This document shows positions 1 through 64,000 of a stretch of 64,000 nt of DNA, piece by piece. Source of the DNA: Rosa chinensis. Lineage: Eukaryota > Streptophyta > Magnoliopsida > Rosales > Rosaceae. The notes under the pieces are model-generated. The model was not told where the DNA came from. It made no database searches and worked only from the letters and a program-made list of their open reading frames with translations. The first letter of the stretch is position 1. Each line of letters opens with the position of its first letter. The stretch is from contig NC_037090.1 of assembly GCF_002994745.2 (NCBI RefSeq), positions 37,133,001 to 37,197,000 of the forward strand, written 5' to 3'. The translations under genes were made by a program, and so were the position numbers.

Positions 1-1861
1 ACATAACCATAATCCGGAATATCTTCATGAGACGGGTTATTTATGTTGATGATTAATGGATCTTTCTTTGCCAAACTCACTTTCTTTCTTGGGCGAGAAT
101 CCATCGAACCTTTGGGCCTCCCACGTTTCCTTGTTGGGAGCCTGGCCTGAGCCACATTGCCATCAGTATTAGTGGTGGAGGCACCATGCCCAATACCCTT
201 AGGGGTGGTGCTATGTCCATGATTTTTAGGGACATCAATCCTTGTAGGCACGTTTGCAGCATGTATATGTAATCTTGTCACTTTAGCGATATCAGAAAAC
301 TCATCAGGCATAGAGTCTGCTACATTCTGAAGATCGAGAATTCTCTGCACTTCAATTTCAGACTGTGCGGTTCGGGGATCAAGATGAGACAAAATGGGGA
401 CAGACCACGACAATTCTTGTCGTTCCTGTTGAACATTATTGTTCCTATCTCCCCCTAACGACAAGAAGACTGTCTCATCAAAGTGACAATCCGCAAATCT
501 AGCGGTAAATAGATCACCTATCAAGGGTTCTAAGTAGCGGATAATGGTTGGAGAGTCATATCCAACATAAATGCCTAATCCTCTTTGAGGACCCATTTTG
601 GTGCGCTGTGGCTGTGCAATTGGCACATAAACTGTACACCCAAATATGCGTAAGTGTGAGACATCAGGCTCATATCCAGTAACCATCTGGGACGCATAAA
701 AGGGGTTGAGTGGCAGTAGGCCTCAAATGAATGAGCACAGCTGCATGCAATATTGCATAGCCCCAAGCAGAAACAGGGAGATTGGTGCGCATAACCAATG
801 CTCTAGCAACCATTTGAAGTCTTTTAATGGCAGCTTATGCGAGACCATTTTGGGTGTGAACATGAGGAACATGGTGTTCAACTTCAATCCCAATGGACAT
901 GCAATAGTCATCAAACATTTTGATGTAAACTCTCCAGCATTATCAAGACAAATTGACTTAATGGGATGATCAGGGTGGTGAGCCCTTAATTTAATGATTT
1001 ATGCTAGGAGTTTAGCAAATGCAGCATTTCTTGTGGACAATAGCATGACATGTGACCATCGTGTTGATGCATCAACCAACACCATAAAATATCTAAATGG
1101 TCCGCAAGTTGGTTGAATAGGTCCACAAATATCACCTTGGATTCTTTGTAAGAATGGAATATTTTCTTTAGTGTCCTTTGCATAGGATGGTCTCGATCCT
1201 AATTTTGCTAAAGAGCAGGCTTTGCAAAATGAAAGATGGGATTTAAAAGCAACCAGGGAAGTACCCAGTTGAGCCATGAAGTCACAATTGACTTTAGAAG
1301 TAGAAAAAGGAACCAAGGAGGTATTGGTGGCGTCAATACCACTTTTGGACCGTGTGAAGTCTTTAATATACAGATCATCATATCATGACCTGGGTGTCCC
1401 AAACGGTCATGCCAAACCCTATATGTGTCAGAATCCCATAAGTCATCTCTCATGACAGGGTTAGATTCAATAATTCGAATAGTGGTTGCATACAACCCAC
1501 TAGATCGACACATAAGTTTCTCTAATACTCGTTTATGTCCGTAGTCATTAGAGGTGATGCAAAGGAACTCTTGTCCATTCTCACAATGTGTTTCCACATG
1601 AAAACCATTGACTCTTATATCTTTAAAACTCAATAGGGTCCTTCCAGCCCTAGGAGCATATAGAGCTTCAGTGACATTAATACTTATGCCATTTGGCAAC
1701 ATAAATTGAGCTGGTCCTCGACCATGAATCAATTGTGATGGTCCAGCCATCATAGTCACAGAAGATCGACTAGGTGTCATCCATAGAAATAGTTGCCTAT
1801 GTCGCAATATAGTATGTATGGTGCCACTATCAATAAGGCATTCCAACTCTCCAAGAAACAT
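1..1861 (-). pseudogene. copia A protease, GAG-pre-integrase and integrase, broken
   Basis: The minus-strand frame from 1861 begins with an aspartic-protease site (LIDSGTIHTIL, catalytic Asp of DSG), then the GAG-pre-integrase part with RVWHDRLGHPGHDMM (near 1400), then the integrase core starting CKACSLAKLGSRPSYAKD (about 1150-1215) and GDICGPI (first catalytic Asp). Further integrase and the linker to RT, with PLIIN-like sequence, continue to base 1. There is a frame break near 1316-1340 and more stops left of 999. Integrase would join element DNA to the chromosome; this copy cannot do so. Confidence 0.85.
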
Positions 1862-1862
1862 A

Positions 1863-2225
1863 CTGAAAAATAATAAAGTTCGGATTTAAAACATGTCCAT
1901 GACATCGAATAATAATACGATACTTTATTAATAAATATAGCCAATGATTACATCAAAGGTCCCAAAAAGTCTAATCCAAAATAAAATCAAACTAAGACAC
2001 ATTGTAGTCACTCTATCCGTTTGGTAACTCCAATCAAATATGACCAGGAAAGTAGAGAGAGATGTTAGTGGAGCGAGGCTCTCTTAAGTACCATTAATCT
2101 CAATGACTTTCCTAGACATCATATTTCATTGGGTGCACCACATAAGAAAGAGTTTAATACAATTGTCATTTATTGACCAAGGCATATTCCCATTACAAAA
2201 ATTCTTGGAAAATAAAAGGACTAAT
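1863..2225 (-). other. gag-pol intervening segment with intron-like end
   Basis: This non-coding stretch separates the gag stop from the protease frame. On the minus strand it has AATAAA at 2169-2174 and 1924-1929 and ends in a pyrimidine-rich run and CAG at 1863-1865, just before the TATG opening the protease frame. The equivalent part of copia B (29592-29944) keeps the AATAAA motifs and much of the sequence. A spliced or prematurely polyadenylated gag RNA could result, as splicing does in some other copia elements. No clear donor was found. Confidence 0.5.
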
Positions 2226-3326
2226 CTAATCAAAGTCTGTGGCATCCTTGTGCACTTCATCGTCAGCTTTGAAGTCCTCTATGGTGAGATGGATGTCTCC
2301 ACCATTTTCTTCTTCTTCTGCAAGGTACACTTCTTGCTCCCTCAGGTCCTTGTATTCCCTGTATCTTGAAGCTAGTTGCTCGCTTGCCTTGCATTGCTTG
2401 AACCAATGCTCACTTGATCCACATCGATGACACATGTCATTGTGGTTGCCTCCCTTTAACTGAGGTGCACGTTATGGGCGTTCCCTAGGAGGGTTGGTGC
2501 CACCACCACGACCCATGGCGCCGCCACCAAGACCAGGGATACCACGACCACCTCTCCCACGTGTGGCATTGCCACCACGTGCATCCGCACCAAACATGCG
2601 GTTTTCTTCCTTGTTAGGGCGGTTATATGGACCCATACGTCCCTCATATCCCTTATTCTTAGGGTTCCGCTCCTTGCGCCCTCTTTTGGGTGCATTATAA
2701 TTCACCTCATGAATGCTTTTAGTTCCAATGGGCCTTGAATTATAATTCCTCACGAGTATGTTATCATGTTTCTCAGCTACAGATATTAGATTGATAAGCT
2801 GATGAAACCTCGTGATCTGTCCAGCATTGACTTCAGTGCGGTATTGCTTTGATACCACAATGGCTAAAATGGGGAAGGTGGAGAGAGTTTTGTCAATTAG
2901 CTCTTTCTCTGTGACAGGTTGTCCACAAAACCTCAACATGGATTGTAGGCGAAGAGCGTCTGAATTATATTCAGCAACAGACTTGAAATCAGCAAAGCGC
3001 AGATTGTTCCATTGAACCTTCAAGTAAGGGAGGAGGGAATCTTGGACATTGCCAAAGCGCTCTTCTAGCGCTATCCATAGCTCTCTTGCATCCTTGATCG
3101 ACATATGCTCCAATCTGAGTGCCTTGTCCATATGGCGTCACATCAAGATAACTGCTTGAGCATGCTTTGTAGGTGTTTGCACGAACACACGATCCGGGTT
3201 AGGTGCCTGGATTATGGGTAATATTCCCTTTGAAGTGAGGTGGTTCTCAACATTGGTTACCCAACTATGGTAATCCAAGCCTGTTGAGTCAAGCATGGGA
3301 AAGTCGAGTCTAGGTTCATTCGACAT
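2226..3326 (-). pseudogene. copia A gag (capsid/nucleocapsid), broken
   Basis: The reading starts at 3326 with MSNEPRLDF and runs through a UBN2-type copia gag domain (motifs ELWIALEERFG and FADFKSVAEYNSDALRLQSM) to a Gly/Arg-rich stretch and a CCHC zinc knuckle, CHRCGSSEHWFKQC, at about 2395-2435. It ends at a stop at 2226. A TGA after QAVILM (near 3136) interrupts the frame, and a frame change occurs between the Gly/Arg stretch and the zinc knuckle near 2440-2470. Gag would form the virus-like particle and bind the element's RNA. No product longer than about 220 residues can be made without suppression. Confidence 0.85.
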
Positions 3327-3489
3327 CCTGAAAATAAGAAGAGAAGATATATTAGTTTCGGAGCTAAACTTCCACGAAAACTAAAATAATAAGATTTCCG
3401 AGCTATGCTACCAAGAAAATAATTTCCAAGAATCTCTTTTGCATTAGACCAAACAATAATGTTTTAATATGGTCACAATTTGACGCTTA

Positions 3490-3549
3490 CGGACGCTCTT
3501 AGTCCGAGCATTATGAACATTCTTAGTTCATACGAACACTCTTAGTTCG
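3490..3549 (-). other. Three tandem 17-nt hairpins in the copia A leader
   Basis: Three perfect hairpins lie at 3490-3506, 3514-3530 and 3533-3549. On the sense strand they have stems CGAAC/GTTCG, TGAAC/GTTCA and CGGAC/GTCCG, all around the loop TAAGA(G/A)(T/C). The stems differ yet always pair. The same three recur in copia B (28543-28607). Their place between LTR and gag suggests an RNA-level role such as packaging or dimerisation; that role is inference. Confidence 0.75.
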
Positions 3550-4050
3550 TTAAGCGTGAATCCCCACAATTCCGCTTTATTAAATAATCGAACCCATGTT
3601 CGTATATTGAAAATACTGCAGAAAATAAAGGAATTTAAAAGACAAGAAAGCAGGAACTTTAATCTTTAAAACTTACTTGTTGAAATTCTGAGCAGATTCC
3701 CTTCTGAACAGCTCCCACTTCGAATGGAGGTCAGATAGAAGAGGCAGAGACGAATGACTTTGATGAAGGAAGGATTTTGATCTGAGGTCCCGATCAAGAC
3801 GTTTCGGGGCGTGAAAACAGGCTGATCTGCACAGGAACGAGCGTGCTGCTGTGCTGCAGGGGTAGCAGGTGTGCGACGATGCTGCAGGGGCAATAGGAGG
3901 CACACGGGTACTCAAGGGCTGCAGGAGCAGCGCACGGTATGGCTAGCAAGGGCTAGGAGCTTGCGGCAGTTTTTGGTGAAAGAAATTTCGAGTGTTAGGG
4001 TTTTTTTTTTTTCTGGCTAAGGCTTGAGTTAGAGTATCTTGTTGATAACG

Positions 4051-4308
4051 TGTTGTAGAGAATTGGATAATTATATTGTATTCATCTCACCATGAGGTTT
4101 ATATAGGGTTACATCATGTATACAAAAGGCAATACATAATAGCTATACTAATCAATCGCACATTATAAGTATGTCCATCGCATACATTACGAGTCTGTCA
4201 ATCGCATACATTAAGCAATACCTATTGCATGAATAGTCATTATCATTTACAACATTTATTAGAATATTTGATATTATTAATAATAGAATTCATCTATTAT
4301 TAACCACC
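4051..4308 (-). repeat. 5' LTR of copia A
   Basis: The edge at 4051 (TGTTGTAG on the plus strand, CTACAACA on minus) matches the LTR end of copia B. A minus-strand TATA-like TATATAAA lies at 4098-4105. The outer end, placed near 4308 where the minus strand would begin TGGTGG, is a guess; 4315 is also possible. About 260 bp. Confidence 0.6.
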
Positions 4309-4526
4309 AATACACCAGTTCGATTGGCATTGGAAAGAAATAGTGAATCCATTAGGCAACAAAATATAATATAAATTTATTTCCTGTTCAACAAATCTTT
4401 ACTGATGCATCTTAAAATACAAGTCTACAAGTCTACAAAATACTTTTTATTAAAAAAGTCACAAATTCATCTAGTCAAATGCCTATCAATTAGCATCTAA
4501 TGATCAATATGGGAAATAATAAAAGT

Positions 4527-4972
4527 CTATTGCTCAGATCCACTAGAGCTTTGATTCGATGAAACTCTAAGCTGGTTCAACAAATCAGTTTCTTGGACAC
4601 TTGTATCTCCCACAAGCAATCCAGTTAGTCCAGTGGTAGGATAAGCATGTTGAGGCTGATAAGGCATTTGAGGATAGATCTGCGGTTGAGGCCAGTACAT
4701 TTGAGGAGGATAAGAAGGCATCTGGAAGGATGGTTGCTGCAAAGGCTGAGAAGATTGTCGTAAAGGTGGAGTAGATTGCTGGGATTGTATCATTTGCTTT
4801 AACATTGCCAATTCTCTTTGGGTTTGCAAGAGTTGTTCCTGAGTTTGAACTTGCTGCACCTGGGCTTGCTCTTGTTGTTGTTGGTACTTGGACTCTAACT
4901 CCATAAATTCTGACTGCAAGTGAGCATAATGTCTTCTCGCACATATGGCAGTCCCACCGGAGCTTCTGAAGT
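4527..4972 (-). pseudogene. Gln-rich coiled-coil protein C-terminus, perhaps CACTA accessory protein
   Basis: The minus-strand frame read from the element D insertion (4972) to a stop at 4527 gives about 148 residues. It has a charged/Gln-rich probable coiled coil (FMELESKYQQQQEQAQ onward) and a Pro/Gln/Tyr-rich tail (PPQMYWPQPQIYPQMPY). Before element D landed, the frame would have continued into 13816 and beyond. The layout resembles the C-terminal part of plant En/Spm-type transposase-associated proteins, but I recognise no catalytic domain. Separation from any N-terminus by an 8.8-kb insertion makes it a pseudogene. A host gene fragment is the alternative. Confidence 0.45.
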
Positions 4973-6237
4973 TATTTGTACCCACATTTGTATGTCCATT
5001 CAGACATAGCTAATGTGCATATAGTTATTGAGTGAGTTCTAGTTACAATGAGCCGCTCAGCAAGTAATTGGGCCGACAGCCAGAAATGTTGGCCAATGAA
5101 TAATTGGACGGTTCATTTAGTCCAAGACGAGTCCAATACAGCTAGGTCTTTGGTTATCAGTCGGCCCGTGGTCATCAATTCGAAAAGAGATTTATTGTCT
5201 AAAAGCCCGTTGTCCAATTGTTCAAATCGCTCCAATCAGTTTCCAACTCGAACTCAACTTGGGAAGATAATAGCCGATTGACAGAGAAGTTTGACAAGTG
5301 ATAAAGATGAAATTTGATCGAGTTAGTATTTCAATCTACTTGAAGTTCACGCCAGCTGATAAGAAGAGTTCCATCCAAGATAGCCTACTTCAAGATTAAT
5401 TACAGCCGTTGATGACGACCATCAGAGCAAATCAAGATAGAGTCCAGCGTCAAGACAGCCGATGATAAGTACTGGAGCTAAATCAAGATAGAGTCACCAA
5501 GCCAAGAGGAGGCCGAATTCCACTCAACTTCGAAGAGTCAAGAGATCAGTTCAAGTCATAAAGCAGCCAATATAAATAGAAGCATCGACAGAAGACATCA
5601 GACACACAACTCCAGCCAAAACTCCATCATGGGTTTCCTTTCATTTTTCTTAGCTCCAGATTAGTTTCATTATCTTTTTAATTTCTTAGTTGTTAGCTTT
5701 ACTAGTTCAAGTCATTTCCCTTCGTTTTCTTGTAACCTAGTATCGATATTTCAATTGTTTCTATTGTAACTTTTTTGGTAATAGTTGATAGTTTTGTTGT
5801 TCAAAGCCATTTAATTTTTCACTCTTTACGTTATCGTTCATTTAGTTTCTTGCAATTTACTTTCTTGTTCTTTATTTTTCTGCACTTAATTTAGAGTTTA
5901 CTTCCTTGCTGATCTTTTACTATCGTGTTTATTTCTTGCACTAGGAGTAGTTTTAACGCAATTGTTCGGTTACCAATCACTATTTGCGATTCGTCGATTG
6001 AACAACCCAAAAGTCCTTGTCTCCAAGGCATCGAACCCTCAGCCGAGATTGTTCCTTCCTCGGCTTTCAGTCGCTCGACGAAGTCAGAACACGCGCAGCA
6101 CTTCATCTACTACATCTACAATTACACACTTGGCCTTTTGGCCATGTGCTGGCACGCCCTGCAATATATTCATCAAGAAGGACGTTTGTTCCTTGATCTC
6201 TCAGCAATCTTGGCCGAGGTGATTTTCAGAGGCAACA
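4973..6237 (+). repeat. 5' LTR of element D
   Basis: About 1265 bp. The inner end is CAACA; the outer end reads TATTTGTACCC where the 3' LTR has TGTTTGTACCC. CCAATATAAATA (TATA at 5571-5578) is the likely promoter. It matches the 3' LTR over a central stretch of about 770 bp without a difference seen, while the last 430 bp differ at many sites. Confidence 0.9.
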
Positions 6238-6240
6238 TCT

Positions 6241-6260
6241 TTTGGCACGCCCAGTGGGAC
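6241..6260 (+). other. Primer binding site of element D
   Basis: TTTGGCACGCCCAGTGGGAC begins three bases after the 5' LTR. Element F has the same site with one A/G change on its own sense strand (61957-61976). The tRNA it pairs with cannot be named without a tRNA set. Confidence 0.75.
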
Positions 6261-6289
6261 AATAAATATTTATAGGCGTTGTTGATGGT

Positions 6290-7174
6290 ATGCTATTCAA
6301 TCAATTAAGAATGAATTTTCATGAACCAAATTCGGCCCACTCATGTAACGGCCAACATGGCTATAATTATCAAAATTATGGTTTGGAGCAATTTATTATC
6401 AGCCGAGGTTACTACCAAACCTTCGACCAAAATATGAATGGCCAATTTGGCCATGGTAATTGGCAAGGTTATAATTCTAATACACATATATATGAGCCAA
6501 CTAACAATTCTATCGGCCAGAATTGTTACTCTCAATTGGCCGATAAAAATCATCATGAGCTGAGATATACCAATGGTTTCAATTATGGTCAATACAACCA
6601 AGATAGTCAATATGGTAATGGTTTGTCTAACCCTACATATGGCTACAATGGACAATACATCAATGGTAACCAATATGGTTTTGCTTCGGCATATGTTTGT
6701 AATAGACAAATTTATGGCTTCAACCAATTCAACTTTGGCCAAGTTAAGCCACAAGCTTATAACGGAATCGTTCACAACCAAGTTTCAAAAGATCAAAATG
6801 CTTATGCTGGTTTGAATGGTAGAACTGATCAGACCAAACTGAAGGTTGAGGCGCCTCAAGACTTTAGAGAAGTTGCCAAGGAAATTGTGGCTAAAGTTTG
6901 GGATAATTGGCCAACCCACCCTTATCAGCCCCCCGCCACAAGACCTACCTGGCAACATTCTTTGTCTTCCAAAGGAGTTCCAAAACAAGTGGAAGTAATA
7001 AGCCTAGTGGACCAAAAAGTAGGAAATTTTGATAAAATAGAGCCTATAGTCAATGAAGAAGAATTCGAAGTAAAAGAGATATGTCAGAAAGAAGTCATTG
7101 ATTCGCCAATCTTTTGGGGAAGGTTTGATGAACCAAATTTTGTCTTCAACAAAGCCATTCCACGATGCATATGA
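6290..7174 (+). CDS. Asn/Tyr/Gly/Gln-rich protein in the gag position of element D
   Basis: An uninterrupted 294-codon frame begins 30 bases after the primer site. Residues 15-160 are low-complexity, dominated by Asn, Tyr, Gly and Gln with GYN, GQ and YG repeats (for example QYGNGLSNPTYGYNGQYING). Residues 175-215 change to a normal acidic/basic composition (VEAPQDFREVAKEIVAKVW), and the C-terminus is acidic. No classical gag domain or zinc knuckle is visible. The composition is that of prion-like, phase-separating regions, so particle assembly or RNA condensation is possible; that is inference. A frameshift near 7130-7170 connects to the next coding piece. Confidence 0.6.
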   Translation: MLFNQLRMNFHEPNSAHSCNGQHGYNYQNYGLEQFIISRGYYQTFDQNMNGQFGHGNWQGYNSNTHIYEPTNNSIGQNCYSQLADKNHHELRYTNGFNYGQYNQDSQYGNGLSNPTYGYNGQYINGNQYGFASAYVCNRQIYGFNQFNFGQVKPQAYNGIVHNQVSKDQNAYAGLNGRTDQTKLKVEAPQDFREVAKEIVAKVWDNWPTHPYQPPATRPTWQHSLSSKGVPKQVEVISLVDQKVGNFDKIEPIVNEEEFEVKEICQKEVIDSPIFWGRFDEPNFVFNKAIPRCI

Positions 7175-7667
7175 AGATGATGAGCCAAATAACAACCACA
7201 ATGATCTTGAACTTGGGGGGCTCACTGATCACTATTTGGTGAAACTTGAAACTCCTACACTTGAAGAAACCAAACACATTGACATGATTGTGGAAAACAG
7301 AGCTGACTAAGAGAAGGCTAGGTCGGCTAAAGTAAGCTTTGAAGATGAGATCAAGAAGCCGATTTCTCTAAAAAATGGTCATTATGTAGTTGGTTTCAAT
7401 GACCATTCAATCAAAGAAATTATGCATGTCAACATGGCTGTTGGAGACAAAGCCAAGTTCCACAAAGTTTTGGCTAAGATGGATACATGGGGAAATCTTG
7501 TCCAATCAAGAATTCCAGAACGTATGACTTACATTAAGGCTAGAGATCAAGAGAATTTGGTTGATTTCTTTTGCCTACATCTTTACTGTCTTCACCGACC
7601 TTTAGACGAAGCTAACAACACTTGTAGACCAAAGCTTGGAGTCAAGCATCCGTTGGCTGCCGCCTGA
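7098..7667 (+). pseudogene. Downstream part of the element D protein, broken
   Basis: A second frame (7098-7310) continues the first through FHDAYEDDEPNNNHNDLELGG and stops at VENRAD. After the stop the frame resumes with EIMHVNMAVGDKAKFHKVLA and KMDTWGNLVQSRIPERMTYI and ends at 7667. The length and lack of repeats suggest it was once one polyprotein with the Asn-rich part. I recognise no enzymatic motif. Confidence 0.45.
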
Positions 7668-7989
7668 CCCTCACAAGTCACTGCTCTAACTTGTTATATT
7701 TTTGTGTGGCTGAAACTTTATTTTTCGGCTAAGACTCTTTGATCGAGTCTCTTAATTTGCTTGTTTGAACATTATGTAGCCAGAACCTTATTTTTGGCTG
7801 AGATTCTCTTAAGATGCTACTCAACCATATGATCGGCAAATGCAAACCAATCGGCTGAAAGATGAGTATCGAGAACACATATATACTTTATTTCTTGATA
7901 TTTTGACAGTTATATTAAAGTCATTGCACTTAGGCCACTTTGTTCCAGTAATTATGCTCAAGGCGATTTGCATAGGCCATTCGGTTCAA

Positions 7990-9427
7990 AATACTCATGA
8001 TGAGAACATACTCTTGAATTGGGTTATCATTTGAATGTGAGGTCCAACAAGCATAAATATAGGTCATCAATAGTACAAGCCAATGAGGTTCAAATAAAAA
8101 TTAGCATTCAATTCAATAAATTCATCAGCCAATCGATAACAAGTCTGAGCTTCACTTATCGGCTTACACAAGTGCTATTTCAGTTATTTGCTTGGGTTGG
8201 CTCATTTATTGGACTACTCAAGCACTGTTTCCTTATTAGCTTGAGTAGTATCATTTGTTGGCTTACTTGAGCATTTTCACTTATCGGCCTCCTCATGTTC
8301 CATCTCCTTATTGGATTCCATGAGTTTCTCTTACTTATTGGCATACTCAAGTGCTATTTCACTTATTGGCTTGAGTTTTCTATTGCTTTCGTCCATCAAA
8401 TCTTGCAAGACATATAACATTATTGGTCAGTATCTTGAACCAACTTCATTGGCTAGGCTAGTGACAAGCTTACCAATATACAAGTTTATTCGGCGACAAG
8501 CGTCGAAAGCCAAGAAACTTGGGGGGGGGGGGGGCAATGGCATTATATATGCATTCAAGCCAACAACAATCATTATCTAAAAAAAAAAAGATTTTGAAAG
8601 AGGGCCGATCTAAACAATACTTAGATACCTAGCCAACTTGAAAATTGACTCCCTTGATGGCTTACTCTCTTTTGTTGGCTAACTTGGATTTTCTTACTTA
8701 TTGGCCAACTTGAGCTTTTTCATTTGTTGGCTTACTCAAAATAGATTGCTTGTTGGCTTCCATAAGTCACTCTCCCTCACTTTGGCTAACATGAAAATTG
8801 TCTCCCTTGATGGCTTACTTTCTCTTACTTGGCCAACGTGGATTTTTCTACTAATTGGCCAACTTGAACTTTTTCATGTGTTGGCTTACCCAAAATAGCT
8901 TTGTTGGCTTCCTTGAGATTTCTCATGTGTTGGTCAACAAGAGCTACAAATTGGCTTTCTTGTGATATTTTTTCATTTGTTGGTTAATCCTTAGCATTGT
9001 TGACTTGTTGACTTCCACGAGCCATTCTCACGTGTTGGCTAACTATTCTTGTAGTTGGCTGACCAAGCTTTATTTGTGTTGGCTAACTATTCTTTCAGTT
9101 GGCTGACCAAGTTTTATTTGTGTTGGCTAACTGTCTTTGCATTGGCTGAATTGAAATCCTTCACGCATTGGCCAACTTAAAATTTGAACTCCCTTGTTGG
9201 CTTACTCTCCCTCACTTGAGCTCATTGGCCAACTTAAGACTTTTCATGTGTTGGCTTACCCAAAATAGCTTTGTTGGCTTTCTTGAGATTTTTCACGTGT
9301 TGGCCACTAAGAGCTATAAATTGACTTTCTTGTGATGTTTTTTTTTCATTTGTTGGCTAATCCTTGGTCTTGTTCACTCATTGGCTTCCATGAGCCACTC
9401 TCACTTGTTGGCCAACTCCAGTTCTAT
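7990..9427 (+). repeat. Degenerate TTGGC-rich repeat region of element D
   Basis: A long non-coding stretch is built of diverged 25-45-base units with cores such as TTGTTGGCTTAC, TTGGCCAACTTGA and TTGGCTTCCATGAG. A run of about 15 G lies at 8521-8535. The same style resumes at 12104-12480 after the nested solo LTR, so the LTR split one array. No gene is seen here. Confidence 0.75.
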
Positions 9428-12103
9428 TGATACGTGCAAAAGCATTCGCTAATTTAAACCCTGAAAATGTCGAGCGTTAGTATAGGATAAGCAGGGATCG
9501 TTCTAAACTGGGGATTGAGGGTGCTAACATGTGAGACAAAATTAAAGAAAAGAATATACAAATTTACACAATTATAAGAACACATACAAGTTCACACGAA
9601 AATTAGAGGAACAACAAAGAAAGAATTAGAGAGACATACATTTAACACAAAGTTAGAGAGCAAAAGTTATGAAGGAAACAAAATATACAACCTATATATA
9701 TACTACAACTCGAAACAAAGAGAGAATTTAAGTTAGAAAAGGTTTTGGAAATCCTACTCCTATTTATACACATTTACAAGTCATGGTTATATTAGAAATC
9801 CACATACAACAAGGATTACTAGTTCTACACTAATTAGTATTACTTAATTTACAAGAAAACAAATTCCAAACCAAGTCAAACAAGGAATCCCCAGTCAAAA
9901 CTAACTCTAACTACTTTTCCTAAAAATAAGGAATCAATCCCTAAAAAATTGGAGCACACCCTAAAAAATAGGAAAACATCCCTTAAAATAAGGAAACCCT
10001 AACAAAAACATAACAAACTCCTAAATAACACTATTCATGGATGCACTATTCACAAAAGTTAAAGTATATTTTCAGATTATTTACCTTAATATTTACGTTA
10101 ACATGCATCCTAAAAACCTAATTTCGATTTTAATTATTTACACAAACAAGTAAACGCAAGAACAAAGGGGGGTTTTGAAGATTTAAACTATAAATTTTCT
10201 GAAAACAAAAAGAATGAAAATCATTTTTATTTACATAGGTGGGAAAAGAAGAACTTTTGGAAAACAATTTATCAAGAACCTTTCAAGAACAACATATTCA
10301 CGCATCCCTTAATCTTGTTAATTACCATGGAACGATATCAACCAAGAAACAAAGTTACAAGCGCCCAATGTTCCTTATACGACTTCCCTTTACACAATTG
10401 ACCAACGAAGCGCCAAATCAATATATTTCAAATACCAGTATCACACAATCGAAGCGACTCATAATCTCATGCATTCAAATCATTAAGAGCAAGTGAAAGT
10501 TTAGTCAATAAACATGTAAATTCAAGTACTCGAAGCGAATCTTTTCATTACATGCATAATCTGATTTCGACCTTTGTCCAAAGCCTTTACTACTATATTG
10601 AATTAGGGTCACGAAGCGTTAACCTAATTACTAGCTCCAATTACATGCAATCATCCTAAGTTTCGAACCAAAGAACAAGAACACATAAAAGTTTTCTATA
10701 AAACAAAACCAGATTATCAATCCATATTTCGGCAATTAACAAGAATCAAGAACACACAAACAAGTCAACCATAGAAAAGAACATCAAAATTGCATCCAAA
10801 AATCAGAAAGTTAACTCATGGTTTCGGTTTTACACAAAAGCAAATCAAAACAGAAAATCTAACTAACAAGTTACAAAACCGAGAAGAAAACATGAGGAAG
10901 ATGGTATGACCAACCATTGACTACGTCCCAAGGTCCAAAGCAGCTCCAAGGTGGTGGCACAAGGTGAAGATCATGGCAAGATGGAGGATGGCACGGCTAA
11001 GAACTTGCAAGATGCAAAAACCTGAAACTCAAGAGCGAACCGGTGAGAAACGAAATTGTGGAGAATAATGTGTAACCCCTGGATATCTAATACACTAGGT
11101 ATATATAGAAGGACGTCCAAAGAACTCCCAATTCGTTTCTACTTGGTTTCTCCAAAGTTGTGTTGATCTAGGACTTTTCTGTCACAAAACATATTTCCGG
11201 CAGACTTGACCTTAGTACACTAAAACAGCCATAACTTCTTCTAGAAAATATATATGGATGAGCTGTAAAACGTTCTGGAAACTAGACATCTGTATATTTC
11301 CAACTATATAAAGATCATAATTTTCTGAGCTCTGAGATATTTTTCACACTCCGTTGAAGTTGACTGATCTGCACAGGCAGTTTTCTGAATCTGTAATGGA
11401 TTTGACTTTTAAAGCACAAGTTGAGTCCAATTCAGTTTTCCTTTGCATCACATGCCTCTCACATGTCCTCCACGCCTATTTTGCAGATGAAACGTCAAGA
11501 ACTTTCAAGAATCTCATGGCAATTCCAATCCTTACTCAACTAGAAATCCAAACTCCACATTGCTTTGCAATTCAAATTCCTTGAGACTTCCTCCTCATGT
11601 GCATGGCATATGATCTTCTTGAGACTTCTAGATGCTTCATGAACGTTCCAAGACTCTCCTAGCTTCCACAGGTCTCCTAGTACGAGTAGAACTCCATATG
11701 CAAGTAGGGTTCCTAGTTGAATACAAACTTCTTTTCTGCGATTCTTCCATAATCTTCCAGAACCTTCTTGAGTAATCTTTATCCAACAGGGACTCCTTAT
11801 CACACAAGGATTCCTTATCTGAGTAGAATTGGGTTTCCTTGTCCAAGTAGAACTCCTAGTCCAAGTCAACTTCAGACTCCTACTCCAACTGGGATTCATT
11901 TTCCTAGTCAAACTGGGAGAACTTCCATTTCTTCATTTCTTTCCATTTCTGCGCCACTTGTGCCCTCCTTAGTCATCTTTGGACTTTGAGACTCCATTTT
12001 ACCTGTAAAACACTAACTAAGTTAAATTGATCAAGATAAAGGAAATAACTTAGCAAAGTATAGAGTTTAAACATTATTAACATCGCATTTTATGCTCCTA
12101 TCA
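9428..12103 (-). mobile_element. Solo LTR nested in element D
   Basis: The 2676-bp segment starts TGATACGTG and ends CTCCTATCA and is flanked by a perfect TCTAT duplication (9423-9427, 12104-12108). I see no second terminal repeat, primer site or coding domain within, so it is best read as a solo LTR. The minus-strand start TGATAGGAGCATAAAATG resembles LTR starts of Athila/Tat-type gypsy elements, which suggests minus orientation. Confidence 0.75.
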
Positions 12104-12553
12104 TCTATCAATCGGCTAATTCGAGTAAGTTATTTGTTAGCCTTCGTTAGCCGATTTGCATATTCATTCTTCTATTGGCCGATTCGAACATTAATATTCA
12201 TTGGCTTCCATGCATCTATTGACTTGTTGGCCATCATAAGATGTATTCACGTGTTGTCCTACTCAAATTGGCTTGTTCAGGAACAACTTACCTACTTAAA
12301 TGTCGTTTGGTCAAGTTGTCCAGTCACTTACTTACTAGAGCGTGAATATGTAAGCCAACTTATCAATTTGGATTCAGCCATTAAATTTGGTTTGCCAATT
12401 TTATTAAATGGAGACTCAACACTCAAGCTATCAGGAAGTTAATGTGGGACATAAATACAAGAGTTTTCAGAAGTCGATTAGGCGGGCAAGTTGACTCAAA
12501 TTTCTCAACCACTCAGCGACATTCGCCGATGCTTAAGAAACTTAGGGGGGCAA

Positions 12554-13815
12554 TGTTTGTACCCACATTTACATGTCCACTCAGACATAGCTAATGTGCA
12601 TATAGTTATTGAGTGAGTTCTAGTTACAATGAGCCGCTCAGCAAGTAATTGGGCCGACAGCCAGAAATGTTGGCCAATGAATAATTGGACGGTTCATTTA
12701 GTCCAAGACGAGTCCAATACAGCTAGGTCTTTGGTTATCAGTCGGCCCGTGGTCATCAATTCGAAAAGAGATTTATTGTCTAAAAGCCCGTTGTCCAATT
12801 GTTCAAATCGCTCCAATCAGTTTCCAACTCGAACTCAACTTGGGAAGATAATAGCCGATTGACAGAGAAGTTTGACAAGTGATAAAGATGAAATTTGATC
12901 GAGTTAGTATTTCAATCTACTTGAAGTTCACGCCAGCTGATAAGAAGAGTTCCATCCAAGATAGCCTACTTCAAGATTAATTACAGCCGTTGATGACGAC
13001 CATCAGAGCAAATCAAGATAGAGTCCAGCGTCAAGACAGCCGATGATAAGTACTGGAGCTAAATCAAGATAGAGTCACCAAGCCAAGAGGAGGCCGAATT
13101 CCACTCAACTTCGAAGAGTCAAGAGATCAGTTCAAGTCATAAAGCAGCCAATATAAATAGAAGCATCGACAGAAGACATCAGACACACAACTCCAGCCAA
13201 AACTCCATCATGGGTTTCCTTTCATTTTTCTTAGCTCCAGATTAGTTTCATTATCTTTTTAATTTCTTAGTTGTTAGCTTTACTAGTTCAAGTCATTTCC
13301 CTTCGTTTTCTTGTAACCTAGTATCGATATTTCAATTGTTTCTATTGTAACTTTTTTGGTAATAGTTGATAGTTTTGTTGTTCAAAGCCATTTACTTTTT
13401 CACTCTTTACGTTATTGTTCATTTAGTTTCTTGCAATTTACTTTCTTGTTCTTTATTTTTCTGCACTTAATTTAGAGTTTACTTCCTTGCTGATCTTTTA
13501 CTATCGTGTTTATTTCTTGCACTAGGAGTAGGTTTAACGCAATTGTTCGGTTACCAATCACTATTTGCGACTCGTCCATTGAACAACCCAAAAGTCCTGG
13601 TCTCTAAGGCATCGAACCCTCAACCGAGATTGTTCCTTCTTCGGCTTTCAGTCGCTCGACGAAGTCAGAATATGTGCACTTCATCTACTACATCTACAAT
13701 TGCACATTTGGCCTTTTGGCCATGTGCTGGCACGCCCCGCAATATATTCATCGAGAAGGACGTTTGTTCCTTGATCTCTCAGCAATCTTGGCCAAGGTGA
13801 TTTTCAGAGGCAATA
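12554..13815 (+). repeat. 3' LTR of element D
   Basis: Starts TGTTTGTACCC right after the polypurine tract (AGGGGGGCAA, 12544-12553) and ends CAATA where the 5' LTR has CAACA. TATA box TATAAATA at 13152-13159. A 3-bp deletion relative to the 5' LTR lies near 13670. Confidence 0.9.
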
Positions 13816-14162
13816 GAAGTCCCATGGCTTTGGGCATGAGGAAGGAGGAAGTCGTTCTTCCCCATGGTGATGGTTCATGGAGATTGGGGTTGGATTTTGG
13901 TTTGTGAGAAATTGGGAATGAAAATCTTAACCCTAGGATTGGATTTTTAGGGGAAGGTGAAAGGCGTGATCTTTGCTAGAGAAACATTGGGAATAGAGCA
14001 AGGCATCAAATTTGGAGTCGGAAGAAGTTGCCGGGTATGAAAGATTGACCGGAAGATAAGTATCGGAGAGCGAGGAAGATTAAGAGCACTTATTAAGGTA
14101 GAGACTAACTTGGTTCGGTGATAGCCACAATGGTAATCTCCATGTAAACTCATTCAACCATA

Positions 14163-14205
<43 letters not shown>

Positions 14206-15001
14206 CTTACAAGAAGACAAAGACAAAATGTATATATTAAACACACCAAGGACACTCGACGTACAAACAGCCAAAGCCCACAAATTGGACAAAGGCATGA
14301 AAGCTTTGAAGTACGTCCTTTTGTTTGAGAGAAACGCAATCAACACAATATTCCAAACATAATTCAAGCCTAAGAATCAAAATTCAAGCGTAAAAGTCTA
14401 GGTCATTTTAAAATTTACGACTACATGCAAAACCAAAAACACGATAACCCAACCCAATCAAAAATCATTCGACAAAGCAATAAAAAAGCATAGATTCACT
14501 CATAGTAATAACAAGTCTAAGATGAACAAACATACTCTATATTCGTTCATAGTGGTTGAGTTCGTCTAAATTGCCTCTGTCAGCTCCAATCGCACGAATG
14601 ATGCTAGAGGTGAAGAGTTTAGCAGTTTTTGGAGTTTATCAAATAGGACGTGAAGCAGAAAAGAAGTGATTGAGGAGGTGAAGTGAGAAAAAATAGGTGT
14701 TTTATTTATTTTATTCTCTCTTTTTTATTAAGAATATATAGTGAGAGATTTATCCGCCTCTATTAGTAAAAATTTGATAAACTAGCGCTAAATATATTCT
14801 AGGCTACAAAAATTTTAGCTCCAAAAATTTTAATTTGGCGCCAAATCAATGAGGGAGGATCCATGCCGTCTCTATTAGTATTAGAAACAAATTTCTATCA
14901 TCTCTATTAATATTAGAGACACACAATAAAAACTTGTCTCTAATAAAAGAAGTAGAGACAACTTTATTAATTCATCTCTAAAGCGTATATTTGGTGTAGT
15001 G
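13816..15001 (-). other. CACTA-1 right part, non-coding
   Basis: This stretch resumes CACTA-1 after element D. The first 120 bases can be read in frame with the coiled-coil protein at 4527-4972; the rest is AT-rich with subterminal repeats near the end and the terminus at 15001. No complete gene is present. Confidence 0.5.
14167..14202. repeat. (AT)n microsatellite
   Basis: An uninterrupted run of about 18 AT units. Confidence 0.95.
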
Positions 15002-15422
15002 GGAATGGTGAAATTGTGTATTGAGATGTGACTATAAAATTTCATTTGTTGAGATACCGTGAGTCTAGTATGACCATTTTAATTTGTGGTTTAAGATATG
15101 ATAGTTTGTGTATGGATATCTATGTAATGACCGGTGAAATCAGTGTGATGATCTTTGTAAAAAGGATGCGGGAACATCTGTGTGATGACCAGTGAAATCT
15201 TGTGATAATCAGTGTGTTGAGGAAAAATTTGCACACAGTGAGCGTAAATGTCATCCAACAAATTTCACTCATATTCATTTAGTGAATAGAGTTTTAATTA
15301 TTTCGAGTTCGACCCATTCAGGACAGAATGTGTCTCTTAATTATCCCTTCTTACGGGAAAACACCCTTTGATTCTATTTATGGAGAAACCAATTGATGAG
15401 ATGTGTGTTTGTTTGTTTTTGC

Positions 15423-15946
15423 GGCTGCACCTGGATATTTGAATGGGTTGCCTACGTACCCTTGGAGAGAGATCAAGCCACTCGTAGTTCAAGAATTCCA
15501 ATGGGTGAATGACCCATTGGAGGGTATTGCTTTTTGGAATGTGAATAGTGTTTGGACGAATTTGGTGTAAGTGAACCAGGGATTCGATTTATGTCTGAGG
15601 ACATTTTGGGAATGATTTGACTTTTCTAGTGTTTGGATGAATTTGACTGATGAGGTTAGGGATTTAGATCGGATGAACCAGGGAGCCAGGGATTCTGTTT
15701 GGATTTGCGGTTGCATCTAGTGGGTTGCTAGATTGCCTACATACCCTCGAGGAGGGATCAAACCGTTGTAGTTCTTGAGAATTTGTATTTCTAGTGTTGG
15801 GAGATTTTGACTAGAGTCAGTGATTCAATTTAGGACTAGCTGAATTTGACTGGTGGAGTCAGGGATTCTATTTGAAATTGTGGTTGCATCTAGTGGGCCG
15901 CTAGATTGCCTACGTACCCATTGTGGGATCAAACCGACCGTAGTTC
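15423..15946 (-). other. Three copies of the F-family pseudoknot module
   Basis: Copies lie at 15423-15490, 15709-15774 and 15882-15946. In plus-strand notation each has GGYT, a hairpin, CTACR, a CCC/GGG hairpin, ARCC and YGTAG. Pairs are GGCT/AGCC with CTACG/CGTAG; GGTT/AACC with CTACA/TGTAG; and GGTT/AACC with CTACG/CGTAG. Confidence 0.7.
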
Positions 15947-16740
15947 ATAAATTGTATTTCTTGGTTTTGTACCAACTTTTGTGTTCGACGGATGTATATA
16001 TGTTTTATTTTGAATCCGTCAAATGTATTCCTTTTGGACACCCAATTTGTTAGAGTGTCCTTTGACTTGATCTGAGGACCCGATGTACAGAGCTTTGCAG
16101 TGGGCCCAAGATTTGGAAATCGGCTTTATGCTGCGTATGCTCTTGTCGACGAACAAATTAATTGGGCTCGAGCTTCAAAATAAGTGGGCTCAAGTAAATA
16201 ATTGATTTGGACACCCATTGCGAAGAGTTGAGCTTTACGTCGAGTCATTGCTTGACATTTTGACGAGTCGGGTTTTCAATTTGGAGCTCAAGATTTGAAG
16301 TGAACCTCTGTAAACTGGGCTTACTTCCGTTTCTTTTGTAGGAGGCCCAATAAACTAAATTTGAAGTCTTCAGACTTTTCCTCATGCTACTCTTCAAGTT
16401 AAATTAATCAATGAAAAATTATGATCCATTAATTAATTAGCCTTCATTGCTCAGTGCTTGAATTCATGTGATTCATCAAATTCACCACCTGCTGAGTTCT
16501 TGTCTTTTGTAACATTAATCAAATATCAAGCAATCATGGTTTGCTTCAGAGGCTTTTGTTTGGGCAAGGAGGAAAGCATGTGCATATGGGCACCAAAAAT
16601 CTTGGTGAATAGCTTCTCAGTTTTTCATATGTTGCTATACCTTTCTTTTTGTTACATTGTATTTGTATAATTTGATTTCTCCTTCCATGAAAGCGTAAAG
16701 GCTGTGAGTAATTGAAGTAACACAGCAGCGTCATTATGGA

Positions 16741-17175
16741 GGGAGCTCGTAGCATTGAAACCCAGTTGTTCAAGAAAAACTATGCTTATTCCAATGCATT
16801 AAACATCGTAGCACCAAAGAACAGCAACAACACCATTTTTAAGAGTCTTTAAACATTAAAACTTGGCTGTTCATGAACAACCATTTTGTTTTAATGCAAT
16901 GAATTTTGGGGCATTCAAGACCCTTTAAAGAACTCTAATAGTTGTGGTCGTTCATGAACGGCCTATTAGAGTTTTTGGAGCATCCATATTAAGAACACCG
17001 CACCATCTCAGAGAAGCTTTAAACATCGAAACGCAGTTGTGAACAACCATTTTTTTTGTTCCAATGTTTTGAGCCTGAGAGCATTTAAAGCCAGCAGCAG
17101 TAGTATCGTCATCATTTCGAAAGGCTTATAAGGACTCCAATAGTTGTGATCGTTCATGAACAGCCTATTGGAGTT
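16741..17175 (-). other. Array of long stem-loops in the solo LTR
   Basis: Successive inverted repeats include CATTAAAAC/GTTTTAATG (16854-16862, 16888-16896), AACTCTAATAG/CTATTAGAGTT (16931-16941, 16963-16973) and ACTCCAATAG/CTATTGGAGT (17134-17143, 17165-17174). Loops of three contain the palindrome GTTCATGAAC. The last two stems differ by a T:A to C:G swap that keeps pairing. Confidence 0.6.
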
Positions 17176-20100
17176 TTGAGCTTTGAGGCAACACAAGACA
17201 CGCAGCAGAGCCATTTGGATTAGTTGGAGAAATTTGAAGTGCAGAAGAGGCGTACTTTTTCTGTGTCAAGAACATCATCTGGAAAATTAATGTAAGAAAA
17301 TTAACCACAGATGCAGCCGTATACCTGCAGCTCTTTGTTTCTTCTTTCTCCAATGAAACTTAGCCTTCTTGCTACCCTGACGTTTCACCTCTCCTTTTTT
17401 ACGACTATTATTTTATGCTGCGTATTCTCTGCTTTTTTATTCTCTGTGTATTTCTTTTCTTTCTGCTCTCCTCTCACTATAGCTTTTTCTGCTCTCCTGT
17501 TTCTTTGCTGCGTACACTCTCCTTTTTATAGGCAATTGAGAGGGAGTTGGTTTTTTTGATCAGATGAGCTTGCATTTAAATTTGAACACGGACGTTCAAG
17601 TTTCAATCTATGTTGACCCAATCTTCATGTGCAGTTAAAGCTCTTATCTCATTTGACCGACTCATGAATCCTCTATTTTGATTGCATATAAATTTGAATA
17701 CTTGTTGATAAGCTCACAAGTTCAAAATGATTTATAGTTAAAGCCGGCAATCTCCATTTCTTGTTGGCTTGCTATTTGTATTCCTTTTGAGATAACCATA
17801 GAGAAAAATTAACCAATCACATCAAGAGGTGCAATTAGTTTTGGCCTTCCTCCATATTTATCTCCTTTTGGTTTGAACGCTTCTAATCAATCAATTACAT
17901 GAAATTGATTTGCTTATCTTGTGGCCAAATGAACTTACATATTTGTTGCTTTGGGCTCCAATTTTCATCAAACTAGACTTTTGAAGTTAATTTTTTTTTT
18001 TTTTGTCTCAACAGTGTGATGATCGCTATGTAAAGGGGGTCGAATTGTTATTAAGTTAACAACGAGCGAGAGGGTTGCTGTAGTGATTCTCTATGAAGGA
18101 GGTATATTTGTTACTAAGTTAACAACTAATGACATAGTAATCGTGATGATCGGAGCTACCTACAGATGTGAGAGCATGGAGTTGGATGATTACTATGATT
18201 AGAACTGATTGTTTTAATGTAACTCCCTGAACTAAACTATATGCAGGAGCTATTATGAATTGATTTACCCTTGTTGGATTTTGTGATTGTGCCTTGCTTT
18301 CTTCTTAGTTTTACTGTTGAGGGTCTGAGTGATTTGAAGGGCCATATATAGTGGTGATGAGTGTTCCCTGTGGGGACAATAGGAATGTGATTTCATTGAT
18401 TTTCACTTTTGATGTCAAGTCGATGACAAGGGCTTCCTGTGGGGAGGAAAGGAGTGTGATTTTGTAACTCGCCATAGTGCGTTAAAATGGTTCAAACATT
18501 ACTTGGAGTGGTTTTGGTTTGATTGAAATTTGTGTAATTTTTAGTCATGAGTTGACTTATGTAAGCATGATATGGAAGGATATGAAACTAATGGTTGTAG
18601 CGAGATATGTTTATTGTTGTTTAGATTGAGGTGACTTAAGCATGTGTTCTGCTTTATGGTTTCGAGTTTACTCATACAAGCTTTCATAAGTGAATGATCT
18701 TCACTTCGCGGGAACAACAAAAACCACCATCTCGCTCTTTCCTAAGCTTACCAGGTTTGTTGTGTGGCAACCCGGTGCACTATTCGATAATGTAAGGGTT
18801 AATCCTATAGGTCAAGGAAATCATGGTTGAAGTTGAAGTCTAGCGATCACGGTGGTAGGAATCGGAAGCTATTTTGCGCACTGATTTTATTAGACTTCCA
18901 TGCATTTTGTGGTATGCTCATAATAAGTGTTTACTTCATTATTATTTTGTTAACGCAACTTAATTCGAAATCTTTGTGTAATGTAGTATGTAACTCTAAA
19001 GAATGAGTCTGTATTTACATTGAGGGTTCGGGACATCGTTAGTTGCCTTGTTTAAAGGAAAATTTATTTGGTATTTAGTGTTGATGTTCGCGCGAACCAT
19101 CACGTCCAAAGTACTTGTGTTTGATTGAATCTATAGAAGGAAAACCGAAAGAGGTAGACAACTTTATGTTACAGTTTGTTGAGTGTAGATGCATATCAAA
19201 CCAACATTAGGAATATCTGGAAATTTAAGGAGAACTGTTAAGAGCTCAGATTACCAAAAATGTTACTTTAGATTAGATAATGATTTTCTATTAGCTAGCT
19301 AGGGTCTCCAACTTCCTCACATCATTGCATTATTTTCTTAGTATTCCAATGATGCTCTAATTTTGGATGGATTCTAGTTATGACTTATGAGAAACTAGTG
19401 ATGGATTAATAGATGACTGGCTTTTTGTTTTTTTTTTCCAGAAACCAAGCTATTTATGCGCTTTCCGTTTTTCTTCTTCCATCTCATAATACACTACACC
19501 AAAAATCGCATCAGACAACGGCAGAAAACCGATGTGGGATTTGGAGTCCCACCGTTGTAAAGTGAGCCGTTGTCTGATGAAAAATCAGACAACGGTGGAA
19601 AACAGTTGTGTGATAAACATACAGACAACAGGTTTATGTTATAACTGTTGTGTGATAGCTCGGCAGATGCGAAGCGCAGCTACGCAGCAGTCGAGGCGCT
19701 GTCTTCAGACAACAGTGCCAGTTTTAAGCTGTTGTTTGTTAAGCATATCAGACAACATTTTTTTATTTTGTCTGTTGTCTGATTGATCTTCAAACTTCAG
19801 TTCTTGGACTATATCTGTTGTGTGATTAACTTTAGGATAACAGAGTTCAATTAATTCTGTTGTCTGAGTATAAATCAGAAGACACTGATTCGTTAAAAAC
19901 CGATGTGTGATATGATTGATTACAATGTGTTTTTGTCCCATTTTTGGCCATTCAGACAACAGGCAATGATCATTATATCTAATCTGTTGTGTGATCATTT
20001 GAACATCTCATTCCTGAATTACATTGTGCATTCATTTGGTCCATTTACCAAATGAACAGTACTCTATCAAATACAAATTAACATAGCAAACCATCAAATG

Positions 20101-20358
20101 ATTCATATAACCAATACTTTAAACTTCAAAAGCAAAAGGGGTGCATTTCCCAATCATTGAAGCCAACATTTTACACAAGAAAAGCATTCTAGTGCATGCC
20201 CATCTACTTGGGACATCAAAAAACTGATACACATATATATATTGTTCCAAACCATGCCACACATTGTGCATGACAATGTACCAGCAGAGAAGCACAAAAA
20301 AGATGCTTTCCTTATCTAAAATGTACCAGCAACAAGCGCGCTACTTCATGACTCGTGC

Positions 20359-20690
20359 TCATGTGTTGACAACAAACTTCCCCCACTTATTTCGCACTTG
20401 ATCAATATCCGCTTGGGTGTATTGGCTGCTGCCTCTCCTCTCCTACTGAACATCTTTAACAGCCTCTAGCCTATAAAGTTTTCCAGCTTTCCAAATTGGA
20501 CCTTCTGCCTTGAATTCCAGATTTACATGGGGACCTTTTATGATGTTACCAAACAATTCCAAAACCTAATTCTCAAGTACATCAAGAGATTCTGCATCGA
20601 GTACAATATCACAATGAATATATATTTTGACATCGGACTCTGGAGCATTAAAAAGCAGGATATTATATGTCAATGTAATAACAATGGCTC
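20359..20690 (-). pseudogene. Captured coding fragment of unknown identity
   Basis: Minus-strand translation from about 20690 to a stop at 20359-20361 gives a protein-like sequence with motifs LFNAPESDVKIYIHCDIV, GPHVNLEFKAEGPIWKAGKL and QYTQADIDQVRNKWGKF. Two in-frame TAG codons interrupt it (after VLEN and after KDVQ). Composition and continuity look like a former C-terminal exon, and it lies on the same strand as the IPT9 segment. I do not recognise the family; a diverged transposon protein is also possible. Confidence 0.45.
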
Positions 20691-21077
20691 AATAACAGCA
20701 TACAAAATTCCATCTACATTATAATAACAACTGCCAAAACACTATGATTTCTAACGGCCCAAGGCCTCATTGAAAAGTGCTAGTGAAATTATTTTCAGAT
20801 TCAGAAACCAAAATATACCCTAGATCTCTCCAGCACGTTGCCTATTTTGAATTCCCACTATGATTTCTAACGGCCCAAAGGCCTCATCCAAAAGTCCTAG
20901 TGAAATTATTTTCGGCTTCATTGCCTATTTAGAATTCTAGGTATCAGAATAGTCACTATGAACACCATTACTGACAAACCCACAATGCTTAATTGTGTTC
21001 TCCTACATCAACCTCTGGTCCTCTACAAGTTCCCAGAATCAAATATGATAATGAACAAAACAAAATCCCTGGCCTAA

Positions 21078-21449
21078 GAGCATCTTTAGCAGACTCTCTA
21101 TTTTGGCTCCTAAGCTATTTTGGAGAGCATGTTTAGCTTTTTATCTATTTTAGCAGCTGCACCAGACTCCTAAGTGGCTCTCCATTATAACTTTTAGCTA
21201 TCTCGCTCCTAAATATAGAGAGCGAGATGAGGCTCTCTATAATTTAAAACATTCCTTTTAAGCTATTTTATGTAATTTATAAATAATTTAAACTATTTAT
21301 TATTCATTTAAAAAATAATATAAATTCAAAACTAGCTAGAATAGAGAGCACTGGTGCAGACGTATTTCTAAAGTGGCTAGCTAAAATGACTTTTTAGCTA
21401 CTTTGGCTAAAATTTAACTAAAAAATGGCTAGCATTGCTAAAGATGCTC
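21078..21449. mobile_element. Tourist-like MITE (PIF/Harbinger type)
   Basis: Terminal inverted repeats GAGCATCTTTAGCA and TGCTAAAGATGCTC flank 372 bp of AT-rich non-coding DNA, with TAA duplicated on both sides (21075-21077, 21450-21452). TAA/TTA duplication and size fit a Tourist-like MITE, inserted within CACTA-2. Confidence 0.8.
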
Positions 21450-21826
21450 TAACAAATGTAATCTAATTGATAACAAAATGAGAATGTTACCCTTTGGAAC
21501 AAATTTGAAAGCAACAAGTACTAATGCTGAGGATGGTGGCACTCATGTACTTTTCTTTCTTGTATTACTTGATCTTTTACCAAGTAAATTCAAATGGATA
21601 ACTCCTAAAAGATATTTGCAAAATGTCTCTTTGTTCCCCCTAACCCAATGGTTTTATCAGATGTTGCTTTTATAAAAGGTATTAGCAATATTTATTGAGC
21701 ATGTCCAAAAAGTTGGCTTATGGCTTTTTTTACAGATTTATTTATTTTATACATATATATATATATATATATATATATTATTCAAATGAGCTTTCAAGAC
21801 AGAATTGTAGAGAAAAAATGCATTAC

Positions 21827-23290
21827 CTAGATGCCTTTTGAAATTCAGTCAAAAAGTTGTAGAACTCTCTTGGTGAAAAACTACCTCTTTGCTCCCTACA
21901 CACTAACAAATACTCCATAGCCTGAAATAATTCCGAGTGTTACCACCCATTGCAAACAATAATAACATGATATAACAAAGTGTATAAGATTCTAATGAAA
22001 AAAAAAATCAAGAATGATTGTTTGAATAATAAAAAAGTTTCTGTAACCAATTGCTCTGGTTGCTGAATTGGAATTTGGAATAAGACCCGCATCAAGAAGC
22101 CATCTGGCCTCAGATAAGATACCATCAGTTCCTGTAGTAAACTAAATGATGAGCTTATGTAAAACAAATGAAATTTTCTGATTTGATTCGAGAACACAAA
22201 GATGGATGATCAATCTGTAGTAATGTACCCCAATATGACTTACCTGACACCATATCTTCACATCGCCAATCAATTGATCTGTATAGATCAACCCTTTGGT
22301 TTGAGAGGAAAAAGCAAATGAAGTCATAGTCCAATTCCTTTGATTTAACTTCCTCCACAACATCAGCAGAAGAACTAATGTCATTAGTGTCTACTACACT
22401 AGAATCACATTCTTTGCGGAAAGAATCATACGGTATTTCGAAGGCAGATGGAGGTGATCTACTAGACTGTCATTTCATGAAAAAAAAAAATATTCAACCA
22501 GAGAGACAACAATGATTTAAGTTATCAACAAAACACTTATGTTTGTCATGTGTCTCTCTGTTTAAAGAATGTATAGTTTAAGTCCCTATCTTTTTTGTTT
22601 GGGGCGGGGCTAGGGGGATATTCCATTATTCACATATATAAGCAGAAACATTACAGACCAACCTTGATGATCTCCAGGCTGCGTCTTAATCGGTACCAAT
22701 CATTAGCAGCCAAAAATTGAGCCTTAGGGTCACCTGCTTTGATCACCAGCTGCACAGCTGCATCCCAGTGTCCATTTCTTTCTAAATCTGCCAACTCAAA
22801 AGACACTTCAGATGCGATCTCTTTTGAGGCTTTGGGAACATCTGGTTTTCCATATATTAACCTGATATTTATAACAACAAATAATGTTATGAATACAACC
22901 GAAAAGAAGAGAAAAACACATAAATAACAGCATCCCTCTAAATTCCAGAGTGTATCTGAATTCAACCTGAAGAGACTGAGTTAAATGGTGCCAATATCAC
23001 CAACAAACATAGAGTTGTCTTTTCAAAAGATATTTGTTTACCAGGAAGGCTATTTTATCAACAACTAAGTGGCATTTCTGTGACTTAACATTCTAACTTT
23101 AACATAATTAACATATACACTAATAATAAGACAGAGAAAATTTTGTAGAAAATATTTACACAAGAACATAGTGGCACCTACCATTGCAAGTACAATCCAG
23201 TGCCACCAGTAACTATGGGAACACGCCCATTATCAAGAATACACCTTGTAGCTTGCCTTGCATCGTCATAAAATTGTCCAACGGAGTAGT
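21827..23290 (-). pseudogene. IPT9: tRNA dimethylallyltransferase (IPT9-type) fragment captured by CACTA-2
   Basis: Five minus-strand exons with introns are readable: 23182-23290 (FYDDARQATRCILDNGRVPI, then VTGGTGLYLQW), 22663-22861 (IYGKPDVPKASKEIASEV; ANDWYRLRRSLEIIK), 22244-22466 (FRKECDSSVVDTNDIS; YRSIDWRCEDMV), about 22041-22131 (ARWLLDAGLIPNSNSATRAI) and 21827-21921 (FYNFLTEFQKAS). These match plant IPT9, which adds a dimethylallyl group to A37 of certain tRNAs. The P-loop N-terminus and the zinc-finger C-terminus are missing. Most junctions keep GT/AG, so genomic DNA was taken, but the donor after the fourth exon (near 22041) is not GT. It is therefore a defective copy inside a transposon, not the working gene. 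Confidence 0.85.
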
Positions 23291-25100
23291 CTGAAGAATA
23301 ATACATGTGTTAAATTGGGAGAACAGATATATCCAAAGTTCCAAACATAGTAGTAGAAAACTCAACATCATCTCAATGGCTTAAAAAAATAAAAGCAAAA
23401 ATAATAGCAGCATCGATAAAAGCTACTCCTATCCAGGATTCAGTTCAATTGAGATGTCATAATCACAGAAACAAAAACTGCAGATTGTAAATAATAGAGG
23501 TCCACCTCCACTATCTTTGAAGAAGCCGAATAATAGAAGGACAAGGCACTAATCACAGAAACTACATGATAATTTGAATATGACAACCAAAAACTCACAA
23601 ATAATACGGCACACATAAAACTGACAATTGTGGAAGTGTCAAATTATACAGCACAGTTAAAGTGGAAGGTTCAAGATTTTTTGAGATTTGTCTGTGCCTG
23701 CTCATCAAGTGCTTGAATAAATGAGCCTCTCTTATTCCACGACTTCATATACTATTTCATATACTTTAGTTGTTCTAGGATACTCAGTGTTAAGTTTTTA
23801 TTAATTATACCATATGCTCTTTGCCTCTTTCCCATCGAAAGTTTACTTGCAACTATAATTTTTCTTTTCTAATGTTTTACATTCATGCATTTTTTTTAAA
23901 AACACAGCATAGGCAAATCTACATTATGAAGCAAAAGCTATCATCTCTCTAGCAAATCAACTTGCAGCAAACAGTCATTCCGGGAGAGGGGGGAATTGCA
24001 GCAAACAATGACATTTCTTATTGCAAGTCATAAATTGTTTGCCCTTTTGAAGCACGAATCAAAACAACCTTCATATAAAGATCACATCTTTATAAGCAGA
24101 GCTGCAGAGCATTAGCAGATATGAAGAAGTGAAGAACGAAGAACTGAAGAACTGAAGAGGGACTTACATAGTGAAATACTCATTACCCATTACAGGAAGT
24201 ACCCATTACGGTCATTACCCAACTACCCACTAATCAAAGATTCAAAATACCAATTCAAACTTCCAATTCAAGGGAATAGAGGGACTTACAGAGTTGGAGA
24301 TTGAAGGCGGCGCGCATTACAAAGTGAGTCTGAAGCCGCCGAGATAAAGCACTGGAGCTGCGGTGGCTTGGGGAGAGCTGCGGTGGTTCGAGGGAGCTGC
24401 GATGAAGGCGTGGACGAGTGATGCAGAGGCACGGTGGCTTGGTAGGGAGAGACCGGAGAGCGAATAGGAGTTTTGGGGATCGAATGGTTTAGGCAGATTA
24501 GGTCTCAATGTCTCATTGATTTGGGGATCGAATGGTTTAGGCCGTTTTAGATGTCGCGAAAAGGAAAAAAAAAAAAAAAAAAACCCGCCTAGTCGCCTTG
24601 CCGCCCAGACGAAAGCCCAGGCTCCATTACCGTTCTCATTCGAAGACCAACACAAGCCCAGAAATCCCAAATCGAAGAGAGGACGAAGAGCCGTAAAAAC
24701 CCCAAATCAAGTAGCTATGAAACCCCCAAATCCCCAAATTGACGTTGTAAACCTAGAGATCGAAGAACCCTAATCTTCAGTGGATTGAAGAACCTCCTCC
24801 TTCTTCCCAGTTCCTAATACGCAGAACCCTATTTCTTCACAAATGGAATTGAGTGATGGCTGAATCGAGATAATAGAACCCTAATCTCGGCGGTGATGTG
24901 TGTAGGCGAAGATCATGATGTAGATGGAGGAAGGGATTGCGGAGACAATAAGGAGAGGAGCAATCTAGGAAAAGGAACAGTAAAACGCGAGAGGAGATGA
25001 TGTTTTGAGGAGAGATGCTCGAAGAAAAGGTCCTTTGTTATTTTGTGCAAGTGGGAGATAATAGCTATCAAGGCGCGGGGGTTTGGTTTTTTTTTTTTTA
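23291..25100. other. CACTA-2 interior without recognised gene
   Basis: Possibly IPT9 intron sequence at the left, then unassigned DNA. Around 24300-24980 it is GC-richer, with short open frames on both strands that I cannot assign; it may be another captured piece such as a gene 5' end. A poly-A run lies near 24565. Confidence 0.4.
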
Positions 25101-25731
25101 AATTTTGTATTCATGAATCAGACAACACATATATGAAGTTATGTTGTCTGATTATACATAGTTTAAATTTGAGCTGAGGGAGCAAGGAGGGATAGTTCCC
25201 ACCTATGTGCAATCATAGTACCAGTTTTGGCGTTAGGGATAGGTATCTCTCATTTCAGACAACACAAATAAGAAATTACGTTGTAGGAGTACATATATGT
25301 AACCAACATTTCGATCAAAGTTTGTTCATTTTGGGGGAATGAATGACATTTTGGATGCATTGAAATTTTCCCAGTATATATCTTCATTACTTGGACAACA
25401 CAAAGTAAAAAACTGTTGTATGATGTTTTGCAAGCTACACTCATACAACAGATATAACTATTCTGTTGTCCTTTGGAGTACCAATTTGGAGCCAAATTTG
25501 AGTTAGGCTAAGAGGGAAATCTGCCTCTATTTTTTTTTACATTCACACAACAAATTATTCTTGTAACCGTTGTGCAATGACCTTCTAAACAAAAACTTCA
25601 GAATTTTAACCACCTTATACAACGTAAGTTTACTAAACGTGTTGTGTGATTCACTTTTCTTCATCACACAACACGTTTTTTTTTTTTTCGTTGTGCAAAA
25701 AGTATTGTGTGTTAACGTTTTTGGTGTAGTG

Positions 25732-27663
25732 TATATTTTTACTCTTCATCTATTGTTTTCATTATCTAGGTCTCCGTCTGCTTCAATAATTACAATGTTC
25801 TCTATACTTAGTCACATTCGAATGTGATGAGTAGCTCGATTCATACCTCATAACTCGTGTGAGTACGCCACCTCTTTCTCTTATTGCCCTTTAACTTTTG
25901 CAGAGCTCACTACCATTTTTTTCATCAGTTAGCTAAAAAAACTCTAACCCAAGTTCAAATTTTAGCTCTAATATTATTACTTATTAGCATACTAGGTTCT
26001 AATCCTCATGAACTTGTTCCTCTAAAAATAAGGATAGGTCAACCTTGAGTTTCTGTTATGCTTGTGTTTGTGAAAGTGGGATGCAGAGAAATAATATTAG
26101 TTCTGATAGCACATCTAGTTGGTTTATTTTTAAGATCATATCTCATCACATATGTGATCTTGATTGCTAGGGAGAAGTTTGGAGCGGCTTGTAACTTCGA
26201 TTGCCTTAGAAAGTTGTACGTAAAATTTACCTAATTAATACCAGCATTTTGGCCATATTCTGAAATCCTTTGTATTGTGTGCTGCATAAAAAAATAAAAA
26301 TTTAAATTTTTAATCAACTTTTCAGTTTGATAGCATCACATGGTTAAATTTTGATGCTTATCTGCTTTCATGATGATTACTGGTGATCTTCCAACTTAAG
26401 AAAGCCGATTATTTTGGTACGTATATATGTTTCTTCAGAGCTTACAAGCAAAATATAATCCAGACGTGTTGAGAAATTTTCTCACTCTTGATCATTGTAC
26501 ATAAAAAATGGAAGCAACTTTATAACAGTTACATACCCTTCCATGAAAGCAATTTTATGAACAGCAGTAAGAAGGTCTTCCCGACTATATATTCAAATTT
26601 ACTTCCAGCAAAGAAAGCATTTTGTCAAGTTCATTTATCTCCACTTGACTTCCTAGATCACCAAATAATAATCATTCATATATAATGTCAACTAGTAATA
26701 TAATTTCTAGAAAGCCAAATAAGAGAGGATAAGACTCATAAGTTACTTACATCCGTACAACAAAAAGAGCAAAATTCCCTTGTAAAAAAAAAAATAATAC
26801 TAACCATCCAACCAAAAGGTAATTCTTCAAAATACACAATATGTGTAAAGGTAAGATAAAGTTCGTTCTGCTGCTGTTGATAGCAACTCTTCAAATCTTT
26901 CATATTTCTAGCATAATATAGTAGAAATATCTACGTTTAAGTTGCATTGCAGTACCTTCTTGATAATAATATTTACGTTTCAATGTCGTAGATATATAAG
27001 AAATTATTTTATCCAATTTATCATAATCTAATCCTACATTGATCAGTTCATTTTTGATATCCAATAACAGTACTTGCAAGCTTATAGATAAAGTCCAAAT
27101 TAATTGAATATCCAAAACTAGCTAGTCAATTAAAGTCAAAATGAAATCAAACCGTCAACAATTTCAAAATTATCAATCAACTCAAGTCAAAACTATGATT
27201 AACACGCTACCCATACCAAAATCAAATTAAGACGAACAGAACGCACAAATTTAAAGCTCCTAGATCCACCACATCGTTGAGGAACTAATCGAGAGTGATA
27301 GATTGGAAAACACCAAAATAATTTGAGTTAGAATCTTACTAGGAATGATGGATTCAAATGGGCTCAAATGATTACTAAATTCATATTTTTTTTTTCCACG
27401 TCTCTATTGCAAATCAAATGTAAAATTTTCTCCAAAGATGAGTCTAAAATTGCTTGTTCTCCCATAATTGAACTTAAAACATCACATTAGAGAGATATAA
27501 TGACTATGCTAGAGAAGTTTTTGACTGAAAAGAAAAGAAGGAATAACGAAGAGTTTTGAAGTCCTCGTCTGCGGGAAAATAAGGGTTTAGGATTTAGGGA
27601 TGAAAAATAACTAGAATTATAAGGGAGGGTAGTTAGGGTAATTTGTAAAAAAAAAAAAAAAAT
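25732..27663. other. AT-rich intergenic DNA
   Basis: Between CACTA-2 and copia B. I see no gene, terminal repeat or recognisable transposon code, only AT-rich unique-looking sequence and short A/T runs. Confidence 0.5.
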
Positions 27664-27847
27664 TGTTGAAAGATGTCGACATAATGTGTGCCTCTTCAAA
27701 CTAGGGTTTAGTCATTGAGTTGTAATAGGAGAAGGTTATAGATTACCTAGTTATGTTAGGTAATGTACTCTGTAATTCCCTATTTAAAGGGCTCCTATTA
27801 TCAATGATAACACACAATTCTCTCTTTGTATCCAATTTCCTACAACA
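27664..27847 (+). repeat. 5' LTR of copia B
   Basis: 184 bp, TGTTGAAAGATG to CTACAACA, with a TATA-like TATTTAAAGG at 27781-27790. It lacks about 24 bases present in the 3' LTR (the stretch near 35055-35075 and a repeated AATTCTCTC). Confidence 0.92.
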
Positions 27848-28542
27848 CGTTATCAACACGAGCCCTAACCCTAGCCTAAAAAAAGAAAAAAGAAAAAAAC
27901 CCTAAAATCCCTACTCACCAAAAACGGCCTCAAGACTGTAACCTCCTGCCGCAAGCCAACAGCCCCTCCTGCCACAAGCCAGCAGCCCCTCCTGCCACAA
28001 GCCTCCTTGCTGTCCCTGCAGCCAACGCACCCAGCACCCAGCCTTGAAGCCTCCACCGTACCCAACGTATCAAACGCGCTGCTGCCGTCCTGCGCTCCTA
28101 CCGCACACCCAGCGCGCCCGTGCGCCTGCCAGCCCTCCAAGCAACGCGCCCGAGCGCCCGTAGCTCACTGCAGCCCTGCGTTCCAGCCCTCTGCCACGAC
28201 CAGGATTGCAAACCGACTGCAATCCTAGCTTAGGATCGAACAACCACCGCAATCCTAGCTTAGGATTGAAGCAGCATCTGCAATCCTTTCACTTTTTCAA
28301 GCCCAGCAGCCCACTGCCGTAAGTCCCGCTGAGCCTGCTGTTGCCGCTAGCTGTTGCTGCTCCTACCCTAACACGCCTGCTCCAACACGTGCGTGTTCTC
28401 AAGCCCCAAAACATCAAGTAAGTTTTGTGATTAAAGTTCCTGCATTTTTGTCTTTTAAATTCCATTATTTGCTGCAAGTTTTGAAATATACGAACATAGG
28501 TTCGATTAATTGATAAGCGGAATTGTAGGGATTCACGCTAAA

Positions 28543-28640
28543 CGAACTAAGAGCGTTCGTAATCAATGAACTAAGAGTGTTCATAATATTCGGACTAAGA
28601 GCGTCCGCAAGCATCAAAATATTACAGACTAAGAGCGTCC
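28543..28640 (+). other. Hairpin array in the copia B leader
   Basis: Hairpins at 28543-28559 (CGAAC/GTTCG), 28567-28583 (TGAAC/GTTCA) and 28591-28607 (CGGAC/GTCCG) share the loop TAAGAG(C/T). A fourth, weaker copy lies at 28626-28640 (GAC/GTC). Order and stems match copia A (3490-3549). Confidence 0.75.
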
Positions 28641-28799
28641 ATGAGCATGAGAATTTGACCATATCAACATCATTGTTTCGGTCTAATCCAAATATTCTTG
28701 GAAATCGATTTCTTGGTAGCATTAAGGCTCGGAAATCTTATATTAGTTGTCGTGGAAGTTTTTACTCTGAAACTAATCTATTCTCCTTCGTCTTTGAAT

Positions 28800-29591
28800 G
28801 TCGAATGCAAACGTGCAAAAACCCGACTTTACTAAACCAGATTCAAATGACATTATCACCGATGGGTGAATGACGTCAAGAATCACCTCACTACTAATGA
28901 GATTCTGTGGAGAAGAGCTCACAGACTAAAGATTAATTGAGAAAATCCTCCCAACCTTCCCCGTCTCAGTGCTAATGATTGCGAAGCAATATAGGCTTGT
29001 GTGCAATGCTAGATGGATCACGAGGTTTCATCAACTTATGTCAGTTACTGAGTAAGCTGATAACATACTCGTGAAAAACTATAATTCAAAAACCCATTGG
29101 AACTAAGAGCATTCATGAGGTGAATTATAAATTGCGCACCTAAAGGAGGGCACAAGGAGCGGAACCCTAAAAGTTAGGGAACAACAAAATGGACGTGTGG
29201 GTCCATACAACTGCCCTACAAAGGAAGGAAAACCGTGAGATACGCGGACACGTGGCAACATTGGCCAACATGGGAGAGGCAAAACAAGCGCCGCCGGTAG
29301 AGGTGGTGTCGCCACCAACGTCCATGGAGGATGTCCAAATGCACAAGGTGCATCTTAATTAATGGGTGAGGTGATCATGCTATAGATGTGGATCAAAGCA
29401 TTGGTTTAAGCACTAGATGCGAATGGAAAAACAAAGCTGCACAAATACAAGTGTATAAAGATATGAGAGAGCATGAGGCTCATCTCGCAGCTATAGGAGA
29501 TGATGGAAATGACAATGACGTCAATCTCATCATTACAGACTTCAAATCTGGCGAGAAAAACAACAATGTTGATACCGCAGATTTTGATTAA
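28800..29591 (+). pseudogene. copia B gag, broken
   Basis: The start at 28800 (MSNANVQKPDF) corresponds to MSNEPRLDF of copia A. The frame shifts before YHRWVNDVKNHLTTNEIL (about 28850-28918). Most of the central gag is deleted, the Gly/Arg-rich part is frameshifted, and the segment after the zinc knuckle ends with DTADFD and a stop at 29591. No functional product is possible. Confidence 0.8.
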
Positions 29592-29944
29592 ATAGTCTTT
29601 TATTTTCCAAGAATTATGTAATGGCAGTTCTGCCTTAAATCAATAAACGATATTTTGTATTAACTCTTTCTCAAGTGGCGCATCCAATGAAGTATGATGT
29701 CTAGGAAAGTAATTGAGATTAGTGGTACTTAAGAGAGCCTCGCTCTACCGACATCTCTCTCTACTTCCCTGGTCATATTTGATTGGAGTTACCAAACTGA
29801 TTGAGTGACTACGATTTTTCTAAGTTTGATTTTTATTTTGGATTAGACTTTGGTTAAGAAACTTTGATGTAATCACTGGCTATTAATAAAGTGTCGATTC
29901 TTTAATGTCTTGGACATACCTTAATTCGAACTTTATTACTTCAA
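29592..29944 (+). other. gag-pol intervening segment of copia B
   Basis: Non-coding counterpart of 1863-2225. It keeps ATCAATAAAC and ATTAATAAAGT (AATAAA type) and several identical blocks such as TACTTAAGAGAGCCTCGCTC. Retention across two decayed copies suggests it was part of the family's normal design. Confidence 0.5.
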
Positions 29945-32057
29945 AGATATAAGAGCCAATGGTTTTTATGTGGAAACACATTGTGAGAATGGACAAGAGT
30001 TCCTTTGCATCACCTCTAATGACTACGGACATAAACGAGTATTAGAGAAACTTATGTGTCGCTCTAATGGGTTATATGCAACCACTATTCGAGTCATTGA
30101 ATCCAGCCATGTCATGAGAAATGATTTATGGGATTCTGACACATATAGGCTTTGACATGACCGTTTGGGACACCCAGGTCGTGATATGATGATCCGTCTA
30201 TTAAAGACTTCACAAGGACATCCATTCTTCAAAACGAAAAGAAGTAAGAACCAAAAATCGGTTCGAGGATAAGCACATACCCCTCACGGTGCCAAGACTG
30301 TGCATGACCGGCCACTTAGGGCAGGTGCCGTCTACCCCCTACGGCAACAACATGGCTTTGATGCCATGGACTCCTCTTTGACTCCTTTTTCTACTTCTAA
30401 AGTCAATTGTGACTTCGTGGCTCAACCAAATTCTTATTTGGTTGCTTCTAAAGCCCATCTTTCGTTTTGTAAAGCCTGCTCTTTAGCAAAATTAGGATCG
30501 AGACCATCTTATGCAAAAGACACTAAGGAAATAATTCCATTCTTACAAAGAATCTAAGGGAATTATGTGGATTGGATCAACCAACTTGCGGACCGTATAG
30601 ATGTTTTATGGTGTTGGTTGATACGCAAACACGCTGGTCACATGTTGTGCCATTATCCACTCGTAATGCTACTTATACTACACTCTTAGCACATAACATA
30701 TGGCTACGGGCTCACTACCCAGATCATCTCATTCAGTCAATTTGACTTGATAATGCTAGAGAGTTTACATCGAAATTTTTTGATGAATATTGCATATTAT
30801 TAGGTATTGATATCAAGTATCATATTCCTATGTACACACCCAATTGGTCTGGCAGAAAAGCCACCATTAAAAGACTATGATGGTAGCCCGGACTTTGGTA
30901 ATGCGCACCAATATTTTCGCTTGGGTTATGCAATATCGCATGCAGCTATGCTAATTCGTCTAAGACTCATAGCAGCCACTCAACTTTTATTTGCGTTACA
31001 GCTAGTGACTGGGTTCGAGTCTAATATCTAGTACTTATGCATATTTGAGTGTGCGGTTTATGTGCCAATTGCGCCGCCACAGTGCATGAACATGAGTCAT
31101 TGCAACGAATGCATATATATATATATATTTGTGTTGGACATGAGTCTGCAACTATAAGTCCGCTATGTAGAACCCTTGACATGCGATCTCTTTTTTTGCT
31201 GGATTTGCGGATTGTTACTTTAATGAGACAGTCTTCCTGTCGTTAGGGGGAGATTAGAACGTCAGTGTTCAACAAGAACGACAAGAATTGTCGTGGTCTA
31301 TCCCTACTATGTCTCATCTTGATCCCCTAAAAGTGACGAGATCACATATACCTGCTGCAAACATGTCTGCAAGGATTGATGTCCCCACAAGAGGACATGG
31401 TGCCACCCAGAGAAGATGGGTAAGGCACCACCACCATGGATGGTGGTATGGTGACTCCACAAGGTGGCATAATGGCGTCATAGGCCATGGGTTCCGCTAG
31501 AGAGCGTATGAGACCCATAGGTTTGATGGATTCTCTCCCTAAGAACAGAGCAAGTTTGGCACAACTTGATCCATTGATCATTGATACTCAAAATCCGTCT
31601 CATGAGAATATTTTGGATTGTGGTTATGTCCAAGAGACATCGTTGGGGGACGCCTCAATGTTAGAACCAATTCCTGAGAATATAGAGATCTCTACGAACT
31701 ACACTAGTGTACATGAGGACGTGGAATTGTTGAGACCAATGACATCGAACCTTACTCTGTTGAATAATGCCAACGTAGAGAAAATTGGCCTAAATGGAAA
31801 GATGTGATCCATGTTGAATTGGATTCACTAACGAAGATGAAGGATTTCGGGCCTGAGATGCCAACACCTCCTAACATAAAACCTGTTGACATTAATAGGT
31901 CTTCGTTAGATAGCATGATGAGAAAAAGAGATGATAATCTCGCCTTATGGCGCAAGGCTTCTCACAAAATGCCCTGGAATCTACTTCGAGAAGACATATT
32001 CTCTCATAATGGATGTCATTGCACTCCACTACCTTGTCAGTTTGGTAGTTTCCAAAT
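29945..32057 (+). pseudogene. copia B protease-to-RT region, broken
   Basis: Recognisable pieces are the GAG-pre-integrase (VLEKLMCRSNGLYATTIRV, then DRLGHPG at 30160-30180), integrase (FCKACSLAKLGSRPSYAKD at about 30470-30530; LVDTQTRW near 30620) and the linker (AQLDPLIIDTQNPSHEN at 31555-31610). The protease is largely absent. A (TA)n run at 31112-31127 lies in the coding part and adds Ile-Tyr codons. Frames change repeatedly. The MULE insertion ends this segment. Confidence 0.8.
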
Positions 32058-32470
32058 GGGAAAAATGCACCAACAGTGTCCGGACACTGTGAGGACTGTC
32101 AAAATGATACCTGAACTTACAAAGTTATCAATGTGATACCTGGACTCATATTTTCGTATCAACGTAGTACCTACGACCAAATTCCGTCACGGATCCGTTA
32201 AATTTTGCACGTGCAACGCACGTGAGGCCGAAAATGAGGGCAAAAAGACCGATTTACCCTCAAATTTTTTTTTCTTTCTTTCTTTCTTCTTTTTTATTTA
32301 TTTCTTTCTTTCTTCTTTTTTATTTCTTTCTTTCTTCTTCTTCTTCTTCGGAGTTCTTCCCCGACGGCGCGAGTACGCCTTATTGTTGGACTGGTGTTGT
32401 GCTTGGGTTCTATGTGCTAGGTTCAGTGTTCAATTCATGGTGTTGAGGGCTCCAATGGCGGCCTAGAGAG

Positions 32471-32646
32471 GTTGTTTCATTGTGGGAGATGAAGGTAAGT
32501 GGGTCGAAGGGCTAAGAGGAGTATGGGATCAGATCGGATCGCCATGGCTGCCGGAGTGGTTGTTTCGTTGTGGGAGATGAAGGTAAGTGAATCGAAGGGC
32601 TGAGAGGAGTATGGGATCAGATCGGATCGCCATGGCTGCCGGAGTG
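32471..32646. repeat. Tandem duplication of 88 bp in the MULE
   Basis: Two adjacent copies (32471-32558, 32559-32646) starting GTTGTTTC and ending GCCGGAGTG differ at a few bases. They lie in the non-terminal, probably acquired part of the MULE. Confidence 0.85.
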
Positions 32647-32689
32647 GGATCTGGTTGCCGGTTCGATCGGGTTTGGAGACGGTAACGCA

Positions 32690-33000
32690 CCGGGGGTGAC
32701 GTTTGGTGGGGGTGGCTCTAGATTGGGTTCAGTGGGCGTTCGATTACAGCGGCGGCGGCGGCATTACCAATGGTTTGGACAGATTGCTGTTTCAATCTTC
32801 CATGGCCACTGCTGTTGGGTCTGGCTACTGTTTCGATATGGTATGCGGATTGTTGGAGAGAGACGCTCCAGATCGGGTTGGGTGGGCGGTGTTGGTGGTG
32901 GTGCACTTCGGGGCTCCTCCTGGATCCAATGCTCGGCCGCTTCTTCGGGGCGCGGACCTCGTGGTCCTCGCCGCAGCTGCTAGTATTGCCAACAATTGAG
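32690..33000 (+). other. GC-rich open stretch in the MULE, possible captured exon
   Basis: All plus frames and two minus frames stay open for 60-109 codons across this GC-rich block, so openness alone says little. One frame (from 32703) reads LDWVQWAFDYSGGGGITNGL. I cannot match it to a family. Base composition unlike the flanks supports capture from a gene. Confidence 0.4.
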
Positions 33001-33445
33001 GCAGACTGCCACCAATCAAGAACATGAACAATTGATAATATGAACATGAAGAAATGTTAGGTTCATACTTATTGGATTGGGATTTTGATCATGAAAAAAT
33101 TTTGCTTTTTTGCTGGGTTTGAGAAGATGAACATGAAAAATGTAATCATCTTTTATTACATTGATGGTTGCGGTGGTGTTGGCGAGGAGAGAAGGAGAGT
33201 GAGAGGAGAGAGAGAAGAAATAAGAAATTTCTTCTGTTTTTTTTTTTTTTTTTGAAATAAAAATGTGTAAAAAGACAATTTTACCCTTAAATTTAACGGA
33301 TCCGTGACGGAATTTGGTCGTAGGTACTACGTTGATACGAAAATATGAGTCCAGGTATCATATTGATAACTTTGTAAGTTCAGGTATCATTTTGACAGTC
33401 CTCACAGTGTCCGGACACTGTTGGTGCATTTTTCCCTTTCCAAAT

Positions 33446-34761
33446 AACTGAACATGCAGCTTACGAATGTGGTCACTACGTATCTTTATGGGGATCTAGA
33501 TACAGAATATAATGAAGGTTCTTGTGAACTTCATTTACCCAAGTCAAGTGGCTCTAGACCACGGAGCGCATTTGCAACGAGGTTGAAATGCTCACTAAAG
33601 TGACTACTTGATTGGGAAGGGATATGATGAACTATGCCCACATGTTTCCATGACAAGTTCCGGATTTGCAATTGTCGCGGTTTATGTTGATAAACATAAT
33701 TGGAACCCTTGTGAGTTAAGGAAAACAACTGAACACCTGAAATCCGATTTTGAGAGAAAGGACCTTGGGAGAACACAGTTTTATCTAGATTTAGAACTTG
33801 TATACTGTGTCAATAGATGCTTAGGCATTTTGATAAAGTCAAAGATGCACTCCCATGGTCGTCTGTAGTCTTGGCCCTAAAAGGGATCCGTTTCATCCCA
33901 GGGATGATGACGAAGACGTGTTAATAGCAGAAGTGCTTACTTATGTACAATAGGCGCATTATTGTACTTAATTAGCACAATACAAGACCGGACACCTCAA
34001 TTATTATGAACTTGTTGGCTGGATATAGCCCCGCGCTAACGCAACGCCATTGGACTGGCATAAAGACAATCTTTCGTTAATTAAAAGGTACGATTGATAT
34101 GGGCTTGTTTTATCCCTCCAAAGAGAAAAGAAATGACGGGAATTTGGGATCGGACCCCATAAGACAAAATGCCAATTTCCGTAATGTATCCGTCGACGCC
34201 ACTACCCATGGTGGCCGGCGTCCTACTCCTCCTCCCCTCCATCAAAATGACACTAATGTCTTGATGGATTTTGCTGATGCAGGGTATCTCTCTAACCCTC
34301 ACAAAGGTCGCTCCCAAACGGGTTATGTCTTTACCATGGGAAGCACTGCGATATCTTGGAGGTCTACAAAACAGACCCTTGTTGCTACTTCCTCAAATCA
34401 TGTAGAGATTATTGCTCTACATGAGGCCGTGCGAGAATGCATATGGCTAAGGTCTGTGATTAGACATATTCAAGGAACTTGTGGTTTGAAGTCTACCACA
34501 GATGAACCTACATGCATTTATGAGGATAATGCAGCTTGTATTGGGCAAATGAAGTTAGGTTTCATCAAGGGCGACAACACCAAGCATATATCTCCTAAGA
34601 TCTTTTACAATCAGCAACAACAATCACTTCTAAAGATTGAAGTGAATCAAATCCGATCAGAGGATAATGTAGCGGACTTATTCACTAAGTCGTTACCTAA
34701 ATCTACCTTCGAGAAACATGTGAAGAGCCTCGGATTGAGAAAGTTATCCGAACTCCCATGA
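33446..34761 (+). pseudogene. copia B reverse transcriptase and RNase H, broken RT
   Basis: RT remnants follow the MULE (LTNVVTTYLYGDLDTE near 33455-33510). The catalytic YVDD motif is damaged: AIVAVYVDKHNW at about 33670-33705. The RNase H half, from about 34250 to the stop at 34761, is open and well kept: DFADAGYLSNPHKGRSQTGY, then WRSTKQTLVATSSNHVEIIA, EDNAACIGQMKLGFIKGDNT and ADLFTKSLPKSTFEKHVKSL. RNase H would remove the RNA strand in cDNA synthesis. Without RT and integrase the element is dead. Confidence 0.88.
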
Positions 34762-34965
34762 TTGTAGCAATCAAGGGAAGATGTCGACATTAGGGGGAGG
34801 CATGATGTCAACATGTTCGATCTCGAAGAGTGAATGACGTGTTGTGCTCTTTTTGTCCTTCGACCAGGGTTATTTTTGTCCCACTGGGTTTTTGTTACCT
34901 GGCAAGGTTTTTAACGAGGCAACAATCAAAGCGTCATCACCGAGTTTGAGCGGCACAAGGGGGAG

Positions 34966-35173
34966 TGTTGAAGGATGTTGACATAATGTGTGCCTCTTCA
35001 AACTAGGGTTTAGTCATTGAGTTGTAATAGGATAAGGTTCTAGATTACCTAGTTATGTTCGTATTCTATTACCTTTTATGTACTCTGTAATTCCCTATTT
35101 AAAGGGCTCCTATTATCAATGATAACACACAATTCTCTCTCAATTCTCTCCTTGTATCCAATTTCCTACAACA
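34966..35173 (+). repeat. 3' LTR of copia B
   Basis: 208 bp, TGTTGAAGGATG to CTACAACA. It directly follows the polypurine tract and is followed by the AAAAT target duplication. Confidence 0.92.
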
Positions 35174-37491
35174 AAAATTGAATTAAAGTAATAGAAAAAT
35201 AGACGGGTGTGTGTATAGAGAAAAATGGTGTGTGAATAACACCACCCTATCATAAATAGATATTTTTGTTTGAAATTCTAAGGAATATAGTATAAATATA
35301 AGAAGTGAGGATATTTTATAAAATTATGAGGCCGGTGTGGTAGTTTGTTGCTTGACTTGTACTTAAGAGGTAGTGGGTTCAAGCTATACTTAAGTTATTT
35401 GTTGAAAAACTTTCTATTTGATAGATTTTAATAGTGGGGCCCACTCCTAAGCTGATTAGGCATGCCACCTCATCGCCATGTCATGAAATATAGGCCCTCC
35501 ACCACGTGAGTCACATTAGTAAGTTAACGACTCACTTAACAGAAGACTAACAAATTGAAATTAGAAGAGTTAGAAGAGCAAGGACTGAAATGATTTTTTT
35601 TACCTCTAAAGTGCAGGACAGTAACCAGTATTTAGCCCTAAAGATTATATTTGAAATAAATTTTTGTATTATTGCCACGTTGAAGATTACTAGCGAAATT
35701 ATCAAGCATACATACTAGGTTTTACACAATTCTTCAAGCCCCATAATTTGTCTTTCTAGAATATCATTTACATTTTACCCGATAATATCCATCTCGTGCT
35801 TGAGATGTGAACTTGGTCTAATGTATAATTTTTTGGGTATAAACACTTTCCTACAACTCTACTAGAGATGACTTCTTCACCGCAGAAGAGGTCATAGTAT
35901 TTTGACTGGGAGCTTGTAGGTTCATTTGGATTGTTGAGACTACGCATTAGGTGTTTCTTCTTCCTCCTCCTGTATGAGGATTCAGTCAGATTAGACATGG
36001 TTAGAGCATGATGGATGACAATCTCAACTATCGATCGAGATTATGCAGTCCGTCTACCTCCCCAACCATAGTAAGGAGCTCGTTCTACTCCAACCAACCC
36101 CTTTTATGAGTGGAGGAGGAGTTTTAGAGTAGCTCTCTAAATTGAGAGCCGATGGCCAAGGTTTAGAGGGCAATTGGGAAGCATGTAACTCAATAATTGA
36201 GGATTTACAATAGGGTGTCCAAGATATAGCATCTAAAGCATGAGCCTGAAAAGCATAATTGGGTTCCAAATAAACCCCCCCACAACACGAGCAAAGGCAG
36301 AAGCCAACTACTAAAGGGGTTTAAGAGGTTAATGGTGCCTTCGACAATGAAAATAAGATAGCCAACCTCACTAAAGGAGCAGCAGTCGACAAACCCACTA
36401 TAATGCCTATGGGAGGTCCATGACATCCTATTGTCCTATATTAGAGTCATTCATAAGTCCCACAGATCCCCTTTACATTGAAAAACTGAATCAAATAGAT
36501 ATATCAGGTTCAACTGATATCCATGATGAGGATGTGCATAGTCTTCTCCTGATCGAGCAAATTCTTGGCTACATTGCGGTAATGGCTAAAGAGGATTTCA
36601 CCTTCATCACCGTCTTTAGCTCAATAAACATAGGAAGAGGTCCTAGAATTGTCACACTTACAAGAGATTGAGTGACATTATCAGGATATAGTCCACACTA
36701 TCCTAGTTGGCAAGGATGACCGTCAACGAGCAGTACTACCAGAGGTCCCCGGAAGGACATGTTCCTTGTTTTTTGGATTGGAGAACCATCAAGGATAACA
36801 GCCATTGAGCCACCAAAATCTAGCGTGGGTTTCGAGAGACCAGCTAAAAAAGTTATTAAGCTAGATTTAGGAGTTAAAATCTCCTATGTAATTTAACAAT
36901 TTTGTTAATCACAAATTCCCAATAAAAAATATGTTTCTAAAACATTTAGAACATGGACCTTCTTCTTCTCCTCCTACCAATCTTGTCTCATCTTTCCTCT
37001 CTTATATGAACCATTTCTCTCTTATTAATGGATTGATAAGTTGTTGTCGTCTAATTATAGTTTTTGTTTATGTATCTGCATATGAGGTGCGGTACGTGGT
37101 TAAACTTTTACCTTTGTTTTAGACATATATGGTGAAAAACTTACCTCTTTATAAGGTGAAAATAATTATTCCTCTATATGAGGTCAAACATTCTAGCTTG
37201 TATATTGTTTTTTACGTTCATTTTGTGTTCTATAATTATATATATCTCGTAGTTAGGTTGATTTAATTAATGTTCTTCACTTTCTACATTTTGATTAGGT
37301 TTATACTAGAAATACCATATTTTCTCTTTGCGAGATGAAAATATATACCTTTGAGGTAAAGTACTCATGCTTTGTGATAGATGGGTCTCTACCAGCAATT
37401 ATTTACTTCACAACAGAGTATGCAAAGAGTTATTTAGTCCTCATTTAATTAATGGCCCTTGTAAGTTGTAAAGAGTTTTAATTTCTTTTCT
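35174..37491. other. Intergenic DNA without recognised gene
   Basis: Short open frames (for example 36420-36671 plus, starting MTSYCPILESF) show no family motif. The 36000-36850 part has gene-like composition with several stops and might be an old retroelement remnant; I cannot support that. The rest is AT-rich. Confidence 0.4.
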
Positions 37492-37810
37492 TATTATGCC
37501 CCAAAGTTTGAATAAATAAATTCATATCCGAAACGCGAAACTTAACAAGCACAAGAAAACACATAGAAAATATTTTTCATTTTAAACTAAACCATAAAGC
37601 GACCGAGCTCACCAATAGCAATAAAGACTCGTTCTTTGGAGTCACATATTACATTACAAAAAGTTTAAAAATTAAACTGAATAATAATTCAATATGTCAA
37701 CATGCTCACCAACTCTCTACACAGCGGAAGACTAAAACCAATACACATCTACGTCCAAGCTACAAAAGGTATAAAACTTCAGCTTCGACGACTGTAACTC
37801 CGACCTGCAC

Positions 37811-37974
37811 TGTTAAGGGTAGAAGTGTATTTTGCCAACTACTTTGACACTCTTGTATAAATAGATGACTAGTACTCTCATTCTGTAATATGTTTTCATT
37901 TTGAATTGAACACTATACAGATCTCTTTTCATCATTTTCTTTCTTTTTGTTCAAGAAAATATACAAAGCTTTCA
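37811..37974 (+). repeat. 5' LTR of element E
   Basis: 164 bp with TATAAATA at 37856-37863. Differs from the 3' LTR at only a few positions. Confidence 0.95.
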
Positions 37975-38811
37975 TGGTATCAAGAGCCAGGTCGATCTGT
38001 GACCTAGGGTTTGCTCATGCTCATCGTTGTTCTAAGATTCAATATCCGATTGAATTTCCTACAAAGACTCAGATAAGTTTCTTCTTTTGAGGAAGAAGTT
38101 TAATTCTACAAGATGATGAAGATTGTTGCTGAAATTTACTGTAATTGTTAGCTTCGAAGCTTTTATTTTACATACTCGGTGGTCGATTGTGGTTTTCTAT
38201 AAGTAATTGAGGTTGATTCTTGAAGTTTTGTTATAGTTATTTTGTCGAACACTTGGTGTGCGTTGCTGCTCTTCAGTCAGCTCGACTATTTGTCTTTTGA
38301 TTTTGTTCGTTAAGTGTAAGGGTTTACTTCTTCTATGCATTTTTTGGAAATTCTACACAGCAATCTCGAGCTGTAGCGTGTGCACGATATAGATTTTGTC
38401 TACTTCTTCAATTTTGGGTTCTTTGCGATTGGTTCTTGATCACAGCTTCTGGGTTATGATTCGAATACTGGTATTCACTCATTTATGGTTCTGTATTGGT
38501 ATTACTATGACATCATTGTCTAATTTGGTCTGCAATTTATCAATTGGTGATATTATTTGATCGCAGATGAGAGTTGGTTGGAATTTTGGATTGTGTTTTT
38601 GATTGTTCTTAATAGAACTACTTTGCTAGCATTGTATGAGAACAGTAGATGAAGGAGAATAGAAAGGGAATTGAATAGGAGAATTCAAGATGCTAGAGAT
38701 TCGTTAAATACATGCTGTCTACATTTGGTTTGGTTTCATGTGAAGAACTTCCAGTATTACTGTTGGTTTGGAATCACATTATTGTTGATATTGCTCATCC
38801 TCATTCTCATC

Positions 38812-39642
38812 ATGAACAGAGATCCACAATTTCCCATCATTTATGTTCTTTCTAGTATGCAGAATTTGATTACTCTAAGGCTTGATCACAATAGTTACAT
38901 TCCATGGTTCTTTCAAATGGAAAATTTGTTCCAAAGTCTTGATTTAATGGGATACATTGATGGTTCGTGTCCATCTCCACCTCAGTTTCTGATTACTGAC
39001 AATGGGATTACTACTGACATTACTAGGGAATTTATGGAATGTAACAAAAACAATAAGGCAGTGCTAAGTTTTATATCTGCCACTATATCGAGTGAAGCTT
39101 TGTTCTCTTTAGTTGGCAGTAAAAATTCAAGGGAGGCATGGGTCAATTTGAGGAACAAATATTGTGCAGTTTCAAGATTTGATGTCATGCAACTTAAGAT
39201 CAATCTACCTACATTACAGAAAAATGATGATTCTATAGACAAGTATCTTCAACGGGTCAAATCTATTAGAGACGAATTGGCTTTTGCAGGTGTGCATTTT
39301 CCTGATGAAGACATTATCATCTTGGCTCTCAACGGTCTGCCTCCCGAGTATAACACCGTCAAAGTGGTTATTAAAGCCATGGACAAAATTTTCTCTATGG
39401 AAGAGTTTCAATCTCAATTGTTGGCTGTTGAGAGAGATTTTGAGAAAACAATGGTGCTTCAAACTCAAAATACCATGTCTTCCAATGCTGGCACTTATAG
39501 TAACAATTCATTCCGAAGTGTGAAATATGGAATGTCAAGTACTGGAATGCCATCTCATGCAATCTTGTCATCTCAATATACTGGTAATTGTTCTATGGCA
39601 CATTCTTTAGATAATGCTGCATCAAACACTTGTTGTTTTTAG
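38812..39642 (+). CDS. copia gag of element E, truncated by captured DNA
   Basis: I choose the start at 38812 (MNRDPQFPIIYVLSSMQN), because upstream in-frame codons from 38671 encode a hydrophobic stretch unusual for gag. The domain is copia gag: LDHNSYIPWFFQMENLF, AWVNLRNKYC, DKYLQRVKSIRDELAFAGV, ALNGLPPEYNTV, all in one open frame. No zinc knuckle is seen. The frame runs into the AXS insertion at 39627 and stops at 39642 after CCF. The intact domain suggests recent activity or selection for particle assembly; a pol-bearing relative must supply enzymes. Confidence 0.8.
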   Translation: MNRDPQFPIIYVLSSMQNLITLRLDHNSYIPWFFQMENLFQSLDLMGYIDGSCPSPPQFLITDNGITTDITREFMECNKNNKAVLSFISATISSEALFSLVGSKNSREAWVNLRNKYCAVSRFDVMQLKINLPTLQKNDDSIDKYLQRVKSIRDELAFAGVHFPDEDIIILALNGLPPEYNTVKVVIKAMDKIFSMEEFQSQLLAVERDFEKTMVLQTQNTMSSNAGTYSNNSFRSVKYGMSSTGMPSHAILSSQYTGNCSMAHSLDNAASNTCCF

Positions 39643-40071
39643 AACAATACTTCACCACAGGCAAGGCATCGATGAAGTTACTGTAGATAGTGTCCAGCGG
39701 GCGCGTGTTGTAGTCGGCCGGAGTATAGATCGCGACTAGATTGATGGTCAGATCTGAGGTCTTGATGAGGCCTTCGAGGCAGGAGTCATGCTTGATGTTG
39801 AGGCGGTGGAACTGGATGCGATCGGACCAAGGATGACCGTCGGATGGCTCCAGCAGGTGCTTGATCTTGTCATTGTACACGTCTAGGGCTAGAACCTTGT
39901 GCGGCGTCTCCACCATCAGCTTCTAGCAGAGGTGGGACCCAATGAACCCTCCGGCTCCGATCATGCATATCGTTATCGGCTTGCCGTCCAGAGCTACTCT
40001 CATGCAATCTTGTCATCTCAATATACTGGTAATTGTTCTATGACACATTCTTTAGATAATGCTGCATCAAA
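39553..40071 (+). repeat. 74-bp direct repeats flanking the AXS fragment
   Basis: Segments 39553-39626 and 39998-40071 are the same 74 bases (TCTCATGCAATC to CTGCATCAAA) with one G/A difference. They bracket the captured segment exactly. Confidence 0.95.
39627..39997 (-). pseudogene. AXS: UDP-apiose/UDP-xylose synthase (AXS) N-terminal fragment
   Basis: Minus-strand translation gives the N-terminus of plant AXS: LDGKPITICMIGAGGFIGSH, with the Rossmann nucleotide-binding GxxGxxG, then TPHKVLALDVYNDKIKHLLE, TPADYNTRPLDTIYSNFIDA and LPVVKYCSKNNK. AXS converts UDP-glucuronate to UDP-apiose and UDP-xylose for cell-wall pectin. Only about 115 of roughly 390 residues are present, antisense to gag, with a TAG after GSHLC. 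Similarity continues a few bases into the flanking repeat (CTGCATCAAA), which suggests a microhomology junction. It is a captured piece, not a gene. Confidence 0.88.
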
Positions 40072-40903
40072 TGCTGGTTTCTTGCCTAATGTTACCAATA
40101 CTAGTGTGTTATTTGATATACCTGCATATAATCATTTCAACACATCATCTTCTGGTTCCAATCTTCATCATTATTATGCACCATCACCTGTTTCCACTAC
40201 ACATTTTGGGATACCGCAAAAAAACATGATATCCAGTTCAGTTCTTAATGTGCCTACTGTTGCCCCAAACTGTGAACAAATGGTTCCATTCACCCCAAGT
40301 ATTGGTATTCCACAGTCTGTACCTAATTCTAGATATTTGTTGAGCAACAATGTTGGAAATGAAAATTTCACACTTTTTCACAGTGGGGCTTCTCTTAGCT
40401 CTGGCAATCGTGCATCTGATCATTCCAGGTCTATCAACTCCTTTGAAGGAGCAGTCAGCAAATGTTCAACTGTGCAGGTTCCATCTCCCTCAGCCCCAGT
40501 CCAAGCATCTGCAATTATTATGGAAAAAGATACCAACGTGACTATAACTGATGGTGAGACCGAAAACGTTGAGAAGACTGAAAATGAAAAGAGAGATAAG
40601 AAAGATGAAATTGCGGACCTAATTACTCAAGGTGTTACTGATGTTGAGAATACTGAAAATGGAGAGAACAGAGAGAAGAAAGATGAAACTGTAAACCCAA
40701 GTACTGAACGGCTTTCAACTGTGTCTAGGAGTGACACCCCTTTAAATGTGTCTAAAGAACAAGATTTTCGAAGACTATCTATAAGGCATCAACCCACTAA
40801 GCAGCTCATGTCTACTCCTTCAAATAAAACTACACTGCACTATAGGCAGGTCTCTCATCCAATGAAGCTATGTCAATCTCTACCACTTATTCCTCCGGGT
40901 TGA
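39998..40903 (+). pseudogene. Post-gag Ser/Thr-rich region of element E
   Basis: The frame continues from the second direct repeat (HAILSSQYTGNCSMTHSLDN) through a Ser/Pro/Asn-rich stretch and a Lys/Glu-rich repeat (ENVEKTENEKRDKKDE, again VENTENGENREKKDE) to a stop at 40903. It resembles low-complexity linkers of copia polyproteins between gag and RT; protease, integrase and RT are absent. Without the AXS insertion it would read on from gag. Confidence 0.55.
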
Positions 40904-40997
40904 CCTTTGGAAACAAGCATTCTTGGTTGTTCTCTTCATATTTCATTGATATGCTAGAATCTGATGCCAGGTTCCCTACCATCAGCTTGAAGGGTGG

Positions 40998-41163
40998 TGT
41001 TAAGGGTAGAAGTGTATTTTGTCAACTACTTTGACACTCTTGTATAAATAGCTGACTAGTACTCTCATTCTGTAATATGTTTTGTATTCTGAATTGAACA
41101 CTATACAGACCTCTTCTTCATCATTTTCTTTAATTTTGTTCAAGAAAATATACAACGCTTTCA
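40998..41163 (+). repeat. 3' LTR of element E
   Basis: 166 bp, TGTTAAGG to GCTTTCA, followed by the TGCAC target duplication. Confidence 0.95.
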
Positions 41164-41168
41164 TGCAC

Positions 41169-42657
41169 AATAAACACTACACTATGGAATAGTGCACCGG
41201 GTTGAAATAACAAACCCGATAAGGTTTTACAAGCCCGTATGAATAAACCTAAATAACTACGTAACACATGCTTAAAACATCTCAATCTAACAAAATCAAT
41301 ATGCAATTATCACAACAAAATATTAAGTTCATATCCTACAATATCATGTTCACGTAAATGAACTCAAACTAAACTCACATGCTCTGTCTCTCAATTCATG
41401 TATCTAATTTCGCAAGACTTCAATTAAACAATTAAACATTTTAAATTACCACAATCTGCCAGATCATCCTTCATTTGTCTCAACAACACAACTATGACAT
41501 CTCACTCATTTCCTCTCAACATAAGCATTTACTAAAAATGACATCGCAACCCATTTCATACTCACTACAGATCTCAAACCACAACTATACTCACAATATA
41601 ATTAAGTAAAATCAGCAATCCCTGCATAGAAACTTAGTTTAGGAGATCACCCAAAAATCACACAATTCAAAATAGAAATCATAATAACCCCTGCATAAAG
41701 TTTAGTTCAGGAGACTACATTAAAACCAATAAATAGAAATTATAGTAATCCCTGCATATAGCTTAGTTTAGGAGATTACTTAAAAATCAACAATAGAAGT
41801 GAAAAAGAAAATAAATAAAGAAATCAAACAATATAAATGAAAAAGGAAATTAATTAAAGAAATCAACAACTCATGCTAATGATCCCTTCCAAAATTCAAC
41901 ACCTTTTACCAAAAGGATAATTACAAGTCACCCCGTGACAAAATCATAGGAAATGTTAACCTAAGAAATAAATATGAAAATCCGGTCTAACTAGGCATGT
42001 TGGCAGACAGACTAGAGCTCTAACTGATCGTAATCACTCACCCCGCCAAAGGCGTGATTCCCGATATATTGCCTGAGGTCACAACCTACGACCCCGTATC
42101 TTTAGGTCAACCTGACCCTTATTTCAAAACATTTAAACGAGTCGCACTGGACCCAAAACATTACCCAAATCACCAAAAAGAGAAATCACAACTTGTAACT
42201 CCCACATATTCATTCAAAACAATAGAAATACCATTTGTGATGACATATTGTTTCCCGAAAAGTCATACCCCAAAACAATATATGAACTCACTCACAAATA
42301 TTGTTTGTATCACAACAATTCCACCAATACATCTATATTTCAGACATAAGTAAATGTTCAATTCAATAATCTGAATAAAATCACCAAAAATCTATATATC
42401 ACAATGCCACACCATCCAGATATACATTTCACACACACACACACACACACACAAACAGACATCCACTCAGGGATGCTCACTAATACCAACTATAGTTCAC
42501 ACATCACGAAAATTGAGAAATTCATTTTGTATACTTAAAACTCATTTTCCATACCTATGAACCGCAATCCTATGAACCGTACTACCGTAGTCGATCGAGT
42601 TCATATCATTTAAAACAAATATTCATTTCCGAAAACGATTTATAATTTATCAATTAA
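41169..42657 (-). other. Solo-LTR middle part, non-coding
   Basis: Part of the 37492-47383 LTR between element E and MULE-2. It holds three diverged 61-69-bp repeats (41617-41800) with core CCTGCATA...TTAGTTTAGGAG and a (CA)n run at about 42429-42452. Similar repeats occur near 18222. No gene. Confidence 0.55.
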
Positions 42658-42666
42658 TTCCAAATA

Positions 42667-45600
42667 GGGAAAAAATCAGGAATGGTCACTGAGTTTTGAC
42701 ACGTTCGACACTTAATTAACTCACTGTATTTTCAATAATATCACTTAACTCACTCAGTTTTGAACCAGACATTCACATAACTCACTACCGTCACCTTGGT
42801 CGTTAAATAATTGATCACGTGCAATATAGTGATGGATATTTTCGTCCAATCAAGTTATTCCCTTCCAAATGAATAGTTTTCCCCGCAAAATTTTCCCCTC
42901 AGTCTATAGATTCTCTTATGCTTCTTCTTAAATCATGAAAATAAAAAACTAATTCAAACTATAGATTCTCACATGTTTCTCCTTAGATCATAAAAATAGA
43001 AATAAACATGCATTTAAACTGGCAAATTCAGTTTACTTTTGAAGCTGTATCAAAACAAATGAAGTACATGCTAACAGCTATGATTACAAAAACTAAATCA
43101 TAATACTAGTTGTTGCTAAGACCAGCTTCAATTGACAAAAGATAAACAAAACAAGTCCAAAATAGAAGTTTAGTTCATGGCTTCCAAATTCTCTTGTTGG
43201 AACCCTCCATTGGTCCTTGCTGGGCTCTTCCACTTGTGTTGCTTCTTGTCACAAGCTTAGGTTTTTGTGCTACTGACTTGCTCTTCATTAACATCCTTGT
43301 GTTAGGACATACGAATGTCTTGGAATTATGGGATGATCTGATAACAGTTTGCTGTGAACAAGACTGAGGTTGAATGTTAACTTGAGTCAGAGATGATGAT
43401 GAGATCACTGGTTGAGATAAAGCACTTGCAATATTTGAGGTTGCTGGTACCTGCAAAAACTATACCAAAATCCCAGTTTACTTAATTGTATATGTAGATA
43501 TTTAGATACACATACGGAACAGCACTTAAGAGTATCAAACAAAAATAATCACATCCCTCACATTTATGAGAAATCACTAGATGTCACAGTAACACATGAG
43601 AATTCATTATGTCAACAGAATATAAGAGCAATCAGATCAACAATCTGAATAAATACATATGCATCAAACTTCCAATGTTCTAGAAATAGCAGAGCCCCCT
43701 GTACAAGAATATTAATGTAATTGCGATCTAACAATCCAAATTCAATAGAGCAAGATATCTTATCCAATCAAAGTAAAGCAAACTTACAAGAAAAAAGAAA
43801 CAAAGAATGCGTATATGCTAACATTTATAGTTTAAGCAAGCATGTCATGGTGAAAATGAAAAATGGTTCCAGCAAGCATTTATACTAACATTTTCAGTTT
43901 GCTGCACATATCCAGAATACATATCACTTTAAACGTGCGTAACTCTTTGAACATTTTCAGCTTGGACCTCAGTTTCACCATTTTCAGCTTGCTCCACACG
44001 CACACTTTGATCATCAGTTTGTGATGGTTGAACCTAAATTATTTGATGCCCCAATTGACGTTAATAAGATATCTCATTTAATTCTGGCTACAAAGAGTAT
44101 AAGTTGCAACATTCTTAATAAATGGTAACCTAATAGTCTTACCCCAGCTTAAGAACTATTTCTGATTGTTGTCTCCTTGAACAAGTCCTCTTATTATGAC
44201 CTTTCTTTTTACAAATTGAACAACTGATGGACTTATAGTAACTTCTTGACAACTTTGTGGTTCCAGGAGGTGGTGCTTGCTCACCTAATAGTATATGTAC
44301 AAATGATACTAGAAATTAATTATAATCAATGTCTAAAATAAAATATAAATTGAATAAAACACTTTGAAAATAAAGTGCTAGTGTTACTTGGTTCCTTGTT
44401 TCTTGATAACTTAGGCCTTCCAGGTCCTCTAGTGTACCTCGAAGGTAAAATGGGCTTCTCAACAACCTCCCATTCATCAACACCAGGGATAGGGTTTATT
44501 GCTGGTTCATATGCAAACATGAATTTCTTCAGTGAAAAAGCCTCATCCACAAAGTCATCTGGTCTATATCCCTTAGAAAATATTGCAACAATTGCATGTG
44601 GACATAGAAGTCCACTGAGTTCCCACCTCCTGTAGGTACATGCCCTGGCTTGGAGATCAACATCATGCAAACTATTAACTCCTAATTGGCAAGCCACTCC
44701 TTTTCCTTTAACTTGAAACCTCAAATGGGAAGACTCTAGTAGGGTGTACTCATGGCTTCTATCCGCATTTTTTTTCAAAATTTTCTCAATTCTAGGTCCG
44801 ACCTTACTCTTCCATCTAGGACCTGCACACCTCCTATTTGCATGTCTTAGCATTGAGTTTATTCTCATAGCCTCCAACAATCCCAAAATTGGCATCTTCC
44901 TAGCTGGGAGAATCTTTGAGTTATAGCTCTCGCAATGATTGTTAGGATCTAATCTATCAACATACACCACCTCACCTCCCTTGTACTGCCTACTACCACT
45001 ACCCAACCTATAGAACCTGCCTCCATGGTGAATCTCCATTGTACACCAATCCGAATATGCAAATAAGAAGAAAATGAATTGTATCTTTAATACATCATCT
45101 CACACAATTTGTCAAAGCTTTAATTAAAAATTCCAATTGCATCTTGTCAAACAAAGCAAGCAGGAATCTTAGCATATAAACAAGTAATCAGACACAAACT
45201 AGTTTATAAACAAGCCTTGCTGTAAGAAAATACACAAGTGAAGATAAAACAAATCCTTGTAATTAAGCAACAACATTTGTCTTTTGAAACTGCATAAATC
45301 ATGAAACAAAATATAATCCAAATTCCCAGGATGCGGTACCTTGTTGGTGCACAAATTATTTGTCTTTTGTTACTGCACAAATCATGAAAAATTAGTCAAA
45401 AATCACTTCAATATATAACCCTTGTTTAATACCATAAGAAAGGAGAAAGCTTTTCTGAACCCGAAAACCCCCACAATGAATTTGAAAAAGAGTAAAGAAA
45501 GAGGAAGAGAAACATATAATTGAGATAAGGAAAAATAAGAGATACAGATCGAAGACTATCTCTAAATCCCAAATTCCATCATTTTAAAACCCTAACTTCA

Positions 45601-46039
45601 ATCCCAATTCAATTTCCCCAATCCCAATTCAATTTCTGGGTATTTTAGAACCCTAACGCACGATGTATCACTTACCTTGCCTTGTTGGTGGCTCTCCATT
45701 CAGTCTGAAATATCTCCACGTCTTGGGCCCTTCCGACATTACTATCGATCAAAGTTTGCAGATTCTTTTCTCTTTCTCTAGAGTGAGCTATTCCCCTTTT
45801 CGTTTTAGATTCTAAGTCTCAGAGTAGTGTTTTGGTATACTAACGATAGAGAAACAAATAATTGGACGAAAATGACCCTCTCCGATCAAATTTTTAACGG
45901 CACAATAGACGTCGTTAGACTGTAGTGAGTTATGTGAAAGTCGGATTCAAAATTGAGTGAGTTAAGTGATATTGTTAAAATTAACTCACTATATGTGTCG
46001 AACGTGTTAAAACTCAGTGACTATTCCTGATTTTTTCCC
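42667..46039 (-). mobile_element. MULE-2 with internally deleted transposase
   Basis: Terminal inverted repeats of about 185 bp (from 42667 and to 46039) begin GGGAAAAAATCAGGAAT. A perfect 9-bp duplication TTCCAAATA flanks it (42658-42666, 46040-46048). On the minus strand it encodes remnants of a MuDR-type transposase. It lies inside the probable solo LTR. Confidence 0.93.
43175..45039 (-). pseudogene. MuDR-type transposase, catalytic core deleted
   Basis: The minus frame from 45039 opens with the N-terminal MuDR motif (MEIHHGGRF, YKGGEVVYVDRLDPN) and after about 33 residues jumps to the post-catalytic region (ARKMPILGLLEAMR) and a SWIM zinc finger (CQLGVN...ACTYRRWELSGLLCPHAI), with GRGPGRPK-like basic sequence ending the frame at 44326. 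A CCHC knuckle, CSICKKKGHNKRTC, follows near 44170-44215, and a Ser/Gln-rich tail at 43175-43456, probably separate exons. The DDE domain is missing, so it could bind but not cut DNA. Confidence 0.8.
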
Positions 46040-46048
46040 TTCCAAATA

Positions 46049-47383
46049 ATAAGTAAATATGTTCATAAATGAACCACGTGAGATTTACTCACCTCTAACT
46101 CTAGCTGTGTCTTCATACGCCATATGAGATACACAAGCGCAACAATTCGTCTAAACAACTTTGTCAACTACCTAATAAAATACAACCTTGATTTAGTACA
46201 CGAAACACAAAAACAATTAATTCTCGAAACTCCCAAATTAAACCAAAAATCCGAAAGTAACTCAAATCCAGGTAAAACTTCATTCAAGATCACCCAAAGT
46301 TTCAAGGACACTTCTACGGTCAATATATCAAAACTACAAGTCAATCGGACGGTCGGATCCTTAAGGATTGAAAACTGATTGAACTGAAAACCCTAAAACT
46401 CTAACATGCTCATACGATTTCTAAAAATTACAAACTATATATCTCAATGCTCGTATCGACGAGTAGATCACAATGAGGAGCAGAAATTGTCCCGGAGGTG
46501 GCCGGAAGTAGCCACAAAGCTCCGCCACAGACAGTGGCAGAGTCGCCGCCGACCTCCAAATTGGGTGGCAAAGCCTATGCTAAAATCTTGCCCACAACAT
46601 GTACATCAACTTTCACAACTACACTGAAGTCAAATTGTAAGCTAATTAGCCGAAATTTACCTTAGAAGGAGGAGGGCCGATTGAAACCCTAGAATTTCAA
46701 TTCCACAATTCGATCTCTACGATTTGAATCGTTGCAAGCCACTTTGGGGAAAAGCATCTACGTCCTCTGGGCTCCAAAAGCCCTCAAGAATCACTGCCTA
46801 TGGTGGCCAAAGTTGAGAGATCCGTCAAACCCCAGATGTAGCGCCGCCGTGGGGCTTCCTAGCCTTGCTGCGCCTTCCATTACCGATTTCTTGCTTTGAT
46901 GCTGCCACAGACATCTAGAGGAGGATGAGGCGAAGATTTCCCAACAGGTGGCGTGGTCGAAAGGAGGAAAAATTGCCGGACAAAGGGGAGCGGCAATTTC
47001 CTTCAGGGAGAGAGAAAACGCAGATTGGGTTCCCAAAATTGGAAACCTGTCCTTCTTTGTAATTTTTACGAAGTTTCATGCTTTATACCAAAATGGAAAC
47101 TTTTTTCAAAACCCATAACTTCTTCATACGGACTTCCATTTTTGTGTTCCGCATATGCACGAACTCGTATGGACGTGCTCTACGACTTTTGTGAAGAAAG
47201 TTTTTGGAGAAACCCAACGTATAAAAAGTCAAACTTCGTACTCGCCCTGAAACCGTGAAATTCGAATAATTATTTGTCCGAAAATAATTTCACCACATCC
47301 TCGAACTACGTACTCATACCAACAACCACTTAATCAATTTTAGAAAATCCTTGGAAAATAATAACGAATTCTGGGGTATTACA
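46049..47383 (-). other. Start of the probable gypsy solo LTR (sense), non-coding
   Basis: Minus-strand sequence begins TGTAATACCCC at 47383 and continues through a stretch with GTCCATACGAGTTCGTGCAT-like elements common in long plant LTRs. Short open frames (46406-46627, 46791-47258) are not convincing genes. Confidence 0.45.
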
Positions 47384-48228
47384 TTTCTACCAAATGAGGA
47401 CTAAATAACTTGGCTTATTGATGTGTTTGCAACTTTGATGTACTTATTTTTCTTGTATTGTTCTTAAGAATGATAAATTTACCGAGTCCTTTTGTTTGTA
47501 TGTTAATTTAATAAAGGATGTGTTTCTCGTGAGGGTTTTGGATTAAAGAGCAAAGGTTAAAAATTGAGTTTTTTTGTTTGTATGGTAATCAATAAAGGGT
47601 GTCTTTCATTTAACTCATGCTTCTGTTTTGTTGTTTCTCTTATTCATGCTTGCTCTTATACATGAAGTTTGTCGTTTGTTGCGACTTGCAAGAGTTCTAT
47701 GCAGGTATGGTTAATTAATTTAATCAATTCTCTTGCATAGTCGAGATTGTCTATACATATATTGGTTAAGAAGTTCTAGCCCACCTAAATTTTCATTTCT
47801 GGAATCACCACTGGAAGGGCTCGGGTGAAATGTTTTTTTTTTGGGTCTAAAATGTCAGTTATTTAGTTGATTCAAAGTTTGCATTTCAAACATATAATTT
47901 CCACATGAAATTCAACATGGGGGATTAGATAGATGTGCTGTAGTAGGGAAACCAATACTCTCATGTACCAAGTTGCAGGAGAGCACTCACGCACACATCA
48001 AAATGTACCTGTAGCCTTGTGGGACGTGTTAGCCTATGTGCTTCTTTTGGTGGGTCTTGTGTACCTCTTGGATCTTGTAATAATGTCATTGACCAGAAAA
48101 AGAAAAAAAAATTAAAAGAAAAAAAAAATTAAAAGAAAAAAAAAAAGGCCTTGAAAGCCAAAGCAGAGCGGGGCCTTACACACGAGTGCCGGTCCAATTC
48201 CTTAATAGCTATCTCATTCTTGTTGTTA
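47384..48228. other. Intergenic DNA, possible retroposon tail
   Basis: No gene is supported. At 48000-48150 sequence such as TTGGATCTTGTAATAATGTC is followed by repeated A-rich blocks, which resembles the 3' end of a LINE or SINE. The small open frame 47933-48115 ends in Lys codons from the A-rich tail and is not credible. Confidence 0.4.
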
Positions 48229-48978
48229 GGGCAACTCCAACCATGGGGTGCTAAACTAAAATTTTGCCAATTATAAGACTTTGCTTCTCCAACCTTGTGT
48301 TTTTGTTGGATCTGGTCCTATTAATATGAGACTTGGGCTCATTTGGAGTCTCATATTTGAGACAAATCCAAGACCAGGACTCAGCACAGTGACCCGGGAC
48401 CACAGTTTCTGATTTCTCAGCCCAACAATTGAAGTGACGCGCTGGATGGCTTGGGTGAGTAGCACGCGCAGAAGGGAGAACAGGGGAGAAGGAAGACGCG
48501 CCCACTTGCGCTGGAGAGAGAAAAAGCACTGCAGGTGGTCTGCTCCAGTGGGCCCCGCAAGGCTCAGTTTGTCTGCTGCCGACCGTTGCGTGTCCCAACG
48601 GTCACTAAATGCACGGCTGAGATCGCTCCATTTTGAAAATGGACGGTCCGAGGTTGGCTTTTTTTTTTTTTTTACTGAACGGATCTATTTTCGATCTGAT
48701 GGCTCAGATTTGAGGGAAAAAAACTTATCAACGGCTCTTATTAAATGAAAGGTTATTATTTCATTTTTGTTCCAAAAAAATTTATAAAAATACCAGAAAA
48801 TTGAGGGAAAAAAATATACATGTTGGAACAGTAAAATGTAGGAAATTCTATAAATACCAACCCATTCTTTTCTATTTTCTCACACCAAATATCCTCCATC
48901 TCCTTCACAATTTTCCATTCATTAACCCATCTTCTTGTTCTTAAATATATCTTCCTTTTTTTTTTTGTCTTGGAAAAA

Positions 48979-49990
48979 ATGGCTCCAAGAGGGGATTCTT
49001 GGAGGCACAATGAAGAAGTTATTCTTTGCCAAGCTTGGATCACCGTTGGGGGTGATGGTTGCGTCGGAAAAGATTAAAAGTCGGACTTATTGTGGAGTCG
49101 TGTGGCGGAGGAGTACAATGCTCACAAACCGGCCGGTTGCATGGATAGAACACATTCTAGTTGCCACGCTCGTTGGAAGAAAATAAGTCCGGCATGTATG
49201 AAGTGGCGCCAAGCTCTTAACACGGTCGAACACTTTCAACGAAGAAGCGGCGAAAATATGGAGGATGAGGTAATTATATTGAAATATGTTCAATAATGAT
49301 TATTTTTTTATTTCTCATGTAGTTGTTAAAAGTAAAATGTTGTTATATAGTTTATTGATGGATTTATACTAAGCCAATTTTTTTTTAAATATTTTATTTA
49401 CTTAATATTATATGTAGCTCATGAATGTTAAATCAACGTACTACGACTCGGAAGGTTGCAATTTTGTGTTTGAGCATTGTTGGCAATACTTGAAAAATAC
49501 GGAAAAGTTTGGGAAAACGCCATCAATGGAAAACACCCACTTTAGTGTTCCTAATCATGTCAACTTGGATGACGATGGAACACCCACTACTGAGGATGAG
49601 CTTCCCTCATCAAGAAAGGTACGTCCTCAAGGACAGAAAGCTCAGAAGCTAGCTAAGAAAAAAGGCAATAAGCGGGATGCGGATGACCTACGAGTTCAAA
49701 TGCAGAAATGTTATGAACAAACAGAACGCGAGTACCAACAAAGGCAAAGACAGTTTGAGGAAGGTCAACTAATTGAGCAACGCGTTGAGGATGCTCGCAC
49801 GATGCAGGTGGATCCATCAATTTTCACCCCAAGACAGAGGAGTTATTGGGAGAGGAAGCAACAACAAATAATTGATAAGGAGGCAGAAACTTCAAGCATC
49901 CCGAAACAATCTCATGATCCTACACCCCCTGAAGGAGACAACACAGACTTGACCACTTATGATCCACTTGGCGAGACATCTTGGATGTAA
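48979..49990 (+). pseudogene. Harbinger Myb/SANT-like accessory protein
   Basis: Two exons: 48979-49269 and 49418-49990, with GT at 49270 and AG before 49418. Exon 1 has a trihelix/Myb-like domain (DSWRHNEEVILCQAWITV; SRVAEEYNAHKPAGCMDRT; HARWKKISPACMKWRQAL). Exon 2 adds SEGCNFVFEHCWQYLKN and a Lys/Gln-rich coiled-coil tail (EQTEREYQQRQRQFEEGQLI). In this superfamily the protein helps bind DNA and bring the transposase to the nucleus. A TAA at codon 33 (after VGKD), where relatives have Gln, breaks it by one C-to-T change. Confidence 0.8.
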
Positions 49991-50269
49991 TTAATATTGT
50001 TAGTTGCTTTGAATGGTTTGTGTTTTAATTTATGATAATAAAAATTATTTTGTTGAGTAGATCATCTTCGTAAAAAAGCACTGAACTTTTATTTTTATAA
50101 TAAAGCACACCACACAAATTAAAAGCACACAATACAAAGTAAAAGCATACCACACAACAATACAACCAAAGTAGGCCATGACCACTTATCATGACAACAT
50201 GGCCACTTATTGAAAGCACAAAAAAAAAACTCCTCACTGGTGGTTCTGATAAGCTTGTAACTTCATGGT

Positions 50270-51583
50270 CTATAGGTGATCGACTAGATCGTCTTGGAGG
50301 TTTTTATTCATCACTGGATATCTAACCTCCCTATAACGACGCAAGAATTGATTTAGTTGTTGCGGATTGCGATGAACATCGGTGTCTATTTCTAGTCTCT
50401 TATATATCTCTGCTTTCCTTGGTCTGGTTGGGATATCATCCAGATCAAATGGATCTGCTGCATCTTCATCATGCTCATCTTCAACAATCATATTGTGCAA
50501 GATAATGCACGTCATCATGATGTATTGAAGGTTCTCCTTACTCCACCTACAAGCTGGTCCTCTTATGATTGCCCTACGAGCTTGGAGAATACCAAATGCT
50601 CTCTCCACGTCTTTTCTGTGTGCTTCCTGCATCCTTGTGAAATGTTGTGTCTGCGGCGACCTCGGGTTTCGGATTGCTTGTACAAATGACCCCCACTTAG
50701 GGTATATGCCATCAACTAGGTAATAACATTGACGATAATGCCCATTACGTACCTGGTAGCTCACTTCAAGGGTTTCACCAACGCATTGAGCATTGAACAA
50801 CGGTGAACATCCAAGGACGTTAATATCATTCAGGGAACCTGGAAGTCCGAAGAAGGCATGCCAAATCCAAGTATCGTAGGAGGCCACCGCCTCTAAGATG
50901 ATTGTCAGTTTCCCCTTATGGCCAGTATATTGCCCTGCCCATTCGGTGGGACAATTTTTCCATTGCCAGTGCATACAATCAAGGCTACCGACCATCCCCG
51001 GGAATCCCCGTTCTTCAGCTTTGTCAAGCAGCCGTCACAAATCTGCAGGTGTTGGTCGGCAGAGGTAAGTCTCATGGTACACATTCTAGATTGCTTTTCT
51101 GAAGTGCTCAAAAATCTCAATGGCAGTGGTCTTCGCAATATCTAGGTAATCATCGCAGAAATCAACTGTGATGCCAGACGCGAGCATTCTCATGGCGCAT
51201 GTCAGCTTTTGTTCAGTGGATAAGCTTAGTCTCCCACAAGCATCTCTTGTTTGAACAAAATATGGGTCGTAGTTGGCCACGTCGCTCATCATCCTGTCAA
51301 AGACCCAAGGTTTCATTCTATATAGCCTACGAAATATGTTTGGTTCATACCTGCACGGATCAGTGAAGTATTGAGCTTTGAGGAGAAGATCCATCAGCTC
51401 TCGATCCTTGGCCTTATAGGTACGACCTTCTGAAGAACCACCCCATTGTGAATCCTCATCTTCCAGAGTTTGGATTTGCAAGGCAGCGGCATACATCATC
51501 AAGGCTCGTCGACGGCTTCTTCTTGATCTTTTTGCAACCATTTCGTCAAACAATTCATTGCAGAAATAGTTTAACAAAATCAA
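50270..51583 (-). pseudogene. PIF/Harbinger DDE transposase
   Basis: The minus frame from 51583 (or Met at 51541, MVAKRSRRSRRRALMMY) runs to 50270. N-terminal part: YFTDPCRYEPNIFRRLYRM; LSTEQKLTCAMRMLASGI, a helix-turn-helix-type region. Catalytic domain: GSLDCMHWQWKNCPTEW (first Asp), YYLVDGIYPKWGSFV (second Asp), HRKDVERAFGILQARRAI (Glu). All three acidic residues are kept. TAG after FRKAI and TGA after PTPADL (51020-51086) interrupt it. Length is near the usual 430 residues, so it died recently. Family endonuclease cuts at TWA sites. Confidence 0.9.
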
Positions 51584-51959
51584 AACGGAAAAGAAAGAAA
51601 TATTTGTGTGATTTGGATATGAGAAGTGTTTGTGAATTTGTGAGAGATGAGGATGACAATGACCCCATATTTATGGACAGTTTGAGTTCATATCATTAGA
51701 TAAGATATGACACGTGGCGGACCAAGACTCAACCGTAATTTGGACAGCCAATTAGAGATTGACACGTGGCGCTGAAATCACATCGAAATTCGGCTGTTTG
51801 GCATATATGCCGACGCAAAATATCAAACTATCTTCTAAATAGTTAGATTCTTTATCGTATGTGCCGACACTTTTGTCGTATATGCTGACAAAAAAAAAAT
51901 TAAAAACTTTTTTTAAATTCATTAAATAATAAGAATAATTTTTAAATATTATGATAAAA

Positions 51960-52161
51960 TGTTAAATTTGTGAAAGTAAAATACAAATGGAATTGGTCTA
52001 CTCATTTCATTTCATAGTCCCTTTATATAGGGATAGAATTACAACGGAAATATCGATTACATTAATGATACTAAATGCTGATTGAGCTGTGATTGTAATT
52101 CCTTGATTCCCTCCTCGTCAGTTGCTTTGACGAAGGCACATAATGTGTTTTTCCTTTAACA
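51960..52161 (-). repeat. 3' LTR of copia C
   Basis: 202 bp with inverted ends TGTTAAA/TTTAACA. Minus-strand TATATAAAG at 52021-52029 is the likely TATA box. Confidence 0.88.
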
Positions 52162-52359
52162 CTCCCCCTTGTGCCAAGTCAAAGACGAAATGGTGCATGA
52201 GTTGTTGTCTCACTAAAAACCTTGCCAAGTAACAATAAAAATCCTGTGGGACAAAAAATACACCTTGGTCGAAGGAAAAAAGCACAACGCACCTTCTACA
52301 TTTGAGGATGACATGTGTGTGTTAGACTCCCCCTGACGTCTACACCTCCCCCTGATACT

Positions 52360-53665
52360 TGCATTAATCAAGGGAGTTTGGAAAGACTTCGCATTCCTAT
52401 GTTTTTCACATGTTTCTCAAATGTGGCCTTGGGCAATGATTTGGTGAACAAATCTGCCACATTCTCCTTAGATCTTACTTGATTCACTTGAATCTTGAGG
52501 AGAGCCTGTTGTTGCTGATTGTAGAACAACTTTGGCTATATGTGTTTTGTGTTATCACCCTTAATATAACCTAGCTTCATCTGTTCGATGCAAGCTGCAT
52601 TGTCTTCACAAATGCAAGTAGGCTCTTCAGTGGTATAACTCAAACCACTAGTCCCTCGAATACGTGTAATGATAGTTCTTAACCATAAACACCCACGAAC
52701 CGCCTCATATAGAGCAATGATCTCTGAGTGGTTCGAGGAGGTAGCCACAAGGGTTTTCTTGGTTGATCTCCAAGATATCGCCGTGTTCCCATTGGTAAAT
52801 ACATAACCAGTTTGGGAGCAATCTTTATGTGGGTCAGAGACGTATCCAGCATCAGCAAAACCGACCAAAACGTCACTTGGCGTTTTAGTGTAGTGAGTGG
52901 CGTTTTCGCCATCAACATTTCCGTTAGGGATTGCAGTTCCATCTGCGGTCCCTCTTGTCTCTCTGTACGGAAAGAATAGTCTCAAGTCAATGGTTCCTTT
53001 TAGGTATCGGAAATTGTTCTTGATACCATTCCAGTGACGCTGCGTTGGCGCTGAGCTAAATCTAGCTAACAAGTTCACTGAGAATGCAATGTCTGGTCGA
53101 GCACATTGGGCTAAGTACAATAATGCGCCTATTGTACTTAGATAGGGAATTTCAGCTCCCAACACCTCTTCTTCATCTTCCTTTGGACGAAATTGATCTT
53201 TCTTTACATCCAAGCTTCGACTGATCATGGGAGTGCTAGCAGGATGCGCTTTGTCCATGTTAAATTGCCTGACTTTTGGACATATGCAGACTGGTGGAAT
53301 AGTATTCCACAAACTTGGTTTTCTAGTTCAAGGCCTAGACAGAATCGAGTTTTCCCAAGATCCTTCATCTCAAATTCGAATTTCAAATAGCTCACGGTTT
53401 CTCTTATTTCATCAAGAGTACCTATTATGTTCATATCATCGACATATACTGCTACATTTGCAAATCCGGAACTTGTTTTCTTTACGAATACGCAGGGGCA
53501 TAATTCATCGTTCTTATATCCCTTCCCAATCAAGTAGTCACTTAGACGGGTATACCACGTCCGCCTAGATTGTTTCAATCCATAAAGTGAGCGTTTCAAC
53601 CTAATTGCAAACGCACTCCGTGGTTTAGAGTCACTTGACTTAGGTAATGTAAGGTCATCAGGCAC

Positions 53666-53712
<47 letters not shown>

Positions 53713-53878
53713 AATCTAGATCCCCATAGAGATATGCAGTTACCACATCCATGAGCTGCATTTCCAGTCCTTCAGAAACTACTAAGCTAACTAAGTAGCG
53801 GAACGTTATAACGTCCATTACAGGAGAGTATGTCTCCTCGTAGTCAATTCCAGGGCGTTGTGAGAAACCTTGCGCCAC
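52360..53878 (-). pseudogene. copia C reverse transcriptase and RNase H
   Basis: The RT frame from 53878 has QRPGIDYEETYSPVMDVI, DVVTAYLYGDLDSEI, SLYGLKQSRRTWYTRLSDYL and the catalytic YVDD (VAVYVDDMNIIGT). A (TA)n run at 53671-53707 adds about twelve in-frame Tyr-Ile codons just after DLDSEI. A frame change near 53225-53312 leads to RNase H (DVLVGFADAGYVSDPHKDCS; STKKTLVATSSNHSEIIALY; EDNAACIEQMKLGYIKGDN). A TAG after TKHI (52536) ends the frame early; the remainder to about 52360 (ADLFTKSL-like) is in phase. RT is nearly intact but the protein cannot be made whole. Confidence 0.88.
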
Positions 53879-53935
53879 AAGGCAAGCCTTGTACCTCAGG
53901 ACTTCATTCTTCTCATTACGCTTTTTGACAAAGAC

Positions 53936-55923
53936 TCATTTATGTCCTACATGCTTTACACTTGGTGGGGTTAGCACTACCTGACCAAATACTTGTCTCT
54001 TTGTCAGAGAATCTAATTCTGCCTGGATTGCTTCTTTCCATTTAGGTCGATCTGCTCTTTGTTGACATTTTGCAAAAGAGCATGGTTCGATATCATCGTG
54101 CTCTATGATTTCTTGAGCAACAGTGTATGCAAATTCATCATCAATGTGTATGGAAGATCTTTCTATCAACTCATACGCACTCTCATAATCCATTGAGATT
54201 TCTTTGTTCTTTAGAATCATTTCAAACATCAGAGCGTCCTCCAGTATTGATTCATGGACATAACTGTAATCAGAGACAACCTCATGAGAGGGATTCTCTA
54301 CATTGATGATTAATGGATCGATTTGTGCCTTACTCACCCTCTTCTTCCTTGGGTGAGTGTCAATCGAACCAAGTGGCCTCCCCCTCTTCCTTTGGGTAAC
54401 CACGGCCTCAACCATACCTCCACTAAGTGTAGTTGCAGTGCCTCTATCTGCGGCACCGTGCCCCTTGTTGGGGACTTCTAACCTTGCAGGCACATTTGCA
54501 GCTGGTATATGTGATCTCGTCACTTTTGCGATATCAGTAAACGCATCAGGCATCGAATCTGCTACGTTCTGAAGATCGATTATTCTTTTCACTTCACTTT
54601 CACATTGTGAAGTGTGGGGATCAAAATGAGACAGAGTGGGGACAAACCATGACAATTCCTGTCGTTCCCTTGGAAAATCATTTTTCCTATCTCCCCCCAA
54701 CTACGGGAAGACTATCTCATCAAAGTGACAATCCGCAAATCTAGCGGTAAAGAGATCGCCTGTCAAGGGTTCCAAATAGCGGAGTTGGGGATTCGTATCC
54801 AATATAAATATTTAATCGTCTCTGATGACCCATTTTGGTGCGCTGTGGGGGCGCAATAGGCACATATACTGCGCAACCAAATATGCGTAAGTGTGAAATG
54901 TCAGGCTCATATCCAGTTACCAACTGGTACGCAGAAAATGGTTGGCTAGCAGTGGGTCTAAAATGAATAAGTAAAGCTGCGTGCAATATTGCATAACCCC
55001 AGGCAGATATAGGCAGGTTGATGCGCATAACCAATGCCCTAACCACCATCTGTAGCCTTTTGATGGTGGCTTGGGTACATGATGCTCTACATCGATCCCG
55101 ATAGACATGCAATAATCATCAAATGTTTTTGATGTAAACTCTCCAGCGTTATCAAGCCTTATAGACTTGATAGGGTGATCAGGGTGGTGAGCCCTTAAAC
55201 GTATAATCTGTGCTAGGAGTTTTGCAAATGCAGCATTTCTTGTGGACAATAAAGCGACATGTGACCAGATTGTCAAAGCATCCACCAGAACCATAAAGTA
55301 CTTAAATGGTCCGCATTCTGGATGGATAGGTCCACATATATCTCTTTGTATCCTTTGTAAGAATGGAATGTTTTGTTTTGTATCTTTAGCATAGGAAGAT
55401 CTCGATCCTGTTTTTGCTAAAGAGCAGGCTTTGCAAAACGAGTGATGTGCCTTTGAAATAGTCAATGAGGCATAATGGGAGGGAGGTAGTGCTTCTGGTA
55501 CTTCAGAAGGCAATGGCTGCATTTGAGCAGTACTAGGACCGACACCTTGCAGTGTGGCGAATTTTTGTTCCATTTTATTTTTCACTGGAAAGAAGAGATG
55601 TCCGTGTGAGTTCTTTTAAATACGGATTATCATGTCATGACCGGGGTGCCCTAGGAGGTCATGCCAAAGCCTGTATGAGTCAGTGTTCCACATTTCATTG
55701 TTGGTGATAGCATAGGATTCAATGATTCGAATCGTAGTGAGGTACAGTCCACTAGATTGACTCATAAGTTTCTCTAAAATGTGTTTCCTTCCACATTCAT
55801 TAGAGTTAATATCAAGGTATTCAGTTCCATTCTCACAATGTATTTCTACTGGATAACCATTGGCACAAATAGCTTTGAAACTTAACAAGGTTCGGTTAGC
55901 TCTTGGTGCATATAGAGCGTCTA
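53936..55923 (-). pseudogene. copia C GAG-pre-integrase, integrase and linker
   Basis: From the element F junction: LYAPRANRTLLSFKAICANG, SYRLWHDLLGHPGHDMIIRI (pre-integrase), then after a break near 55600 the integrase with HHSFCKACSLAKTGSRSSYA, DICGPI (first Asp) and IRLDNAGEFTSKTFDDYC (second Asp). A frameshift after HHVPKPPSK (about 55075) breaks it before the Glu. The linker frame 53936-54700 has KAQIDPLIINVENPSHEVVS and DRPKWKEAIQAELDSL, which leads into RT. Confidence 0.85.
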
Positions 55924-58900
55924 TGTTGAGAGAAAATCTGCACACAGTAAGCGTAAATGTCACCCAACATAATTTCACTCGTATTCATTTAGTGAATAGA
56001 GTTTTTATTATTTTGGGTTCGACCCATTCAAGACAGAATGTGTCTCTTAATTACAATCCCTTGTTACAGGGAAACACCCTTTGATTCCATTTATGAAGAA
56101 ACCAATTGATGGGATGTGTGTTTGTTTGTTTTTGCGGCTGCACCCGGATATTTGAATGGGTTGCCTACGTACCCTTGGAGAGGGATCAAGCCACTCGTAG
56201 TTCAAGAGTTCCAATGAGTGGATGACTCATTGGAGGCTTTTGATTTTGGAATTAGAGTAGTGTTTGGGACGAATTTGGTTTAAGTGGACCAGGGATTCGA
56301 TTTTGTGTTTAGGACGCGGTTGCATCTAGATAGATTTGGTTCTAGATTGCCTACATACCCTTTGCGGGATCAAACCACATGTAGTTCCGGCTTTTGAGAT
56401 TTAAATGAGTAGATGACCCATTTATTTTGGATTTGTGTTTGAGAGATTTGAAAGGTTTAGAGCCTTTGAATGATTTGATTTTCTGGTGCTGGGAGAATTT
56501 GACTAGAGTCAGTGATTCATTTGGGACTGGCTGAATTTGACTGGTGGAGTCAGGGATTCTGCTTGGAGTTGCGGTTGCATCTAGTGGGTCGCTAGACTGC
56601 CTACATACCCTGTGAAGGGATCAAACCACTGTAGTTCATCAGAATTGGTATTTCGGTTTTGTACCGATTTTTATTCAACGAGTGTGAATTTTGAACTCAT
56701 CGAGAACATATTTTGGTGGACACCCGATTTTAGTAGAGCGTCCACTGATTTGATTTGGGAGCTTTTAACAGGCCTTGAGACTTGAAACGGGATTTGGGCT
56801 GCTTTGAAGTTTATTGAGCGTGATAATGGTTTGAAGTAGGCTCTGTAGTGCACCGAAAAGATTGCAAGGCATAGAGTGATATGGACACCCATTAATTTTA
56901 CATATGCACCCAACTTGAGCCCAATTTTCGTCTTCGACAAATAGAAACTCAAAGACCCGCAGTAGACTTCCATTGGAATTGCACGAGTACGGCACCGCTT
57001 CAATTAGCCCTTTTATTTTTATTTTTTATTCATGCCACCGATTCAATTGCATAATTTATCTCTTTTTCAAAGACCTGGACAGTAGCTTTCTGTCATCTTG
57101 CCATTTGATCCCCATTTCAGAATAAAGCTACAACAGCACCATGGTTTGATAATTATGCATTTTGTCTTCAAGTGTAATGGAAGACGTGATCATCACTTTG
57201 GCATGGTCTTTCTTTACTCTTCTTGTATTACTAAACCATTATCCCACCGCTTTATGGTCACAAAGCTTAATTAAACAATTAAACTTTTGACCTTTCAAAG
57301 CCTCTCTTATTTTCAAAGCAGTTTTGCAACAACTTTAGACAAGGCCATGAAACTTTTGACTAGGCGTGCTGATCAATTTCCCACTGCCAAGCTTTTCTTC
57401 TTTTTCTATGTCGGCACCTCATCAAGCTTTTTTTCTTTCTTGTCGGCTACCGTGAATGTTTAGATATTAGCACATGTAATTGGAACTCCTCTTCAATATG
57501 CAGTGTCACCACCGGTTCATTCTTTCTTTATTTTGCAGTTACCAGTGAGTGAACTGGTGCTTTGGGAAGGGAACAAGAATCCAGGAAAAGCTGTTTGGTT
57601 GCAGTGGCGTGGTGCAGGTACGTCAAGGGCCTTGGCAAAGCTCCAGTAGTGGCACATCCGAAAGGAGAGGTGCGGGCTTCGTCAGCAGCAATAGTAATTT
57701 GCACCAGAAACAATTATGTTTGTAATCAAGTGTGTCTTCTTTTCCCCGTCATCAGCTTGTGTTCATTTGACAGAGCCTCTGTATGTGGTGTAGGTGCGAG
57801 TGCAGAAGAGGTTTGATGGAGCTTGTCTTCGTTAAAGCTCCGTTGACACTCTGTTTGCTGCTGCAAAGCCCTTGTTGGTACTCAACAAGGCTTAGAAAAT
57901 TCCACCGGATTGGTCATACACCCGTTGATACACATGTATCGTAAACGAGATTGCGACCGCTCCGGGGACCTCCATAGCTCCATGGTGACACAGGTATAAG
58001 AGACGTTGCATTTATTTGCTAGGAGAGCACCATCATTTGCTGAAGCAGCAACCCTTCACTAGGAGAGCACCATCATTTGTTGACATAGTGGTCCTTCACC
58101 AGGAGAGCACCTCATGGGGATGGTGTTGTGGTTCTGATGCGTGCCAGAGAGACTATTGTGGGCAGCAGCTTGACTTCTCCGTGATTGCCGATGTGGTAAT
58201 CGCCTTGGTCACCGGCAGGAGATTATGAGGACGGAAGCAACATAAATACTCCAGAGAGATTTTTGGCCTTGCTTCATGGATCTTAGCACTTGACAATGTC
58301 TGCACCATGAAAGGAAAAGTTCAGTAATTTCAGGTGATAATCATTATATACCTGTGACTTGTGGAGCTTCTTCTACTGAAATGTGGTCTTCCGTCCGTGG
58401 CTTCTCTTGGAAAGTTTTAAGGATGGAATGCTGTAGGACTCCGGTCTCGTGTGAACTCTTTGATTTGTTCTCCTCTTTCTTGTGTGCTTCCGTGCTGCTG
58501 GCTTTTGCTTTTTAATGTTGCAGAGCTTTCACTTCTTTTTTTTTTGTTCTGCTCTCTAGCCTCCTTCTCCTTTGATGTAGAGAATGTGCCTCTTTATAGG
58601 CAACACCGGATCAGCTGAGATTAGAATTGTTATCAATTCAAATTCAAATTTCGGTTATAATCGCATCCGTGAATTTGAATTGAAATGATATTTGCAGCAA
58701 CCAACTTCCACGTTTGAAGCCTCTGGTGGGTTTTGTTAATTCAAACCTCATTTTCCTTGACCAGATCTTTCGTCTGTAGGAGGTGAAGAGTATCTAAAAC
58801 TCTTGTTTTGAAATTTGAATTCCACGTGAAGCATGAGAAATCTGATTGCCTGAAGTAACTAGGGAACTAATATCACTATTTTGCATGTATTTGAAACTGC

Positions 58901-59157
58901 ATATTAATTCCCGTAGGGCTGATCACCTTATAGATAATCCAAGGCTTTTTTTTTTTTGAAACTTTTAAATCACTTAATCACTTTTGAATTGCATGGTCAG
59001 TAAGTCGATATAGCTTGTGGTCTTTTTTTCTAACGACGCAGCAATTTTTTTTGTTGTTGTTTTCTTTAGGAGTTTTGTACTTCCTTTTGGATAAACACCA
59101 TGCCTTCTAGATGAGATACCTTCGAGGAGAAAAAGTCTGAATATTTATACTTCAACA
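55924..59157 (-). repeat. 3' LTR of element F (left copy)
   Basis: Plus-strand edges TGTTGAGAG (55924) and TACTTCAACA (59157), the latter followed by a pyrimidine run GTTGCCCCCTC that is the polypurine tract on minus. TATAAAG on minus at 58593-58599. The 3234-bp length is set by these ends; 55924-57942 is proven by the second copy. Three copies of the pseudoknot module lie at 56136-56637. Confidence 0.85.
56136..56637 (-). other. Three pseudoknot modules in the element F LTR
   Basis: Copies at 56136-56203, 56318-56387 and 56573-56637 (repeated at 62194-62261, 62376-62445, 62631-62695). In plus notation: GGYT, side hairpin, CTACR, CCC/GGG hairpin, ARCC, YGTAG, TTC. Pairs seen: GGCT/AGCC with CTACG/CGTAG; GGTT/AACC with CTACA/TGTAG; GGTT/AACC with CTACA/TGTAG. 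The side hairpin is GCACCC/GGGTTGC in the first and GCATCTAG/CTAGA-TGC in the others. Orders of the two helices interleave, so they form a pseudoknot. Confidence 0.72.
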
Positions 59158-59349
59158 GTTGCCCCCTCAAGCGTCGTGCGTGGAATAGCTTTGCGCGTAC
59201 GGGGCTTGACAACTTTTCAAATGGAATCATTATTTTCACCATTTGTAGTTTACATTCGTTCAATGAGTTATTCAGAGGTGCAAGGCTTTGTGCCATTTGA
59301 TCGTACCTCGTCTGTGAATTGGAAGATCTTGTGATCTTGAGGATTTTGT

Positions 59350-59921
59350 GGCTGGATCTAGAATTTGAGACTAGAGCCTACGTCCCCATTTAAGGCATCA
59401 AGCCTTACGTAGTTCCCACGGATTGCACCTCACCAGGATTTTTCTCGAGGAGGTTTCCTCTCACTCGAATCTTTCTTGAAGAGCTTTCTCCTTACTTACA
59501 TCAAACTCGAGGAGATTTCTACTCACTCGGATCTTTATCGAGGATATTCCTTCTCATTTAAATTGACTTCGAGAAGATTTCCCCTCACTCAGATTTGTTT
59601 CGAGGAGATTTCTCCTCACTTGAATCGTCTTGGAGAAGATTTCTCCTCACTTGGATTTCCCTCGAGAAGATTTCTCCTCAAAGAGTTTCTTTGACTTGTA
59701 ATCCTTCCAGGAGCTTTATTGACAATCTACATCCTTTCGTCCTATGCACATGTTAATTAGGCTTTCATGCTTGGTCAGCAAAAACCCACTGCTTATCAGA
59801 TTTTCTCTTTCTTCCTGATTGATTCAAGAATGGAGATATATTTTTGATTGAGTGGCTGCATCTAGTTTTTGAAGCTAGACTGCCTACGTACCCCTTTTGA
59901 GGGATCAAGCCGTCGTAGTTC
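59350..59921 (-). other. Two pseudoknot modules in the element F interior
   Basis: Copies at 59350-59415 (GGCT/AGCC; CTACGT/ACGTAG) and 59854-59921 (GGCT/AGCC; CTACG/CGTAG), both with a CTAG/CTAG side hairpin of different loop. They lie between the gag stop and the polypurine tract, that is in the 3' untranslated part of the genomic RNA. Confidence 0.7.
59440..59700 (-). repeat. Imperfect minisatellite in the element F interior
   Basis: About eight units of roughly 33 bases, each like CGAGGAGATTTCTCCTCACT followed by an ATC/TTT spacer. Each unit contains GAGGAGA/TCTCCTC and so can fold on itself. It separates the two internal pseudoknot modules. Confidence 0.8.
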
Positions 59922-60047
59922 TAGGGATTTGTGCTCTAACTTTTGCCTGGACCGCCCTTTCGGGTTTTCAATCCAGCGAGTTTTTTTTTTTTTTTTTTTT
60001 TGTAGCACCTTTTGAGAGACAAATAAGATTGCAGACAAACTTCAATT

Positions 60048-61883
60048 TTACTCTGCTGACGATGTCTCCACCTCAATTTCCTTGTTGTTGACCATTTCTT
60101 GGATTATGTTCTTCAGAACGAAACAGTCCTTTGTTGGATGACTTACAATTCGATGGTACTGGCAATATCTGGGGTCATCGGTCTTGTTGACTTCACTCTG
60201 TCGTTTTGGTTTAGGGAGCTTGATAGATTGTGCTTCGTTGAGCTCACTGAAAATCAGTTCGACGTCGTCATCATTGAAAGAGTATTTGACTTCTTTTCTT
60301 TCTTTGAGAGTGAGCTTTCTAGACCCTTCTTTTCCTTTGCATTTGTTCGACTTGGTGTCAGTTTCGACAAAGGTTGCCAGTGACTCATCTGTATTGTCAA
60401 CTCTATGGTCTTTAAAGGATGCCCTCTGTGTCATAATCTTCTTACGGGCGACTTGTCTTTCGACATTGCTAGCTTTTGAGACTAGTGCTTCGAATGTTTG
60501 AGGTTCTGCGGTGCTGACAAAAGTTGCTATCTGTGGTAAGAGATTGTTTGAGCACATTTGTACTGCTGATAGCTCTGTTAATTTTTCCGAGCATTGGAGG
60601 TTTAAGCTCCTCCATCTGGAAATGAATTCATTGGTGCTTTCATCAGACTCTTGTTTAGTGTCAGCCAAGTTGATAATTGAGACTTTCTTTTTGGAGCTGA
60701 CAAATTGTGCCAGAAATGCTCTTTGCATATCGTCCCATGTGAGGATAGAACCTGGTTGTAGTTGACTGTACCAAGTAAAAGCTGCTCCTTTGAGGGACTG
60801 AACAAACTGCCTTACTAGCAATGCATCTGATTGTGATGTTTCCCCGCAGGCTGAGAAGAAATGAGCCAAATGTTCATGTGGAGAGCCATCTACTCCATCG
60901 AACTTGTCAAAAGTTGGCCTCTGATAGCCCTTAGGGAATGGTAATGCATCATAATGAGCAGGGTAGGGTTTCAAGTACCCAGAGAACTGTGGGTTTGAGG
61001 ACTTGTATACTTCTCGGATTCCTTCTGCAATTAGTGTCTTTATGTCTTCAAGACTTGTGATTGCGGATCCATGTCCTCCTATTTTCTTTTCACAATCACT
61101 TTTTTCATGATTTTTGTGATTGCCAATGTTAGCCATAGCGGTTAATTGAGAAGTCAATGCTGCTATTTGAGCATCTTTTTTAGCTAGCATCGTCTTCATT
61201 TCTTCTAGCTGCTCTTCTATTGTTGATGCATTCGTGACCATAACTGACATGGTCTCAGGCTTTGTGTCGTTATGTGTCTCCAATATTGCTCGAGTATTTT
61301 GACTAACAACAGGGACCATATATGGTCTTGATTCTACTAGAAAGTTCGGGAATGCCCCCTGCGGTACATTAGCTCGAAGTGCCCCCACTGGTACATGAGA
61401 TGGGAGTCTCATTGCTCGTTGCTTGGACTTGCCAATTGTAAAAGTTGTTTTATTGACCACTGATTGACGTTGACGATGGTGTACATTAACAACTTTATCC
61501 TCTTGATCAGATGACTTGTCAGAGGTTGAAGTGAACTTGACTATCTGAAGTTCGGAAGCTGTATTAGCTATCAGTGATTGCAGATGTACTTGTTGTAGGG
61601 ACTTGAGGGACCGGGCTTCGGGCCTTGTTGGAACCTCATGTGGTGTGACGACCAACCTGATTGGAATAGAACCAATCATTATCTGAGTACTGACGGGGGC
61701 ATGGTTAGCATTGAACGTAGTGGTCTTGATGACTCTGACATCATGGATGAGCTTCTGAACATTGCTTGTCAGTGGAGCTTGATCAACGGAGAATGAAACA
61801 TGATGTTCAGGTCGTGTTGCTTGTCCAGTCTTCGACTCAATAGCTTTGAGCTCCTGGAAGTAAATAGTCACTTGTGGTGCCAT
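60048..61883 (-). CDS. Gag polyprotein of element F
   Basis: I choose Met at 61883 (MAPQVTIYFQELKAIE); an in-frame Met at 61913 exists upstream. About 611 codons, no stop. Residues 1-215 are basic and Ser/Thr-rich. Residues about 220-255 look like a coiled coil (IEEQLEEMKTMLAKKDAQIA). The gypsy retrotransposon gag domain follows at about 320-430: LVRQFVQSLKGAAFTWYSQL, WDDMQRAFLAQFVSSKKKVS, ESTNEFISRWRSLNLQC. Near the C-terminus CQYHRIVSHPTKDC is a CxxH-x5-H-x4-C variant of the zinc knuckle. It should form particles and bind RNA. Open frame plus identical LTRs suggest it is expressible now; an autonomous gypsy relative must supply pol. Confidence 0.9.
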   Translation of the reverse strand: MAPQVTIYFQELKAIESKTGQATRPEHHVSFSVDQAPLTSNVQKLIHDVRVIKTTTFNANHAPVSTQIMIGSIPIRLVVTPHEVPTRPEARSLKSLQQVHLQSLIANTASELQIVKFTSTSDKSSDQEDKVVNVHHRQRQSVVNKTTFTIGKSKQRAMRLPSHVPVGALRANVPQGAFPNFLVESRPYMVPVVSQNTRAILETHNDTKPETMSVMVTNASTIEEQLEEMKTMLAKKDAQIAALTSQLTAMANIGNHKNHEKSDCEKKIGGHGSAITSLEDIKTLIAEGIREVYKSSNPQFSGYLKPYPAHYDALPFPKGYQRPTFDKFDGVDGSPHEHLAHFFSACGETSQSDALLVRQFVQSLKGAAFTWYSQLQPGSILTWDDMQRAFLAQFVSSKKKVSIINLADTKQESDESTNEFISRWRSLNLQCSEKLTELSAVQMCSNNLLPQIATFVSTAEPQTFEALVSKASNVERQVARKKIMTQRASFKDHRVDNTDESLATFVETDTKSNKCKGKEGSRKLTLKERKEVKYSFNDDDVELIFSELNEAQSIKLPKPKRQSEVNKTDDPRYCQYHRIVSHPTKDCFVLKNIIQEMVNNKEIEVETSSAE

Positions 61884-61956
61884 CTTGTATCCCCTGAGGC
61901 AAACAAGTAACAAATATGATTAGTTATATCATAAATGGAGATGAAAAGGAGAATGG

Positions 61957-61976
61957 GTCCCACCGGGCGTGCCAAA
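61957..61976 (-). other. Primer binding site of element F
   Basis: On minus, TTTGGCACGCCCGGTGGGAC starts five bases after the 5' LTR end. It differs by one base from the site of element D (6241-6260), so both elements are primed by the same or a closely similar tRNA. Confidence 0.78.
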
Positions 61977-61981
61977 AATTA

Positions 61982-64000
61982 TGTTGAGAGAAAATCTGCA
62001 CACAGTAAGCGTAAATGTCACCCAACATAATTTCACTCGTATTCATTTAGTGAATAGAGTTTTTATTATTTTGGGTTCGACCCATTCAAGACAGAATGTG
62101 TCTCTTAATTACAATCCCTTGTTACAGGGAAACACCCTTTGATTCCATTTATGAAGAAACCAATTGATGGGATGTGTGTTTGTTTGTTTTTGCGGCTGCA
62201 CCCGGATATTTGAATGGGTTGCCTACGTACCCTTGGAGAGGGATCAAGCCACTCGTAGTTCAAGAGTTCCAATGAGTGGATGACTCATTGGAGGCTTTTG
62301 ATTTTGGAATTAGAGTAGTGTTTGGGACGAATTTGGTTTAAGTGGACCAGGGATTCGATTTTGTGTTTAGGACGCGGTTGCATCTAGATAGATTTGGTTC
62401 TAGATTGCCTACATACCCTTTGCGGGATCAAACCACATGTAGTTCCGGCTTTTGAGATTTAAATGAGTAGATGACCCATTTATTTTGGATTTGTGTTTGA
62501 GAGATTTGAAAGGTTTAGAGCCTTTGAATGATTTGATTTTCTGGTGCTGGGAGAATTTGACTAGAGTCAGTGATTCATTTGGGACTGGCTGAATTTGACT
62601 GGTGGAGTCAGGGATTCTGCTTGGAGTTGCGGTTGCATCTAGTGGGTCGCTAGACTGCCTACATACCCTGTGAAGGGATCAAACCACTGTAGTTCATCAG
62701 AATTGGTATTTCGGTTTTGTACCGATTTTTATTCAACGAGTGTGAATTTTGAACTCATCGAGAACATATTTTGGTGGACACCCGATTTTAGTAGAGCGTC
62801 CACTGATTTGATTTGGGAGCTTTTAACAGGCCTTGAGACTTGAAACGGGATTTGGGCTGCTTTGAAGTTTATTGAGCGTGATAATGGTTTGAAGTAGGCT
62901 CTGTAGTGCACCGAAAAGATTGCAAGGCATAGAGTGATATGGACACCCATTAATTTTACATATGCACCCAACTTGAGCCCAATTTTCGTCTTCGACAAAT
63001 AGAAACTCAAAGACCCGCAGTAGACTTCCATTGGAATTGCACGAGTACGGCACCGCTTCAATTAGCCCTTTTATTTTTATTTTTTATTCATGCCACCGAT
63101 TCAATTGCATAATTTATCTCTTTTTCAAAGACCTGGACAGTAGCTTTCTGTCATCTTGCCATTTGATCCCCATTTCAGAATAAAGCTACAACAGCACCAT
63201 GGTTTGATAATTATGCATTTTGTCTTCAAGTGTAATGGAAGACGTGATCATCACTTTGGCATGGTCTTTCTTTACTCTTCTTGTATTACTAAACCATTAT
63301 CCCACCGCTTTATGGTCACAAAGCTTAATTAAACAATTAAACTTTTGACCTTTCAAAGCCTCTCTTATTTTCAAAGCAGTTTTGCAACAACTTTAGACAA
63401 GGCCATGAAACTTTTGACTAGGCGTGCTGATCAATTTCCCACTGCCAAGCTTTTCTTCTTTTTCTATGTCGGCACCTCATCAAGCTTTTTTTCTTTCTTG
63501 TCGGCTACCGTGAATGTTTAGATATTAGCACATGTAATTGGAACTCCTCTTCAATATGCAGTGTCACCACCGGTTCATTCTTTCTTTATTTTGCAGTTAC
63601 CAGTGAGTGAACTGGTGCTTTGGGAAGGGAACAAGAATCCAGGAAAAGCTGTTTGGTTGCAGTGGCGTGGTGCAGGTACGTCAAGGGCCTTGGCAAAGCT
63701 CCAGTAGTGGCACATCCGAAAGGAGAGGTGCGGGCTTCGTCAGCAGCAATAGTAATTTGCACCAGAAACAATTATGTTTGTAATCAAGTGTGTCTTCTTT
63801 TCCCCGTCATCAGCTTGTGTTCATTTGACAGAGCCTCTGTATGTGGTGTAGGTGCGAGTGCAGAAGAGGTTTGATGGAGCTTGTCTTCGTTAAAGCTCCG
63901 TTGACACTCTGTTTGCTGCTGCAAAGCCCTTGTTGGTACTCAACAAGGCTTAGAAAATTCCACCGGATTGGTCATACACCCGTTGATACACATGTATCGT
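61982..64000 (-). repeat. 5' LTR of element F (right copy, cut by window end)
   Basis: Matches 55924-57942 base for base in all lines compared, including identical short open frames. The remaining 1.2 kb would lie beyond 64000. Confidence 0.93.

Follow-up and report, generated by a model that had tools for sequence, protein, structure and literature searches.

A predicted multicopy pseudoknot module in probable Tat/Ogre-type Ty3 retrotransposons of Rosa chinensis, a candidate cis element of the element RNA

The window, by which we mean the whole 64,000-nt stretch of Rosa chinensis DNA analyzed here, carries near its right end an LTR retrotransposon, element F (Table 1). The LTRs of F are identical over at least 2.2 kb, and the identity still runs 195 nt past the end of the window. 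The product of its gag ORF matched the domains Retrotrans_gag (1.8e-12, above the cut-off) and Ty3_capsid (7.2e-06, below the cut-off). Its named matches of highest identity were from Rosa (86% identity over 65% of the query and 88% over 58%), and a Rubus match with 61% identity had a slightly higher score and covered more of the length. No other sense ORF of at least 90 aa was found between the LTRs, and F is without a pol ORF. No TATA box was seen in the scanned part of the F LTR. Beside the 5′ LTR, window positions 61955-61974 resemble a primer-binding site and read as a tRNA 3′ end with CCA on the plus strand. Judged by eye from ORF translations, Copia-like pol ORF pieces (window 55616-55978 and 52536-55585, minus strand) adjoin the left end of F and one ORF crosses the F LTR boundary; F appears to have been inserted in an older Ty1/copia element. 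A tandem repeat of ~31 nt (window 59444-59680) lies between the two interior modules of F and resembles tandem arrays reported in the POL-3′LTR regions of related elements.

Table 1. Element F and the modules in the window (positions are those of the window).
Feature	Position	Strand	Remarks
gag ORF of element F	60048..61913	-	621 aa, Retrotrans_gag; sets the sense strand
Left (3′) LTR of F	55924..58137	-	at least this long; from identity with right LTR
Right (5′) LTR of F	61982..64000	-	cut by window end; from identity with left LTR
Module c1, left LTR of F	56134..56203	-	P1 CTACG/CGTAG, P2 GGCT/AGCC in sense
Module c2, left LTR of F	56316..56387	-	P1 CTACA/TGTAG, P2 GGTT/AACC
Module c3, left LTR of F	56571..56637	-	P1 CTACA/TGTAG, P2 GGTT/AACC
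Module c4, interior of F	59348..59415	-	P1 G/C, P2 C/G; P3 and P4 imperfect
Module c5, interior of F	59852..59921	-	127 nt downstream of gag stop in sense
Module c1, right LTR of F	62192..62261	-	identical to left-LTR c1
Module c2, right LTR of F	62374..62445	-	identical to left-LTR c2
Module c3, right LTR of F	62629..62695	-	identical to left-LTR c3
Module c6, related LTR piece	15421..15490	-	c1 type
Module c7, related LTR piece	15707..15774	-	P1 A/U, P2 U/A
Module c8, related LTR piece	15880..15946	-	mixed: P1 G/C with P2 U/A

A module of ~70 nt occurs at 11 places in the window, in eight distinct sequences. The first-pass annotation of this DNA had placed three copies in each F LTR, two in the F interior and three in a solo LTR; all were present, together with those of the identical right LTR. 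An Infernal model made from the eight distinct copies, with which the window was searched up to E 10, matched the 11 places only, all on the minus strand. That annotation had described the module in plus-strand notation, and this orientation did not stand: because the gag ORF and the element are on the minus strand, the element RNA carries the reverse complement. It had also assigned the outlying copies to a solo LTR of the same family, and a related LTR does lie at 15.2-16.0 kb, but its alignment with the F LTR is confined to the final ~760 nt of the latter. The LTR modules of F sit 210-713 nt from the LTR 3′ end.

In the sense orientation, the module comprises GAA, the 5′ strand of helix P1 (CTACR), 2-3 nt, the 5′ strand of P2 (GGYT), TGAT, the P3 hairpin, TA (replaced by GA in one window copy), P1′ (YGTAG), the P4 hairpin and P2′ (ARCC), giving the strand order P1, P2, P3, P1′, P4, P2′. 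P1 (5 bp) and P2 (4 bp) cross, P3 is placed between P2 and P1′, P4 sits flush between P1′ and P2′, and all four helices lie within ~70 nt. Both crossing helices are fully paired in all eight distinct copies, and each has one varying pair: P1 columns 25/52 hold G-C in five copies and A-U in three, and P2 columns 31/87 hold C-G and U-A in four copies each. The pair-keeping switches claimed for both helices were complete (8/8), and the helices vary independently, as had been proposed, with copy c8 joining the G/C state of P1 to the U/A state of P2. Two CpG sites contain the varying P1 pair, so that both P1 changes could also be explained as products of CpG decay. The two sequence forms reported for the side hairpin were found, but its pairing is imperfect in some copies: c4 has a C.C in P4 and a G.G in P3, P4 of c6 contains a C.A, and both c1-type copies are without the two top pairs of P4. 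Unguided, RNAalifold recovered P1, P3 and P4, P2 being beyond what that program can draw. The sense-strand minimum of single sequences was without P1 in three of the eight copies. Single-copy folding energies were ordinary on both strands (z +1.21 to -1.83), and the case for structure therefore rests on comparison.

For this comparison, copies were drawn from the window's own genome (515 Mb, with the window on contig C3), the one plant genome searched. A pattern in which the switching bases were left free gave 1,162 matches, and its backwards control gave none. Modules were taken from the first pattern matches listed, with their surroundings, and from F-like LTRs found by DNA similarity. A sequence-only search gave 282 matches (184 distinct), among which 176 had all P1 and P2 columns and yielded 150 distinct modules. 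Most genome modules were obtained with a pattern that fixes TTGATCC, GGTA and GTAGGCA, and conservation at those letters is therefore inflated in the alignments so gathered. Across 1,245 pattern matches in the whole genome, the P1 switching pair was G-C in 549, A-U in 648, G.U in 32 and A.C in 16 (backwards controls 0), and hence Watson-Crick in 1197/1245; because the copies are related, the counts do not represent independent events, and among the A-U matches listed at least one has the look of a chance hit.

An explanation without RNA structure would see in the pairing states the founder haplotypes of a few module lineages, with gene conversion as the means of their spread, and in the P1 switch the CpG decay of methylated LTRs (CTACG/CGTAG to CTACA/TGTAG), with the core kept for another reason, e.g., protein binding to DNA. 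The location of P1.5/P1′.1 in CpGs agrees with such an origin, as does the free breaking of pairs in fossil copies, CATAG occurring with CTACG (a broken P1) in 3 of 44 c1-type modules. Against it, in neither F state do the switching pairs of P2 fall in CpG sites.

Covariation was judged against shared ancestry, with a null that keeps the tree and, for every branch, how many substitutions it carries and of what kind. Among the 150 F-type modules, the P1 and P2 pairs ranked 2 and 5 of 2,485, with E-values over all pairs of 1.2 and 7, which are not significant. In a set of 136 modules that included the second family described below, the top four of 1,176 column pairs were all proposed pairs, and 1,000 simulations never exceeded two. 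This was again the case in 149 modules, after the modules of a second prediction round had been included along with its misses (16 strings, of which 13 were new): the four highest of 1,176 column pairs were all proposed pairs, an outcome that 0 of 1,000 simulations reached. Eight of these modules had themselves served to derive the structure. Within the 20 proposed pairs, the E-values for the 149 modules were 0.010 (P4), 0.039 (P2), 0.061 (P4) and 0.065 (P1). The summed score of a helix was reached in 33 of 1,000 simulations for P1, 3 for P2, 26 for P3 and 0 for P4, the P1 value coming from a null that ignores CpG decay. Branches on which both sides changed numbered 0-2 per pair (four for one P3 pair), i.e., independent double changes are few. 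The first-pass annotation had looked to a larger alignment for covariation, and there the four strongest column pairs are structural, but no single pair is significant over all column pairs (149 modules, best E 0.58). Founder haplotypes would account for the one-set E-values and for the scarcity of double events, whereas the structural nature of all four strongest pairs, unmatched by the tree-null simulations, argues against them.

Variation in P2 provided expectations about the far end of the module. A search with the 5′ strand of P2 fixed as GAYY and P2′ left free gave 94 genome matches vs 36 in the control, so that a good part of these matches are chance or decayed F modules, and it revealed a second family of modules with GACT (family 2). 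For the 20 family-2-like matches chosen from the 94, the P2′ expected from GACT was AGTC, an expectation formed before the 3′ half was read and recorded only afterwards; AGTC was present in 18, TGTC in one, and one piece was cut off by other sequence. As the 20 pieces are close relatives, this amounts to one compensated change rather than 18. A second round of predictions was recorded before the sequences were fetched, AGCT/AGCT having already been met once earlier, and 6 of 10 firm P2′ predictions were met exactly. Modules with AGCT had P2′ AGCT in three of six cases (the other three had AACT, AGTC and ATCC), plain GGCT modules had AGCC in 3/3, and one family-2-like GGCT module had AGTC, whose pairing needs a G.U. 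Compensation was absent from all of the odd single copies, which had been marked in advance as probable fossils (0/5). The first-pass annotation had named freely breaking pairs as evidence against its proposal; the fossil copies do break them, and the firm predictions were borne out in part, the four failures being in line with founder haplotypes.

The P2 states found are GGCT/AGCC, GGTT/AACC, GACT/AGTC and AGCT/AGCT, which cover three of the four P2 pairs. That each of these lineages carries the complement at the module end speaks against founder haplotypes, as does P4, which also occurs as several quite different yet complementary stems; a DNA-binding site needs no distant complementarity. 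A search for GGYC in P2 gave 23 matches (control 2), one of which is an F-like module with GGTC and most of the others an unrelated repeat. This repeat, to which ~19 of the 23 belong, is a ~50-nt near-palindrome (CTACCTCC ... GGAGGTAG) that contains CTGATGA and is spread across chromosomes (e.g., C5:78580139-78580188). A small natural series is present at C2:10437796-10438104, where three modules ~105 nt apart lie within about 310 nt, with GGCT, AGCT and GGCT in P2, each complementary to its own P2′. LTR-type modules flank this piece at distances of ~8 kb and ~6 kb, and it is taken as an element interior for that reason.

Constraint was measured on LTR pieces found by DNA similarity. The 27 distinct rows comprised 26 genome LTR pieces and the window's own, and one of the 28 similarity-found pieces extended too far (1,686 nt). 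The mean minor-allele fraction was 0.0098 in the core (GAA, P1, P2, TGAT, TA, P1′ and P2′; 81 columns) and 0.0544 in the LTR spacer between modules (401 columns; p = 2.5e-5), so that the core is about 5.5 times less variable. The P3 region (0.049) was near the spacer value and the P4 region (0.031) intermediate. A conserved core with free loops is the pattern that a folded core would be expected to show. Selection on the crossing-helix structure, as originally proposed, is supported by the whole-genome tree-aware null, the complementary new P2 states and the core constraint, and we consider it quite unlikely that founder haplotypes without RNA structure account for the module.

The nature of the host elements was examined in a 9-kb piece around one family-2 module. 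In this single case, the ORFs upstream in sense include a reverse transcriptase that is divided between two of them, followed by RNase H, a further RNase H domain and integrase; in the ORF beside the module, RVT_3 at 341-460 lies between RT_RNaseH and rve. The module follows the pol ORF by ~330 nt, again a single case, in pol sense. Downstream of it (locus L310, 1555-3812) are three plant mobile domain pieces antisense to pol, of which one passes the Pfam cut-off. Tat/Ogre elements are marked by a plant mobile domain and by an additional RNase H (aRH) that separates RNase H from integrase, and a plant mobile domain ORF is reported in 57% of Ogre elements (PMC6317226). The Tat/Ogre features found here are a Ty3-type gag in element F, and aRH and a plant mobile domain ORF at the family-2 locus. 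A long stretch between pol and the 3′ LTR, with tandem repeats and antisense ORFs, is described for Tat/Retand elements, and the examined family-2 module sits in such a stretch; the words "secondary structure" and "hairpin" are absent from the main text of this 2025 survey of POL-3′LTR regions, the available part of which describes no conserved pseudoknot (PMC11963269). Modules are placed outside the coding parts seen, in several copies per element: in F there are three per LTR near the 3′ end and two after gag, and other copies occur as one to three after pol or between LTRs.

As pairing is possible on either strand, antisense transcripts, or single-stranded DNA in reverse transcription, might act instead of the sense RNA, and antisense ORFs do occur in Tat/Ogre-type elements. 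Changes to wobble pairs in sense numbered 64.5 for G.U vs 51.4 for A.C, values so close that the wobble counts leave the acting strand unsettled, with G.U slightly ahead. Against action of the other strand, all F copies are in element sense and the examined family-2 module is in pol sense, and in sense the short loop would cross P2 as in common H-type knots. We hold the sense strand to be the more probable acting one and a role for the other strand to be quite unlikely. A translation element, whether IRES-like or one that permits reinitiation or readthrough, might be located between cistrons or within a long leader, which would agree with the position of c5 shortly after the gag stop (127 nt) and with the LTR copies, which may sit in a leader. 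The family-2 module (one case), however, follows pol, with the ORFs seen downstream being antisense, and multiple copies in a position after the ORF are unsuited to frameshifting; this function is very unlikely.

The first-pass annotation knew of no named RNA class with this layout, and at the gathering threshold Rfam gave no match in the whole window, including the hammerhead and HDV-like models; at E 10, window 56080-56700 matched only Ocean-VII (E 3.7). HDV-like ribozymes share the strand order P1, P2, P3, P1′, P4, P2′, and the conserved unpaired TGAT, TA and GAA might likewise suit a self-cleaving ribozyme. HDV-like ribozymes have a catalytic strand, J4/2, with a catalytic C. In the module, P4 runs directly into P2′, its basal G-C pair is contiguous with both P1′ and P2′, and J4/2 has a length of zero in 8/8 copies; because this strand is absent, the module is not filed as HDV-like despite the common strand order. 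Several cleaving copies per genomic RNA would, moreover, destroy the template of a highly copied element. HDV-type cleavage thus appears unlikely from the sequence, and, with no ribozyme match in Rfam either, we give a self-cleaving ribozyme hardly any weight. A block to exonucleases similar to xrRNAs, which would leave stable 3′ fragments or protected element RNA, is suggested by compact tandem pseudoknots in LTRs and after gag or pol. Rfam contains xrRNA families, none of which matched, and the flavivirus and plant-virus xrRNA layouts differ from the module in strand order; such a block is unlikely.

A tRNA or protein-coding origin had been named as an explanation that would remove the case for structure, and both were rejected. 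ARAGORN found 0 tRNA genes in the window; the differences in length between modules are not multiples of 3 and a TAG is introduced into one frame by P1′, and the module is therefore not protein coding. Translations of the module-spanning ORFs, used as protein queries, returned one candidate and no scored match. Bacterial genomes and viral contigs, when scanned with patterns, yielded chance matches, with the mismatch-free core in the window alone among the matches listed; in the viral contigs, two tighter scans gave 0 matches and a looser one 11. There was no blastn match to plasmids and phages. A topic search of the open-access literature, which largely leaves aside subscription papers, gave no description of such a module among the matches listed, judged by title and the start of the abstract. 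A search of the same literature by sequence string gave no plant retrotransposon paper by title among the matches listed (including PMC10085705). The string TACGTAGGCA occurs in a maize gene paper (PMC6232826).

Structured RNAs with pseudoknots are known from other LTR elements. In Ty1, the 5′-terminal RNA pseudoknot contains a site bound by Gag in vitro and its disruption by mutation impairs retrotransposition, though a packaging role could not be shown (PMC4974528). Ty1 thus resembles the elements studied here in having a pseudoknot in the genomic RNA of an LTR retrotransposon, and differs in that its pseudoknot is a single long-range fold from the 5′ R to a site after the PBS, whereas the module is local, multicopy and also found after gag or pol. 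The mouse MusD transport element (MTE) is described as an export element with a pseudoknot and a kissing loop (PMC12786077). Its resemblance to the module lies in its being an RNA structure in cis, with a pseudoknot, in an LTR retroelement and in a presumed role in the handling of full-length RNA; the module differs in being from a plant, ~70 nt long and present three times per LTR with interior copies. With transport elements of the CTE/RTE/MTE type, the module has in common a predicted RNA structure that lies outside the coding sequence of its element.

We hypothesize that the module is a structured cis element of the sense RNA of Tat/Ogre-type Ty3 elements, most likely a repeated docking site that marks full-length RNA for handling, a reading to which we assign a probability of roughly 0.45. 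The sense RNA would fold as an H-type pseudoknot with the hairpins P3 and P4 in two of its loops. Several modules per element would dock Gag or a host export or stability factor, and docking would mark the full-length element RNA for nuclear export or for uptake into particles by Gag. We infer RNA as the acting form, sense as the acting strand and protein docking as the mode of action, and the docking of such a protein at several module copies would be the simplest reading. Although pol is missing from element F, its gag, LTRs and modules have been retained, in accordance with a cis signal carried by the RNA.

Very similar strings presumably occur in other flowering plants, and the module may be old and widespread. 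Such LTRs and their remnants could be annotated with the module as a structural mark, and because it is a defined structured signal of ~70 nt for which compensatory variants exist in nature, it makes direct testing possible. It is possible, if still short of probable, that this compact pseudoknot with two inserted hairpins is a new RNA class with >1,000 genomic copies and a multicopy cis element of Tat/Ogre elements, and that it would be the first candidate for a genomic-RNA export or packaging signal in a plant LTR retrotransposon lineage.
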